Origin: Verrucomicrobiota bacterium
GTDB taxonomy: Bacteria; Verrucomicrobiota; Verrucomicrobiia; Opitutales; Opitutaceae
Length of the DNA stretch: 64,000 nt
Reading direction: 5' to 3'
Assembly: GCA_016235555.1 (NCBI GenBank)
Contig: JACRKC010000055.1
Location: 62,001 to 126,000 of the forward strand
The notes under the pieces were generated by a model, which did no database searches, was not told the DNA's origin, and was given only the letters and a program-made list of their open reading frames with translations. Every line of letters begins with the position of its first letter. Positions within the stretch are counted from its first letter, which is position 1. Positions 1 to 64,000 of the stretch are shown in pieces. Made by a program: the position numbers and the translations under genes.

Positions 1-258
1 CGATTTCGCGTTCTCCAGATAAAATTTCCCGGCCGCATCGACGCTGATCGCCACGTAGCGCTCGTCCTTGTTGTCCTTCGTCTCCGGCACCTTCGCGATC
101 GTCGGCAGATTCACGCGCGTCGTCTGCTCCTGCTGGTTGATGAGTGGTGTCGCGATCATGAAGATCACCAGCAGCATGAACCCGAGATCGATCAGGTTCG
201 TGACGTTCAGATCGGCGATCGGGTGCGCGGCGCGCTGGCGGCGGAAGTTGCGGGCCAT
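1..258 (-). CDS. exbD: ExbD/TolR-type biopolymer transport protein (3' end cut by window)
   Basis: Inner-membrane partner of an ExbB/TolQ proton channel, which energises TonB- or Tol-type outer-membrane processes. Translation from the ATG at 258 gives MARNFRRQRAAHPIADLNVT, a basic cytoplasmic N-terminus, then one membrane span (LIDLGFMLLVIFMIATPLI) with the conserved membrane Asp of ExbD/TolR, then a periplasmic domain that runs off the window at base 1. About 86 residues are visible; ExbD proteins are usually 130-150. It lies 15 bp downstream of the ExbB gene on the same strand, so the two are almost certainly cotranscribed. The specific partner (TonB or Tol) cannot be told from the sequence. 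Confidence 0.88.
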   Translation of the reverse strand, partial: MARNFRRQRAAHPIADLNVTNLIDLGFMLLVIFMIATPLINQQEQTTRVNLPTIAKVPETKDNKDERYVAISVDAAGKFYLENAKS

Positions 259-273
259 GGCTTCAGCCTCCGT

Positions 274-978
274 TCACTTCGACTCCAGCTCGATCCGGTC
301 GGCGAGCGAACTCGCGAAGTTTTCCAGCTCCGTCGTCATCCGCCGCGTGTGGCCGAGCAGCAGGTTGTAGCCGAAGACCGAGGGAATCGCGACCACTAGG
401 CCGGCGATCGTCGCAAGCATCGCACCCGATACGCCCGGAGCCAGCTGCTGGATTCCCGCCGTCTGCTGCGAGGCCACGGCGCTGAACGCCTCCATCACGC
501 CCCACACCGTGCCGAGCAGCCCGATGAACGGCGCGCCCGAGACGATCGAGGCCAGAAAGATCATGCTCGAATCATACCGCAGCGTCTGCCGCGCGATCGC
601 CCGCTGGATCGCATTCTCCGCGTGCTCCAGGCGCGCGCGCGGATCGTCCTGCCCGCGCTCCTTGGCGATCGCCGCCGCGCGCCAGTAGGCCTCGACCGCA
701 TCGGCGAACAAGTCCGCGTAGGGGATCGAGCGCTTGTTGCGATACGACTCCGGCAAATCGAGCAGCGTGCGCTGGTCGCGCAGATGCGCCTCGAACGACT
801 CGTTCAGCGACCGCAGGCGCTTCAGTTCGAAATGCTTCCCGAACATGATGGTCCACGCCACGAGGCTGAACACCCCGAGGCCGAGCACGATCACCTTGTC
901 GATCGTGCCGCAGCGTTCGAAAATCTCGATGATGCTGGCGCTGGCGAAGAGCGGCGTGACGGAAAAAAACGCGGGCAT
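274..978 (-). CDS. exbB: MotA/TolQ/ExbB proton channel family protein
   Basis: Inner-membrane proton channel subunit that couples proton motive force to TonB or Tol action, paired with the adjacent ExbD. The 234-residue protein has a first span near residues 20-45 (VIVLGLGVFSLVAWTIMFG), a cytoplasmic region with EAYWRAAAIA, and two C-terminal spans including the family signature SGAPFIGLLGTVWGVMEAF and LAPGVSGAMLATIAGLVVAI. The reading frame stays open far upstream to 1326, but that part lies antisense to the PfkB-family gene. The ATG at 978 gives a normal family length, so I use it. A TonB-like gene is present 13 kb away, and linkage to it is only an inference. Confidence 0.9.
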   Translation of the reverse strand: MPAFFSVTPLFASASIIEIFERCGTIDKVIVLGLGVFSLVAWTIMFGKHFELKRLRSLNESFEAHLRDQRTLLDLPESYRNKRSIPYADLFADAVEAYWRAAAIAKERGQDDPRARLEHAENAIQRAIARQTLRYDSSMIFLASIVSGAPFIGLLGTVWGVMEAFSAVASQQTAGIQQLAPGVSGAMLATIAGLVVAIPSVFGYNLLLGHTRRMTTELENFASSLADRIELESK

Positions 979-1114
979 ACAAAAGTGGCGCAACAGTTGG
1001 CGGGTTTGCCGGGCGCGTTCAACGGAAATTCCCCGGAAGATATTCACCGCGGCGCGCGAATCTGTTTGCGACGCGCGGCCGGCGTTTTTTTCCTGCCAGC
1101 CGCTCCCTTCCATC

Positions 1115-2230
1115 ATGGATTTCAAAACCCGCACGCTCCAGGAACTCCGCGCCAACCGCGGCAAGATCGCCAGCAAGCACTGCCTCGCCGGCTTCGACGG
1201 CTTCGTCGACACCATCGTCGCGCCCGTCGCCCAGCGCGCGGGCCAGGGGGAGAACTTCACGCCGTTCGCCAACCTCGCCGATTTCGGCCAGCGCATCGTC
1301 GCCGCCGCCGGCAAGAGCACCAACATCGAGCTCTACCCGCGCATGGACAAACTCGGCGGCAACGGCCCGATCATGGCCAACGCCCTGCTCGGCCAGGGCG
1401 CGCAGGTCACCTACGTCGGCGCGCTCGGCAAGACCGCCATCCACCCCGTCTTCGCCCAGCTCGCCTCGCGTGCCAAGGCCGTCTCCATCACCGACGCCGC
1501 TCACACCATCGCCGTCGAGTGCGCCGACGGCAAAATCATGCTCGGCATGATGAAATCACTCGATGAGGTCACGCCCGACGCCGTCACGAAGGCTTTCGGC
1601 GGCATCGACCCCTACCGCGCCGCCCTCGCGTCCGCCGATCTCGTCGCGCTCGTCAACTGGACGATGCTCCCGCACATGACGGCGATCCTTGCCGATCTCG
1701 TGGCGCGCGTGCTGCCCTCCTCGCCGGTGCGCGCCGGCCGCATCTTCTTCTTCGACCTCTGCGATCCGGAAAAACGTTCCGTCGCCGACCTCGTTTACGC
1801 GCTCGAGACGATGGCCAAGTTCGAGCAGTTCGGCCGCGTCACGCTCGGCCTCAACCTCAAGGAGGCGCAGCAGGTGTTCGCCGCCCTCGGCTTCGGCCAG
1901 ACCACCGAGACCGAGGCCGGCCTCCGCGAGATGAGCCAGAAAATCCGCGCCCGTCTCGACATCTCCACGGTCGTCATCCACCCGCGCGAGTCGGCCGCCT
2001 GCGCCACGCGCGACGGCGTGTGGTGGGTGCCCGGACCGTTCGTCGCCAATCCCCTCATCACGACCGGTGCCGGCGATCACTTCAACGCCGGCTTCACCAC
2101 GGGCCAGCTCCTCGGCCTCTCGCCCGAGGCGTGCCTCGGCACCGGCGTCTGCACCAGCGGCCACTACGTGCGCACCGCACAGAGCCCGTCCGTCGCCGAT
2201 CTGGAGACCTTCCTCGCCAACTGGAAATAA
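1115..2230 (+). CDS. PfkB/ribokinase-family carbohydrate kinase
   Basis: Predicted cytoplasmic sugar or nucleoside kinase of 371 residues. The N-terminus (CLAGFDGFVDTIV) matches the substrate-binding start of the PfkB fold, NGPIMANALLGQGAQVTYVG the first glycine-rich region, and LITTGAGDHFNAGF near residue 315 the PfkB signature 2, where the Asp of GAGD is the catalytic base. The frame is open upstream, but the ATG at 1115 starts just before the conserved region, and the upstream part is the divergent promoter zone with exbB. It is followed 18 bp later by tmk on the same strand. The substrate cannot be named from sequence alone. Confidence 0.85.
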   Translation: MDFKTRTLQELRANRGKIASKHCLAGFDGFVDTIVAPVAQRAGQGENFTPFANLADFGQRIVAAAGKSTNIELYPRMDKLGGNGPIMANALLGQGAQVTYVGALGKTAIHPVFAQLASRAKAVSITDAAHTIAVECADGKIMLGMMKSLDEVTPDAVTKAFGGIDPYRAALASADLVALVNWTMLPHMTAILADLVARVLPSSPVRAGRIFFFDLCDPEKRSVADLVYALETMAKFEQFGRVTLGLNLKEAQQVFAALGFGQTTETEAGLREMSQKIRARLDISTVVIHPRESAACATRDGVWWVPGPFVANPLITTGAGDHFNAGFTTGQLLGLSPEACLGTGVCTSGHYVRTAQSPSVADLETFLANWK

Positions 2231-2248
2231 CCCGGCAGACTGCCTCTC

Positions 2249-2896
2249 ATGCCCCTGACAAAGAAAACCGACGGCCGGCTGATCTCGTTCGAGGGTTCGG
2301 AGGGCTCCGGCAAGTCCACGCAGATCGCCCGACTCGCCGAGCATTTCCAAAAAACCGGACGCGAGGTCGTGACCACACGCGAGCCCGGCGGCACGGAGAT
2401 CGGCGAGCAGATCCGCAACATCATCGTCCACAATTCCAAGGGCGACGAGATGTGCGCCGAGACCGAGCTCCTGCTGTTCACCGCCGCGCGCGCCCAGCTC
2501 GTGCGCGAGGTGATCGTGCCTGCGCTCACGCGCGGTGCCATCGTGCTCAGCGACCGGTTTCTCGACTCGTCGACCGTCTACCAGGGCATCGGCCGCAACC
2601 TCGCCGCCGATCCCGTCGCGCAGATCAACCGCTTCGCCGTCGGCAACGTCCTGCCCGATCTCACCATCGTGATCGATGTGCCGACCGAGGTCAGCCTCGC
2701 CCGCCTCAAACAGCGTGCCTCCGACCTCCCCGACCGCATGGAGCGCGAGAACGTGAGCTTCTACACGAAGATCCGCGAAGGCTACCTCGTCCTCGCCAAA
2801 GGCATGCCCGAACGCTTCATCGTGATCGACGGCACCAAGACCCAGGACGCGATCGAGAAGAAAATCTGGGCCGAGGTGCAGCAACGCGTGAAGTGA
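2249..2896 (+). CDS. tmk: Thymidylate kinase
   Basis: Phosphorylates dTMP to dTDP in DNA precursor synthesis. The 215-residue length is normal. The P-loop is FEGSEGSGKSTQ at the N-terminus, followed by the DR(E/Y) region TREPGGTEIGEQIR, the LID-proximal LSDRFLDSSTVYQG and a C-terminal basic tail. It is followed by holB (delta prime of DNA polymerase III), a tmk-holB pairing seen in many bacteria that suggests coordinated supply of replication components. A single-hairpin repeat lies in the 52 bp between the two genes. Confidence 0.96.
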   Translation: MPLTKKTDGRLISFEGSEGSGKSTQIARLAEHFQKTGREVVTTREPGGTEIGEQIRNIIVHNSKGDEMCAETELLLFTAARAQLVREVIVPALTRGAIVLSDRFLDSSTVYQGIGRNLAADPVAQINRFAVGNVLPDLTIVIDVPTEVSLARLKQRASDLPDRMERENVSFYTKIREGYLVLAKGMPERFIVIDGTKTQDAIEKKIWAEVQQRVK

Positions 2897-2897
2897 C

Positions 2898-2923
2898 GGT
2901 AGGGACGGCTCTCCGAGCCGTCC
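2898..2923. repeat. GTAGGG-type hairpin repeat between tmk and holB
   Basis: A 26-base unit starting GGTAGGGACGGC and folding on CTCCGAG into a near-perfect hairpin. The same 26-base arm recurs at 58196-58221 and with small changes near 27355, 58255 and 62014. Here only one arm is clear, so it is a solitary form of the double-hairpin family. It could also act as a weak attenuator between tmk and holB; no U-tract follows. Confidence 0.8.
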
Positions 2924-2948
2924 TGAGTTCCGGCGCACGCACCCTCCC

Positions 2949-3935
2949 ATGTCCTACGCCGCCGCCCCCTGGCCTCCGTCCCTCGTCGGCACGCCCGCCG
3001 TGGCTGTCATCGAGCAAGCCATCGAGCGTTCGCGGCTCTCGCACAGTCTCCTGTTGCACGGCGACGACCTCGGCACGCTCGTCGGCGTCGGCCACGCGAT
3101 CGCCGACCGCCTGCTCAACCCGCCGAAGGCCGCCGCACGTTTCAACGTCAAGGACCACCCCGACTACCTCTCGCTCCGCCCCAAGGGCAAATCGCGTATC
3201 ATTCCGATCGGTCGCCCGCCCTCGCCCGAGCCGGGCACGATGCGCGATTTTCTCCCCAAGCTCTACGTCACGCCGTCCGTCGCCCCGCGCAAAGTTGCGA
3301 TCCTTTACGAGGCCGACCGCATGGAGGCGCCGAGCGCCAACGCCTTCCTCAAGACCCTCGAGGAGCCGCCCGCCAACACCACGCTCCTCCTCCTCACCAC
3401 GCGCCCCTACGCCCTCCTCCCCACGATCCTGAGCCGCGTGCTGCACTTCCGCTTCCCCTCGACCGTCGTCGCCGTGCAGACCGACGGCTGGGCGCCGTGG
3501 CTCGACGATTATCGCGCGTGGCTCGGCCGGCTCGCCGACGGCACGCCGACCGACAAGCGCGTGATCGCGGACCACGTTTTCTCCGCCTACGGCCTCGTTG
3601 CGCGGTTCTCCGCGGTGCTCGACTTCGCGACCGACGCCGTGTGGAAGGAGCAAAAAGAAAAACTCCCCGACGACCTCGACGACGCCGAGGAGGAAGCGAT
3701 CCAGACCGGCATCGCCAACGGCATCCGCCTCCGCCTCTTCGCCGAGATCGCCTACGCGACGCGCGCCTTCGCCCTCCCCCGCCTCAAATCCGGCGACGCC
3801 GTCACGCGCCGCGCCCTCACGACCGCGATCGAGCACCTCGAACACGACACCGGCCTGCTTCGCTTGAACCTCAACGAGGCCGCCGCGCTGGAGAGCTTCC
3901 TGCTCACTTCGCTGCGGGTGTGGACCAAACGATAG
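2949..3935 (+). CDS. holB: DNA polymerase III subunit delta prime
   Basis: Clamp-loader subunit of the replicative polymerase, 328 residues. The first third carries a degenerate AAA+ core (SRLSHSLLLHGDDLGTLVGV, with no intact Walker A, as is typical of delta prime). The sensor-type segments KVAILYEADRMEAPSANAFL and KTLEEPPANTTLLLLTTRP are diagnostic of the DnaX/HolB family. The zinc-binding cysteines of some HolB proteins are not evident. It sits downstream of tmk in the same orientation. The C-terminal third is acidic and variable, as expected for the oligomerisation collar. Confidence 0.88.
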   Translation: MSYAAAPWPPSLVGTPAVAVIEQAIERSRLSHSLLLHGDDLGTLVGVGHAIADRLLNPPKAAARFNVKDHPDYLSLRPKGKSRIIPIGRPPSPEPGTMRDFLPKLYVTPSVAPRKVAILYEADRMEAPSANAFLKTLEEPPANTTLLLLTTRPYALLPTILSRVLHFRFPSTVVAVQTDGWAPWLDDYRAWLGRLADGTPTDKRVIADHVFSAYGLVARFSAVLDFATDAVWKEQKEKLPDDLDDAEEEAIQTGIANGIRLRLFAEIAYATRAFALPRLKSGDAVTRRALTTAIEHLEHDTGLLRLNLNEAAALESFLLTSLRVWTKR

Positions 3936-4413
3936 TTACCGCGCCGCCGATTCCTGCCCGCGCGGGGAGGCTGCGTGCTCTTGTAAGCGGTGCAGTGCGC
4001 TCGAAAGGCAGGGCCCGACCTCCGAGCAGGCCGACAGCAGATGTGCATCCCGACGGACCTCCCGAGATCGGCCTCGAGCGCATCTCGGTTTCTTGCAGCA
4101 AGCCGAAAGGTGGGCCGGCCGCTCCGCGGGCGGCCAGGAGCGGGCGGCAATCGCAGCGCGCTGGCCGGGCGCGGGGCGCCCGGCCCACCCCTGCGGTGCG
4201 GGCTCATTGCAGGAAACTCAGATGCGCCCGTCGGCCTCCACCCACCGACAAAGCTCATGACAGCCTCTAGAATTGGGCGTTATATGAATAGCCCCTCCGC
4301 AAACCAGGCTCGAAACCCGACCGACGATCGCTTGGCATAAGCCCTTAACACTTTTCCCCGAAGCTGTGTCCGCCGTAGTCCTGCCGCAGGACCACTCATC
4401 CGAGACCCCGCCC
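3936..4413. other. 478 bp intergenic region with a GC-rich double-hairpin repeat
   Basis: No convincing gene is visible. At 4109-4189 there is a two-hairpin repeat whose outer ends are inverse copies of each other (GGTGGGCCGG at the left, its complement at the right). The inner palindromes are GGCCGCTCCGCGGGCGGCC and GGCCGGGCG...CGCCCGGCC. The flanks hold no RNase P, tmRNA or SRP RNA motif that I can recognise. The last 100 bases are less GC-rich and probably hold the promoter of the following gene. Confidence 0.6.
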
Positions 4414-5292
4414 ATGAAGCTGCCTCAACTCCTCGCGCCCCCGCCATTGTCGGGCGACGCGACCGCGTCGATGCGGAGTGTGATCGTCCACTGGACACTC
4501 GTGGCCAATATCGGACTGATGTCGCTGCTCGTGCTGGCGGCCGTCGTCGGGGGGCAGCTCCCCGAGGATATCGCTTGGACCGGGTGTTGCCTGGCGCTCC
4601 TGTCGGCGGTGCTGCTGCTCGCGGTCCACCGCGGATTTGTCCGCTTGGCCGCTTGGGTGCTGCTCGCGGTCTGCTTCATCGTCGTCACCGGAATCGTTGC
4701 CCGACTCGGCACGATCCGGGTTCCGGCCGCCGGCTACTATGTCGCCCTCGTCTTCGCCGCCGGGCTGATCTTCGAACTGCGCGGCATGCTGCTGATGGTG
4801 GTGCTGAGCGCGGCTGCGGTGGGTGGGTTGATTCTGGCCGAGCGCGCCGGCTGGCTCCCCACGCCGGACTACCGGGTCACGATCACGCAGTGGATCGTGA
4901 GTTGCGCGCTCTTTGCCTGCGTCGGGGGCTGGACCTATGCCGCACTTCGTTTCATCCGCGAAGGCCTGCAACGAGCCGAACTTGAACTGGCCGAGAAAAA
5001 GGAAGCGGAGCGCAAGCTCCAACAAAACATCACGGAACTGAGCATCGCGCTGTCCGAGGTCAAAATGCTCAGCGGCCTCCTGCCGATCTGCTGTAGCTGC
5101 AAACGGATTCGCGACGATCGAAACTACTGGCACCAGGTCGAGAGCTACATCTCCGCCCGATCCAAGGCGACATTCACCCACGGCTACTGCCCGGAATGTG
5201 CCCAACGATTTCTGGCGGGAATGACCGGACTCAAACCGCCGGACGATGCCAACCGGAAGGCGGCGGACGCGGCCAAGATCCTCCGCCAGTAA
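4414..5292 (+). CDS. Membrane protein with coiled coil and C-terminal cysteine motif, no kinase domain
   Basis: 292 residues from the ATG at 4414; a GTG at 4366 would add 16 residues. About six hydrophobic spans fill residues 20-185, followed by a charged coiled coil (ELELAEKKEAERKLQQN). The C-terminal module contains LPICCSCKRIRDDRNYWHQV and ends in the cysteine pair CPEC. From memory, this cysteine module occurs at the ends of PAS-containing and response-regulator proteins in several phyla and looks metal-binding. There is no histidine kinase, GGDEF or PP2C output domain, so it may signal through partners. The gene is flanked by a long spacer upstream and a convergent gene 14 bp downstream. 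Function unknown. Confidence 0.75.
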   Translation: MKLPQLLAPPPLSGDATASMRSVIVHWTLVANIGLMSLLVLAAVVGGQLPEDIAWTGCCLALLSAVLLLAVHRGFVRLAAWVLLAVCFIVVTGIVARLGTIRVPAAGYYVALVFAAGLIFELRGMLLMVVLSAAAVGGLILAERAGWLPTPDYRVTITQWIVSCALFACVGGWTYAALRFIREGLQRAELELAEKKEAERKLQQNITELSIALSEVKMLSGLLPICCSCKRIRDDRNYWHQVESYISARSKATFTHGYCPECAQRFLAGMTGLKPPDDANRKAADAAKILRQ

Positions 5293-5306
5293 CTCCCGCC
5301 CCCGCG

Positions 5307-5945
5307 TCAGCTGAGGCCAAGTTTCTTCAGCACTTCCGGCGGCGGTCCGTCGTAGGTCGCGAGCGGGACGTTGCCGGTGTAGCCGATGTCCTTCATCCCC
5401 TCCGGCGTCGTGTAGAAGCCGCCGGCGGTCAGGTCGCGGAACTTGGCAAAGAATCGCGCGGCGTCGCGGAACTCCGGTTTGGCGTTCGCGGTGTAGCAGA
5501 TGTCGTCGCAGATCGCATTCTTCTGCTTGAGCACGAGGCCGGCGAAATCGCCGCTGAAACGTTTGCGGGACTCGGCCTCCAGCCAGGCGAGGCCGTCGAC
5601 GACGACCGGCTTGTCGGCGCGGTTCGGCGCGTAGGGTGCGCTGATCCACTCGTCGATGAAATCGTGCACTTTGAGCGCGGAGGCGCTCGGCGACTTCGCG
5701 TCGGCCGGGATGATCACGTCGCAGAGCGCGGCGGCGGTGCGGCGCTGGGCGTCGGTGAACGTCAGCGGCCAGAGATCGCCGGGCTTGTAGTCTTTCAGCA
5801 GATCGGGGTCGGTGCCGTAGCCCTGGGCGCCGGGCGCGGCCGCGGCGAACGCCCCGCGCGGAAGCGCACCCACGGCGGCGGCCGCGGCCATCATCCATTT
5901 GATCGCGTCGCGGCGATCCATGCGGTGGGAAGCGGTGGGACTCAT
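5307..5945 (-). CDS. Gluconate 2-dehydrogenase subunit 3-like protein, Tat-exported
   Basis: 212-residue small subunit that partners a GMC flavoprotein dehydrogenase. The N-terminus has a twin-arginine signal (DRRDAIKWMMAAAAAVGALP), so the protein would be exported folded and could carry the large subunit with it. The mature part has LTFTDAQRRTAAALCDVIIP, typical of the subunit 3 family (early TLAALCDRIIP-like motif). The start codon is 1 bp after the stop of the upstream GMC gene, which indicates translational coupling. Confidence 0.85.
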   Translation of the reverse strand: MSPTASHRMDRRDAIKWMMAAAAAVGALPRGAFAAAAPGAQGYGTDPDLLKDYKPGDLWPLTFTDAQRRTAAALCDVIIPADAKSPSASALKVHDFIDEWISAPYAPNRADKPVVVDGLAWLEAESRKRFSGDFAGLVLKQKNAICDDICYTANAKPEFRDAARFFAKFRDLTAGGFYTTPEGMKDIGYTGNVPLATYDGPPPEVLKKLGLS

Positions 5946-5946
5946 G

Positions 5947-7749
5947 TCAGAGATTTCCTTTCTTCAACTCCTCCAGCAGGTGATCGGTCGAGCGCCACGC
6001 GAGCGCCATGATGGTGAGTGTCGGGTTTTTGTCGGCGTTGGAGCAGAACGGGCCGCCGTCGGTCACGAAGAGATTTTTCACGTCCCAGGTCTGGCACCAC
6101 TGGTTGGTGACGGATTTTTTCGGATCGGCGCCCATGATGGTGCCGCCGACTTCGTGGATGATCTTCCCGCCGGGCTCGATGGCCTTGGCCCCGTCGGCCT
6201 CGGGTTTGCTGCGAACCTTGCCACCCATCGCCTCGATGAGTTCGGCAAAGGTCTTCTGCATGTGCGCAGCCTGGCGGGTCTCGTGCTCGGACCATTTCCA
6301 GTGGAAGCGCAGGACCGGGATGCCCCACTTGTCCTTCACGCTGGGATCGAGGTCGCAGTAGGAATCTTCGTTGGGAATCATTTCACCGCGGCCAGCGAAG
6401 CCCATGAACGAACCGAAATAGCGGCGCGCATCCTCCTTGAACTGCCGGCCATAGGAGCCGTTGGTCAGCGCGTCGAGGCCACTGGTGACGCCCATGCTCG
6501 GCATCCGACGACCGCTCTCGAACTCGATGTGATAGCCGCGCGCAAAGCCGAGCTTGCCGGCGAGCTGCTCCTTGTAGAGCCACCACGGGACGTAGGTGTG
6601 GGCGCCGCCCGCGCCGTCCTCGTTGTGCAGCGGTAGATTTTCAAGCGCCGGGACCTGGCCGCCGAGCGAGGCGCCGACGGTATCCATGATGTATTTGCCG
6701 ACGAGGCCGCTCGAGTTGGCGAGGCCGTTGGGGAAGCGCGCCGACTTCGAGTTGAGCATGATGCGCACGGACTCCGCCGAACTCGCCGCGAGCACGACCA
6801 CGCGACCGCGCACGCGATGCTCCCGGCCCGTGGTCTTGTCGATGTAGAGGACGCCCGTGGCCTTGCCGGCGGCGTCGGTCGTGACCTCGCGCGCCATCGC
6901 GTTGGGCACGATGTCGAGGTCGCCGCTCGCGAGCGCAGGCGGGAGATGCACCGTGGTCGACTGGTAATTGGCGCGAATCGAGCAGCCGCGGCCGCAGGGC
7001 GTCGCCCAGAAACACGCCTGCCGCTCGCGCATCGCGGCGGCGAGGAGGCGCTGGGCACGAGGGTTGCCGGGGTGGATTTTTTGCGGCAGCGTATCGGCAT
7101 CCTGCTTCACGCTGAGCACGGCGCGGTGGATCGGGATGATGGGGAGACCGAGTTTCTTGCCGCGCGCGCGGGCCAACTGCTCGCCGGCCCGCATGGCCGG
7201 AGGCGGTTGCAGGCATCCGGCGGGCGAGTCGGGCGTGTTTTCGAGGCCGTGGTTGTCGCCGTAGATGCCCACGAGCATCTCGGTCTTGTCGTAATACGGC
7301 GCGAGATCCTCGTAGCTGAGCGGCCAATCGAAGCCGAGACCGTCGCGGGAGCGCGGCTTGAAATCGTAAGGGCCGTTGCGCAGCGAGATGCGCCCCCAGT
7401 GGTTGGTGCGGCCGCCGAGCATGCGCGCGCGCCACCACCAGAACTGCCGCGCGGGATCGGCCGACGCGCTGGTGTAAGGCTCGCCCGGCACCTGCCACCC
7501 GCCGTCGATCGTCGCATCGTAGAAGCCGAAGGGCTTGTCGGTGGTGTTGCTGCCGCGGAGGGGCGCCTGGCTGTTGTTCTGAAACATCGGCGTCTCCTTG
7601 ACCGGGTCGTAGTTCCGACCGGCCTCCAACATCAGGACTTTCGCGCCGGCCATCGTGGCGGTATAGGCGGTCTGGCCGCCGGCGGCGCCGGAGCCGACGA
7701 CAATCAAATCATAGCTAGGCTGGGTCTTGCTCGAGGTGATCAGGGGCAT
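5947..7749 (-). CDS. GMC-family FAD-dependent oxidoreductase (sugar/alcohol dehydrogenase large subunit)
   Basis: 600 residues from the ATG at 7749; the open frame upstream to 7962 is non-coding in character. The Rossmann FAD motif is YDLIVVGSGAAGGQTA, and the C-terminal GMC region has HEVGGTIMGADPKKSV and FVTDGGPFCSNADKNPTLTI. Expected activity is oxidation of a sugar, sugar acid or alcohol with FAD. It has no signal peptide of its own and is immediately followed by the Tat-signal subunit, so co-export is likely. A dihaem c-type subunit often completes such complexes. None is adjacent, although a dihaem cytochrome gene lies at 43142-44041. Confidence 0.9.
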   Translation of the reverse strand: MPLITSSKTQPSYDLIVVGSGAAGGQTAYTATMAGAKVLMLEAGRNYDPVKETPMFQNNSQAPLRGSNTTDKPFGFYDATIDGGWQVPGEPYTSASADPARQFWWWRARMLGGRTNHWGRISLRNGPYDFKPRSRDGLGFDWPLSYEDLAPYYDKTEMLVGIYGDNHGLENTPDSPAGCLQPPPAMRAGEQLARARGKKLGLPIIPIHRAVLSVKQDADTLPQKIHPGNPRAQRLLAAAMRERQACFWATPCGRGCSIRANYQSTTVHLPPALASGDLDIVPNAMAREVTTDAAGKATGVLYIDKTTGREHRVRGRVVVLAASSAESVRIMLNSKSARFPNGLANSSGLVGKYIMDTVGASLGGQVPALENLPLHNEDGAGGAHTYVPWWLYKEQLAGKLGFARGYHIEFESGRRMPSMGVTSGLDALTNGSYGRQFKEDARRYFGSFMGFAGRGEMIPNEDSYCDLDPSVKDKWGIPVLRFHWKWSEHETRQAAHMQKTFAELIEAMGGKVRSKPEADGAKAIEPGGKIIHEVGGTIMGADPKKSVTNQWCQTWDVKNLFVTDGGPFCSNADKNPTLTIMALAWRSTDHLLEELKKGNL

Positions 7750-7813
7750 GGGGAAACGCGAGTCGGCGAAAGTTGGGGAGCCGCCGCACGCTTGTCCATC
7801 TCCCGTTCCAAAA

Positions 7814-8611
7814 TTATCCGCGCAACACCGCCGCGACGAACGCCGCCCGCGTCTCCATGTGCGGATTGTGCCCCGACCCGGCGATGGTCTCGACGTGCGC
7901 CGCGGGAAAATGCGCGCGAATCGCCGCGTGGTCCGCGGGCTCGATGTAAGTCGACCTGCCACCAGCCAGAAACAGCGTGGGACCCGCGAAACAATCCGCG
8001 GGTATCAGCGGGTTTTTCTCCAGCGCCGGCAGCGCGGTGGTGAGCACGGGAAGATTGATGAGCCACCGCCATTCGCCGGACTCGGCGCGATCGAGATTGG
8101 TCGTAAGGAATTTTCGCAGCGGATAGCTCGGCACGCGCGCCTCGAATCGCAGCTCGGCCTCGGCGCGCGAACGCAGGTCGCCGAGGTCGAGCTCGTTCAT
8201 CGCGGCGAAGCTCTGCCGGTGGCCCGGCCAGAAATAGTCGCGCGGCCCGATGTCGACGACGACCAGCCGTTCGACCAACTGCGGATGCCGGCACGCAAGC
8301 AACATGGCGACTTTGCCTCCCATGCTGTGCCCGACGAAGGTCGCGCGCTCGATCCCCTGCGCCTCCAGCCAGCCGAGCAAATCGTCGAGCAGCACCTCGT
8401 AGGTCATCTCGTCGGCATGCGGTGAGGCACCGTGATTGCGAAAATCCGGCGCCCGCACGTGAAAATGCGCCGCCAGCTCCGCCCCGGCCGACTGCCAGTT
8501 GCGCGAAGATCCGAGCATGCCGTGGAGCAGCACGAGCGCTGGCCGGCCGGCACCTCCGAGATCGCGATGGAAAAGAGAAACCACGCGACACACCAAACAC
8601 ACTGAAACCAT
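7814..8611 (-). CDS. Alpha/beta hydrolase, YbfF-like esterase family
   Basis: About 265 residues. The oxyanion region is LVLLHGMLGSSRNW, the nucleophile elbow is FVGHSMGGKVA (Ser), and the catalytic His is in GSGHNPHME near the end, so the triad looks intact. The substrate is unknown. The start is uncertain. The ATG at 8611 makes the first dozen residues (MVSVCLVCRVV) come from the left arm of an inverted repeat at 8577-8655, while a GTG at 8584 gives a conventional start. The gene is divergent from mutS. Confidence 0.85.
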   Translation of the reverse strand: MVSVCLVCRVVSLFHRDLGGAGRPALVLLHGMLGSSRNWQSAGAELAAHFHVRAPDFRNHGASPHADEMTYEVLLDDLLGWLEAQGIERATFVGHSMGGKVAMLLACRHPQLVERLVVVDIGPRDYFWPGHRQSFAAMNELDLGDLRSRAEAELRFEARVPSYPLRKFLTTNLDRAESGEWRWLINLPVLTTALPALEKNPLIPADCFAGPTLFLAGGRSTYIEPADHAAIRAHFPAAHVETIAGSGHNPHMETRAAFVAAVLRG

Positions 8612-8655
8612 CACGCAAAGCTCGGAAATTTTTTCGTGTATTCCGTGGGTTTCGT
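8577..8655. repeat. Inverted repeat of the AAACCACG type in the hydrolase/mutS gap
   Basis: The left arm, GAAACCACGCGACACACC from 8577, is complementary with one bulge to the right arm ending GTATTCCGTGGGTTTC at 8655. The arms resemble those of the AACCACTGAT-type elements at 18833-19282 and 59166-59245 in design: short CAC(N)GA words repeated in each arm. It covers the divergent promoter zone and the 5' end of the hydrolase gene. Confidence 0.6.
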
Positions 8656-8675
8656 CGTTCACCTCGTGCCCTTCC

Positions 8676-11231
<2,556 letters not shown>

Positions 11232-11234
11232 ACG

Positions 11235-11657
11235 TCACGAGCGCGCCAACGGCAGCGCGAGCAGTCGCGCCGCATCGATCATCCGGCGATCATTCGTGAA
11301 GAGCGTGCCCGCCTCGATGCCTGCGAAGGTGGCGAGATGAATCGCATCAAGCGTGCGCAACGGGACGTGCGGATGCACCCGCGCCATCACCTCCGCCGCT
11401 TCACGCACGATCGCGCCGTCGAGCTCAATGAGCTCCACGACCTCGTCGAGCACGTGCATCTCGAAGACTTCCCACACCCGCTGGCGCATCTCCGGACGCA
11501 TTTTGCCGCTGCGCTCCTTGGCGAGCAGCGCCGACCACAGCTCGGCGTAGAGCAATTCCGAGGAAACGATTTTGTTGCCCGCGACAATGCCCTCACACTC
11601 CGCTGAGTCGGGCTCCTGCGTGTAGAGCTTAACGAAGACCGACGTGTCCAGATACAT
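11235..11657 (-). CDS. PIN-domain ribonuclease toxin (VapC-like)
   Basis: 140-residue PIN protein. The acidic metal-binding residues are visible: Asp4 in MYLDTSVFVKLY, the Glu in SELLYAELWSAL, the Asp in LRTLDAIHLAT and the Asp in TLFTNDRRM. All four positions of the family are present, so a Mg2+-dependent RNase activity is plausible. It starts 1 bp after the antitoxin stop codon on the same strand, the standard antitoxin-toxin order. Confidence 0.9.
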   Translation of the reverse strand: MYLDTSVFVKLYTQEPDSAECEGIVAGNKIVSSELLYAELWSALLAKERSGKMRPEMRQRVWEVFEMHVLDEVVELIELDGAIVREAAEVMARVHPHVPLRTLDAIHLATFAGIEAGTLFTNDRRMIDAARLLALPLARS

Positions 11658-11658
11658 C

Positions 11659-11982
11659 TCAGTAACCGCTGTCCCGCATCTCGCGGATCAACGGGGTCGA
11701 GTCCGGGGTCATCGGCATGGTGGCGCGGAAAGCCGCGAGTGATTGCCACGGCTTCCCGCCCACCACGGGGCGAAAGCGCACGAGCATGGCCTTCGGTTCG
11801 CCATCCGAGGTGACAACAATCTCCTCACCGGCCGCCGCGCGTTGGAGGAGCGCCGAGAGTTGGTCTTTGGCTTCGCGCACCGACACTTCAGCACGGCGCC
11901 GCAGGGTCGCGGCTTCTTCCACTGTTGCTGCATCTGGTGTGAGCAACGCCCTCTGCCCGAGAACTCGCTTGGATTTCTTCAT
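11659..11982 (-). CDS. Type II antitoxin of Phd/YefM type
   Basis: 107 residues from the ATG at 11982; a GTG at 12000 would add six residues. The central segment VSVREAKDQLSALLQRAAAGEEIVVT is the Phd/YefM N-domain pattern (VSxxEAKxxLSxLL...G), followed by SDGEPKAMLVRFRPV. The first 35 residues form an unusual extension for this family. The C-terminal tail should wrap the PIN toxin. The operator-like direct repeats overlapping its start suggest autoregulation. Confidence 0.82.
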   Translation of the reverse strand: MKKSKRVLGQRALLTPDAATVEEAATLRRRAEVSVREAKDQLSALLQRAAAGEEIVVTSDGEPKAMLVRFRPVVGGKPWQSLAAFRATMPMTPDSTPLIREMRDSGY

Positions 11983-11999
11983 GTGGCCAATTGTGGCCA
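11982..11999. promoter_or_regulatory. Candidate toxin-antitoxin operator: two TGTGGCCA direct repeats
   Basis: TGTGGCCA occurs at 11982-11989 and again at 11992-11999, exactly 10 bp apart, so both would face the same side of the helix. Each contains the palindrome TGGCCA. They overlap the ATG start of the antitoxin. A Phd-type antitoxin normally binds short palindromes at its own promoter, so this is a plausible autoregulatory site. Confidence 0.45.
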
Positions 12000-12039
12000 C
12001 ATCCCACTACTTCGTCAAGTTTTCTTCCAATCCCGACGA

Positions 12040-13077
12040 TCACATTGCAGCGCGGCGCAGCGCCCAGAGTTGCCTCGCCTGCTTGATCGTCGTGGCGAGC
12101 ACCTCGGGTGTGAGCGCTTGTTTCGGGTCGTCACCGATGCCGTGGTTCGGGCTCACATGCGCTTCGATGCACAGGCCGTCGGCGCCATAGGCCACGGCGG
12201 CGAGCGCGCACGCGGGCACATAGGCGGCCTTCCCGACCGAGTGCGACGGATCGACGACCACGGGAGCCCAGGTTTTTTCCTTCAACAAGGGTGTGACGCT
12301 TTCGTCGGGGTGATTGCGATAGCCGTCAAGTGTGGGCGCGGTGCCGCGCGGACAGAGGATGATGTTGGGGTTGCCGAAGGCCGCGATGTATTCTGCCGCC
12401 GAGATGAACTCATTGATCGGCCCCATGTGAATGCTGCGCTTCAGCAGCACGCAGGTTTCGCGCTTGTCGACCGCGCGGCCGATGGCGCGGAGCAGCGAAT
12501 AGTTGAGCGCGTTGCGCGCGCCGACTTGGAGGCAGGCGACACCGGCGTTGAGCGCGACCGGGATGTGCGCCTCTTCCATCACCTCGGTGTCGACGGGCAG
12601 TCCCGTGCGGTGTGACGCCTCGAGCAGGATGTCCATCGACTTCACGTCGCCCTGAAACGTGTAGGGGTTGGTCCGCGGCTTCCACACGCCGCCGCGCAGC
12701 ATGTTCGCGCCCGCCTCCTTCACGGCGGCCGCGGTTTCGTAGAAATAGTTCGGATTCTTCGGGTCGATCGTGCAGGCGCCGGCGATCACGAAGAACTGCT
12801 CGCCGAGCGTGACGCCGCCGATCGTGATGCGATGCGTCGCGAGGTCGGACCGTTTGTCCATCAGCTTGAACGGCGACTGGATGCGGTCGATGCGGTCGAT
12901 GTAGTCGAGCCCCTCCAGCCGGTTGATCATGAGCTCGTCGCGCTCGTCGCCGACGATGGCGTAGATCGTCCGCACGGCCCCGATGATGGGCTGAATCTTG
13001 CAGCCAAACTCGGTGACGATGGCCGCTATTTCTGCGAGTTGGGAGTCGGCGAGACGGTTCGATTTCGGAAGGATCAT
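12040..13077 (-). CDS. aroF: 3-deoxy-7-phosphoheptulonate synthase (DAHP synthase), type I-beta
   Basis: First enzyme of the shikimate pathway, condensing PEP and erythrose 4-phosphate. 345 residues from the ATG at 13077. Residues 1-70 form a ferredoxin-like regulatory domain, as in the Thermotoga-type enzymes. The barrel carries VIAGACTIDP, LRGGVWKPRTNPYTFQG, KRSIHMG, LCPRGTAP and DPSHSVGK, which are PEP- and metal-site segments. The first of these normally reads AGPC (residue pair GP); here it is AGAC, a small variation. The gene appears to be monocistronic. Confidence 0.95.
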   Translation of the reverse strand: MILPKSNRLADSQLAEIAAIVTEFGCKIQPIIGAVRTIYAIVGDERDELMINRLEGLDYIDRIDRIQSPFKLMDKRSDLATHRITIGGVTLGEQFFVIAGACTIDPKNPNYFYETAAAVKEAGANMLRGGVWKPRTNPYTFQGDVKSMDILLEASHRTGLPVDTEVMEEAHIPVALNAGVACLQVGARNALNYSLLRAIGRAVDKRETCVLLKRSIHMGPINEFISAAEYIAAFGNPNIILCPRGTAPTLDGYRNHPDESVTPLLKEKTWAPVVVDPSHSVGKAAYVPACALAAVAYGADGLCIEAHVSPNHGIGDDPKQALTPEVLATTIKQARQLWALRRAAM

Positions 13078-13117
13078 GGCAGGAAACGCGGAGCTTCCGC
13101 GCTTTCGCCGCCGCCTG

Positions 13118-13939
13118 TCAAAGGAACTTCTCGAACTCGTCCGGCAACGGCGCCTTCGCCGCAAATCTGTGGCTTCGCCCGCCCCACTCGTAGTCGAAAC
13201 TCGTTTCCACCGAGTGCAGGAAAAGCCGCTTCGTCTCCGCTCCTTTGGCGAACTCACGGTTCGCCCGGAAGTCCCCGTATGTCTGATCGCCGACGATCGG
13301 CAGGCCGCGTTTGGCGCACTGCACGCGCAACTGGTGGCTGCGACCCGTGCGTGGCTCGAGTTTGATCAAGGCCAGCCGCGGTTCCGTCCGCTTGACCCGC
13401 ACGACGGTCATCCGGGATTCGGCCGGCACCATTGTGGGAGGGGCTTTATGCCCCGACAAATCACGGGGCCTATCGGGGCGCAAAGCTCCTCCCCCAGTTT
13501 TCGCGGCCGTGCGGATTTGCCCGCCGCGTTTCTCGACTGCCAGCAGGTCGCGCCACATCTCCAGCGGCGCACGCGGCGCCCCAAACACCAGCGCATGGTA
13601 GATCTTCCGCACCTGTTTCCGTTTGAACTGCGCTCGAATTTCCGCGGCCAATGCGCCGTCCGCCGCCGCCAGGATCACCCCCGATGTCGCCGAATCGAGC
13701 CGGTTGAGCAGCCAGAGCCGGTGCAGGGCGCCACTCGCGTCGGGCCACTCGAAAAACTCCCCGTCGACTGCATAGCGGGCCGTCAGCAAGGACCGCGGCT
13801 CGTCTTCCGTGGTGTTCGGATGCGAGAGGACTCCGGCCGGTTTGGCCAGCGCGGCCACCCCGTTGGCATCGCGATGCAAGACCGCCACGCCGCGCCCGAG
13901 CGGCAACGCCCCCCAAAAACTCTCCGTCACCGCGTTCAC
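13118..13939 (-). CDS. RluA-family pseudouridine synthase with an in-frame repeat
   Basis: Predicted rRNA or tRNA pseudouridine synthase, 273 residues. The catalytic Asp is in LLNRLDSATSGVIL, and the C-terminal half has ALIKLEPRTGRSHQLRVQ and IVGDQTYGD, typical of RluA/RluC/RluD. No S4 domain is visible. The GTG at 13939 overlaps the TGA stop of the upstream TonB-like gene (GTGA), so translation is probably coupled. A 62 bp palindromic repeat at 13434-13495 is translated in frame as part of GALRPDRPRDLSGHKAPP, adding about 20 residues between two conserved strands. The RNA target is unknown. Confidence 0.88.
   Translation of the reverse strand: MNAVTESFWGALPLGRGVAVLHRDANGVAALAKPAGVLSHPNTTEDEPRSLLTARYAVDGEFFEWPDASGALHRLWLLNRLDSATSGVILAAADGALAAEIRAQFKRKQVRKIYHALVFGAPRAPLEMWRDLLAVEKRGGQIRTAAKTGGGALRPDRPRDLSGHKAPPTMVPAESRMTVVRVKRTEPRLALIKLEPRTGRSHQLRVQCAKRGLPIVGDQTYGDFRANREFAKGAETKRLFLHSVETSFDYEWGGRSHRFAAKAPLPDEFEKFL
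13434..13495. repeat. Palindromic repeat inside the pseudouridine synthase gene
   Basis: The left arm GTGGGAGGGGCTTTATGCCCC is matched in inverse by the right arm ending GCTCCTCCCCC, with a second small palindrome in the middle. The frame is kept through the unit, so it is translated. It has the same two-armed design as the GTAG-ended repeats elsewhere in the window. Confidence 0.85.
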
Positions 13940-15057
13940 TGATAGTAAAACGTGAACGTCATCTCCTGCTGCGAGCCGAGCACGGCCTTCATATCTTCCG
14001 TCCACGGCCCGTAGGGCGCCCGGTTGGTGATCGCACTCACGCACGAGCGCGAGCCTTGCTCGGTCGAATGGTTGTCGACCTCGACGATCCGGGCGATCCG
14101 GCCTTCGCTTTCGAGGATGAACTTCACCGCCACGTAGGTGCCGGACCCGGGGTAGTTTTTGCTCTCGACCAGAATCTTGTCCCACTCGAGCTGCACGGCC
14201 TCGATCATGCGCTGGAGATACGCGCCGTAATTGCTCCACTTGGCGTCGACGGCGATGTTGCCGATGTTCTGCGTCCCGAATTTATTTTCCGCAAAAATCG
14301 CCGGCCGCACCTGCTGCTGCTTCACGATCTGCGGTCGCGCCCGCGGATGCCGGGGGTCGATCGCCGGCTGGTTCGCCGTGGAATCCTGGAACAGGGGCGC
14401 GTTCCTGGCCCCTTCGATGCGCTCGGGGATCGGCCGGGCGTTTTCCGGAAACTTCGCGATGTTGGTCCCGAAGGCATCCTTGTTGTCGCCTTCCTTTTTA
14501 TCAAAGCCCGGCAGTGGATTCTGCTCGGCCTTCGGCGTCGTCGCCACCTGCGCTTCCTGCGCCTCGACCGGCGGCGGCGCGGCCTCGATGTGCTCCAGCG
14601 GCTTGGTGAGCTGACCGCTCACGATCTGCGTGGACTGGATGTCCTTCCGGCCTTCGAGCGCCGGCATGTCGCTCTTCCCGTTCGGCGTCGGCTTTTCCTG
14701 CGCGACCTGCTGGTTCATGAACGAGAAATTGTTGGTCTTGTCCGGCGCCTGATCGGGTGCATCCGGATTTGCCTCGACGAACTTCGTGGGCGGCGGCGGC
14801 TTCGGCGCCGGCTTCGAAATGAAGGCGTCCGGCGCCATCTCGATGTTGAATTGTTTGCCCGCGGTGTGCGGTCGCACCGCCGCGGTCGCATGCTCGAAGC
14901 GCAACAGATGCGGCGCGATGATCCACAACAGCAGGTAGAACAAGACGACCCCCGCCACCCCGACCGCCGTCGACCGTCCGTCCGGATCTTCCCAGACGCG
15001 CGCCACCCAGCGGCGGATGCCGGTGGCTGGTTGGGGCGACGCGATCGATTGATTCAT
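13936..15057 (-). CDS. TonB-like periplasm-spanning protein
   Basis: 373 residues: a short cytoplasmic N-terminus, a single span (VGVAGVVLFYLLLWIIAPHL) near residues 33-52, a long Pro/Lys/Glu-rich stretch (SKPAPKPPPPTKFVEANPDAP), and a C-terminal domain of about 100 residues (YGAYLQRMIEAVQLEWDKIL, VAVKFILESEGRIARIVEVD) like TonB/TolA C-terminal domains. Its likely role is to transmit energy from an ExbBD complex to outer-membrane receptors. It lies 22 bp after maf and overlaps the pseudouridine synthase gene by GTGA. Confidence 0.75.
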   Translation of the reverse strand: MNQSIASPQPATGIRRWVARVWEDPDGRSTAVGVAGVVLFYLLLWIIAPHLLRFEHATAAVRPHTAGKQFNIEMAPDAFISKPAPKPPPPTKFVEANPDAPDQAPDKTNNFSFMNQQVAQEKPTPNGKSDMPALEGRKDIQSTQIVSGQLTKPLEHIEAAPPPVEAQEAQVATTPKAEQNPLPGFDKKEGDNKDAFGTNIAKFPENARPIPERIEGARNAPLFQDSTANQPAIDPRHPRARPQIVKQQQVRPAIFAENKFGTQNIGNIAVDAKWSNYGAYLQRMIEAVQLEWDKILVESKNYPGSGTYVAVKFILESEGRIARIVEVDNHSTEQGSRSCVSAITNRAPYGPWTEDMKAVLGSQQEMTFTFYYQ

Positions 15058-15079
15058 CGGTTCGGGCAGGACGCTGAAG

Positions 15080-15658
15080 TCAGGCGAGCAGACCGCACCG
15101 CGTCAAAATTTGTTTCGTGGTTTCGAGGGGCAGGCCGACGATATTTGTCCGCGACCCACGGAAGCCCGCGACAATCAGATCGCCGCGCTCCTGGATGGCG
15201 TAGCCGCCGGCCTTGTCGAGTGTGTGCACCGCCGCGAGGTATTCCTCGATCACCTCAGGGGACAGCGCTTTGAACGTAACTTCGCTCGCCACGCCTTCGT
15301 CCACCGCCAATCGGCCCGCGGCCCGCCGCACGGCGACGCCGGTGAACACCGTGTGCGTGCGCCCGCTCAGCCGCCGCAGCATCGCGCGCGCTTCCGCCAG
15401 GTCGCAGGGCTTGTTGAGCGCCACGCCGTCGAGAAACACCGTCGTGTCGGCCCCGAGCACAAACGCCTCCGGGTGCCGTGCCGCCACCCACGCCGCCTTC
15501 AGCGCCGCGTTGTGCGCGACCATGACGCGCGGATCCGTCGAAGGCTCCTCGTGCTCGGTCACCTCCGCGGTGATGACCTCGAACGGCACACCGAGCTGCG
15601 CGAGCAATTCGCGCCGGCGGGGCGAAGCGGAAGCGAGGATCAGGCGGGGCCTCAGCAT
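15080..15658 (-). CDS. maf: Maf family nucleoside triphosphate pyrophosphatase
   Basis: 192-residue house-cleaning enzyme that hydrolyses non-canonical or methylated nucleoside triphosphates (dTTP/UTP-type by family). The N-terminal signature is LILASASPRRRELLAQLGV, followed by AHNAALKAAWVA, the catalytic VLGADTTVFLDG and LSGRTHTVFTGVAV. The ending ETTKQILTRCGLLA is typical. It is the first gene of an apparent maf / TonB-like / pseudouridine synthase run on the minus strand. Confidence 0.95.
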   Translation of the reverse strand: MLRPRLILASASPRRRELLAQLGVPFEVITAEVTEHEEPSTDPRVMVAHNAALKAAWVAARHPEAFVLGADTTVFLDGVALNKPCDLAEARAMLRRLSGRTHTVFTGVAVRRAAGRLAVDEGVASEVTFKALSPEVIEEYLAAVHTLDKAGGYAIQERGDLIVAGFRGSRTNIVGLPLETTKQILTRCGLLA

Positions 15659-15694
15659 GAGTGCAGCGGCGGGCTGTGAGCGCCGGTTCCGAAC

Positions 15695-15719
15695 GAGCGG
15701 CGGTCAGGGACCGCCGCTC
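15695..15719. repeat. Single hairpin repeat between maf and the TolC-family gene
   Basis: GAGCGGCGGTC AGG GACCGCCGCTC: an 11-bp perfect stem with a 3-base loop. The core GCGGCGGTC...GACCGCCGC is shared with the GTAGCGGCGG family at 32774 and 50788. No T-tract follows, so it is not a standard terminator, though it lies at the 3' end of the TolC-family gene. Confidence 0.8.
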
Positions 15720-15740
15720 CAACTCCACGCGCACCGCCAC

Positions 15741-17057
15741 TCACGGACTCTTCTCCGCGAGCACCGTGCGCACATCGCCCCGCGCCCGGGCCAGCTCCAC
15801 CCGGCTCAGGTTGTATTGGTAAACGGCGTCGACCACGTTGTCGGCGGCGATCGCGAGCTGGTTCTGCGCCTCGACCACCTCACGGTTGTCGGCCACGCCT
15901 TCGTGATAGCGCGCCCGGGCCAGGTGGAGCTGCTCCTCGGCGAGACGGAGATTTTTTTCCGCGACGGCGATCTGGGCATTGCGCGACGAGGCATCCTGCC
16001 GCGCGAGGCGAAGCTCGGAGGAGATTTGCAGCTCGAGGGTCCGCAGCCGGGCCTCCTGCATACGCTGCCGGGAAAGCGCGGAGCGCTTGTCCGCACCCGC
16101 CCGCAGGCCGTCGAAGATCGGGATGCTGAGTGCGACGCCCGCCGTCCACACCGAGCGCTTGTCGTTGTCGTCAAAGTTTCCCGCCGCGCGCCCCCAATCG
16201 CCCGAGAGTGCCAATGACGGGAGGCGCTCGTAGCTCGCCGTGCGCACGTCGAGCCTGGATTGGTCCACCGCCTTCTGCGCCCGCAACCACTCCGCGCGCT
16301 GCTCGAACGAAGTGCGGGCATCGCCCAGCGCCATCAGCGAGGCGTCGACTCGGCGCACCGCGAAATCCGCCAGCTTGATCTCGAGGGCGGGATCGAGGTT
16401 GAGGAGCCGCTTGAACGCCAGTTCGCTTTGGTAAGCCGTCGTCACCTGCTGCAACCGCGCCTGTTCGGCCTGGGCGAGCTGGGCCTCGGCCCGCGTCACA
16501 TCGATCTGCGCGACCGTTCCGGCCGCGAACTGGTTGCGCGCCAGATCGAACAGCGCCTTCGCGCGCGTGATGCTGGCGTCCAGCACATCGAGCCGGCGGA
16601 GATTCCGCAAATGGGCGAAATAAGCCTGCGCGACCGCGGTGAGCGAGGCCTGCACCGTGGCGCGCAGCTCGGCTTGCGCGATGTCGACGCCCACGCGCGA
16701 AGCCTGCGCGGCGGAGATCACCTGCGGGTTGAGCAGCGAATAGGAGCCGGCGAAGCGCGCGTCGAAACGGTTCGACGGCCGCGTCTCGCTCAGCGCTCCG
16801 GTGGTGCTGAGAATATTCAGGTTGCGCGTCCGCCGCTGGGCGGCGTTGGCGTTGACGGTTGGCAGCAGCCCCACGCGCGCAACATTCGCCTGCTCGATGG
16901 CCTGCAGCGCCGCTTCGCGGCCGAGCAGCACGCTTGAGTTTACGCGCTCCGCCGTCGACAGCGCTTCCTCCAGCGTCAGCGCCATGGGCTGGGCGGCGAT
17001 GGAGCCAACGGCCGCGACGGCGAGGAACAAGGGGAGGAAATATCTCGGTGACCGCAT
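15741..17057 (-). CDS. TolC-family outer membrane efflux protein
   Basis: 438-residue outer-membrane channel of tripartite exporters. A signal peptide is visible ([20 protein letters not shown]). The mature part is the long alpha-helical, Gln/Ala/Arg-rich repeat pattern of TolC proteins ([20 protein letters not shown] near the start; [40 protein letters not shown] near the end). No inner-membrane pump or adaptor gene is next to it, so its partners must be elsewhere. It is divergent from nadE. Confidence 0.9.
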
Positions 17058-17158
17058 GGAAGATGCAGAGCAAATCGGGCGCCCGGCCCGGAGCGCAAGC
17101 CCGGCGTTGTGGGTTGTCAGACGGTGGAAAGCCCCTCACGTTGCGCCCCTTGTTTCCC

Positions 17159-18826
17159 ATGCGCCTCGGCCTCGCCCAGTTCAACCCGACCGTCGGTGAT
17201 CTCGCCGGCAACCGGCAGAGAATCCTCGCCGCCTACGCCGCGCTCGTCGCGCAAGGCGCGGAGCTGGTCGTGTTTCCCGAACTCGCCGTGTGCGGCTACC
17301 CGCCGCGCGACCTGCTCTTCAAGCGCCGCTTCGTGCCCGACGTCGCCGATTCACTCGCCGAAATCGCCGCCGCCGTCGGCCCCGTGCCCGCGATCATCGG
17401 CACCGTGGAGCCCAACACCTCCGGCCGCGGCCGCCCGTTTTTCAACAGCGCCGCGTTCTGCTATCGCGGCAAGGTCGCCGCCGTCGCGCGCAAATGCCTC
17501 CTCCCCACCTACGACGTATTCGACGAGGATCGCTATTTCGAGCCCGCCACCACGCCTACCGTCATCGAACACGCCGGCCGCCGCATCGGCATCACGATTT
17601 GCGAGGACATCTGGACTCACCCGATGATCAGCACGCGTCGCCTCTATTCCGGCGCCACGCCCATCGAGCAACTCGCCGCGCAGAAATGCGACCTCATGGT
17701 CAACCTCTCCGCGAGCCCGTGGCACAGCGCCAAGGAAAACGTCCGCCAGAAACTCGTCGTCGCCGAGTCCGCCCGCGCTCTCCGCTGCCCCGTCGCCTAC
17801 GTCAACGCCATCGGGGGCAACGACGAACTCATCTTCGACGGCCGCAGCCACGTCGTCGACTCGCAGGGCCACCTCCTCGCCGGCCTCGCCGCCTTCGAGG
17901 AAGAGTCCCGTGTCGTCGACCTGAGTGTTCCGGACTCTCAGCTCTCAACTCTCAGCTCTCAACTCTCGCCGAGTTTCCAACTCGGCGAGATGGCCGACAT
18001 CTACCACGCCCTCGTGCTCGGCACGCGCGATTACGCCCACAAGAGCGGCTTCAAACGCGCGCTCGTCGCGCTCTCCGGCGGCATCGACTCCGCCGTCGTC
18101 GGCGTGATCGCTGCCGCCGCCTTCGGCCCGGAAAACGTGATGGGCGTCTCGCTCCCCTCCTCCATCTCCTCGCAACACTCGCGCGACGACGCCCGCATCC
18201 TCGCGCAAAACCTCGGCATCCGCTTCGAGACCGTGCGCATCGCCGATGTCGTCAGCGAATCGGAGAAAGTGCTCTTCCACCTCTTCAAGGACACCAAGCG
18301 CGACGTGACCGAGGAAAACATCCAGGCCCGCGCCCGCGGCCTCCTGATGATGGCGCTCTCGAACAAATTCGGCTCGTTGCTCCTCACCACTGGCAACAAA
18401 AGCGAAATGGCCGTCGGCTACTGCACGCTCTACGGCGACATGTGCGGAGGCCTCGCCGTGATCAGCGACGTGTTCAAGATGCAGGTCTACGCCCTCGCCC
18501 GGTGGATCAACCGCGAGAAGGAAATCATCCCGCACAACACGATCGACAAACCGCCGAGCGCCGAGCTGCGCCCCAACCAAAAGGACCAGGACAGCCTCCC
18601 GCCCTACGACCAGCTCGACGCGATCCTGCAAGGTTACGTCGAGGAAGGCCTCTCCCGCCGCGACCTCGTCGCGAAAGGTTTCCCCGAACCCGTGGTCGCC
18701 GACGTCCTGCGCAAAGTGGATTTGAATGAATATAAGCGGAAACAAGCGGCCCCCGGTTTGAAGATCACGCCGCTCGCCTTCGGCGTCGGGCGGAGAATTC
18801 CGATCGTGCAGAAATACGTGAGCTGA
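17159..18826 (+). CDS. nadE: Glutamine-dependent NAD+ synthetase
   Basis: Makes NAD+ from deamido-NAD with glutamine as amine donor; 555 residues. The N-terminal nitrilase domain has the catalytic Glu ([15 protein letters not shown]), Lys ([14 protein letters not shown]) and Cys (GITICEDIW). The C-terminal synthetase has the PP-loop [12 protein letters not shown] and the late [14 protein letters not shown]. The ATG at 17159 is the family start. Between the domains the linker contains [20 protein letters not shown], encoded by a heptad repeat and a small palindrome (17935-17989). Confidence 0.96.
17935..17989. repeat. Heptad repeat plus palindrome inside nadE
   Basis: Five tandem 7-base words of the CTCTCAA/CTCTCAG type are followed by the palindrome CGCCGAGTTTCCAACTCGGCG. 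They are translated in frame in the interdomain linker of NadE. The same CTCAACT words occur at 21218-21246, 50691-50722 and (inverse) 42231-42262 and 51149-51180. Confidence 0.75.
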
Positions 18827-18832
18827 GTTTTG

Positions 18833-19282
18833 AACCACTGATGATCGCTTATGAACACTGATGCCCCGACACACATTGAGCACGATGCAGACGGCTACGC
18901 GCTGATTGGTGCTTGTTTTGAAGTCTACAATGAAATGGGTAACGGCTACCTCGAAGACGTTTATCAGGAAAGTTTGGAGATGGAGCTCACTGAACGTGGC
19001 ATCCCATTCATCACGCAGCCCAAGCTCCCGATTTACTACAAAGGCCGCCTTCTTCGAAAGAAATACGAGGCCGACCTCCTCGTCTTCGACAAAATTATCG
19101 TCGAGTTGAAGGCCGTGAAAGCCCTGCTGCCCGAACACGAAGCCCAGCTGTTGCACTACCTGAAGGCGACCGGTCGTCGCGTCGGCTATCTGGTAAACTT
19201 TGGCGCTTTCCCGAAGTTGGATTGGCGCCGACGCGTCATGTGACCTGTTTTCATCAGTGTCCTTCAGTGAAAATCAGTGGTT
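18833..19282. mobile_element. 450 bp terminal-inverted-repeat element carrying a GxxExxY gene
   Basis: The left end 18833-18863 begins AACCACTGAT and ends CACTGATG. The right end 19252-19282 read in reverse begins AACCACTGAT and ends GGACACTGATG. The two 31-base ends match at 25 positions. The only gene inside is the GxxExxY gene, whose ATG (18851) lies within the left end. The element sits between the nadE stop and hemL, whose ATG is 5 bases after the right end. There is no transposase, so it is either non-autonomous or moved by an unknown mechanism. Confidence 0.7.
18851..19243 (+). CDS. GxxExxY family protein
   Basis: 130 residues with the name-giving motif GNGYLEDVYQ at residues 35-44 and the conserved YEADLLVFDKIIVELKAVKAL. 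The Asp ... Glu-x-Lys spacing in the latter resembles the catalytic core of PD-(D/E)xK nucleases, so a nuclease fold is plausible but unproven. Proteins of this family are widespread and scattered among bacteria, and their function is not known. The gene occupies nearly all of an inverted-repeat element, and its start codon lies inside the left end. Confidence 0.88.
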   Translation: MNTDAPTHIEHDADGYALIGACFEVYNEMGNGYLEDVYQESLEMELTERGIPFITQPKLPIYYKGRLLRKKYEADLLVFDKIIVELKAVKALLPEHEAQLLHYLKATGRRVGYLVNFGAFPKLDWRRRVM

Positions 19283-19287
19283 AAAAA

Positions 19288-20558
<1,271 letters not shown>

Positions 20559-20562
<4 letters not shown>

Positions 20563-20638
20563 GAGCCTGCTTGCAGGCGATGGGATTTAGCCCACGCTGC
20601 GCCTCAAACCACTGAACCGCGTGCAAGCACGCTCCTAC
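20559..20638. repeat. Double-hairpin repeat bridging hemL stop and next gene's start
   Basis: The left arm GTAGGAGCCTGCTTGCAGGCG and the right arm (inverse) GTAGGAGCGTGCTTGCACGCG match at 19 of 21 positions. The first TAG is the hemL stop (20560-20562). The right arm contains the GTG (20621) that opens the next reading frame. The repeat thus makes up the entire gap and both codons. Confidence 0.85.
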
Positions 20639-22405
20639 CAGACCCTCCTCGCCTCCGCGTCCTTCGCGCTCTCCGCGTTGCAAATCGTCGCCCAGCCCGC
20701 CGACGCGCCCCTGCTGCCACTCAACGAGCTGAAGCCCGGTCAGCGAGGCGAGGTCTGGACCGTTTTCCGCGGCACGCAGCCCGAGCCGTTCGCCGTCGAG
20801 GTCACCGGCGTGGTCCGCAACGCCCTCGGTCCCGGCAAGTCGCTCATCCTCTGCCAGCTCACCGACCCGCGCGTGCAAAACATGGGCGCCGTCGCCGGCA
20901 TGAGCGGCAGCCCGCTCTACGTCGACGGCAAACTCGCCGGCGCCCTCAGCTACCAGATCCAGCGCTTCGAGACCGTGCGCTACGCCGGCTTCACGCCCGC
21001 CGCCGATCTCGCCGAGGTGCAGGCGAAAGCCGCCGCGCCGATTCGCCCGATCCCGGTCACGCAATCGGACGCCCGCCCGACTGACTCCGCTTACAAGGCG
21101 CTGCAACCTGTCTTCACCGTCAGCGGCCTCAGCCCTGCCGTCGCCGAGTTGTTCGCCCCGCAATTCGCCGCACTCGGCCTCGCCGCCACCGCCCTCGGCG
21201 GCAGCGACGCCGGCTCCCTCAACTCTCAACCCTCAACGCTCAACTCATCCCCCCTCCGCCCGGGCGGCGCTGTCTCCGTCGCGCTCGCCACCGGCGACAT
21301 CACGCTCGCCGGCACCGGCACCGTCTCGAAGCTCGATGGTCAGCGCGTCACCGCCTTCGGCCATCCGATGCTCTCGCTCGGCGAGGTCGAACTCCCGCTC
21401 TGCGCCGCTGAGATCGTCACCATCCTGCCGTCGCAGATGCAGTCCTTCAAGGTGGCCAACACCGGTCCCGTGATCGGCACGATCTCGCAGGACCGCCTTT
21501 CCGCCATTTCCGGCACGCTCGGCCCCGGCCCCGCAATGATCGACGTCGAGGTCAACGTTTCACCCGTGCGCAGCGGCAAACGCAGCCTCAAGTTCGCCGT
21601 CGCCCGCCAGCAGCAGCTCACCCCGGTGCTCGTCGCGGCGGGTGTCACCCAAGCCATCCTCGGCGCCAACGACAACGGCTTCGCCAGCGGCTTCCGCCTC
21701 CGCAGCGAGATCACGTTTCCCGCCGGCGCCACCAAGGCCTCGCGCACCGCCGGCAAGATCGCCACGCAATCGCTCTTTCCCGGTCCGCAGGGCTTTCAGC
21801 AGGGCCTCAACGAATTCGTGCAGGGCCTCGCCGCCAATCTCCAGAATCCCTACGAAAAAACCTTCCCCGACCGCGTCGTCTTCAACCTCGAACCGCTCGC
21901 GGAAAATCCGACCGTGGTCATCGACCAGTTCCAGTTGTCGCGCTCCACCGCGCGCGGCGGCGAGACGATTCAGATTCTCTTCGCCTGGCGCGACTGGCAG
22001 TCGGTCGAGCGTCGCGAGACCATCGACCTTCCCGTCGACCCCGCCTGGACCGGCAAACCGCTCGAAGTCATCCTCGCTCCCGGCCGCGCGCTCGACGAGC
22101 TCACCGGCCGGCCGCGCCTCATCTCCGCCGCCACCCTGCGGTCCTTCGACGCCTACCTCGCCGCGATCGGCGACGACCGACCGAACGACGGCCTCTGCAT
22201 CGCCGTCGTCGAACGCGCCGAGTTGTTCAGCGATCAGACCGTCGGCACGCCCGAGACACCCGGATCCATCGAGCGCATTGCACGCGCCGCCGACGAAGCC
22301 CGCTTTCAGAAACGCGACGCGCTGATGCCGCTCTGGGAACGCCACGTCCTCGCCGGCCGCCTCTCCAGTGTCCTCGTGCGTCGCGCGCTCCGCGTCGGCG
22401 AGTGA
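20621..22405 (+). CDS. Exported protein with SpoIVB peptidase S55-like domain
   Basis: 594 residues with a likely signal peptide (LLASASFALSALQIVAQPADA). The segment MGAVAGMSGSPLYVDGKLAGAL matches the Ser-containing motif of peptidase family S55, and GQRVTAFGHPMLSLGEVELP has a His in the expected neighbourhood. The conserved opening is LPLNELKPGQRGEVWTVF. A protease role is plausible but not certain. The start is doubtful: the GTG at 20621 lies in the right arm of the upstream repeat, so the first residues (MQARSYQ) are repeat-derived. A CTCAACT heptad array at 21218-21246 is translated as SLNSQPSTLNSS. Confidence 0.75.
   Translation: MQARSYQTLLASASFALSALQIVAQPADAPLLPLNELKPGQRGEVWTVFRGTQPEPFAVEVTGVVRNALGPGKSLILCQLTDPRVQNMGAVAGMSGSPLYVDGKLAGALSYQIQRFETVRYAGFTPAADLAEVQAKAAAPIRPIPVTQSDARPTDSAYKALQPVFTVSGLSPAVAELFAPQFAALGLAATALGGSDAGSLNSQPSTLNSSPLRPGGAVSVALATGDITLAGTGTVSKLDGQRVTAFGHPMLSLGEVELPLCAAEIVTILPSQMQSFKVANTGPVIGTISQDRLSAISGTLGPGPAMIDVEVNVSPVRSGKRSLKFAVARQQQLTPVLVAAGVTQAILGANDNGFASGFRLRSEITFPAGATKASRTAGKIATQSLFPGPQGFQQGLNEFVQGLAANLQNPYEKTFPDRVVFNLEPLAENPTVVIDQFQLSRSTARGGETIQILFAWRDWQSVERRETIDLPVDPAWTGKPLEVILAPGRALDELTGRPRLISAATLRSFDAYLAAIGDDRPNDGLCIAVVERAELFSDQTVGTPETPGSIERIARAADEARFQKRDALMPLWERHVLAGRLSSVLVRRALRVGE
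21218..21246. repeat. CTCAACT heptad array inside the S55-like gene
   Basis: Four successive heptads (CTCAACT, CTCAACC, CTCAACG, CTCAACT) in frame, giving a Ser/Asn/Gln/Pro-rich loop. It is the same word as in the repeats at 17935, 50691 and 51149. Confidence 0.75.
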
Positions 22406-22594
22406 CCGGGCTTTCCCGTAAAACGCCCGCAAAGAAATGCACGGCCCATCGCGCCGGGCGGCAATGCTCCTGGGCACCCGGGCGCAAATCCGCCGCGGAA
22501 CTCACCCACCGTCGCCAGCGCCTGGGCGCCCCCCCCCGCGCACGCGTGGCTGGATGATGCCAATCTCCCGGCGGAGACGAAGTCGCCACTCCGT

Positions 22595-22667
22595 GGTGGA
22601 GCGCGTTGACCCCAACGCGCTTCAGGAGTCTCGTTCACACGCAGCGCGTTGAGATCAACGCGCTCCA
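22595..22667. repeat. GGTGGAGCGCGTTG double-hairpin repeat upstream of mnmA
   Basis: The left unit starts GGTGGAGCGCGTTG and the right unit ends CAACGCGCTCCA, inverse to each other, each with an inner AACGCG palindrome. A second member of the same family lies in the mnmA coding region at 23077-23140. The rest of the 279 bp gap (22406-22594) is GC-rich, includes a run of nine or more C near 22532, and shows no gene. Confidence 0.8.
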
Positions 22668-22684
22668 GCTCGAACCGTTCCTTC

Positions 22685-23809
22685 ATGTCCGCCCGCGAAA
22701 AAATCCTCGTCGCCATGTCCGGCGGAGTCGACAGCTCCGTCGCCGCGCTCCTGCTCAAAGAGCAGGGCCACGATCTCGTCGGCGCTTACATGAAAAACTG
22801 GATCAACGAGGACAACATCGTCGGCGACTGCCCGTGGCAGCGCGACATCGAGGACGCCCGCGCCGTCTGCGACAAAATCGGCATCGAGTTCCGCGTCGTG
22901 AACCTCATGCGCGAATACCGCGAGCACGTCGTCGCCTACCTGCTCGACGGCTACGCCCGCGGTCTCACGCCCAACCCCGACATCATGTGCAATCGCGAGA
23001 TCAAGTTCGGGGTCTTCCGCGCCTGGGCAAAGGAGCATGGCTTCGCGGCGGTGGCGACGGGACATTACGCGCAGCGGGTGGAGCGCGTTGCCCCCAACGC
23101 GCTTGCCCGAGAAAACGCGTCGGGGGCAACGCGTTCCACCTTCGCCCTCCTCGAAGGCGCCGACAAAAACAAAGACCAATCCTACTTCCTCGCCCTTCTC
23201 TCCCAGGCGCAGCTCGCCGACGCCCGCTTCCCCATCGGCCACCTCCCGAAACCCGAGCTCCGTCGCCTCGCCCGCGAAGCCGGCCTCGCCACCGCCGACA
23301 AAAAAGACAGCCAGGGCATCTGCTTCATCGGCGAAGTGAAGATGGCCGACTTCCTTCGTGCCTACGTGCCCGACGCGCCCGGCCCGATCGTGCGCGCCGC
23401 CGATGGCCGCGAACTCGGCCGGCACCGCGGCCTCCACTTTTACACCCTCGGCCAGCGCAAGGGCATCGGCATCCCCTCCAACTCCGATCACAACGCCTAC
23501 GTCGTCGTCGGCAAACGCGCCGCCGATCGCGCGCTGCTCGTCGCCTTCGATCACCCCGACGCCCCCGGCCTCTTCCAGCGCGAAGTGCGCGTTCACTCGT
23601 TGAGCTGGATCGGCGAACCGATCGCGACCGCCCGACCGCGCGAAGGCCGCGTGCGCTATCGCGATCCGCGCGTGCCGCTCGACTTCACTCCCGAATCGGA
23701 GAGCACCGCCCGCATCACGTTTCGGGAGCCGCAACGCGGCCTCGCCAGCGGCCAGATTCTCGCCTTCTACGACGGCGAGCGCCTCCTCGGCGGCGGCGTC
23801 TACGTCTGA
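22685..23809 (+). CDS. mnmA: tRNA-specific 2-thiouridylase MnmA with an in-frame repeat
   Basis: Thiolates U34 of Lys, Glu and Gln tRNAs; 374 residues from the ATG at 22685. The PP-loop is [16 protein letters not shown]. The two catalytic cysteines are in [13 protein letters not shown] and SQGICFIGE, the last part of the tRNA-binding core is [14 protein letters not shown], and the protein ends in the usual beta-barrel. Between TGHYAQ and [17 protein letters not shown], where family members have only a few residues, it has [20 protein letters not shown], encoded by the palindromic repeat at 23077-23140. The insertion is next to the active site entrance but outside the motifs. Confidence 0.95.
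23077..23140. repeat. GGTGGAGCGCGTTG repeat translated inside mnmA
   Basis: 64 bases. The left arm GGTGGAGCGCGTTGCCCCC and the inverse of the right arm GGTGGAACGCGTTGCCCCC match at 18 of 19 positions. The frame remains open through it. It belongs to the same family as the intergenic copy 410 bases upstream. Confidence 0.9.
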
Positions 23810-23810
23810 G

Positions 23811-23906
23811 GTGGCACGGGTCTCCCGACCCGTGTCGGAAAATCACGGGTCAGGAGACCCGTGCCACTAAGGACCTATATGTCGGGCACAAAGCCCGACC
23901 TGCTAC
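23811..23906. repeat. Two different hairpin repeats between mnmA and the LysE-type gene
   Basis: First unit 23811-23867: GTGGCACGGGTCTCC at the left and its inverse at the right (ending GGAGACCCGTGCCAC), each with an inner hairpin. Second unit 23880-23906: on the minus strand GTAGCAGGTCGGGC TTTGT GCCCGACA, a member of the GTAGGTCGGGC family seen in leuS and after hemG. The GTAG end of the second unit gives the TAG stop of the LysE-type gene (23903-23905). The pair could act as a bidirectional transcription barrier between convergent genes. Confidence 0.85.
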
Positions 23907-24535
23907 AAACTCCCCATCACCAGACTCGCCGCGAAACCGAGGAACACCACGCCCAGCGCCCGATCGATCCAGTGGCCATGGCGGAGGAAGCCCGCCCGCA
24001 CTGCGTCGCGCGTGAAAAACACCGACACCAGGGTGAACCATCCCGCCGTGGCCACGGTCATCCACAGGCCGTAGGCGGCCTGGATCAGCTTCGGCGTCTG
24101 CGGGTTCACGAGCAGCACGAACAACGAGAGGAAGAACAGCGTCGCCTTCGGATTCAGCGCGTTGGTCAGAAACCCCGTTGCAAACGCCCCGTGAACGCTG
24201 GGGGTCGCCGCACCGTTGTCGCCCACCGCGGCCGTGACGTCCCGCGGCCTCGCGCGCAACGATTGCACGCCCAGCCACGCCACGTAGGCGGCGCCGAGAT
24301 ATTTCACCACGCCGAACCACAACGGCGAACTCCGGATCAGCAGTCCGATTCCGAGCAGCGAGTAGACGATGTGCAGCAGGATGCCGGTGCCGATGCCCAG
24401 GCTCGTCCAGATCGCCGTGCGCCGTCCGTGCGTGATGCTCTGCCGCAGCACGATCGCGAAATCCGGCCCCGGGCTCGCCACCGCCAGCAGGTGCGCGAGG
24501 GCGACCTGCGTAAACTCGACCCAGTAATCGTGCAT
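23903..24535 (-). CDS. LysE/RhtB-family amino acid exporter
   Basis: 210-residue inner-membrane exporter with about six spans. The family motif near the start is LAVASPGPDFAIVLRQS (conserved PGP), followed by the long hydrophobic segments TSLGIGTGILLHIVYSLLGIGLLI and the mid-protein NALNPKATLFFLSLF. The ATG at 24535 gives the usual start (MHDYWVEFTQVALAH). The substrate cannot be inferred. Its TAG stop is part of the hairpin repeat at 23880-23906. Confidence 0.9.
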   Translation of the reverse strand: MHDYWVEFTQVALAHLLAVASPGPDFAIVLRQSITHGRRTAIWTSLGIGTGILLHIVYSLLGIGLLIRSSPLWFGVVKYLGAAYVAWLGVQSLRARPRDVTAAVGDNGAATPSVHGAFATGFLTNALNPKATLFFLSLFVLLVNPQTPKLIQAAYGLWMTVATAGWFTLVSVFFTRDAVRAGFLRHGHWIDRALGVVFLGFAASLVMGSL

Positions 24536-24561
24536 GAGGCTTTTGCGCCGCAAAAACCCCG

Positions 24562-25077
24562 CTACAACGCGATCTCCTTGAACCGCGGGTCGGCGAGCAT
24601 CTTCTCGAACTGCCCGCCCGCGGAGAAACCCTTCACCGCCCGGTGGTCGGGAAATTTCTTCTGCGCCTTCGCCAGCACGGCGCGCGCGTCTTTTTCCCGG
24701 CCGAGCAGCGCCAGCACATAGACCTGCTGCATCAACGCCTGCGCGACCTCCTCCTCTTTCACGGTCTCATAGGCGGCGAGCGCCGACTGGTAGGCGTCAC
24801 GCGCGGCGCGTTTGTTGCCCATCCGCGCCCGCAGCGCCCCGAGATCGACCCAGTATTTGCCGTCGTCGGGACAAAGTGCGGTCGCCTTCGCGTAGAGCCC
24901 CTCGGCCCGCGGCAGGTCGCGCATCTGCACCGCAAACTGCGCCTCGCTCACGAGACTCGCCGCCTCCTTGCGCTGGAGCGACGTGATCTCCTTCGACTTC
25001 GATCTGCTGCACGCCGACCCGCTCAACGCCATGGCCGCGATGATCAAAAACAGGACACGCTGGGAACGCTGTCTCAT
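24562..25077 (-). CDS. Small lipoprotein with TPR repeats
   Basis: 171 residues. The N-terminus MRQRSQRVLFLIIAAMALSGSAC has a lipobox ending at Cys23, so the protein should be lipidated. Two to three TPR-like helix pairs follow (AEGLYAKATALCPDDGKYWVDLGALRARMGN and neighbouring segments), suggesting a scaffold. It ends about 120 bp beyond the start of opgH on the same strand; it could be the last gene of the opgG-opgH unit, but the gap makes that uncertain. A short hairpin (TTTTGCGCCGCAAAA) lies beyond its stop. Confidence 0.75.
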   Translation of the reverse strand: MRQRSQRVLFLIIAAMALSGSACSRSKSKEITSLQRKEAASLVSEAQFAVQMRDLPRAEGLYAKATALCPDDGKYWVDLGALRARMGNKRAARDAYQSALAAYETVKEEEVAQALMQQVYVLALLGREKDARAVLAKAQKKFPDHRAVKGFSAGGQFEKMLADPRFKEIAL

Positions 25078-25196
25078 GGTTCCATAGCGCCCGGACTGCC
25101 CGAGGTCGTCAATACCCGCCACGCGCGGCTGATTACCGGAAAGCGCGACAACGGGATGGAGACGGCAAGGCCGTCCCATTGGGCGATCGCGGTCGT

Positions 25197-27344
25197 TTAC
25201 CGATAAAGCGCCGTGGTCGGCGCGGTCGTGAGCACGTTGTATTGGCGCATCGCGAGGCGCCACCATTCGGCGAGCGACTCGGCCGGCTGGCTCCACAGTT
25301 CGCGGTGCAGCCAGATCATCGACTCGGCGTCGAGCAGCAGCGCCATCTTTTCCTTTGTGGAAAATTTGCCCGGACCGTCGCGCAGCAGGCGCTCGCGGAG
25401 CTGCGCGAGCCACTCGCGCGCGTCCTCACTCGGCCGGCGCTGGCGGAGCAGCGCCACGTGCAGCGCGTTCACGTAGGGGTCGAGCACGGCCTGCATGAGG
25501 CCGTAATCACCGCGCAGCGGCTTCAGCGGCGGCAGGTGACGATAGCACTCGGCGAGGTTTTGATGCAGCCGCTTCAGTTCGTAGGGCGGATAGGTTTCCT
25601 CCGGCGTGAGAAAAACCCCGAGCGAGCGCGCCCCGCGGCCCAGCGCCGCCTTGCTCAGCAGGATCGAAACGGGGATGGAAAGCACGAGGCCGGCGAGCAC
25701 CGGGCTCAGCCACCAGAAAAACGCCGGCCACATGATGAACGCCGTCGCCCCCCACACCACGCCGAACAACGTCTGCCCGCCGTGCGTGATGATGGCCTCG
25801 CGCCAGTCGGTGCCGTCGTCGTCGACGCCGCGTTTCTGCGTGACCCAGTTCACGCCCTGCCCGAGCAGCGTGAAGAGCACGAACTTCGAGTTGAACACCA
25901 TGTTCACCGGCGCGAGCAGCGTGGAGAGCACGGTCTCGAGCACGGCGCTGGCGACGAGGCGGTGTTTCCCGCCGAATCGTTCCGCCGCTCCGCGATCGCC
26001 CGCGGTCAGGACCACGCTCACGATCTTCGGCACGAACAGCAGCAGCATCGTGAACGCGAAGAGCGTGAGCGCCTCCGGCACCTCGATGATGTAGCCGAAG
26101 ATCGACGTGTAGTTCTCCGGGCGCACGGCGACCACGGCCGGCGCCACCACGCCGGCAAACACGTGGATCGTCGCGAGGATCATGAAGAGCAGCCAGAGCG
26201 GCGACGAAAGGTAGCCCATCACCCCCATGAGCAGGTGAAAGCGGCTCGCGGGGCGGAAGCCGCGCGTCGTGAGCAGCCACGCGTGCTGCATGTTGCCCTG
26301 GCACCAGCGCCGGTCGCGTTTCGCCGAATCGATGAGCGTGGGCGGTCCTTCCTCAAACGTGCCCTCGATGTCGCCCGCGAGCCACACCGCCCAGCCCGCC
26401 TTGCGCATAAGCGCCGCCTCGACGAAATCGTGCGACAGGATGCGCCCGCCGAACGGCTCGCTGCCCGGCAGGTCCGGCAGCGAACAGTGATCGATGAAGG
26501 GCTGGATGCGGATGATGGCGTTGTGGCCCCAGAAGTTGCCCTCGTGCTGCTGCCAGTAGTTGAGGCCGGCGAGGAAGAGCGGGCTGTAGAGCCGGCTCGC
26601 AAACGACTGCATGCGCGCGAAGAGCGTCTCGCCGTTCACGATGCGCGGCGCGGTCTGGATGATGCCGGCCGACGGGTTTTTCTCCATCAACGCCACGAGT
26701 TCCACGAGCGCGCGGCCCGTCATGATCGAGTCGGCATCGAGCACGATCATGTAACGGTAGCGCTTGCCCCACCGGCGGAGGAAGTCGGCGATGTTGCCGG
26801 CCTTCTTGTTGATCGACTGGCGGCGCTTGCGGTAGAAAATCTTCCCGAAGCCGCCGACCTGCTTGCAGAGTTCGAGCCACGCGAGCTCCTCCTGAATCCA
26901 CTGGTTCGGCTGGTTCGAGTCGCTGAGGACGAAAAAGTCGAAGTGCTCCAGCTTTTTCGTCTCCTGCACCGAGCGAAACACCACGCGCAACCCTTCGAAC
27001 ACGCGGCTCACATCCTCGTTGAACACCGGCATCACGATCGCCGTGGGCGCGAGCGGCGGCTCCTCCCCGGGCGCCAGCGTGGCGGTGACCCGCGAGCTGT
27101 CGCCGCCGCGATTGAGCACGTAGAAGCCGACGAGCGCCGTGCAGAACCCGACCGCGATGTGCGCAAACAGGATCACGAACAGCGTGAGCAGCGCGAATTC
27201 GAGCACGCTGATCCCGTCGCGCCAGAGCAGGTCGGCCATGAACCACGTCGCGACGCTCGTGAGCCCGAAGATCGCCGAGAAAAAGAGGAAGCGGCGGCGA
27301 TTGAGCCGCGCGGCGTCCATCTGCTCGGTGAGGAAAAGGCGCAT
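25197..27344 (-). CDS. opgH: Osmoregulated periplasmic glucan glucosyltransferase MdoH/OpgH
   Basis: Inner-membrane family-2 glycosyltransferase that makes the beta-1,2 glucan backbone using UDP-glucose; 715 residues, somewhat shorter than the enterobacterial protein because the N-terminal cytoplasmic region is reduced. Two spans precede the catalytic domain, which has VMPVFNEDVSRVFEGLRVVF, the DxD-like VLDADSIMTGRALVELV and the acceptor-site RDRRWCQGNMQHAWLL (equivalent of the Q/RxxRW motif). Several spans follow (MGYLSSPLWLLFMILATIHV). The gene follows opgG and a small unknown on the same strand. Confidence 0.95.
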   Translation of the reverse strand: MRLFLTEQMDAARLNRRRFLFFSAIFGLTSVATWFMADLLWRDGISVLEFALLTLFVILFAHIAVGFCTALVGFYVLNRGGDSSRVTATLAPGEEPPLAPTAIVMPVFNEDVSRVFEGLRVVFRSVQETKKLEHFDFFVLSDSNQPNQWIQEELAWLELCKQVGGFGKIFYRKRRQSINKKAGNIADFLRRWGKRYRYMIVLDADSIMTGRALVELVALMEKNPSAGIIQTAPRIVNGETLFARMQSFASRLYSPLFLAGLNYWQQHEGNFWGHNAIIRIQPFIDHCSLPDLPGSEPFGGRILSHDFVEAALMRKAGWAVWLAGDIEGTFEEGPPTLIDSAKRDRRWCQGNMQHAWLLTTRGFRPASRFHLLMGVMGYLSSPLWLLFMILATIHVFAGVVAPAVVAVRPENYTSIFGYIIEVPEALTLFAFTMLLLFVPKIVSVVLTAGDRGAAERFGGKHRLVASAVLETVLSTLLAPVNMVFNSKFVLFTLLGQGVNWVTQKRGVDDDGTDWREAIITHGGQTLFGVVWGATAFIMWPAFFWWLSPVLAGLVLSIPVSILLSKAALGRGARSLGVFLTPEETYPPYELKRLHQNLAECYRHLPPLKPLRGDYGLMQAVLDPYVNALHVALLRQRRPSEDAREWLAQLRERLLRDGPGKFSTKEKMALLLDAESMIWLHRELWSQPAESLAEWWRLAMRQYNVLTTAPTTALYR

Positions 27345-27354
27345 GGCTTAGCAA

Positions 27355-27435
27355 GGTAGGGTCCGCTCTCCGAGCGGGCCTGGGTTTGAGTTGCGCACGC
27401 CGGAACTCAGGCCGGCTCGGAGAGCCGGCCCCACC
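27355..27435. repeat. GTAGGG double-hairpin repeat between opgH and the upstream small gene
   Basis: The left arm GGTAGGGTCCGCTCTCCGAG and right arm GGCTCGGAGAGCCGGCCCCACC are inverse related. It is the same family as 2898, 58196 and 62014. It fills the 97 bp between the small gene's stop and the opgH start, so transcripts of the unit must pass it. Confidence 0.85.
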
Positions 27436-27441
27436 TCTTGT

Positions 27442-28035
27442 CTACCGCGTCGCATAGAAAATAATCGCGAGCACGCCCGCGAACACGAGCCACAGCAGCA
27501 GCGTGCGCACGATCGGCCATTTTTCGATCTGCTCCAGCGTCTCGCCCGCCGCCTCGGTGATCAGGCCCAGATCGATCGGGCGCGGGGCCATGTTGGAAAA
27601 GGCCATGTCGGGGCCGGCGGCCACCTCGCCGTCGCGCATGGCCGCGGCGAAATCGGCCGGGATGTTGCGCTCGTCGAGAAAGGCATACGGCCACTTCTGC
27701 GGCCCGTCGCAGAGCAGCATCGCCACGCGGCCGTCCACGGCGATGCGGTCGTGCGGCTGATCGCGTTTACCGAGCACTTCGGCGAACCAGAGGTCCATCA
27801 TCGCCTCGGTCTCCTCGGCGGCGAGCGTGGTCGGATCGCGCGACGGATCCGCGGCGTGACGGCGGGCGACGCGTTCGAGAACCTGCTGGATGAGGCGCGC
27901 CTGATGCAGGCGGTTGTGGATGCGGTGCGCGCGCAGGTAGTCCTCGACGCGCACATAGGCGGCGTTCCACGCCTCCATCGTGCCGGTGGTCGGACGGAAT
28001 GAGCCGGGCAGCTCGACTGGTTGCGGGTCGGTCAT
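27442..28035 (-). CDS. Unknown protein with C-terminal membrane anchor, between opgG and opgH
   Basis: 197 residues from the ATG at 28035. The soluble part is mostly helical and charged (RVEDYLRAHRIHNRLHQARLIQQVLERVARRH), with a middle segment MLLCDGPQKWPYAFLDERNI. The last 20 residues (TLLLWLVFAGVLAIIFYATR) form a single span ending in a basic pair, the layout of a tail-anchored protein with its body in the cytoplasm. I recognise no family. Its position in the opgG-X-opgH order makes a role in glucan synthesis or its regulation likely. The codon pattern is like that of the neighbours. Confidence 0.7.
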   Translation of the reverse strand: MTDPQPVELPGSFRPTTGTMEAWNAAYVRVEDYLRAHRIHNRLHQARLIQQVLERVARRHAADPSRDPTTLAAEETEAMMDLWFAEVLGKRDQPHDRIAVDGRVAMLLCDGPQKWPYAFLDERNIPADFAAAMRDGEVAAGPDMAFSNMAPRPIDLGLITEAAGETLEQIEKWPIVRTLLLWLVFAGVLAIIFYATR

Positions 28036-28045
28036 GCGTTTGACG

Positions 28046-28109
28046 GTAGCGGCCGACGTGAGGAGGCCGGCCTGCGCATCAACGCCAGCCTCCTCCCGTC
28101 GGCTGCTAC
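28046..28109. repeat. GTAGCGGCCGACG double-hairpin repeat upstream of the small opg gene
   Basis: The left arm (25 bases from GTAGCGGCCGACG) and the inverse of the right arm (GTAGCAGCCGACG...) match at 22 of 25 positions. It lies between the opgG stop and the start of the next gene on the minus strand. Confidence 0.8.
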
Positions 28110-28117
28110 GGATGCGT

Positions 28118-29623
28118 TCACGGCTGCCACAGATAAGTCCACGTCTCCGTGAGCACGTGCTGCGGCTTGCGGAGGAAGCCGCGGAGCTCGACCGGCCGGC
28201 CGCTGCCGTCGGGCTTGAAGCCGAACGCGAGGCGCCACGTGCCGTTGAACTGATTTTTCTGCACCGTCGCGTAGGCGAGTTTGGCGCCCTCCCCCACGCT
28301 GACGACCGGCTCGATCGCCGGATCGGCTTTTTGCTGGCGCAGGTAGGGACCGTCGAAATCCACCACGAAGCGGCGCAGCTCCGGCTCGTGCGTGCGCGAG
28401 TAACCGGCCCGCGTCGCCGCGGTGAAACCCGCCGGCGGCCGAATCTGGTCCATGAACCAGTGGAGCTTGTATTCGAACTCGATCGGCTCGCCCGCGGGCG
28501 GCAGGCGCTCGGGCGCCCAGTAGGCGACGATGTTGTCGTGCGTCTCGTCCGGCGCGGAGAGCTCGCCGAGCCGCACGGCACCGCGGCCCCAGTTGCCGAC
28601 GGGCTCGATCCACGCACTCGGGCGGAGCTGGTAATGCACCTCGAGATCCTCGTAGGACTCGAATTTGCGGTCACGCTGGAGCAGGCCGAAGCCGCGGGGA
28701 TTTTCGTCCGCGAACGACGAGACGCGCGTGGCCTTCGGATTCGTAAGCGGGCGCCAGAGCCACTCGCCGGCGCCGGTGAAGAGCAGGAGGCCATCCGAGT
28801 CGTGCACCTCGGGTCGGATGTCGCCGAAGTCGCCACCGGAATTTTCGCCGTGCCAGAACATGCTCGTGAGCGGCGCGAGGCCGAGCACCTTCGGGTTTTG
28901 GCGGCAGAAGACCACGGCCTTCACCTGCATAGTGGTCGCGGCGCCCGGCGATACCGTGAAACGATACGCACCCGCGAGGCTCGGGCTGTCCATGAGCGCG
29001 TAGAGCACGAACGATTTCGCGCCGGCCACCGGTCGCTCGATCCAGAATTCCTCGAAGACGGGGAACTCCTCGCCGGCCGGGTCGACGGAGTTGATCGCGA
29101 GGCCGCGGGCGGAGAGGCCGTAGACCGCTTTCTGGCAGAGCGCGCGGAAGTAGCTCGCGCCGACGAACGACACGAGTTCGTCCCACGGCCGGTCGGCGAC
29201 GCCGAGGCTGCCGAGCACGCGCAAACCCGCAAAACCGATCGAGTCCGAAAGCCCCGCAGGTTCGCGGCCGCTGTAGTTGAACAGGCTGCGCGAAAACTTG
29301 ATCGGCGTGGCGACGCCGTTGGCCAGATCGAAGACCTGCACCGAGCGCGTGTGCACGAAGCCCGGGTGGAAAAACTGGAGCTGAAATGGCAGCCGCTCGC
29401 GGCGCCACCACGTCTGGTCGGCGTTGAAGGTGATGAGACGGTATTGGTCGTAGCTGAGCTTGCGCAGCGACTCGGGCACGGTCGTGGCGCGCGCGGCGTA
29501 GGGCCGGGCGGCGAGCGTCTTGGCGCGGAAACGCAGGGTCTCGAAATCGAACGGCGCATCCGCCGCGCGCCCGCCCGCCGCGACGGTCAACAGCCCGATC
29601 AGAACGAGAAGGACACGTTTCAT
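28118..29623 (-). CDS. opgG: Periplasmic glucan biosynthesis protein MdoG/OpgG
   Basis: 501 residues with signal peptide (MKRVLLVLIGLLTVAAGGRA). It acts in the periplasm on the glucan backbone made by OpgH. The mature start FDFETLRFRAKTLAARPYA and later RPLTNPKATRVSSFADENPR, GFGLLQRDRKFESYEDLE and RPSAWIEPVGNWGRGAVRL are hallmarks of the OpgG/OpgD family. It is the first gene of the opgG / unknown / opgH unit on the minus strand, so the promoter should lie near 29630-29780, a gap that also holds a hairpin repeat. Confidence 0.96.
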   Translation of the reverse strand: MKRVLLVLIGLLTVAAGGRAADAPFDFETLRFRAKTLAARPYAARATTVPESLRKLSYDQYRLITFNADQTWWRRERLPFQLQFFHPGFVHTRSVQVFDLANGVATPIKFSRSLFNYSGREPAGLSDSIGFAGLRVLGSLGVADRPWDELVSFVGASYFRALCQKAVYGLSARGLAINSVDPAGEEFPVFEEFWIERPVAGAKSFVLYALMDSPSLAGAYRFTVSPGAATTMQVKAVVFCRQNPKVLGLAPLTSMFWHGENSGGDFGDIRPEVHDSDGLLLFTGAGEWLWRPLTNPKATRVSSFADENPRGFGLLQRDRKFESYEDLEVHYQLRPSAWIEPVGNWGRGAVRLGELSAPDETHDNIVAYWAPERLPPAGEPIEFEYKLHWFMDQIRPPAGFTAATRAGYSRTHEPELRRFVVDFDGPYLRQQKADPAIEPVVSVGEGAKLAYATVQKNQFNGTWRLAFGFKPDGSGRPVELRGFLRKPQHVLTETWTYLWQP

Positions 29624-29667
29624 TCGATTTGGGTGCGATACCGCGAAGCTTGCTTCGCCTTGGTTGG

Positions 29668-29723
29668 GTAGCGACGAGTGCCAGCGAGTCGAAGCGCGTC
29701 GGCTCGCTGGCGCTCGCCGCTAC
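29668..29723. repeat. GTAGCGACGAG hairpin repeat upstream of opgG
   Basis: 56 bases. The left arm GTAGCGACGAGTGCCAGCGA and the inverse of the right arm GTAGCGGCGAGCGCCAGCGA differ at two of the first 20 positions. It sits in the opgG promoter gap between udg and opgG. Confidence 0.85.
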
Positions 29724-29786
29724 GATGAGTGGTCGAAGGTTGCATGGTGGATTGGTCTAATGCCTCGGGGCTGGCCCTGAGGATCT

Positions 29787-30716
29787 TTACTTCTCCAAAA
29801 AATACCCGCGTTGCTTCTCCGAGATCGGCAGCGCGGCACGCTCCATGACCTTGAGCAGATCCTCCCAGATCATGCGTTTCGAGCGGTTGGTCGGGTTGCG
29901 GAGAATGTAGCTCGGGTGGTAGGTGACCATGAGCGGTTTGCCGGCGAATTCGTGCCAGCGCCCACGCACGTCGCCGAGCGCCTTGAACGCGCCGAAACCC
30001 AGCAGGCCTTGCGCGGCGGTGGAGCCGAGCGCGACGAGCAACGCGGGATTCACGACGTCGATCTGCGCGCGCAGATAGGGCAGGCAGTAGCGCATCTCCT
30101 CCTCGGTGGGCGGGCGGTTGCCGTATTGTTCGCCGCCGCCGCTCACGGGGAGCTCGGGACGCCAGTTCATGATGTTGCCGATGTAAACCTGCTCCCGTTT
30201 CAGGCCCGTCGCCTGAATCATCTTCGTGAGCAACTGGCCGGCAGGGCCGACGAACGGTTCGCCCTGGATTTCCTCCTCCGCGCCCGGCGCCTCGCCGACG
30301 AACATGATCTGCGCATCGAGGTGGCCCACTCCGAGCACGACCTTTTTTCCGGGCCGCACGTGCTCCCGGCAGACGGGATCGTTTTGGACGAGGGCGAGCA
30401 GGGCGTCCCAACGCGTCCTCTTCTCGCCCGCAGGAAGGGCGAGCTCCGGCGGCGCAGGGAGACGGGAGACGGGAGGCGGGAGACGGGGATTTTTTTCTGT
30501 CGAAAGAGCGGCCGCAATCGGCGCGACCTTAACCGACGCTGATTCTTCCTGCCTCCGGTCTCCCGTCTCCTGTCTCCTGCCTACCGGCTCCTGCCTCCCT
30601 GCCCCGACTGCGCGCCGCAACGTCGCGAGACTCTCCGCCGACACGCTGACATGCTTCACGCCCGCAGTCTTCAGGCGTTGCAGTTCGTCGGTCAGGGCGG
30701 TGAGCGCGGCGCGCAT
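29787..30716 (-). CDS. Uracil-DNA glycosylase superfamily protein (family 4-like)
   Basis: 309 residues; removes uracil from DNA by family inference. Motifs are MFVGEAPGAEEEIQGEPFVGPAGQLL (motif 1 region), YIGNIMNWRPE and the late VTYHPSYILRNP with the active-site His. Of the four cysteines that bind an iron-sulphur cluster in classical family 4 enzymes only two candidate positions have Cys: one near the start (NDPVCREH) and one in MRYCLPYL; the NxxKCRPP cysteine is Trp. The cluster is therefore probably absent. An N-terminal linker is built from a heptad repeat (30456-30600) and makes the protein longer than usual. Confidence 0.88.
   Translation of the reverse strand: MRAALTALTDELQRLKTAGVKHVSVSAESLATLRRAVGAGRQEPVGRRQETGDRRQEESASVKVAPIAAALSTEKNPRLPPPVSRLPAPPELALPAGEKRTRWDALLALVQNDPVCREHVRPGKKVVLGVGHLDAQIMFVGEAPGAEEEIQGEPFVGPAGQLLTKMIQATGLKREQVYIGNIMNWRPELPVSGGGEQYGNRPPTEEEMRYCLPYLRAQIDVVNPALLVALGSTAAQGLLGFGAFKALGDVRGRWHEFAGKPLMVTYHPSYILRNPTNRSKRMIWEDLLKVMERAALPISEKQRGYFLEK
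30456..30600. repeat. Inverted arrays of GGAGACG heptads inside the udg gene
   Basis: The left array 30456-30488 is AGGGAGACGGGAGACGGGAG and onward; the right array 30548-30600 is its inverse type (TCTCCCGTCTCCTGTCTCC). The arrays flank a 60-base stretch of ordinary coding sequence. Both are translated in frame on the minus strand as QETGDRRQEE and RLPPPVSRLPAPP, giving a disordered linker. Confidence 0.85.
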
Positions 30717-30725
30717 GGCGGCGGA

Positions 30726-31322
30726 TCAGGCGGTGCGGGTCGAAAGCAGCTTCTCGACATACTTGCCGAGCAAGTCGAATTCCAAATTCACCAGCTCGCC
30801 GGCGCGACGGCCCTGCAGGTTGGTGACTTCCAACGTGTGCGGGATGATCCACACAGCGAGGCTGTCGCTCTCGACCTCGGCGACGGTGAGCGAGATGCCA
30901 TCGATCGCGATGCTGCCCTTGTGAATCAGGTAACGCCCGCTGCCGGCGGCGGCGTGCACCCGCAGGTAGAAGTCGGCGCCGCGTTTTTCGAACACCTCGA
31001 TCGTGCCGAGGCCGTCGATGTGGCCGGTCACGAAATGGCCGCCCACCTTGCCGTCGAAGCGCAGGCTGCGTTCGAGATTGATCGGCGCTCCGGAGGCGAG
31101 CGCGGAAAAATTGGTCAGCCGGCGGCTCTCTTCGAGCACATCGAAGTAGAGGTGCTGGGCGTCGGCGTGGACGACGGTAAGACAGCAGCCGTTGACGGCG
31201 ATACTGTCGCCGATCGCGACCCCTTCGAGCACGACGCGCGCCGCGATCTGCAAGCGCCACGCCTTGGGGCCTTGCGTGAAGGCCACCACTTTGCCCGCTT
31301 CCTCGACTATTCCGGTGAACAT
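30726..31322 (-). CDS. ribE: Riboflavin synthase alpha chain
   Basis: Dismutates 6,7-dimethyl-8-ribityllumazine to riboflavin; 198 residues. It has two lumazine-binding repeats: the first starts MFTGIVEEAGKVVAF with SIAVNGCCLTVV, the second has GGHFVTGHIDGLGTI and SIAIDGISLTVAEVE. The ATG at 31322 gives the universal MFTGIVEE start. It lies 9 bp upstream of udg on the same strand, so the two are likely cotranscribed. No FMN riboswitch is visible upstream. Confidence 0.96.
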   Translation of the reverse strand: MFTGIVEEAGKVVAFTQGPKAWRLQIAARVVLEGVAIGDSIAVNGCCLTVVHADAQHLYFDVLEESRRLTNFSALASGAPINLERSLRFDGKVGGHFVTGHIDGLGTIEVFEKRGADFYLRVHAAAGSGRYLIHKGSIAIDGISLTVAEVESDSLAVWIIPHTLEVTNLQGRRAGELVNLEFDLLGKYVEKLLSTRTA

Positions 31323-31394
31323 AAGGGCGGCATTCCAATCGCCTGCCGGCCGGCGGCGCAATCTTTCGCGCACGCCCAGCGTCTGGCACGGCGG

Positions 31395-32882
31395 CTACTT
31401 CAATTTCACGCGCAGCACGGCCGTCTCGCCGCCGCGGCTGACGAGCATCACGAACTCCGGCCGCGCCTGATCTTTTTCGATGTCGGACAGTTTCGCGAAC
31501 GCCTCGGGGAAGCCTTTCACTTCCTGGCCGTCGATTTCCTTGATCCAGTCGTCCATGCGCAGACCCGCGGTCGCAGCCGGGCTGTTGGGCTTCACGAAAT
31601 GCGCGATCACACCGTTGGCGCTCGACGGCTTCACCCGGCGGTCGACGGCGTCGCCATAGACGAATTCCCGGGTCGAGAACCCGATCCGGTCGAAATATTT
31701 CCGGTCGGCCTCGCGCATGAGCTTGGGCTCGTCGGCGAGCACGGCCTTGAGTTCGAGGCGCTCGGTGCCGCGCAGGACGGAGAGCGTCAGCGTGTCGCCG
31801 ACCGCGCGGCGCTCGATCTCCCGCTCGATGTAGGTGGGCAGGACTTTGTCGGGTTTGAGCGACGGGAGCGGTTTGCTGTCGAGCGCGAGGATGATGTCGC
31901 GGCTCTTGAGCCCGGCCTTTTCAGCGGGGCTGCCTTCGAGCACCTCGCTCACGACGCCACCGGTCTGCGTCTCGAGGTTCAGGAACTTCGCCACGTCGCG
32001 GTCCATCGGCTCCAGCCCGTAATAGCCGAGCCACGCGATAGGGCGGCCGGTGACATTTTTCGGGATGCGGTTCAGATGCGGGAGAATTTCCGTCGCGACG
32101 GTGAACGCGCTGCTCTCCTCGACGTTGACCAAGATCACCGGTGCGCCGCTCGCCCGGCGCGAGAACTGGAGAAAACTCTGGCCGAACGACGACGCCGCGA
32201 TGCCGATGAACCGCCCCTCGCGGTTGAACGCCGGCAACCCCGGCGCCGCCACCTCATGCTGGGCGATCGCGGTGCGCTGCGGCAGCGACTGGAGGAGCGC
32301 CACGTGACTCTGCATGATGTAGGGCGCGAAGTCCTCGTCCTTGTTGCGCAGGCCGATGCCCCAGACGAACTCGGCGAGGCTCGGCGACGCCGGCGCGCCC
32401 GTGCCGGCGAAGGCCGTGATCGGCACGAGCTGCGCGCGGATTTTCGCGTCGGCCACCCGCACGAAATGCCATTCGGTGAACGCATCCTGTCCGAGATATT
32501 CGGCCGGCGTGCTCGCGGCCTCGCCGGGCAGGTGGACGCGGAAATCCTTGAGCTGCGAAGTCGCCACCCGCGGGTCGATCGCGCCGGACTGGAGGATGAT
32601 CGTGCCTTGACTGTCGATGACGGTGCCCATCGTCGCGGTGGGCATGCGCTCGGTTTCGAGCTCGGTGACGAACTCGACCGCCACGCAGCTTTTCACGCGC
32701 TCGGCCCAGAGCGTCGGCAGATCGGGCGCCGCGCGCAGCGCCGGGACGGCGAGCGCGACGACGATCAGCGCCTGTAGCGGCGGTCTATGACCGCCGAACG
32801 CACGCCCCCGGCGCACCGAAAAACGGCGGTCACAGACCGCCGCTACCACTTCGCGAATCGCAGCTGCCAGAAGATTGATCAT
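31395..32882 (-). CDS. HtrA-like PDZ protein that has lost the catalytic triad
   Basis: 495 residues with a signal peptide. Two PDZ domains are in the C-terminal half (ETQTGGVVSEVLEGSPAEKAGLKSRDI; GVIAHFVKPNSPAATAGLRMDDW). The protease-like N-terminal domain has the fold markers MGTVIDSQGTIILQS, but the His position (TNAHV in the neighbour) reads QSGAI, the Asp position (DLALL) reads EWHFV and the Ser motif GNSGG is absent, so it should be inactive. It overlaps the stop of the active htrA by ATGA. The signal peptide contains VCDRRFSVRRGRAFGGHRPP, encoded by a hairpin repeat. Confidence 0.8.
   Translation of the reverse strand: MINLLAAAIREVVAAVCDRRFSVRRGRAFGGHRPPLQALIVVALAVPALRAAPDLPTLWAERVKSCVAVEFVTELETERMPTATMGTVIDSQGTIILQSGAIDPRVATSQLKDFRVHLPGEAASTPAEYLGQDAFTEWHFVRVADAKIRAQLVPITAFAGTGAPASPSLAEFVWGIGLRNKDEDFAPYIMQSHVALLQSLPQRTAIAQHEVAAPGLPAFNREGRFIGIAASSFGQSFLQFSRRASGAPVILVNVEESSAFTVATEILPHLNRIPKNVTGRPIAWLGYYGLEPMDRDVAKFLNLETQTGGVVSEVLEGSPAEKAGLKSRDIILALDSKPLPSLKPDKVLPTYIEREIERRAVGDTLTLSVLRGTERLELKAVLADEPKLMREADRKYFDRIGFSTREFVYGDAVDRRVKPSSANGVIAHFVKPNSPAATAGLRMDDWIKEIDGQEVKGFPEAFAKLSDIEKDQARPEFVMLVSRGGETAVLRVKLK
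32774..32846. repeat. GTAGCGGCGGTC repeat translated in a signal peptide
   Basis: 73 bases. The left arm GTAGCGGCGGTCTATGACC (22 bases, 32774-32795) is identical to the arm at 50788-50809 in an intergenic copy; the right arm, inverse, differs at one base. The frame stays open, and the unit encodes the basic n-region just before the hydrophobic core ALIVVALAVPALRA. Confidence 0.9.
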
Positions 32883-34219
32883 GGTTTCAGAATGAAGAGA
32901 GACACGCGGCGGTTCCGCTGCACTTCGAAGAGCGTCGGCTCGGGTTTCGCCTCGTAGGCGCCCTGCGCGGCTTTGACCACATCGAGCGTGTTGGCCGGCA
33001 GTTGGTTGATTTTGGCGATGATGTCGCCGCGAAAAATCCCGGCCGTGTCGGCCGGAAAGCCCGGCTGCACGCCGATCACGAGCACGCCGGTCATGTCGTC
33101 GAGCTGGTTTTCGCGCGCGTAGGCGCGGGAGAGCGCGCGCACGCTGAGGCCCCATTTCTCGAGCACCCACTCGTCGCCCACGCGGCTCTCGAGTTTCTCG
33201 GTGACGACGGAGTAGTCGTGCGTGTCGGTGCCGCGTTTGACCGTGAGCTTGAGGGTCGAGGCGACCGGCTGGCTCGCGATGAGATTCTGGATGCCCGGCA
33301 GCTCCTCGGGGAAACGGCCGACGACCTTCGCGCCGTTGATCGCGAGCAGGATGTCGCCGCCGCGGAGGCCGGCTTTCGCCGCGGGCGAGCCGGTGTCGAC
33401 ATTGCTGATGAGCGTGCCGGTGTTGAGCGCGAGCGAGTAGAACACCTCGAGATCCTGCAGCGCGCCGAGGCCGAGGCCGATGTAGCTGCGCGTCACGACG
33501 CCCTCCTGCGCGAGCGTGCTCACGATGCGGCGCGCGGTGCTCGACGGGATGGCAAAGCCGAGATTGTTCGCGCCCTGAAACCCGCGCGCACTGATGCCGA
33601 TCACCTTGCCGTTCTCAGTCACGAGCGGGCCGCCCGAATTGCCGGGATTGATCGCGGCATCCGTCTGCAGCCAGGTGTTGAACTGGCCGGTCTCGTAGCC
33701 GTTGATGCCGCGCGAATCGACGAGGAACTGGCGGTTGTTGGAAATGATGCCGCGCGTGACCGTGCGGGTGAGGCCGTAGGGGGTGCCGACGGCGTAAACC
33801 GTCTCGCCCGGAAAGAGTTTTTCGCTGTCGCCAAAGTCGGCGTGCGCGAATTTCAGGCTGCGCTTCTTCACTTCCGCGAGATCGATGCGCAGCAGGGCCA
33901 GATCGGTCCAGTGATCCCAGCCGACGAGCTTGGCGCTCACGCGTTCGAGGCTGGCGAGGGTGATGTTGACCTCGACGGCGCGCGGGCTGGCGACGTGGGC
34001 GTTGGTGAGCACGAGACCGTCGTCCGACAGGATCACGCCGGAGCCGATGCCGGATGAGTAGCGCTTGGCGCCGGCCTCGAACGTCAGCTCGCGCACGTCG
34101 ATGCGCACCACGGCGTTGAGCAGCCGATCGAAGCCGCGGCTGACGGCGCCGACGGCCGTCGAGGCGAGGGCGCACGCGGCGAACAGCGCGGAGATTGACC
34201 GAGTCAGGAAAGGGTTCAC
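32879..34219 (-). CDS. HtrA/DegP-type periplasmic serine protease
   Basis: About 446 residues. A signal peptide is visible ([18 protein letters not shown]). The triad is intact: His in [10 protein letters not shown], Asp in [11 protein letters not shown], Ser in [13 protein letters not shown]. Two PDZ domains follow ([46 protein letters not shown]). Its likely role is envelope protein quality control. The start may be the GTG at 34219 or the GTG at 34234. Either leaves only 3-18 bp to the divergent leuS ATG, so each promoter must lie inside the other gene. It is followed with ATGA overlap by an inactive homologue. Confidence 0.92.
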
Positions 34220-34237
34220 AGTGGCGAGTTTCACACG

Positions 34238-37009
34238 ATGGCTACGAACTGCAAAGACTACGACTTTCGTCAAATTGAGCCGCACTGGCAAACCTTCTGG
34301 CAGGAAAATCTGTCATTCCGCGCGGACAACGTCTCCACGAAGCCGAAATACTACGTGTTGGACATGTTCCCCTACCCGTCCGGCGCGGGTCTGCACATCG
34401 GCCACCCGGAAGGCTACACCGCCACCGATATCCTCGCCCGCTACAAGCGCGCCAAAGGCTTCAATGTCCTCCACCCGATCGGCTGGGATGCGTTCGGGCT
34501 GCCGGCGGAACAACACGCGGTGAAGACCGGCACGCACCCGGCGTCGAACACGCAGAACAACATCGCGAACTTCAAGCGGCAGATCAAAGCGCTGGGGTTC
34601 TCCTACGATTGGGAGCGCGAAATCGACACGACCGACCCGAAGTATTTTCGGTGGACGCAGTGGATCTTCCTCCAACTTTTCAAACGCGGCCTCGCCTACG
34701 TCGACGAGCGCCCCGTCTGGTGGTGCCCGGAACTGCGCACCGTGCTCGCCAACGAGGAAGTGGTCGACGGCAAGAGCGAAGTCGGCGGCTTCCCCGTCGA
34801 ACGCCGCAATCTCCGCCAATGGGTCCTCCGCATCACCGCCTACGCCGAGCGCCTGCTCGCCGATCTGAAGGACGTGGACTGGCCCGACTCCACCAAACGC
34901 ATGCAGGAAGCCTGGATCGGGCGCAGCGAAGGCGCGGAGATTGTATTCGAGCTCGAACGTAGGCCGGGCTTCACGCCCGACACGTCGGGGGTAAACCCCG
35001 ACCTACCCAAGCTGAAGATTTTCACCACGCGACCCGACACGCTGTTCGGCTGCACCTACATGGTGCTCGCACCGGAGCACCCGCTCGTCGACGCGCTCAC
35101 GACGGCCGAGCACCGCGCTGCCGTCGACGCCTACAAGAAAAAGACCGCCGCCAAGAGCGACGTCGACCGCATGTCCGAGGCCGCGAAGGAAAAGACCGGT
35201 GTCTTCACCGGCGGCTTCGCGATCAATCCCGTCAACGGCCAGCGCGTGCCCATCTGGATCGCGGACTACGTGCTCATGGGCTACGGCACCGGCGCGATCA
35301 TGGCCGTGCCGGGGCACGACGAGCGCGACTTCGAATTCGCAACGCAGTTCTCGCTGCCCATCCCGCGCGTCATCGCTGGCCCGAGCGGCGACGAGAAACT
35401 GCCCTACACCGGCGACGGCAAACTGATCAACTCGCCCGGCTACGACGGCATGGCTTGGCCCGAGGCGAAAAAGAAAATCACCGCCGACCTCGCCGCTCGC
35501 GGCGTCGGCGCAGCCACGGTGAACTACAAGCTGCGCGACTGGCTGTTCTCGCGTCAACGCTACTGGGGTGAGCCGTTCCCGGTCGTGTGGGTGGGTGAGG
35601 CCGACTACGCCAAGGCGAAGCAAACGCGTGCGCTGCCGGCCGAACCGGTGACGTTCGTCGAGGAGGGAAAGAAACTCTTCGCCCTGCCACTGCCGGAGTC
35701 GGCGCTGCCCCTCGTCCTCCCGGAGGTGCAATCGTATCTGCCGAGCGGCACCGGCGAGAGCCCGCTCGCCAACGTCACCGAGTGGCTCGAAATCTGGTTC
35801 AACTACGAGACGGGCGCGTCGGTGCCTGCCGCGCAGCCGTGCCCGGCCGGCGGGGCGTGGATTCGCGGCCGTCGCGAAACCAACACCATGCCGCAATGGG
35901 CGGGCTCGTGCTGGTATTACCTGCGCTTCCTCGATCCGAAAAACACGGATGCCTTCGCCTCGGCCGAGGCGTTGAAATACTGGGGCGTGCCGGATTTCTA
36001 CGTCGGCGGCGCCGAGCACGCGGTGCTGCATCTGCTCTACGCGCGCTTCTGGCACAAGGTGCTCTTCGATCTCGGTGTCGTGCCGCAGCACGAGCCGTTC
36101 ACGAAGCTGTTTCACCAAGGCATCATCCTTGGGGAACTCGAGTTCACCTTGGTGCTCGACGACAACGGATCGCCGCGCTCGGCCACGCCCGAAGACAGCA
36201 GAGTCCTTGAAAATCGCCGCACTCGCAGCCTGACCGCCGAGGAGGTCGAAAAGATCGGCAGCGATTGGTTCTGGAAGGAAAACCCAAAAATCCGCGTCGA
36301 CGCACAGTCGTTCAAAATGTCGAAAAGCCGCGGTAACGTCGTCAGTCCCGATACGATCATCGAGTCGCACGGCACCGACACGTTGCGTCTTTACCTGATG
36401 TTCCTCGGGCCGCTCGAAGCGATGAAGCCGTGGAACCCGCGCGGCATCGAGGGCGTGCATCGCTTCCTGCACAAAGTGTGGCGCGAATGCATCACCGCCG
36501 AGGGCGAGGTGAACCCGAAAATCTCGGCCTCCGCCACCGATTCCGCCGAACTCACGAAACTCCTCCACGAGACCATCAAGAAAGTCGGCGAAAAGATCGA
36601 AGCGCTGCAGTTCAACACCGCGATTTCCGACATGATGGTGTTCGCCAACGCGCTCCAGAAAGCGCCGAGCGTGCGTCGCGAGACGGTGCTCGCCTTCCTG
36701 CAACTGCTCGCGCCCTTCGCTCCGCATCTCACGGAAGAGCTGTGGCAGCGTCTCGGGGGCCGTCCGTCGATTCAGCACGCCCCTTGGCCCGGCTACGACG
36801 CCGCGCAGCTCACCACCACGCAGGTGAAGCTCGTCTTTCAGGTAAACGGCAAGCACCGCGGCGATCAGTTGGTGCCCGTGGGCCTGGCCGAAGCCGACGC
36901 GCTCGCGCTCGCGCGGGCAAACCCGCGTGTGGCGCCTCATCTGGAAGGAAAGGGCGTAAAACGGGTGGTTTATGTGCCAGGAAAGATACTGAATATTGTG
37001 GTGGAATGA
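34238..37009 (+). CDS. leuS: Leucyl-tRNA synthetase with a repeat-encoded insertion
   Basis: 923 residues. The HIGH motif is in [20 protein letters not shown] and KMSKS in [15 protein letters not shown]. The editing domain has [20 protein letters not shown] and [12 protein letters not shown]. Just before IFTTRPDT, the chain contains [16 protein letters not shown], encoded exactly by the 48 bp GTAGG repeat at 34959-35006. The rest of the protein is of family length. The gene ends about 100 bp before the exopolysaccharide export genes. Confidence 0.97.
34959..35006. repeat. GTAGGCCGGGC double-hairpin repeat translated inside leuS
   Basis: 48 bases, a multiple of three. The left hairpin GTAGGCCGGGCTTCACGCCC and the right hairpin GTCGGGGGTAAACCCCGAC are closed by inverse ends (GTAGG ... 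CCTAC). It is the same family as the units after hemG (53707) and before the LysE-type gene stop (23880). Confidence 0.92.
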
Positions 37010-37114
37010 GTTGGCCGCGAATTGCGTTCTTGCAAAATCTAGGGTCTATACCCCATTTTCCTTAACACCAAAGGGCGCCGTGGCGCCTAATAGGAAAAAA
37101 CAAGATCACCTCCC

Positions 37115-38137
37115 ATGAATGCTTGCACGAAACCCATTTTTTTCACCCGCCATCCTATCCTCATCACCGCAATTCTTGGTGCGGTGGCACTGCCCGGGTT
37201 GCTCGTGGCCCAGGACGCCAGGAAAAACCCCGCGAGCAAAATTTTCGTCTCCGATGTCAGCGGTGAAGCTCAGATCGACACCGGCGACAACATTCAAGAC
37301 TTGGCCAAGAAGTCGGTCTACACCGTCCAAGGCGCCGTCATCGAAACCAAGAAGGCCGAAAAGGAGGAGGATAAGAGCAAGATGTTCTCCACAATGGTCT
37401 ACTCCAATGGCACCGGCGCTTATTTCGATCAGGACACGCGCTTGGAGATGAAAAGATTCCAGCAGGAACCCTTCACGCCGAATCGCGGCGACATGGAAGT
37501 CGAGCCATCGATTTCGCAAACCCAGGCGTTTCTAGCGCGCGGCACGGTCGCGCTCTGCAACAGCAAGCTCGTCGCGGGCAGCAGCATGAACTACCAGACC
37601 AACCTCGGCCAGGTGAACATCCGCGGCCAGAAGGTCGTCATCGAGAGCCAGAACGAAATCACCAAGGTATCGATGCTGGACGGCGAGAGCACGGTCAAGT
37701 CCGCCGGCACCGATCTCGGCGGTCGCGTGCTGCGCAGCGGCGAGCAGGCGATCATCCGCAGGCAACCCAACGCCCCGCCGCAGGTGATGATCCAAAAAAT
37801 CCCGCCTAGCGAGGCGTCTCAGCTCGACGACAAGGTCGCGCAAGCCTGCATGGCGAAAAAGACCGTCTACTTCGAAGTCAAGGAGCGGCAGATCACGGAA
37901 AATGCCCCGGCGGCGGGGACCACCGAAACCCGTTCCACCGCGACGGATGAACCGGCGACGACCGGCACTACGCCGGGGGCCTCGCCGGTCACGGCCTTCG
38001 ATGGCAATACTGCGGCGATTGGCACCAGCAACGTCGTGCGCGAGATCATCGCCGTCCCCGTTGTTCCCGTTGAACTGCCGGTCCAGTTCACGGTCAGCCC
38101 GGCTCAAATCACCACCCCGGGTCGCGGTGGTGACTGA
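37115..38137 (+). CDS. Exported FecR-like domain protein, first gene of an exopolysaccharide export module
   Basis: 340 residues with a signal peptide (HPILITAILGAVALPGLLVAQ). The core (TGAYFDQDTRLEMKRFQQEP, QAFLARGTVAL, VNIRGQKVVIESQNEITKVS, GGRVLRSGEQAIIRR) has the beta-helical pattern of FecR-like domains. The C-terminal 90 residues are Thr/Ala/Pro-rich and disordered. It is followed within 30 bp by the barrel, Wza-like and Wzc-like genes in the same direction. A short hairpin (GGCGCC GTG GCGCC around 37073-37085) lies upstream; a TTGCGT/TCTATA promoter-like pair at 37023-37050 is only suggestive. Confidence 0.75.
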   Translation: MNACTKPIFFTRHPILITAILGAVALPGLLVAQDARKNPASKIFVSDVSGEAQIDTGDNIQDLAKKSVYTVQGAVIETKKAEKEEDKSKMFSTMVYSNGTGAYFDQDTRLEMKRFQQEPFTPNRGDMEVEPSISQTQAFLARGTVALCNSKLVAGSSMNYQTNLGQVNIRGQKVVIESQNEITKVSMLDGESTVKSAGTDLGGRVLRSGEQAIIRRQPNAPPQVMIQKIPPSEASQLDDKVAQACMAKKTVYFEVKERQITENAPAAGTTETRSTATDEPATTGTTPGASPVTAFDGNTAAIGTSNVVREIIAVPVVPVELPVQFTVSPAQITTPGRGGD

Positions 38138-38163
38138 GCCGCATCTTTTCCTGGCGACCCATC

Positions 38164-39348
38164 ATGACGTGGAGGCGGGCAATCAAAACCGGGATCGCGA
38201 CCGTGCTGGCGATCTCGCTGGGGGGCGCCCCGGGCCACGCTTTGGTCACGCTCAATGACAGCCACGATCATATTTACGTCGACGCGAGCTTTGGCATGAG
38301 CCGGGACTCCAACATCTACGCCAGTGCGGACAATGCCGGCGACATGGTCTACAGCACGTCGCTCTCGGTCACCTACCAGCGGCGGGCGGGATGGATCGGC
38401 GTGAATGCCGGCGTGTCCGTCGGCGCGTCCCGCTTCGGCAAGCATACGAGCGAGAACTTTTCGAACCCTTCCTATTCCCTTGAACTCAACAAGAAATCCG
38501 GGCGCACGACCGGCGCCTTGAGCCTTGGGGCCGCGCGGGAAAGCCGGGCCGACTCGGCGGTCAATCTCCGCAATACCTCGTGGAACTACAACGCGAGCCT
38601 GAACGTGAAGTATCCCATGCACGCCCGCTCGACGCTGACCGGCGGCCTGGGCTATGCCTCGCACAAATACGTCGACACCGCCGCGTTCGCCAATCTGAGC
38701 ACGTATTCCGGGAACCTGAATTTCATTTATCTCCTGCCCGCCGAGCGCGACCTCGTCACCGGCTACCGCTACCGCTACAGCGAGACTTCGCGCGACACCA
38801 CTTACACTGACCACTCCGGCAATGTCGGCCTGAGTGGAAAGCTGATCTACGGTCTCAACGGCTCGATCAACGCCGGCTACCAACTCCGCGTGCCCCATGG
38901 GATTACCGCCGCAAAAGAGGGCACCTTTCATTCCTGGACCGGCAGCGGTTCGGTCACCTACCCGATCAACCGCAAACTCAGCCTGTCGGGTTCGCTCGCC
39001 AAGGATTTCTCGACCACGGCGACCGATGCATCCGTCGACAGCCTCAATGCCGACCTCAGCCTCCAATACGCCTACGATCGAAAATGGTCGGCCTCCGCCA
39101 ATGTCGGCTGGGGCGACAGTCGCTTCCTCGGCGAGAGCGGTCGCATCATCCTCGCCGTCAGTCCCGAGAAAGTTCTGGGGCCGCACCGCCACGACAACTT
39201 CCTCACCTGGGGCGCCACCCTCAACTATGCCCGCAGCGAACGCCTGAAAATGATGCTCGGATACAGTTGGTTCCAAAGTTGGTCGACCAGTGCGTTTGCG
39301 GATTTCCGGCGCACCAACTGGACTTTCTCAACGTCCTCCCACTGGTAA
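38164..39348 (+). CDS. Outer membrane beta-barrel protein of the exopolysaccharide module
   Basis: 394 residues. A signal peptide (AIKTGIATVLAISLGGAPGHA) is followed by about 16 alternating amphipathic strands (YVDASFGMSRDSNIYA; LSVTYQRRAGWIGVNAGVSV; LVTGYRYRYSETSRDTTY) and an aromatic C-terminal residue (SSHW), the signal for barrel insertion. Barrels of this sort accompany Wza/Wzc-like genes in EpsL/GumB-type loci and may help export or anchor the polymer. It is 26 bp after the FecR-like gene and 8 bp before the Wza-like gene. Confidence 0.75.
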   Translation: MTWRRAIKTGIATVLAISLGGAPGHALVTLNDSHDHIYVDASFGMSRDSNIYASADNAGDMVYSTSLSVTYQRRAGWIGVNAGVSVGASRFGKHTSENFSNPSYSLELNKKSGRTTGALSLGAARESRADSAVNLRNTSWNYNASLNVKYPMHARSTLTGGLGYASHKYVDTAAFANLSTYSGNLNFIYLLPAERDLVTGYRYRYSETSRDTTYTDHSGNVGLSGKLIYGLNGSINAGYQLRVPHGITAAKEGTFHSWTGSGSVTYPINRKLSLSGSLAKDFSTTATDASVDSLNADLSLQYAYDRKWSASANVGWGDSRFLGESGRIILAVSPEKVLGPHRHDNFLTWGATLNYARSERLKMMLGYSWFQSWSTSAFADFRRTNWTFSTSSHW

Positions 39349-39356
39349 ACCCACCC

Positions 39357-40022
39357 ATGAAAACGCTCCGCCGCCGCCTCTTTCTCTGCCTCGCCGCGCT
39401 GGGCCTGCTCGGCCGGATCGCGACCACCGCCCCCGCCGCCGCCTCGTCCGCGAACCCTGTCGCCTCCACCTCGTCACCGGATCGTCCCAAGGCCGGTTCC
39501 TATCGGATCCAGCCCACCGACAGGCTCAGTATCAGCGTTGGCGGGGAAGCGGAGTTGAACGTGGTCGGCAAGAAGGTCGATGTGAACGGCAATATCAACC
39601 TCCTCTACATCCCGGACGTCCATGTCGCCGGACTCACCGTTCGCGAAGCCCAGGCCGCCATCGAAAACGCCTATCGCGACGGCCGCATCCTGCGCAATCC
39701 GCAGGTCTTCGTGAATGTCGAGGAATACGCCGCCCGCGAGGTCACCGTCGGCGGCTACGTGAAATTCCCCGGCAAAGTCCAGATTCTGCCCGAAACCATC
39801 ATGACGCTGAAGGACGCCATCAGCAAATGCGGCGGCTTGGGCGAAACGGCCAACGGCAAGGCCGTGCGCATCACCCGCACCTTGCCCGACGGATCTCTCA
39901 AGCTCTTCGACAAACTCGACGTCGAAAGCGCGTTGCTCAGCAAACCCGGAGCGAAGGCTGGCGATGCCAACTTTATCCTCGAGCCCGGCGACAACGTCTA
40001 CATCCCCGAACGCATCATCTAA
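39357..40022 (+). CDS. Polysaccharide export protein, short Wza-like
   Basis: 221 residues with a signal peptide (RLFLCLAALGLLGRIATTAPA), no lipobox visible. The polysaccharide-export domain starts YRIQPTDRLSISVGGEAELN and has VNGNINLLYIPDVHVAGLTV; one SLBB domain follows (EVTVGGYVKFPGKVQI ... LKDAISKCGGLGETANGKAV) and the end ILEPGDNVYIPERII is typical. It is much shorter than Wza (about 380), lacking the extra SLBB and the C-terminal pore helix, so the adjacent barrel may provide the outer-membrane pore. Confidence 0.88.
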   Translation: MKTLRRRLFLCLAALGLLGRIATTAPAAASSANPVASTSSPDRPKAGSYRIQPTDRLSISVGGEAELNVVGKKVDVNGNINLLYIPDVHVAGLTVREAQAAIENAYRDGRILRNPQVFVNVEEYAAREVTVGGYVKFPGKVQILPETIMTLKDAISKCGGLGETANGKAVRITRTLPDGSLKLFDKLDVESALLSKPGAKAGDANFILEPGDNVYIPERII

Positions 40023-40040
40023 CCGCTCGCGCCCTTTCCG

Positions 40041-42206
40041 ATGGCTGAAGCCGCCCTCAAACCACCGCCCGTGCCGCCCCCGCCCTCCGACAGGGAGGAC
40101 GAGGTGGTCGAACGTCGCACGCTCCGCGACTACTACATCATCCTGCGCGAGCGCGTGTGGATCGCCCTGCCGCTGGCGCTGCTGGTGGCCGTGGGTTACG
40201 GCTACTGGAAACTGCGCGAGGAGCCGCGCTATGCCTCGTTCGCGACGTTCCAGTTCGAAAAACCCGACAACATCGTCCAGGGCGGCCGCGTTTACGACCC
40301 CACGGTCCAGAGCGAATACGACATCAACACCTACATCCAGATTCTCGGCAGCGCCAAACTATCGGCCAATGTCCAGGAATCGTTCAGTCAGGAGGAACTC
40401 GCGGTGCTCCGCCGCGCCGCCCTCAGGCGCGCGCAACCCAACACTCCGCCGGCCGCCATCGGGGTTCCGCTCGGCAACTATTGGGCCGAACCGGTGCGCA
40501 ACAGCTTTCTGATCCGCATCAACGTCCACCACGACGATCCCGAGGCCGCCGCCCTCGTCGCCAACCACATCGCGCAGGCCTTCGAGGCGCATATCGCCGA
40601 CACCCTCTCCGGCAAGAACGACATCGCGATCAAGTATCTGCGCGAACAGGCGGACCGTCTGAAGAAAGAAACCGAGGTCGCTGACAAAAAGATGCAGGAC
40701 TACATGAAGCAGTATCAGCTGCTGGCGCTCGATGCCAACAAGGACGTGGTCACCGACCGGCTCAAACGCATCACCGGCAACCTGACCGACGCCCTGCTTG
40801 CGTTGCGCGCCGTTGAAAACCAGGTGCGGCAGATCGAAGAGTTCGTGGCACAGAAGAAGAGCCTGTTCGACATCTCCTTCATCAGTGCGAATGGCGCGGT
40901 CGCGGCGCTCCGCACCCAGCTCAACACCTTGAAGCTGGAGCAGGAGGTGCTGGCCGACAAATACCTCGAGCGGCATCCGGAGATGATCAAGAGCACCGCC
41001 AAGATCGCCACCACCCAGGACCAGCTGGACAAGGCGATCGAGCAGGCGATCGCCGAGCTGCGCACCCGCCACTCCGAGGCCCAGCAATCCGTCCGCACCT
41101 TTGAAACGGAAAAGACCAAGGCCGAGGAAGAGTCCCTCCGCCTCGGGGATCTGAGCGTCGAGTATAGCAGCCTCAAGCGCGAAGCCGAAGCCGCCCGCAA
41201 CAACTACATGCAGGTGCTCGACCGCCTCAATCAGACCCGCACCACGACCAACTTCGACAAGATCCCCATCCGCAAGCTCGACGCCGCGGTGCCGACCCCC
41301 AACCCGGTCTCGCCGAATCGGAACGCCATCACCCGCACCAGCATCGGCCTGGGCGTCCTGATCTTCATCGGCGTGGCGGTCGGCCTCAGCTTCATCGACG
41401 ATCGCATCAAGAGCGCGTGGGACGTCGAATCCTTCATCGGCGCCAATCTCCTCGGCATCATCCCCGACCTCGCCGCCATGAAGGACGAGGAAAAATACAC
41501 GCTCCTCCTCGACAACGCGCAGGCTCCGGGTGTCGAGGCCTTCCTCAGCGTTTACAGCTCGATCAAGATCCACTCGAAGCTCGATTTCCCCAAGTCGATC
41601 CTCGTCACCTCCACGATCCCCGGCGAAGGCAAGACGCTCATCTCATGCAACGTCGCCGGCAGCTTCGCCCGCCACGGCAAGAAGACGCTCGTCATCGACT
41701 GCGATCTGCGCCGCCCCATGCTGCACCGCCACTTCAAGCAGCAGAACACCTCCGGTCTCATCACCTGGTTCGAGGGCGGCGCCTCGCTCGAAGGCGACCT
41801 CGCGAACCATCCCTCGCTCGGCATCATCAAGGTCGGCGAAAACCTTTCCCTCCTCTGCTCCGGCGGCCGCTCGAAGAGCCCGACCGAATTGCTCGAAAGC
41901 CCCGTCTTCGGCCAGCTCCTCGAACGCCTCAAGCGCGAATACGACCTCGTCATCGTGGACTCGCCGCCGCTCGGCGCCGTCACCGACTCGCTGCTGATCG
42001 CCGAGCGCATCGACGAGGTGGTCTACGTCTGCCGCTTCAACCGCGCCTACCGGAAACACATCCGGCTTTACATGCGCGCCCTGCGCAACGGCAAGAACGA
42101 GATCCTCGGCGTCGTGCTCAACGGCCTCTCGCCGCGCCGCATCGAGTATTACTCGAATTACCGCTACTACCGCAGCTACAAGAAATATTACGGCGCGCAG
42201 ACGTGA
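40041..42206 (+). CDS. Wzc-type polysaccharide co-polymerase and BY-kinase
   Basis: 721 residues controlling polymer length and export. The N-terminal Wzz domain has a span at residues 38-60 (VWIALPLALLVAVGYGYWKL) and a long coiled coil (ADRLKKETEVADKKMQDYMK). A second span is at about 430-450 (IGLGVLIFIGVAVGLSFI). The kinase has Walker A STIPGEGKTLIS, Walker A' VIDCDLRRPML, Walker B LVIVDSPPLGAV and a C-terminal tyrosine cluster (IEYYSNYRYYRSYKKYYG) for autophosphorylation. No glycosyltransferases or flippase are adjacent. Confidence 0.93.
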   Translation: MAEAALKPPPVPPPPSDREDEVVERRTLRDYYIILRERVWIALPLALLVAVGYGYWKLREEPRYASFATFQFEKPDNIVQGGRVYDPTVQSEYDINTYIQILGSAKLSANVQESFSQEELAVLRRAALRRAQPNTPPAAIGVPLGNYWAEPVRNSFLIRINVHHDDPEAAALVANHIAQAFEAHIADTLSGKNDIAIKYLREQADRLKKETEVADKKMQDYMKQYQLLALDANKDVVTDRLKRITGNLTDALLALRAVENQVRQIEEFVAQKKSLFDISFISANGAVAALRTQLNTLKLEQEVLADKYLERHPEMIKSTAKIATTQDQLDKAIEQAIAELRTRHSEAQQSVRTFETEKTKAEEESLRLGDLSVEYSSLKREAEAARNNYMQVLDRLNQTRTTTNFDKIPIRKLDAAVPTPNPVSPNRNAITRTSIGLGVLIFIGVAVGLSFIDDRIKSAWDVESFIGANLLGIIPDLAAMKDEEKYTLLLDNAQAPGVEAFLSVYSSIKIHSKLDFPKSILVTSTIPGEGKTLISCNVAGSFARHGKKTLVIDCDLRRPMLHRHFKQQNTSGLITWFEGGASLEGDLANHPSLGIIKVGENLSLLCSGGRSKSPTELLESPVFGQLLERLKREYDLVIVDSPPLGAVTDSLLIAERIDEVVYVCRFNRAYRKHIRLYMRALRNGKNEILGVVLNGLSPRRIEYYSNYRYYRSYKKYYGAQT

Positions 42207-42207
42207 C

Positions 42208-42262
42208 GCAGGGCCGCGGCCCTGCACTTGGGAGTTGAGCGTTGGGCGTTAAGCGTTGAGCG
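42208..42262. repeat. Palindrome and GAGTTGAGCGTT heptads upstream of lpxI
   Basis: A perfect 18-base palindrome GCAGGGCCGCGGCCCTGC (42208-42225) is followed by four tandem words of the GTTGAGC/GTTGGGC/GTTAAGC type (42231-42262). The array abuts the lpxI start and includes a TTG (42256) that would otherwise open the frame. Confidence 0.8.
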
Positions 42263-42276
42263 TCTGGCCCGATTCC

Positions 42277-43125
42277 GTGCCTCCGCCCTCCGCCTTTCTC
42301 CCCAAAAACTTCGATCCACGCCGGCCCGTCGGGCTCATCGCCGGCCAGGGACTCTACCCGCAGCTTGTCGCCCGCGCCGTTCGCGCCGCCGGCGTGCCGC
42401 TGCGCCTCGTCGCGTTCGACGAGGAAACGCCGCCCGAACTCATCGCCACCTTCCCCGAGTCGGAGCGCCGCATTCTCCTCGTTGGCCAGCTCGGCAAGAT
42501 GCTGAAAACTCTCGAGGAATTCGGCGCCGGCTACGCCATCATGGCCGGCCAGATCACGCCGCGCCGCCTCTTCAAGGGCCTCCATCCCGACCTCAAGGCC
42601 ACCAAAATCCTCCTCACCCTCAAGCGCCGCAACGCCGAGACCATCTTCGGCGCCATCGCCCGGGAGATCGAAGACCTCGGCGTCACGCTGCTCGACGCGC
42701 GCGCCTTCCTCGACGACCAGCTCGCGACCGCCGGCTGCATGACCGGCCGCAATTTCGCCATCCCGCGCGACTACCTCGATCACGGCATCCACATCGCCCG
42801 CGAGAGCGCCCGGCTCGACATCGGCCAAGGCTGCGTCGTCCGCAAGGGCACCGTGCTCGCCGTGGAGGCGTTTGAGGGCACTGACGAAATGCTCCGCCGC
42901 GCCGGCGGCTTCAAGACTGACGACGCCCTCTTCGTCAAAACCGTGAAGGCCCGTCAGGATTTCCGCTTCGATGTCCCCTGTTTCGGCCTGCGCACGCTTG
43001 AGACGATGCGCGAGGCTAGGCTCACCGCCGCCGCGCTCGAGACCGGCAAGGTCATCATCCTCGACAAGCCCGCCGTCCTCTCCCAGGCGAAGGCCTGGGG
43101 CATCAGCCTGTTCGGTTTCGAGTAA
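42277..43125 (+). CDS. lpxI: UDP-2,3-diacylglucosamine pyrophosphatase LpxI
   Basis: Lipid A pathway enzyme (DUF1009/LpxI family), cleaving UDP-diacylglucosamine to lipid X and UMP; 282 residues from the GTG at 42277. The conserved opening is PVGLIAGQGLYPQLVARAVR, followed by LLVGQLGKMLKTLEEFGA and MAGQITPRRLFKGLHPD, and in the second half IGQGCVVRKGTVLAVEAFEGTDEMLRRAG, KTVKARQDFRFDVPCFGLRTLE and GKVIILDKPAVL. It indicates a lipopolysaccharide-containing outer membrane. The start is uncertain because repeats cover the upstream bases. Confidence 0.92.
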   Translation: MPPPSAFLPKNFDPRRPVGLIAGQGLYPQLVARAVRAAGVPLRLVAFDEETPPELIATFPESERRILLVGQLGKMLKTLEEFGAGYAIMAGQITPRRLFKGLHPDLKATKILLTLKRRNAETIFGAIAREIEDLGVTLLDARAFLDDQLATAGCMTGRNFAIPRDYLDHGIHIARESARLDIGQGCVVRKGTVLAVEAFEGTDEMLRRAGGFKTDDALFVKTVKARQDFRFDVPCFGLRTLETMREARLTAAALETGKVIILDKPAVLSQAKAWGISLFGFE

Positions 43126-43141
43126 CCGCCGCAGGCGCGGC

Positions 43142-44041
43142 TCACCGCGCCCCGGTCGGCGTGGCCGGCAGCGTCCGGAAATACGCCCACAACGCCTTCA
43201 ACTCGAGGTCGCTCATCTGTCCGAACAATCGCGGCATGACCGGATTCAGCTCCGTGCCGTCGGGCCGTTTGGCTGTGCGCATCGCGGCGACGAAGTCCGG
43301 CTCCGACCACTTCGCCAGCCGTCCGTCCGCGTGCGGCGTCAGATTGGCGGCGGGCGGCCAGTCCGGCGGCCCGATGTCGATCTTGCCGCCGGAGAGTTTC
43401 GCATTGTGGCACCCCATGCAGGCATTCGCGAGGTAGCGGCCGTATTCCGGCGTCGGCCCTGGCGTCACCGCAACCGGCTGCCGGTGCGCATGGTCGACCA
43501 TTTCCGCCGGCAGCTTGATCTTGCCCGCCGTCAGCAACGCCCGGGCGACCGGCCCGAACGTGAGCGGCACCCGCTCGCGATCGACCGGCGGCACCGACTT
43601 CATGAACGCCACCAGCACCCCGAGATCCTCGTCCGACAGGTGCGTGTATTCGTCGGCCGGCATCAAATACAACCCCTTCCCCTCCGGTCCCACGCCATGC
43701 CGGATCGCCCGCACCCAATCCTCGTCGCGGAAGGTCGCCACCCTCCCGCCCTTGCCGCGCGTCAGGTTCGGCCCGTGCCAGCGGCCCATCGCGGCATCGT
43801 CGACCACTTTGTTGCCCGCATAGTCTTTTCCGTGGCACTCGTTGCAGCCTCGCGTCTCGGCGATGTGCCGCCCGCGTTCGAGGGCCGCCGCGTCGCGCGG
43901 GATCGCCACCGGCCGCACCTGCACCGCAAAGCTCTGCGCCAGCCTCGCGTTGCTCTTGGCATAAACCACCACCGCCAAAATGAGCCCAAGGCCCACGCAT
44001 CCGGCCAAGGCAAAGCCCAGCCATTTCAGGAATTTTTTCAT
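43142..44041 (-). CDS. Membrane-anchored dihaem cytochrome c
   Basis: 299 residues. An N-terminal span (WLGFALAGCVGLGLILAVVVYA) anchors it to the inner membrane. Two class I haem sites are present: CNECH near residue 68 and CMGCH near residue 215, with Met candidates in LYLMPADEYTHL and LNPVMPRLFGQMSD. It is related to the cytochrome subunits of membrane-bound dehydrogenases (alcohol, gluconate, aldehyde). It is convergent with lpxI and divergent from prfC, so it is a single-gene unit. A partnership with the GMC complex at 5-8 kb is possible but unsupported by linkage. Confidence 0.88.
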   Translation of the reverse strand: MKKFLKWLGFALAGCVGLGLILAVVVYAKSNARLAQSFAVQVRPVAIPRDAAALERGRHIAETRGCNECHGKDYAGNKVVDDAAMGRWHGPNLTRGKGGRVATFRDEDWVRAIRHGVGPEGKGLYLMPADEYTHLSDEDLGVLVAFMKSVPPVDRERVPLTFGPVARALLTAGKIKLPAEMVDHAHRQPVAVTPGPTPEYGRYLANACMGCHNAKLSGGKIDIGPPDWPPAANLTPHADGRLAKWSEPDFVAAMRTAKRPDGTELNPVMPRLFGQMSDLELKALWAYFRTLPATPTGAR

Positions 44042-44158
44042 CGGGAGAGAGGGAACCGCGCCATCCCGCCCGCCCCCGCCCCCCGCCGCAATCACTTTCG
44101 CGCCCACCCAAATAAGGCTTCCCCTTCGCCCCTCCGCGCCTTTGCGTCTGCGGTTCGC

Positions 44159-45784
44159 ATGTCTTCCGCCGCTGAAATCGCCCGCCGCCGCACCTTCGCG
44201 ATCATCTCGCATCCCGACGCGGGCAAGACGACGCTCACGGAAAAATTCCTCCTCTACGGCAACGCCATCCACCTCGCCGGCGCCGTCAAAGACCGCAAGA
44301 ACCAGCGCGCCACCGCCTCCGACTGGATGGAACTCGAGAAACAACGCGGCATCTCCATCAGCTCCACCGTCCTCCAGTTCGACTACGCCGGCTACGCGGT
44401 CAACCTCCTCGACACCCCCGGCCACAAGGATTTCTCCGAGGACACCTACCGCGTGCTCACCGCCGTCGATGCGGCGCTCATGGTGATCGACGCCGCCAAG
44501 GGCGTGGAGACGCAAACCCGCAAGCTCTTCGAAGTCTGCCGCCGCCGCGGCGTGCCGATCTTCACGTTCATGAACAAGTGCGACCGCCCCACGCGCAACG
44601 CCCTCGAACTCCTCGACGAACTCGAAACCGTCCTCGGCCTCCAGTCCTCGCCCGTCATCTGGCCGCTCGGCAACGGCCCGACCTTCAAAGGCGTCTTCGA
44701 CCGCCGCAGCAAGCAGGTGCACCTCTTCGAGCGCGTGCCCGGCGGCGCCTATCAAGCCCCGGTCGCCGTCACCTCGCTCGATGATCCCGCCGTGCGCGCC
44801 AAACTCGACGACCACGCCTACGCCGAGGCCCACGAGCAACTCGCGATGCTCGACGGCGCCGGCCATCCGTTCGACCTCGCCGCCGTGCGCGCCGGGCAAC
44901 AGACGCCCGTCTACTTCGGCAGCGCCGTGAACAACTTCGGCATCCAGCTCCTCCTCGACGGCTTCCTCCACGACTCCGTGCCGCCGGCGCCGCGCAAGCC
45001 GGCCGCGGCTCCCGGCTCCGTCATCCCCGTCGACTCCGAAAAATTCTCCGGGTTCATCTTCAAGATCCAGGCCAACATGGACCCGAAGCACCGCGACCGC
45101 ATCGCGTTCCTCCGCGTGTGCTCCGGCAAATTCGAGCGCGACATGTCGGTCGTCCACTCGCGCACCGGCAAGACCGTCCGCCTCTCCTCGTCGCAAAAAC
45201 TATTCGGCCGCGAGCGCGAGACGCTCAACGAGGCCTACCCCGGCGACGTCGTCGGCCTCGTGGGCCACGACGCGTTCGGCATCGGCGACACGCTGAGCAC
45301 CGACCGCGCGATCGTTTACGACGAGATTCCCCGGTTTCCCTCGGAGGTGTTCACCTACATCTCCAACCCGAATCCCTCCGACGCGAAAAAATACCGCGCC
45401 GGCCTCGAGCAGCTGCTCCAGGAGGGAGTCGTGCAGTCGTTCGCGCCCCGCAATGCCCCGCCCGGCGCCACGCTCCTTGCCGCCGTCGGCCCGCTCCAAT
45501 TCGAGGTCGTGCAATGGCGCCTCCAATCGGAATACAACGCCGAGTCCCGCCTCACGCCCGCGCCGTGGACGCTCCTCCGTTGGATCGAGGCGCCCGCCGC
45601 GGCGCTGACGAAGGACGGCGCGCTCGATCACTCGCGCTACGTCGTCGCCACCGGCGTGAGCTTCGGCACCGACAAGTTCGACCATCCCGTCGTGCTCTTC
45701 CCCAACGAGTGGACGATGCGCTATTTTGAAGAGAAGAACTCCGAGCTGAAATTGCACAGCCTCCCGCTCGAGCAAACCCGCTAG
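44159..45784 (+). CDS. prfC: Peptide chain release factor 3
   Basis: GTPase that recycles RF1/RF2; 541 residues, normal. G1 is IISHPDAGKTTLTEK, switch 2/G3 is LLDTPGHKDFSEDTYR, G4 is FMNKCDRP. RF3-specific features include LAGAVKDRKNQRATASDWME and the C-terminal VGPLQFEVVQWRLQSEYNAE. The ATG at 44159 is chosen; an upstream in-frame extension antisense to the cytochrome gene is not coding. Confidence 0.97.
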   Translation: MSSAAEIARRRTFAIISHPDAGKTTLTEKFLLYGNAIHLAGAVKDRKNQRATASDWMELEKQRGISISSTVLQFDYAGYAVNLLDTPGHKDFSEDTYRVLTAVDAALMVIDAAKGVETQTRKLFEVCRRRGVPIFTFMNKCDRPTRNALELLDELETVLGLQSSPVIWPLGNGPTFKGVFDRRSKQVHLFERVPGGAYQAPVAVTSLDDPAVRAKLDDHAYAEAHEQLAMLDGAGHPFDLAAVRAGQQTPVYFGSAVNNFGIQLLLDGFLHDSVPPAPRKPAAAPGSVIPVDSEKFSGFIFKIQANMDPKHRDRIAFLRVCSGKFERDMSVVHSRTGKTVRLSSSQKLFGRERETLNEAYPGDVVGLVGHDAFGIGDTLSTDRAIVYDEIPRFPSEVFTYISNPNPSDAKKYRAGLEQLLQEGVVQSFAPRNAPPGATLLAAVGPLQFEVVQWRLQSEYNAESRLTPAPWTLLRWIEAPAAALTKDGALDHSRYVVATGVSFGTDKFDHPVVLFPNEWTMRYFEEKNSELKLHSLPLEQTR

Positions 45785-45811
45785 CCGGCGGCTCGCGCCC
45801 GCCGAGACACC

Positions 45812-46234
45812 ATGCGCCAGCGCGCAGACAAGCCAGCCGCGACGGTCCGCCGCGTCCATCCCCACGCGTGGCTGTGGGAGCCGCTCACCGACGATCCGAC
45901 GTTTGTGCTCCGCTCGATGTTCGGCGCAAAGGCGGCCTACCTCGGCGGCAAGTTGATGCTCTGCTTTTGCGCTCGCGCGGAACCGTGGCGCGGCGTGCTC
46001 GCCTGCACCGACCGCACCCGACACGGCGCACTCGTATCCGAGTTTCCCGAACTCTCCCCACACCCGATCCTGCCGAAGTGGCTTTATCTGCCCGAGACGG
46101 CCGATTCGTTCGAACGCGTGGCGACCCGGCTTGTCGCCCTCGCGCGCCGCCGCGACCCGCGCCTTGGTGTCACACCACAGCCCGGAAAGCCGCGGCGTGC
46201 GCAACCGAAGAGATTTCTTCAGGGAAGTTCGTAA
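45812..46234 (+). CDS. Small conserved-looking protein of unknown function
   Basis: 140 residues, 28 bp after prfC in the same direction. The core FVLRSMFGAKAAYLGGKLML resembles in layout the TfoX N-terminal domain (MFGG-x-GxY-x-GKxF), but the match is too short to assign. Further on are LACTDRTRHGALVSEFP and HPILPKWLYLPETADSFERV. The last 20 residues are basic (GKPRRAQPKRFLQ). The 3' end overlaps by 16 bases the relic gene on the opposite strand. Confidence 0.6.
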   Translation: MRQRADKPAATVRRVHPHAWLWEPLTDDPTFVLRSMFGAKAAYLGGKLMLCFCARAEPWRGVLACTDRTRHGALVSEFPELSPHPILPKWLYLPETADSFERVATRLVALARRRDPRLGVTPQPGKPRRAQPKRFLQGSS

Positions 46235-46596
46235 ATTTCGATGAGCGCCTCGCCGGTCGCTCCACTGACGCCGCTCACTTGCGCCGTGTAGGCGCCGGGC
46301 GGCAGCGTCATGACGAGCGCGGAATCCAGGCTGTTTGGAGTCAGATTGAAGGCCGCCACGATCGTGAAGGCCGGCGCAAGGCTCGCATTCCAGTTGTCGT
46401 TCTCCGCGACTTTCACGCCGCTCGCGTTGTAAATCGCCTTGAGCGCAGCCGCCGCACTGGTGACCGAGCCGATCACATTGGTGCCTGAACCCGGAACCGA
46501 TGGCCGGTGACGGCCAGCGTGGCCGGCGGACGACGAGCGTCGTGGTCGTGGTGCCGGAATAGTCGTTGCCATCAACGATCAGAGACCAATCGCACG
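46219..46596 (-). pseudogene. Frameshifted 3' remnant of a large Ig-like-domain surface protein
   Basis: The intact final part (ALVMTLPPGAYTAQVSGVSG, EALIEIYELP) is a C-terminal module I associate with large secreted repeat proteins. Upstream, pieces of an Ig-like domain are recognisable in three frames: DGNDYSGTTTTTLVV, then ATLAVTGHRFRVQA after a shift, then NVIGSVTSAAAALKAIYN after another. Two frameshifts within 100 bases and no start of the gene mean it is a relic of a much larger gene. Confidence 0.7.
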
Positions 46597-47114
46597 TTCT
46601 TCGCCTCGTCGGCGGATTTCCGCATCTGGCTCCGGCGGAATCATGCTTGCAGCCGTTCTCCATCAACCCACGGCACCGCGTTCTGGAAGTTTCGCGCCGC
46701 TACGCCACATTGCCTCGCCCGACCGGCAGGCTGCCGCGGAAAGTTTCCAGTTGGGCTTCGGCCGGATTCATCTTCCTGCCCAGGGAATTTTCCACGGCAG
46801 GGCAAAAGTGCTGACAGGCCTTGGGGCGAACCGCACACCCTCCGGAATACCCGGAGGCCCGATTACGGGAATGCCCGGATTCCAGCCGGTGACCCCGCCG
46901 GCTATTCTGCCCTCATGCACACTCTCACCAGCAGCGTGGCCCCGCGAAACAACGCCGCCCTTGGCAGCTTGTCCCGGCCGCGCTTGGGCCGGCTCGCTTG
47001 CGGATGCCCGGCGGCGGCTGCCGGCGACCCCACCGGTGCGGTCGTCGTGGACCCCTCGCTTTCGGCCATTGCTCGTCGCCAATCGGCCGCGGAGCTCAAC
47101 CTTGGCCATCCGGC
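46597..47114. other. 518 bp with no recognisable gene, part of a decayed region
   Basis: No reading frame here has protein-like features in any frame. There is a weak inverted repeat (46731-46748 with 46783-46800, CTGCCG...GGAAA) and a short direct repeat (GGAATACCCGGA / GGAATGCCCGGA near 46845-46885). It lies between two relics and may itself be decayed coding sequence. Confidence 0.5.
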
Positions 47115-47384
47115 ATCGGCGCCGATGCTGTAACCGCCGCCCTCAACGAAGTGGCCGACTATCCGGCCGAAAACCCGACTCGGCTGGACGAACTCGAACC
47201 GGCCGTCGCCAACCCGAAAGCACCTGCCATGATTTCCGAAGACAACACCAGCCGAATCATGACGCTCGACATGGCTCACGAGAGCACCGATCTCGCCCGG
47301 GAAAAAATCCTGCGGGAGTCCGGCGTCGCTCTCGCGGCCCAAGCGAATCTTGACACCCAGTCCGCATGGTTGCTGCTGCGCTGA
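47115..47384 (+). pseudogene. C-terminal fragment of a flagellin gene
   Basis: About 90 residues ending at a TGA. The segment SRIMTLDMAHESTDLAREKIL followed by SGVALAAQANLDTQSAWLLLR closely follows the flagellin C-terminal pattern (SRIxDxDxAxExxxLxxxxILxQxGxAxLAQANxxPQxxLxLL). The 30 residues before it (ALNEVADYPAENPTRLDELE) fit the preceding D1 helix. No N-terminal flagellin domain is found upstream in any frame, and the normal QSG and PQ positions are altered, so it is a relic. No other flagellar gene is in the window. Confidence 0.65.
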
Positions 47385-47449
47385 GCGGCAAGCGCCACCC
47401 GCTCGATCCCGTTGATTTTTCCCACCGCGACACGGCTTCGCACCCGGGC

Positions 47450-47534
47450 GCATCTCAGTTTTCTGACTGAGGCGGGACGTCTCAGCCTCGTGGACGAGGC
47501 GTCCCGCCTCGTCGATTGCAGAAAAGTGAGATGC
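47450..47534. repeat. 85 bp element with 16-base inverted ends
   Basis: The left end GCATCTCAGTTTTCTG (47450-47465) and the inverse of the right end GCATCTCACTTTTCTG (47519-47534) differ at one base. Inside is a second palindrome, GAGGCGGGACG ... CGTCCCGCCTC (47469-47510). The nested structure resembles a miniature transposable element. Confidence 0.75.
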
Positions 47535-47778
47535 ACTCTTCCCGCCCGCTCGCTGTGGAACCCAGTTGCGCCGGATCGCGAAGCTGTCCTGCTCGACGCG
47601 GCTTCGTGCGCAATGAGCATGTGCCCGACTATCCGGAGATCTGTCGCTGAACGTCAGCGCGCGCCACTCCTGCGGCGGATTGGCCGGTCGCTCAACCCGT
47701 CGTAAAGCGCCGGCCAAAGCCGCGCGTCCGTCCGGTTTCGACTCGCGCCACCGCCCAAAATCTCCCTTGTTCGCGCGC
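47535..47778. other. 244 bp upstream of dacA with a tRNA-like stretch
   Basis: Between the 85 bp element and the D,D-carboxypeptidase gene. At 47674-47757 the sequence has features of a decayed tRNA: pairing ends GGCGG and CCGCC, a GGTTTCGACTC segment like a T-arm, and a 3' CA. The D-arm and anticodon arm do not fold properly; a GGCCGG/CCGGCC stem spans them. I see no promoter that I can defend. Confidence 0.35.
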
Positions 47779-50690
<2,912 letters not shown>

Positions 50691-50747
50691 ACGCTCAACA
50701 CTCAACATTTAACTCTCAACGCACAACTTCACCACTTCGGGCGCGTG

Positions 50748-50885
50748 GGTGTGACTCAAACTGATGTCGGTTCTCGGCTGCTCGGCTGTAGCGGCGGTCT
50801 ATGACCGCCGTCGTGGCGGCAAGGGTATACGGTCGGCGGTCATAGACCGCCGCTACAATTCCCTGACATCGGTTTGAGTTACACC
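50748..50885. mobile_element. 138 bp element with GGTGTGACTCAAAC inverted ends, copy 1
   Basis: The left end GGTGTGACTCAAACTGATGT (23 bases to 50770) and the inverse of the right end GGTGTAACTCAAACCGATGT match at 20 of 23 positions. It has no coding capacity, so it is MITE-like. It is interrupted by the GTAGCGGCGG hairpin repeat at 50788-50856. Confidence 0.75.
50788..50856. repeat. GTAGCGGCGGTC double-hairpin repeat nested in the MITE-like element
   Basis: The left arm (22 bases, 50788-50809, GTAGCGGCGGTCTATGACC...) and the inverse of the right arm (50835-50856) are identical at all 22 positions. The same arm occurs in the signal peptide of the inactive HtrA gene at 32774. Confidence 0.92.
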
Positions 50886-51025
50886 TCGGGTGCGTCTCAC
50901 TTTCGTGCCCTGCGGATGGGTGCTTTTCCAAGCGCCCAAGCTCAGCGGTTGAAAACCGCCGCTCCGTCGCTCTCGTCGGACGGCAAGAAACTGAGCTGAG
51001 TCCACCACCTCAGGGCCGCCACTGG

Positions 51026-51134
51026 GCGCAACTCAAACTGAGGTCAGTTCGTCGAAGGCCTCGGTGGTAGCGGCGCGGGTGCGCGCGCTCCTTCAGGATT
51101 CTTCGATGCTTTCTGACCTCGGTTTGAGTCACAC
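51026..51134. mobile_element. 109 bp element with ACTCAAAC inverted ends, copy 2
   Basis: The left end (51026-51046, ending ACTCAAACTGAGGTCA) and the inverse of the right end (51114-51134, GTGTGACTCAAACCGAGGTC) match at 17 of 21 positions. It is related to copy 1 in its ends but has unrelated, GC-rich contents. Confidence 0.65.
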
Positions 51135-51189
51135 TCTCCGCCACTTGAGCGTTGAGCGTTGAACGTTAAGTGTTGAGCGTTTGCCCCGC

Positions 51190-52239
51190 ATGACTTCCCG
51201 CGAACGCTTCCTCGCCGCCCTCGCCTGCTCGCCGCTCGATCGCCCGCCGCTCTGGGTGATGCGCCAGGCCGGCCGCTACCTGCCCGAATATCGCGCGCTC
51301 AAGGCCCGGTCATCCTTCCTCGAAATGGTCCGCACACCCGCGCTCGCCTGCGAGGTCACCTTGCAGCCGCTCCGCCGCTTCGCCCTCGATGCCGCCATTC
51401 TCTTCTCCGACATTCTGGTGATCCCGGAGGCACTCGGGCAGGGCTACAAGTTCCGCGACGAAGGCGGCATCGCCATGGAGTTCCGCCTCGATTCGCGCGC
51501 CCAGATCGACGCCCTGGCCCCGCCGTCCGCCGTGCCCGAACGCCTGGCTTACGTCGCCGACACGCTCGCGTTGCTCAAAAAGGAACTCGCCGGCTCGCCC
51601 GCTTCCGGCGTCGGCGACAAGATGCTCCTCGGCTTCGGCGGGTCGCCGTGGACGCTCGCCACCTACATGGTCGAGGGCGGCAGCTCCGAGGAGTTCGAAC
51701 GCATCAAGCAACTCTACTACACCGACCGCGCCACGTTCGACGCGCTGCTCGAAAAAATCACCGCCGCCCTCATCGCCTATTTCGAGATGCAGATTCGCGC
51801 CGGCGCCGACGCCATTCAGATTTTCGACTCGTGGGGCGGCATCATTGCCGGCCCCGATTACGAGGCCGCCTCCCTTCGCTGGATTCGCCAGATCATCGCC
51901 GCGCTCCCGAAGGACTTCCCCATCATTCTTTACGCCAAGGGCACCGCGCCGCACCTCACCGATCAGGCGTTTGCCGGCCCGCGCGCCATCAGCGTCGATT
52001 GGACCGCGGATCTCGCGATCGTCCGCCGCACCCTCCCCGCCAACGTCGCCGTCCAAGGCAATCTCGATCCCGTGTTGCTCAACACCACGCCGGAAATCGT
52101 CCGCCGCGAAACCAGCCGCCTGCTCGAATCCATGCGCGGCACCGCCGGTCACGTCTTCAACCTCGGGCACGGCATCATGCCCCACGCGAAGATCGAGTGC
52201 ATGCAGGCGCTGGTCGACACCGTCACTTCGTGGCGGTGA
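51190..52239 (+). CDS. hemE: Uroporphyrinogen decarboxylase
   Basis: Converts uroporphyrinogen III to coproporphyrinogen III; 349 residues from the ATG at 51190 (a TTG at 51181 is possible but lies at the edge of the heptad array). Signatures are RPPLWVMRQAGRYLPEYRAL near the start with the catalytic Arg residues, LFSDILVIPEALGQGYKF, the FDSWGG region and GNLDPVLL, HVFNLGHGIMPHAKIE near the end. hemG follows 73 bp later. Confidence 0.97.
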   Translation: MTSRERFLAALACSPLDRPPLWVMRQAGRYLPEYRALKARSSFLEMVRTPALACEVTLQPLRRFALDAAILFSDILVIPEALGQGYKFRDEGGIAMEFRLDSRAQIDALAPPSAVPERLAYVADTLALLKKELAGSPASGVGDKMLLGFGGSPWTLATYMVEGGSSEEFERIKQLYYTDRATFDALLEKITAALIAYFEMQIRAGADAIQIFDSWGGIIAGPDYEAASLRWIRQIIAALPKDFPIILYAKGTAPHLTDQAFAGPRAISVDWTADLAIVRRTLPANVAVQGNLDPVLLNTTPEIVRRETSRLLESMRGTAGHVFNLGHGIMPHAKIECMQALVDTVTSWR

Positions 52240-52312
52240 TGGCATCGAAAGCGCACGAAATCGCAAAACCTGCCCAGCCACTGCAGCCTGCCGGCGGTAT
52301 CCTTCCACCGCT

Positions 52313-53710
52313 GTGACCACGACTCCCAAATCCATCGCGATCCTCGGCGCCGGGGCCACCGGTTTGTCGGCGGCGTTTCACCTCGAACGCCGCGGCCATC
52401 GTGTGCGCGTCTTCGAAGCCACCGGCCGCGTCGGCGGCTCCGTTCGCACCGAACTCTCCGACGGCTGGCTCATCGAAAGCGGCCCGAACTCCCTCCTCGC
52501 CGGCGAGCCCGCCCTCACCCGCCTCATCGACGAACTCGGTCTCACCGGCGACGTCCAGCAAGCCAGTCCCGGCGCGAAAAACCGCTACATCGTGCGCGGC
52601 GGCAAGCCCGTCGCCGCGCCCGTTTCGCCCCCGGCGTTTCTCACCTCGCCGTTGTTCTCCTTCGGCGCCAAGCTCCGCCTCTTCGGCGATCTGTTCATGG
52701 GCCCGCGCGTGCGCACGAGCGACATCAGCCTGCACGAATTCGTCCGCGCACACTTCGGACAGGAACTCGTCGACTACGGTCTCAATCCGTTCGTCGGCGG
52801 CGTGTATGCCGGCAATCCGCTGAAACTCTCGGCCCGTCACTCCTTCCCCCAGCTCTGGGAAATCGAACAGCAACACGGCTCCATCATCCGCGGCCAGATC
52901 GCCACGGCGAAGGCGAAGAAAGCCACCGGCGCCCCGAAGACCGGGATCTTCTCGCTTACCCGCGGCCTGCAAATGATCCCGGATGCGCTGGCAGCGCGCC
53001 TCGCCTCCGGCGCGATCACCCTCAACGCCCGCATCGAGGCCCTCGTGCCCGGCTCGCCCTCCGTAGCCTCGGCGAAGGAGGGCAAGACCTGGAATCTCGT
53101 GTGGAACGACGGCACCACGGCCCACACCGAGCAATTCGACACGGTCGTCTCCGCGCTGCCCGCGCCGGCCCTCGCCCAACTCCGCTTCGGCACCCTCGGC
53201 GAGCGCCCCCTCGCCGCCCTCGATACCATCGAGCACCCGCCCGTCGCCTCGCTGTTCCTCGGCTTCCGCCGCGAGCAGGTCGCCCACCCGCTCGACGGCT
53301 TCGGCGTCCTCATGCCCGAACTGGAGAAACGCTCCACCCTCGGGATTCTTTTTTCCTCGAGCCTCTTTCCCGGTCGCGCTCCTGAAGGATACGTCGCCCT
53401 CACCGTGATGGCAGGCGGCGTTCGCCAACCACAGATCGCGCGGCTCCCGGCCGACAAGTTGCTCTCCGCCGTCGAGCAAGACCTGCGCGAGCTCCTCGGC
53501 GTTTCGGGCGCTCCGGTGTTCCAGCGCCACGCCTTCTGGCCGCGCGCCATCCCGCAATACAACCTCGGCTACGGCGCCCATCTCGACGCCATGGCGGCCT
53601 GCGAACGCGCGCACCCCGGCCTCTTCATCGGCGGCCAGGCCCGCGACGGCATCGCGTTGCCCGCCTGCCTCGCCGCCGGCGAGAAACTCGCCAGCCGCGT
53701 GTGCGCGTAG
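52313..53710 (+). CDS. hemG: Protoporphyrinogen oxidase, FAD-dependent (HemY type)
   Basis: Oxidises protoporphyrinogen IX; 465 residues from the GTG at 52313, since no ATG lies upstream of the FAD motif. The Rossmann motif is IAILGAGATGLSAAFHLERR, followed by GRVGGSVRTELSDGWLIESGPNSL, and the C-terminal FAD contact is RAIPQYNLGYGAHL ... GLFIGGQARDGIALPACLAAG. SPSVASAKEGK near residue 250 is coded by a 28-base palindromic repeat. The TAG stop is contributed by the GTAGG end of a hairpin repeat. Confidence 0.94.
   Translation: MTTTPKSIAILGAGATGLSAAFHLERRGHRVRVFEATGRVGGSVRTELSDGWLIESGPNSLLAGEPALTRLIDELGLTGDVQQASPGAKNRYIVRGGKPVAAPVSPPAFLTSPLFSFGAKLRLFGDLFMGPRVRTSDISLHEFVRAHFGQELVDYGLNPFVGGVYAGNPLKLSARHSFPQLWEIEQQHGSIIRGQIATAKAKKATGAPKTGIFSLTRGLQMIPDALAARLASGAITLNARIEALVPGSPSVASAKEGKTWNLVWNDGTTAHTEQFDTVVSALPAPALAQLRFGTLGERPLAALDTIEHPPVASLFLGFRREQVAHPLDGFGVLMPELEKRSTLGILFSSSLFPGRAPEGYVALTVMAGGVRQPQIARLPADKLLSAVEQDLRELLGVSGAPVFQRHAFWPRAIPQYNLGYGAHLDAMAACERAHPGLFIGGQARDGIALPACLAAGEKLASRVCA
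53056..53083. repeat. 28-base palindrome inside hemG
   Basis: GCCCTCC GTAGCCTCGGCGA AGGAGGGC at 53056-53083. It has a 7-8 bp stem with a structured loop and is translated as PSVASAKEG in an external loop of the substrate domain. I recall the same CCTCCGTAGC...GAAGGAGG motif from other bacterial genomes. Confidence 0.75.
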
Positions 53711-53769
53711 GTCGGGCTTTACGCCCGACATCAGCGTTTTCGCCCACGTGTCGGGGCTGAACCCCGACC
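53707..53769. repeat. GTAGGTCGGGC double-hairpin repeat after hemG
   Basis: Left hairpin GTAGGTCGGGCTTTACGCCC (53707-53730), right hairpin GTGTCGGGGCTGAACCCCGAC (53748-53769). The TAG of the left end is the hemG stop codon. It is the same family as in leuS. Confidence 0.9.
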
Positions 53770-53838
53770 GGCGTTCCCTCCGCGACGCCGCCCTTGACTC
53801 TCCTCTGGGGCGACCTAGCCTCGCCCCCTTTTTCTCGA

Positions 53839-56685
53839 ATGGCGCAAGACCTGAAAGACACGCTGCAGTTGCCCAAAACCGATTTCCCGATGCGCGGCGA
53901 CCTCGCGCGCCGCGAGCCCGGCCGCGTCGCCCACTGGGAGAAACTCCGCCTCTATCAGCGCATCCAGGAAAAACGCGCCGCCGCGCCCGTCTACGTCCTT
54001 CACGACGGCCCGCCCTTCACCAACGGTGACGTCCACATCGGCACCGCGCTCAACAAGACGCTCAAGGACATCGTCAATCGCTACAAGTCGATGCGCGGCT
54101 TCCGCACGCCCTACGTCCCCGGCTGGGATTGCCACGGCCTGCCCATCGAACAAAAAGTCTCCCGCGAGATTCAGGAGAAAAAACTCACGCTCACCACCGC
54201 CGAACTGCGCGCCAAGTGCGACGAGTTTTCCGAAAGCTGGATCACGAAACAAACCGCGCAATTCAAACGCCTCGGCGTCCTCGCCGATTGGAGCAATCCC
54301 TACAAGACCAAGGCCCCCGCCTACGAAGCCGACATCATCCACACCTTAGCCGCGTTCGTGGAACAGGGCCTCGTCTACCGCAGCAAGAAGCCCGTTTACT
54401 GGAGCATCCCCTTCGAGACCGCCCTCGCCGAGGCCGAGATCGAATACAAGGACCACGTCTCGCCCTCGATCTGGGTCAAGTTCGCCGTGCCGGTGGAGGA
54501 AGCGAAGAAGTTCGGTCTCCCCCACGACAAACCGCTCTTCATCGTCATCTGGACGACCACGCCGTGGACGATCCCCGCCAACCTCGCGATCGCGGTGCAC
54601 CCGGAAGTCGACTACGTCGTCGCCGACATTGGCGCGGAAAACATCATCGTCGCCAAAGCGCTCCTCGAATCCGTCGCCCACGCCGCCAAGCACGCAGCCA
54701 CGCCGCGCGTCGGCCAGACCTTCGCCGGCCGCGTCCTCGAAAACCTCGCCGCCCGCCACCCTTTCATCGACCGCGCCTCGCCCGTCGTCCTCGCCGACTA
54801 CGTCACCACCGACAGCGGCACCGGCTGCGTGCATACCGCGCCCGGCCACGGCACCGAGGACTACCAGACCGGCCTCAAATACAAACTCCCGATCTACTGC
54901 CCGGTCGGAGACGACGGTCGCTATGTCGACGACGGTCAGGTGCCCGCCGACTTCGTGGGCCTCACCTGCCTCGAAACCGTCGAGGACCTCGAAAAGAAAC
55001 GCACCTCGCCGGCCAACATCGCCGTCCTGAAAAAACTCACCGCCACCGGCGCGTTGCTTGCCAAGCAGAACCTCACGCACAGCTACCCGCATTGCTGGCG
55101 CTCGAAGACCCCCATCGTTTTTCGCGCCGTCGACCAGTGGTTCGTCTCGCTCGACAAGGCCTGCCATCGCGCCAAGGCCCTCGAGGCCATTACGAAAATC
55201 TCCGCCGACAAAGGCTGGATTCCCGCGTGGGGCGAAGCCCGCATCCGCGGTGCGGTCGAGTCGCGCCCCGACTGGTGCATCAGCCGCCAGCGCTCGTGGG
55301 GCGTGCCGATCCCCGCGTTCTACGACGAAAAGAAAAACGCCTACCTCGACGCCGGTGTCGTGCGCGCCGTCGCCGACAAGATCGCCACCGCCGGCACCAA
55401 CTTCTGGTATGACGCCAAGCCCGAGCAGCTCCTCGCCGGCGTCACGATCCCGGCCGGCTGGCCCGCGCCGAGTGCGCTCACCTGCGGCCGCGACACGCTC
55501 GACGTCTGGATCGACTCCGGCTCGTCGCACGCCGCGTCGCTCAAGCGCGGCCAGGGCGGCACGCAGTGGCCCGCCGATCTCTACCTCGAAGGCAGCGACC
55601 AGCACCGCGGCTGGTTCCAATCCTCGCTCTGGACGAGCGTGATCGCGTTTGGCGGCGCCCCCTACAAGGCCGTCCTCACCCACGGCTTCATCGTCGACCA
55701 CGAGCGCAACAAGATCTCCAAGAGCAGCACCTACGAGAAACCGCAGACGAGCGACGCCTACATCGCCGACTACGGCGCCGACGTCATCCGCCTCTGGATC
55801 TCCTCGCAGGACTTCCGCGACGACATCCCGATCTCCAAGGAAATCCTCGGTCACGTCGGCGAGACCTACCGGCTTTTCCGCAACACGTTCCGCTTCCAGC
55901 TCGCCAACCTCTTCGACTTCGATGCCGCGCACGACGCCGTGCCCGTCGAGCAGATGGACACGCTCGACCGCTGGGCGCTGCACCAGACCGCCGCGCTCAT
56001 CGCCGAGTGCACGAAGGCCTACGACGCGTTCGAGTTCCACCGCGTCTACCAGCTCTGCAATCAATTTTGCTCGGTCACGCTGTCGGCCACGTATCACGAC
56101 ATCCTGAAGGATCGCCTCTACACGCTCGGCACGCGCCACCCGCTCCGCCGCTCCTCGCAGACCGCGATCCACCACATCTTCCATTCGCTCATCCGCCTCC
56201 TTGCGCCGGTCATCACCTTCACCGCCGACGAAGCCTGGGCATTTGCCACCGCCAAGATGGAATACGCCGACGACTCGATCCACCTCCAGGATTGGCCGGA
56301 AGCCCCGGCAAATTGGACCAGCGCCGCCGTGGATTCCGATGTCGCTGCCTTGCTCAAGGCGCGCTCGGCCGTGACCGCCGCCATCGAGCCGCATCGCGCC
56401 GCCGGCAAACTCGGCAAGTCCCTCGACGCCGCACTCACTCTCACCGCCGGCGCCGATCTTCCCGTGCTCGAAAAGCACCGCACGTTTCTGCCGGAATTGT
56501 TCATCGTTTCGCAGGTCGCGGTCGCCGCCGCACCGGCCGGCGATGCCACGCTCGGCATCGCGGTCGTCCCCGCCGCCGACCTCGGCTGCCACCGCTGCCC
56601 GCGTTGCTGGCGCTGGGTGCCCGCCCTCGAAAAAAGTCCGCACGGGGACGTATGTCCGCGTTGCATTGACGCCCTGAAATCGTAA
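53839..56685 (+). CDS. ileS: Isoleucyl-tRNA synthetase
   Basis: 948 residues from the ATG at 53839. The HIGH-type motif is in PPFTNGDVHIGTALNKTLKD; the second signature is KISKS (HERNKISKSSTYEKPQ) instead of KMSKS. The editing domain has FIVIWTTTPWTIPANLAIAV and GTGCVHTAPGHGTEDYQTG. The C-terminal zinc finger has two cysteine pairs (CHRCPRCWRW and CPRC), placing it with the bacterial-type enzymes that end in a zinc ribbon. DksA-like and lspA genes follow, an ileS-lspA vicinity common in bacteria. Confidence 0.97.
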   Translation: MAQDLKDTLQLPKTDFPMRGDLARREPGRVAHWEKLRLYQRIQEKRAAAPVYVLHDGPPFTNGDVHIGTALNKTLKDIVNRYKSMRGFRTPYVPGWDCHGLPIEQKVSREIQEKKLTLTTAELRAKCDEFSESWITKQTAQFKRLGVLADWSNPYKTKAPAYEADIIHTLAAFVEQGLVYRSKKPVYWSIPFETALAEAEIEYKDHVSPSIWVKFAVPVEEAKKFGLPHDKPLFIVIWTTTPWTIPANLAIAVHPEVDYVVADIGAENIIVAKALLESVAHAAKHAATPRVGQTFAGRVLENLAARHPFIDRASPVVLADYVTTDSGTGCVHTAPGHGTEDYQTGLKYKLPIYCPVGDDGRYVDDGQVPADFVGLTCLETVEDLEKKRTSPANIAVLKKLTATGALLAKQNLTHSYPHCWRSKTPIVFRAVDQWFVSLDKACHRAKALEAITKISADKGWIPAWGEARIRGAVESRPDWCISRQRSWGVPIPAFYDEKKNAYLDAGVVRAVADKIATAGTNFWYDAKPEQLLAGVTIPAGWPAPSALTCGRDTLDVWIDSGSSHAASLKRGQGGTQWPADLYLEGSDQHRGWFQSSLWTSVIAFGGAPYKAVLTHGFIVDHERNKISKSSTYEKPQTSDAYIADYGADVIRLWISSQDFRDDIPISKEILGHVGETYRLFRNTFRFQLANLFDFDAAHDAVPVEQMDTLDRWALHQTAALIAECTKAYDAFEFHRVYQLCNQFCSVTLSATYHDILKDRLYTLGTRHPLRRSSQTAIHHIFHSLIRLLAPVITFTADEAWAFATAKMEYADDSIHLQDWPEAPANWTSAAVDSDVAALLKARSAVTAAIEPHRAAGKLGKSLDAALTLTAGADLPVLEKHRTFLPELFIVSQVAVAAAPAGDATLGIAVVPAADLGCHRCPRCWRWVPALEKSPHGDVCPRCIDALKS

Positions 56686-56708
56686 TTTCCCCCCTCCCAA
56701 AACTCCCC

Positions 56709-57593
56709 ATGGCCTCGAACAAGAAAGCTCCCGCAAAAAAAGCCGAAAAATCGGCGCCCAAGAAAGCTCCGCCCGCGCCGATCAAGGTGAAGCCCGCCCC
56801 CGCGGCGCCTGCGGCGGCCAAATCCGAAAAAAGTTCTGCTCCCATGGAAAAGCCCTCGAAGAAATCCGCTCTGCGCAACAGCATCCTGAAGCGCAAGGCC
56901 CCGACCAAGCCCATCGCATTCAGCCTCGACGAGGTCCGCGCCATCGCCAAGACCGTCACGAGCAAGACGAATGTCCCCTTCGCGGATAAGACGGCCAAGG
57001 GCGCGCCCGCGAAAGCCGCCGCCGTCCTCGACAAGCCCCTCAAGCCGAGCCACATCAAGGCCGCCTCGCTCTCCGACATCCTCGGTTTCAATCCGAAGAA
57101 ATCCAAGCCGCGCGCCGACCTCGAGGAGGCCGAGATTCCGGAAAAATTTCTCCGCTACTACCGCCTCCTCGTCGAACTCCGCAGCCACCTCACCGGCCAG
57201 ATCGACCAGCACACCGAGGACACGCTCAAACGCTCCGCCAAGGACGACGCGGGCGATCTCTCCGCCTACGGCCAGCACATGGCCGACGCCGGCACCGACA
57301 CGTTCGACCGTGACTTCGCGCTCAGCATGGTGGCCAACGAGCAGGAGGCACTCGCCGAAATCGAAACCGCGATCAAGCGCATCAAGGACGGCACCTACGG
57401 CGTGTGCGAGGTGACGCAGAAACCCATCGCCAAGGAGCGTCTGCTCGCCGTGCCGTTCACCCGTTACTCCGCCGAGGCCCAAAAGGATCTCGAACGCAAT
57501 CGCCACCGCTCCCGCACGCAAGCCGGTCTCTTCGCCGAAATGGGCGAGGAAGGCGGCAAGATGAGCGACGACGACGGCGGCAGCGACGAGTGA
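56709..57593 (+). CDS. TraR/DksA-like protein with Lys-rich N-terminal tail and no zinc ligands
   Basis: 294 residues. Residues 1-125 are Lys/Ala/Pro-rich (KKAPAKKAEKSAPKKAPPAP), like a histone-H1-type or AlgP-type tail. The C-terminal 140 residues have the DksA coiled coil (EKFLRYYRLLVELRSHLTGQ, DTFDRDFALSMVANEQEALA) and the globular part IKRIKDGTYGVCEVTQKPIA. Where DksA has four zinc-binding cysteines only one Cys remains. Its role may be in transcription control at RNA polymerase combined with nucleic acid binding by the tail. It is 23 bp after ileS. Confidence 0.85.
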   Translation: MASNKKAPAKKAEKSAPKKAPPAPIKVKPAPAAPAAAKSEKSSAPMEKPSKKSALRNSILKRKAPTKPIAFSLDEVRAIAKTVTSKTNVPFADKTAKGAPAKAAAVLDKPLKPSHIKAASLSDILGFNPKKSKPRADLEEAEIPEKFLRYYRLLVELRSHLTGQIDQHTEDTLKRSAKDDAGDLSAYGQHMADAGTDTFDRDFALSMVANEQEALAEIETAIKRIKDGTYGVCEVTQKPIAKERLLAVPFTRYSAEAQKDLERNRHRSRTQAGLFAEMGEEGGKMSDDDGGSDE

Positions 57594-57601
57594 TAGGGGT
57601 T

Positions 57602-57716
57602 TTGATTCTCGATTCTTGATTTTCGATTTCAACCCGATGGCCGAAGGCACTCCCCCGCCCGCACCGGCCACCGAGCCACCCCAAGCGAAAATCGAAAATC
57701 GCGAATCGAGGATTCT
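57602..57716. repeat. Inverted GATTCTCGATT / GATTTTCGATTT repeat spanning the lspA start
   Basis: The left arm 57602-57629 and the inverse of the right arm 57689-57716 match at about 22 of 28 positions. The right arm is translated as KIENRESRIL in the N-terminal tail of LspA. The lspA ATG lies in the loop between the arms, so folding of the mRNA could affect translation. Confidence 0.75.
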
Positions 57717-58200
57717 CCCGCGCCTGCTCGCCTACCGCCTGCTCCTCGGTCTCGCGCTCACGATCTTCGTCCTCGATCAGCTCACAAAGATCTGGGTGGC
57801 CGCGCGCATGCCGCTCGGCACCTACGGCGAACACCTGGGCGCCATTCCGGTTATCCGGGGATTTTTCTACATCGTCCACCAGGGCAACACGGGCGCCGCC
57901 TGGAGCATGTTTTCCGGCTATAGCGTCGTGCTCGCGCTGCTCGCCGCCGGCACGCTCGCTGCCATCATTTACTGGCGGCAGGCCCTCGGCCTGCGGGACC
58001 GCGCCACCCAATTCGCCTTCGGCCTCCTGTGTGGCGGCATCGTCGGCAACCTCGTCGACCGCCTCGTGCATGGCCATGTGATCGACTTCATCGATCTCCA
58101 CTTCGGCAGCTACATCTACCCGACCTTCAACGTGGCCGATTCCGGCATCTGCGTCGGCGTGGTCTTCTACCTGCTGCAATCGCTCCGGAATCCGAGGTAG
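57637..58200 (+). CDS. lspA: Lipoprotein signal peptidase (signal peptidase II)
   Basis: 187-residue inner-membrane aspartic protease that cleaves lipoprotein signal peptides. It has four spans; the first ends LTIFVLDQLTKIWV. The catalytic region has GGIVGNLVDRLVHGHVIDFIDL and TFNVADSGICVGV, containing the two active-site Asp residues. The N-terminal 30 residues are a hydrophilic extension, in part repeat-encoded. Its TAG stop comes from the GTAGGG repeat at 58196. The TPR lipoprotein at 24562 is one of its likely substrates. Confidence 0.95.
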   Translation: MAEGTPPPAPATEPPQAKIENRESRILPRLLAYRLLLGLALTIFVLDQLTKIWVAARMPLGTYGEHLGAIPVIRGFFYIVHQGNTGAAWSMFSGYSVVLALLAAGTLAAIIYWRQALGLRDRATQFAFGLLCGGIVGNLVDRLVHGHVIDFIDLHFGSYIYPTFNVADSGICVGVVFYLLQSLRNPR

Positions 58201-58280
58201 GGACGGCTCTCCGAGCCGTCCTGGCTTGGCGTCGAGAATTCGGGCGCGCCCCCCGGACGCCTCGGAGAGGCGTCCCTACC
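58196..58280. repeat. GTAGGG double-hairpin repeat filling the lspA/yicC gap
   Basis: The left arm GGTAGGGACGGCTCTCCGAG (58196-58221) and the inverse of the right arm GGTAGGGACGCCTCTCCGAG (58255-58280) match at 24 of 26 positions. It provides the lspA stop codon at one end and stops one base before the yicC stop codon at the other. It may work as a two-way transcription barrier between these convergent genes. Confidence 0.92.
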
Positions 58281-58281
58281 C

Positions 58282-59154
58282 TCATTCCACATTCGCGATC
58301 TGCTCGCGCACGCGTTCCAGCTCGTTCTTCAACTCGATCACACCGCGCGCGATCGTCAGATCGTTGGCCTTGGAACCGATCGTGTTCACCTCGCGGCCGA
58401 TTTCCTGCAGGATGAATTCCCCCTTCCGGCCCACTTCTCCCTCCGACTTCAGCAACGCGGCGAACTGCTCGAAATGCGACCGCAGCCGCGTGATCTCCTC
58501 GGTCACATCGCAGCGGTCGGCAAAAAGCGCGATTTCCTTCAAGACCCGCTCGTCGTCGAGCTTCAACTCCAGGCCGGCGTCACGCAGCCGCTTCAACAAC
58601 TGCTCGCGGTAGTTCGCCGGCACCTGCGGCGCCCGCATCGCGATCGCCTCGACGTGGCGGTGCAGCGTCTCGCTGCGTTTGATGAAATCGACCAGCAGCG
58701 CCTCGCCCTCCTTCGCCCGCATCGCGGCGAACGCCCGCAAGGCCTTGGCCAGCGTCGCGCTCACGCTCGCCTGCGCCTCCTCGGCCGTCGGCAGTTCGTT
58801 GGCGATCCGCTGCGAATTCGCCACCTGCCAGAGCAGTTCCGGGGTCGGCGTGAACGGCACCTTTTTTTTCTTCGCAAACGCCGCCACCCGATCCAGCGCC
58901 TTCGCCGCCGCCGCCTCGTCCCAGGCGACCTCTTTCGATTTCGTGTCGCCCGTCAGCTCGATGTCGACGTGCACCTTGCCCCGCGCCGCAAATTTCCGCA
59001 CCAACTCGCCGATCATCGGCTCCAAGCTCTCCCACTGTTCGGGCAGCGCCACCGTCAGATCCAGCGTCTTCCGGTTCACCGAGCTGACCTGCACGGTCAG
59101 CGTGTATCCCGCAAGCGCCGCCGTCGCGCGCCCATAGCCAGTCATGCTTTTCAT
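58282..59154 (-). CDS. YicC-like endoribonuclease
   Basis: 290 residues, normal. The conserved start is MKSMTGYGRATAALAGYTLT, then VSSVNRKTLDLTVALP; the C-terminal region has LRSHFEQFAALLKSEGEVGRKGEFILQEIGREVNTIGSKA followed by ELKNELERVREQIANVE, both hallmarks of the family. YicC proteins are RNases acting in RNA turnover; the target here is unknown. It is upstream of nothing on its strand except the lspA repeat. Confidence 0.93.
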   Translation of the reverse strand: MKSMTGYGRATAALAGYTLTVQVSSVNRKTLDLTVALPEQWESLEPMIGELVRKFAARGKVHVDIELTGDTKSKEVAWDEAAAAKALDRVAAFAKKKKVPFTPTPELLWQVANSQRIANELPTAEEAQASVSATLAKALRAFAAMRAKEGEALLVDFIKRSETLHRHVEAIAMRAPQVPANYREQLLKRLRDAGLELKLDDERVLKEIALFADRCDVTEEITRLRSHFEQFAALLKSEGEVGRKGEFILQEIGREVNTIGSKANDLTIARGVIELKNELERVREQIANVE

Positions 59155-59165
59155 CGGAAAGAATT

Positions 59166-59245
59166 AGCCACAGATTTCACTCATTGGCACAGATAAATTC
59201 CCAAACAAAGGAGCTTATCAGTGTTCATCTGTGCAATCTGTGGCT
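59166..59245. mobile_element. 80 bp AGCCACAGATT inverted-repeat element between yicC and trpB
   Basis: The left end 59166-59194 (AGCCACAGATTTCAC...) and the inverse of the right end 59217-59245 (AGCCACAGATTGCACAGATG...) match at 22 of 29 positions. Apart from a 22-base loop there is nothing between the ends. The ends have the same design as the GxxExxY element (NACCACNGAT...CACTGAT), so it may be a gene-less relative. Confidence 0.7.
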
Positions 59246-59252
59246 CAAAAAA

Positions 59253-60482
59253 TCAGAGCTTAACGCCCAACATCTTCGCGACCTGATTCACATCCTTGTC
59301 GCCGCGCCCGGAGAGGTTGATCACCAGAATCTCATCCTTCCGCATCTGCTTCGCACGCTTGAGCCCGTGCACGAGCGCGTGCGTGCTTTCGAGCGCGGGG
59401 ATGATGCCTTCCAACCGGGAACACAGCTGAAACACCTCCAGCACCTCGTCGTCGCACGCGTAGGCGTAGTCGATCCGGTTGCGGTCGCGGTAAAACGCAT
59501 GCTCCGGTCCGATCGCCGCGTAGTCGAGACCGGCGCTCACCGAGTGCGTCAGCTCGATCTGCCCGTCGGTGTCCTGGAGGATGTAGGTCTTGCAGCCCTG
59601 GAGCACGCCAAGCTTGCCGCCCTCGAACCGCGCGGCGTGGTCACCGCGCCTGATGCCGCGGCCACCCGCCTCGACGCCGATCAGCCGCACGTTCGCCTCT
59701 TCGAGGAAATCGAAGAAGAAGCCGATGGCGTTCGAGCCGCCGCCCACACACGCGATCATCTCGTCGGGCAGCCGGCCCTCGGCGGCGAGAATCTGCTCAC
59801 GCGTCTCCTGCCCGATCACGCGGTGAAAATCGCGCACCATCATCGGATAGGGGTGCGAGCCGAGCGCCGACCCGAGGATGTAGTGCGTGCCGCGCACGTT
59901 GGTCACCCAGTCGCGCATCGCCTCGTTGATGGCTTCCTTGAGCGTCTTTTGCCCGGCTTCGACGCCGCGCACCTCGGCGCCCATGAGGCGCATGCGGAAA
60001 ACGTTCAGCGCCTGCCGTTCCATGTCGACCGCTCCCATGTAGATCACGCACTCGAAGCCAAACTTCGCGCACACCGCGGCCGTCGCGACGCCGTGCTGGC
60101 CCGCGCCCGTCTCGGCGATGATGCGCTGCTTGCCCATCCGCTTCGCGAGGATGGCTTGGCCGAGGGCATTGTTGATCTTGTGCGCACCGGTGTGGAGCGT
60201 GTCTTCGCGCTTCAGGTAGATCTTCGCGCCGCCGCAGTGCTGCGTGAGGCGCTCGGCGAAATAGAGCGGCGAGGGGCGCCCCGCGAAATGCTTCAACTGC
60301 GCGCGCAACTCCCCCTGAAACGCCGGGTCCTTGCGCGCCGCGTCGTAAGCCGCGCCGAGTTCCTCGAGCGCCGTCATCAACGTCTCGGGCACGAACACTC
60401 CGCCATAGCGACCGAAATGGCCGCCGGCATCCGGCAGGGAGAGTCGATCGAGTGGCGGCGCGACAGTGACGGCAGTGGGCAT
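59253..60482 (-). CDS. trpB: Tryptophan synthase beta chain
   Basis: Condenses indole and serine to tryptophan with PLP; 409 residues from the ATG at 60482. Signatures are [17 protein letters not shown], the PLP lysine in [43 protein letters not shown] for phosphate binding, and the ending [20 protein letters not shown]. trpA is not adjacent. Confidence 0.97.
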
Positions 60483-60526
60483 ACGGCGCGAAGCTTGGAC
60501 GCTCGGACGGGCGACGCAAGCGCCGG

Positions 60527-61969
60527 TCACACCCGTTTCACCGTCACCAGCGTGAAATCATCGCGTTGCGGTGTGTCGCCCGCGAAGCGCTGAACGCGCG
60601 CGAGGATGCCGTCGTTGATTTCGCGCGCCGGGCGGGCCTGCAGTTCGCGGACCGCGTCGGCCAGACGGGCGTTGGAAAACTCCCTGCCGTCCTCGTTGGG
60701 TGCCTCGGTCAGGCCGTCCGTGAACAGCACCAGCGCGTCGCCGGCCGCGAGCGGCTCGGTGTGGTCCACGATCGCCTCCGCAAACAAATCATCCGGCACG
60801 AGCCCGAGCGCCATGCCCTCGGAGCTCACAAAATCCGCCCGCGAGCCCCCGCCGGCCCGGTCGCGTCGGAGAAAAAGCGGCAGTTCATGGCCGGCACGCG
60901 CCAGGGTCACCAACCCGCTCGCGGTGTCGACCACCGCGTAGAGCATCGTCACAAACCGTCCTGGCTGGATGTCGTCCGCCAGGGTGCGGTTCAACTCGCG
61001 CAATACCGCCGCCGGTGACGCGTGCCGTGGCGCGATCTGCCGGAGATTCGTGCGGCAGATCGCCATGAGCAAGGACCCGGGAATGCCCTTGCCGGACACG
61101 TCGGCGACGACGATGCCGAGCCGCGTCGGCGACAGCCCGATCACATCGTAGAGATCCCCGCCGACTTTTTGCGCCGGCGCGTAGCGCGCATCGAGGTCGA
61201 GGCCGGCCGGCACCACGGTCTCACGGGGCAGGAGCATCTGCTGGACGCCACTCGCGAGCGACAGATCGAGGTCGAGCTGCTGTTTCTCGATCTGCAGGTT
61301 GAGCAGCTCGGCGTTGTGCAGCGCGACCGCGGCCTGCTCGGCCAGCGACTGCATCAGCGAAAAGTCCGCCTCCGTGAACGGCAGATCGCCGGCCGGATTC
61401 GTCGCGGCCAGCACACCGAAGAACCGGTCGCGAAACACGAGCGGCACCGCGATCACCGAGCGCACCGCCAGCGCGGGGTCGTCGTGCCTGACAATCCTCG
61501 GATCGGTCGCGGCGTCCGCCAGCAGCTCGCCCCGGCGGGTCTCGGCCACGCGGCCGACGATACCTTCATCGAGGGGAAACTCCTCGGACTTGAGCACCTC
61601 CTCGATGAACTTGGCCCGCGTCGTGAGCTTCCGGCGCGCCGCATCCGTGAGCGGCCGGTGCGGCGGGAACAGCCCCTCGACCGCCACTCCGCGCATGGTG
61701 CCGCGCTCCGTGCGCTCGAAAATACAGGCGCTCAACGCCCCCGTGCACAGAATCGACGCATGCACGATGCGCTGCTGCAACTCCTGCCGCGATAACCCCT
61801 CACCCAGCGCCTCCGCCATCAGGTGCATGAATTCCAGCAGCCGCTGCCGGTCCTGCGCGAGTTTCTGATTTTCCCGCTCCGTGCGATCCGCCTCGCGGCG
61901 GACGCGGCGCAACACCGGCCACAGGGCGAGTGCGCCCAGCAGCAGACCGGCGAGAAGCGGGAGATACAT
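60527..61969 (-). CDS. GAF-domain PP2C (RsbU/SpoIIE-type) phosphatase
   Basis: 480 residues. N-terminal span ([20 protein letters not shown]), short coiled coil, a GAF domain (about 75-240; [40 protein letters not shown]), then a PP2C domain with [34 protein letters not shown] and [20 protein letters not shown], containing the metal-binding Asp residues. It should dephosphorylate a STAS-domain protein in a partner-switching pathway. A STAS gene is next upstream on the same strand, 126 bp away. Confidence 0.92.
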
Positions 61970-62013
61970 CGCGGCAAGGGTGATACTTCCGCACGGAAGC
62001 CCGCAATGGCTAA

Positions 62014-62094
62014 GGTAGGGCGGCTCTCCGAGCCGCCCTGAATTTGAGACGGCGAATGCTGGAAACCAGGCCGGCTCGGAGAGCCGGCCCAACC
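62014..62094. repeat. GTAGGG double-hairpin repeat between the STAS and phosphatase genes
   Basis: The left arm GGTAGGGCGGCTCTCCGAGC and the inverse of the right arm GGTTGGGCCGGCTCTCCGAG are clearly related. It fills the gap between the STAS stop and the phosphatase start region, on the same strand. Confidence 0.88.
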
Positions 62095-62095
62095 C

Positions 62096-62608
62096 TTACT
62101 TCTGCTCCACGCGATTCCTCAGGAACGAAAGCACGTCCTGAAACTTCGTGCGATTCGCCTCGTCGGCGCTCACCAGATTTTCGTGCGCCTCCAGCACCAG
62201 CCGGGCGTTTTCCAGCTCCGTATGCGCCCTGCACTGCAACGCGTCACGGCAGTTGTCGAGGTTCGTCGTCGGTTGCCCGGTATCGACGGTCAGGAGCCGG
62301 TGCAAACCGAGGTTGCGGATGAGTTCGAGATTCCGCTGCCCCACGCGGGCGAGCACGAGGCTGCCGCCGTTGTTCTTCTTGCGCAGATCAAGCGCCACAC
62401 CGGCCAGCACGCCGAGAAACGTGCTGTCCATGCTGCCGCAGGCCTGGAAATCCAACACGAAGCGGGCCTTCCCCTGCCGCGTCATCTCGGTGAAGAAGTC
62501 ACGCAGGCAGGGGCTGTTTTGAAAACACGCCCGGCCGTCGATGCGCACCACGACCGGGTCGGAGTAGGCGTCGACCAGATAGACCGGCTTGCTGGCGGCT
62601 TCAGGCAT
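62096..62608 (-). CDS. STAS-domain anti-sigma factor antagonist-like protein
   Basis: 170 residues. The STAS fold is in the first 110 (VVVRIDGRACFQNSPCLRDF, FVLDFQACGSMDSTFLGVLAG), with the probable phosphorylated Ser in CGSMDSTFLG. A helical tail of 55 residues follows (CRDALQCRAHTELENARLVL). Its likely partner is the neighbouring PP2C phosphatase, but no anti-sigma kinase is in the window. The tail is longer than in SpoIIAA-type proteins. Confidence 0.88.
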   Translation of the reverse strand: MPEAASKPVYLVDAYSDPVVVRIDGRACFQNSPCLRDFFTEMTRQGKARFVLDFQACGSMDSTFLGVLAGVALDLRKKNNGGSLVLARVGQRNLELIRNLGLHRLLTVDTGQPTTNLDNCRDALQCRAHTELENARLVLEAHENLVSADEANRTKFQDVLSFLRNRVEQK

Positions 62609-62653
62609 GGGGAAAAGGTCCGCGCCCGCGGCGAATTCGCAAATCGGTTTGGC

Positions 62654-64000
<1,347 letters not shown>

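Follow-up and report, generated by a model that had tools for sequence, protein, structure and literature searches.

What is the 450-bp segment that separates nadE from hemL in the 64,000-nucleotide stretch of verrucomicrobial DNA analysed here (the window), and how does the one small gene inside it relate to the inverted ends of the segment? The gene belongs to GxxExxY, a large family of unknown function that is present in most genomes of some groups. The original prediction, made from the sequence of the window, was that the gene may encode, or require, a nuclease acting on these ends, and that mobility would explain the scattered distribution of the family.

The element between nadE and hemL and its protein

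The single enclosed gene of the prediction was recovered as the sole open reading frame between the nadE stop codon and the hemL start codon (Table 1). Its product matches both TIGR04256 (6.5e-42, 142.6 bits; curated cut-off 35) and PF13366 PDDEXK_3 (2.5e-41, 141.1 bits; curated cut-off 22). The segment is bounded by the inverted pair AACCACTGAT...CATCAGTGGTT, in which 25 of 31 positions match when counted by eye. An unprompted inverted-repeat search of positions 18000-20000 returned the same pair as the longest (36 nt, 81%), and the observed score of 22 was reached in none of 3000 dinucleotide shuffles of both flanks (maximum of 15 in a further 500). The 31-base imperfect inverted ends are thus borne out, and a chance origin is excluded by these shuffles together with the control windows described below. 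Each end comprises three tandem units of ~10 bp, with a spacing of 10 bp on the left and right alike. As claimed, the start codon (ATG, 18851) falls within the left end, an arrangement found in only 25 of 110 relatives. The T and A runs that flank both ends on the outer side recur across loci. Elsewhere in the window, nadE holds in-frame tandem CTCTCAGCTCTCAACTC repeats (17935-17967), with a similar repeat at 21216-21241 in ORF 20621-22405; repeats of this type look like small repeat insertions tolerated by the coding sequence.

Table 1. Features of the nadE-hemL region (positions in the window).
Feature	Position	Strand	Details
nadE, left neighbour	16859-18826	+	ORF as listed; real start possibly later
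T-rich run outside left end	18828-18832		
Left end, AACCACTGATGATCGCTTATGAACACTGATG	18833-18863	+	AACC + CACTGAT 18836-18842, CGCTTAT 18846-18852, CACTGAT 18856-18862; 10-bp period
GxxExxY gene, 130 aa	18851-19243	+	G32xxE35xxY38, D75, E85-x-K87, Q99xxxY103
Right end, imperfect inverse, CATCAGTGTCCTTCAGTGAAAATCAGTGGTT	19252-19282	-	minus-strand CACTGAT 19273-19279, CACTGAA 19263-19269, CACTGAT 19253-19259, then GGTT
A run outside right end	19283-19287		immediately before hemL start
hemL, right neighbour	19288-20562	+	

Among 55 sequences, D75, K87 and Y103 are invariant, while E85 and Q99 are conserved in at least 90%. Conservation extends to G32xxE35xxY38. An AlphaFold2 model of the window protein (pLDDT 89.9) has as its best PDB match SSO0001 (E 1.7e-5, Z 9.5), which we take to be a Cas4, followed by lambda-type, LHK-Exo and AdnAB/AddAB nuclease domains. 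The suspected PD-(D/E)xK core agrees with the motifs D...ExK and QxxxY and with the predicted fold, and by both the GxxExxY protein is a putative minimal nuclease of the Cas4/RecB type. It differs from Cas4 proper in having one cysteine in 130 aa instead of four iron-sulfur cysteines, and in having nadE and hemL, not cas genes, as neighbours. What one published pipeline annotated as a GxxExxY domain was called cas4 by another tool (PMC8934634).

Sequence comparison indicates strong purifying selection on the gene, with dN/dS at 0.03-0.14; the relocated pair described below falls in this range too, and dS is near saturation. PADLOC profiles gave no weighty match (the window protein reached E 0.03 at best; one relative matched Cas4 at 0.009), and membership of an anti-phage defence family was rejected on this result. 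A phage gene was likewise rejected, as the gene occurred in none of the phages searched and PHROGs returned weak nuclease matches only. Among 72,556 plasmids, eight carry a GxxExxY gene.

Matched ends and their relation to the protein

Matched inverted ends scored above the threshold at 128 of 149 GxxExxY loci, compared with 60 of 2476 control windows of the same DNA (2.4%), and at some loci below the threshold units are still visible by eye. All 20 further loci, fetched later as a test of a prediction on array flavour (see below), have matched ends as well. The refuting case, in which most GxxExxY genes would lack ends, is thereby dismissed. A scan of named genomes yielded 80 loci spread over more than 20 phyla, archaea such as Methanothrix among them. 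Within the window genome's own taxonomic family, 93 of 110 genomes contain the gene. The window genome itself, 8.0 Mb in size, contains six strong GxxExxY genes, all with inverted tandem ends and each with ends of a different kind: CACTGAT (in the window), CGCAAAG/CGCTGAG, CACGAA, CACAGAT, CGCGGAT and CACGAAT. A seventh, weak match in this genome (62 bits, 325-aa frame) has no such ends and was excluded from the set. Eight divergent plasmid-borne homologues present clear ends in three cases (Bacteroides finegoldii, Bernardetia and Sphingomonas, the last between fabD and fabG), a short end in a fourth and none in the rest. Taken with the counts above, this shows the ends to be a feature of the family's core and perhaps not of its fringe. 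Almost all core-family GxxExxY genes, then, have their own matched pair of ends.

The ends take several forms. At L008, L026/L132, L055, L109 and L115 a complete small hairpin element, not a single array, lies on each side of the gene. Ends of this form are seen at the CGCGGAT gene of the window genome. On a Fusobacteria plasmid (L381) a divergent GxxExxY gene lies between direct, not inverted, copies of CAGATTTAATCCGTGTACCTAT. The odd unit AACRGAATG of L355 (G076) is matched left and right and lies outside the usual CRCNNA pattern.

At most loci, units fit C-[A/G]-C-N-N-A-[G/T/A] and repeat every 8-10 bp. When left and right ends were called separately, a precaution since pre-aligned ends favour equality, the first two spacings of the two ends were equal in 88% of loci, compared with 14% between loci. 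Left and right units have an identity of 0.94, compared with 0.54 for spacers (39% between loci). Unit sequence and spacing follow protein identity, with a Mantel r of 0.60 in the family and 0.63 over all loci; in the cross-phylum set r is 0.20 (p 0.007). Where two loci share no flank homology, their spacing is equal in 8% of pairs at <50% protein identity and in 68% at >70%, and one example of such sharing joins a locus of the Acidobacteriales to a locus of the Betaproteobacteria. That units and spacing track the protein at unrelated sites is what would be expected if both ends are recognised by the encoded protein. A literature search, whose coverage excluded subscription journals, found no work linking GxxExxY to such ends, and within that literature the matched ends represent the first concrete candidate substrate for the family.

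Occupied sites, empty sites and gene-less copies

In most genomes of the window's family nadE and hemL are adjacent. The junction is empty (2-40 bp) in ~27 relatives, among them G025 and G065, whose NadE is the most similar (90%); 12 genomes have a GxxExxY element there, and others have remnants (G073, G048 and G053). The empty sites anticipated in relatives were thus found, both at this junction and for gene-less elements (see below). The 12 nadE-linked proteins form one 13-member clade together with a copy located between mnmE and mnmG in G052. The sister (100/98) of this mnmE-mnmG copy is the one that G005 has at nadE-hemL, and homology between the two stops at the element ends. The unit of gene plus ends thus occupies a new location and is missing from orthologous sites in relatives, in one well-documented case of relocation. 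G005 has, besides its related intact copy at nadE-hemL, an mnmE-mnmG copy (L173) that is frameshifted and differs from its orthologue by small indels; it is a decaying GxxExxY copy. Another palindromic family is present inside mnmE of G052, as a ~160-bp inverted tandem CGAACATCGAACATC repeat (L135, ~1443-1604); at this position the related G005 has ~50 unrelated bp instead.

At nadE-hemL, the kind of end unit (hereafter flavour) follows the protein subclade: CACTGAT in G000, G004, G031 and G037, CGCTAAT in G009, G027 and G055, and CACTAAT in G005, G010, G049, G070 and G095. Two pairs of genomes of the same genus (G037/G070 and G055/G010) have different subclades at the junction, and in G037 an N-terminal remnant of a CGCTAAT element lies beside an intact CACTGAT element. 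Movement is rare: in many genera the lineage has kept to this one junction. There have been losses, and one lineage has taken the place of another at least once.

The mobility explanation is supported in part, by the matched ends, the empty sites and the mnmE-mnmG copy bounded exactly by its ends, but not by the target duplications that had been expected with it. None of fixed size was found: 120 loci gave no excess at 8-9 bp and a slight excess at 6, and no pair of empty and filled sites displayed a duplication. A simple transposon with target duplication was therefore rejected.

The nadE-hemL junction holds other material too. The start of hemL (61-90 bp) is duplicated upstream of cargo at L236 (G009), L234 (G092) and L260 (G027), the cargo being GxxExxY in G009 and G027 and, by eye, a RelBE-like toxin-antitoxin pair in G092. 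Gene-less palindromic families of the CACGGAT, CGCGAAG, CACGAAT, TTTAGGTG and CCTATRGGACTTAT types also occur at this junction (L272, L265, L271, L266, L281, L282, L209, L220 and L278).

Arrays of the CACTGAT/CACGGAT/CACAGAT kind number 56 in the window genome, compared with two for a reversed-pattern control, and are often gene-less inverted pairs of ~65-270 bp with unrelated interiors. CACNGAT arrays are present in 39 of the 93 gene-bearing genomes and in 2 of the 17 gene-free ones (Fisher p 0.027, genomes treated as independent), and at least four copies are present in 24 of 93 and 0 of 17, respectively (rank test p 0.0065, kinship ignored). The count for the CACTAAT flavour was run as a prediction, with the relatedness of genomes left in the statistics: six genomes with a known CACTAAT-ended gene have 11-90 arrays, whereas four CACTGAT-ended genomes and 17 gene-free genomes have 0-1 each. 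Four other genomes contain at least 10 CACTAAT arrays. A CACTAAT-ended gene was then found in one of them (G041); among the genes read, the other three (G076, G011 and G078) have no cognate gene. Likewise, CACAGAT/CACGGAT-ended genes were then found in G048, G022 and G020, and a cognate gene was absent among the genes examined in the CACTGAT-rich G029 and G049.

Gene-less copies with the same ends are thus numerous mainly where a GxxExxY gene exists. The objection that such ends might occur everywhere regardless of the gene is countered: ends without a gene are common, but how abundant they are tracks whether a genome has the gene and which flavour that gene has. A host-wide repeat independent of the gene is disfavoured, since flavour and spacing go with the protein even where sites are unrelated, and copy numbers go with the gene. 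Four gene-less elements are missing in near relatives, where the whole short intergenic stretch differs, indicating that insertion is not clean.

Interpretation and relation to known systems

Matched ends, co-variation of ends and protein, relocation, empty junctions, gene-dependent gene-less copies, the predicted fold and the low dN/dS together make it probable that the 450 bp constitute a one-gene mobile or selfish element, whose Cas4/RecB-type nuclease recognises its own inverted ends by sequence and spacing. The nuclease would bind and cut or nick these ends, or a cruciform formed by them; host break repair may then copy or insert the element, leaving no fixed target duplication, and gene-less copies would be served in trans. 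Counted against this reading are the lack of a fixed target duplication, unclean insertion, unrelated spacers in gene-less copies, scarcity on plasmids and absence from phages, flavour-rich genomes without a cognate gene, divergent members without visible ends, and a relocation that is well documented in a single case.

The strongest rival, which we nevertheless consider unlikely, assigns the nuclease a role in the service of the host: it would bind dispersed tandem-unit sites and thereby regulate, protect or mark the chromosome; its own ends would be co-evolving binding sites among these, and mobility would be incidental. Such a role would suit the long stay at nadE-hemL, the strong purifying selection on the gene, its rarity on plasmids and absence from phages, and the many intergenic gene-less sites, whose count goes with the gene. 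It accords poorly with patchy presence, with the many junctions that are empty and others that have remnants, with a relocated unit whose limits are its own ends, and with the many flavours within one genome.

Homing, in which the nuclease would cut the empty allelic site and be copied by homologous repair, with the ends as recombination or protection sites, seems improbable. Different lineages at nadE-hemL within one genus, the remnant beside the intact element in G037 and the partial hemL duplications next to cargo in G009 and G027 could be read in this way, but the ends and the empty site are dissimilar, the sites of different clades are unrelated, and gene-less copies have the ends alone in common.

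Still less credence is given to an RNA-level element, whose paired ends would form a stem around the gene, as in a 23S rRNA intervening sequence or processed transcript, with the stem under selection. Inverted ends with equal spacing would indeed give symmetric internal loops, and the size resembles that of the 428-nt Coxiella intervening sequence (PMC4990558). This reading was rejected on the missing excess of G.U over A.C among end mismatches on the gene strand (210 versus 247); moreover, the ends have no Rfam match, the element is not in rRNA, and it is the protein that spacing and sequence track, even between unrelated sites. Finally, a passenger gene trapped between repeats of an unrelated family that is moved by another transposase is hardly credible: the repeats are also present without the gene, but it is the GxxExxY protein that flavour and spacing track, copies are more numerous where the gene is present, and matched ends extend across more than 20 phyla.

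Extending the one-gene element reading, we tentatively suggest that GxxExxY genes could represent an undescribed class of one-gene elements in bacteria and archaea, in which nuclease and ends co-evolve as a readable protein-DNA code of unit sequence and spacing, with many non-interfering flavours per genome and gene-less swarms served in trans. The matched ends would account for a large part of the short inverted tandem repeats of the CACAGAG, CACGGAT and CGCAAAG types in these genomes, and dozens of natural protein/end pairs provide a data set on how a minimal nuclease reads DNA.

Several known systems share some of these features. With Cas4, RecB and lambda exonuclease the protein has in common the predicted fold and the motifs D, ExK and QxxxY; it differs in being a stand-alone protein of ~130 aa with its own matched DNA ends, without iron-sulfur cysteines and with no cas1/cas2 or helicase partner seen. 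Homing endonuclease genes are likewise small, stand-alone nuclease genes that are patchy at a fixed site, yet the GxxExxY element has its own inverted tandem ends, gene-less derivatives and many sites per genome. The 23S rRNA intervening sequences with an S23p ORF (PMC4990558) are similar in size (~430-450 bp), contain one small ORF in inverted ends and are regarded as selfish, whereas the GxxExxY element lies between nadE and hemL, encodes an unrelated protein and has no RNA-stem signature. MITEs and simple insertion sequences also combine terminal inverted repeats, gene-bearing and gene-less forms and polymorphic sites; unlike these, GxxExxY is the only ORF in its element, no known transposase (DDE included) and no fixed target duplication is present, and gene-less interiors are not shared.

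The likeness extends further for REP/RAYT systems (REPtron, TIRtron; PMC3733652), in which a conserved, mostly chromosomal gene lies between inverted repeats that are also dispersed as gene-less intergenic copies, with several flavours per genome, matching genes and rare movement. At GxxExxY loci, too, the repeats flanking the gene are also dispersed, with flavour matched to the gene. Y1 HUH transposases and GTAG-tagged hairpins, by contrast, are absent from these loci; the enzyme is a predicted PD-(D/E)xK nuclease instead of a Y1/HUH tyrosine transposase, the ends are ~30-bp arrays of 8-10 bp units with no GTAG tag, and the elements occur in archaea and more than 20 bacterial phyla. By analogy, the best reading is that the element would work like REP/RAYT, but with an unrelated enzyme.
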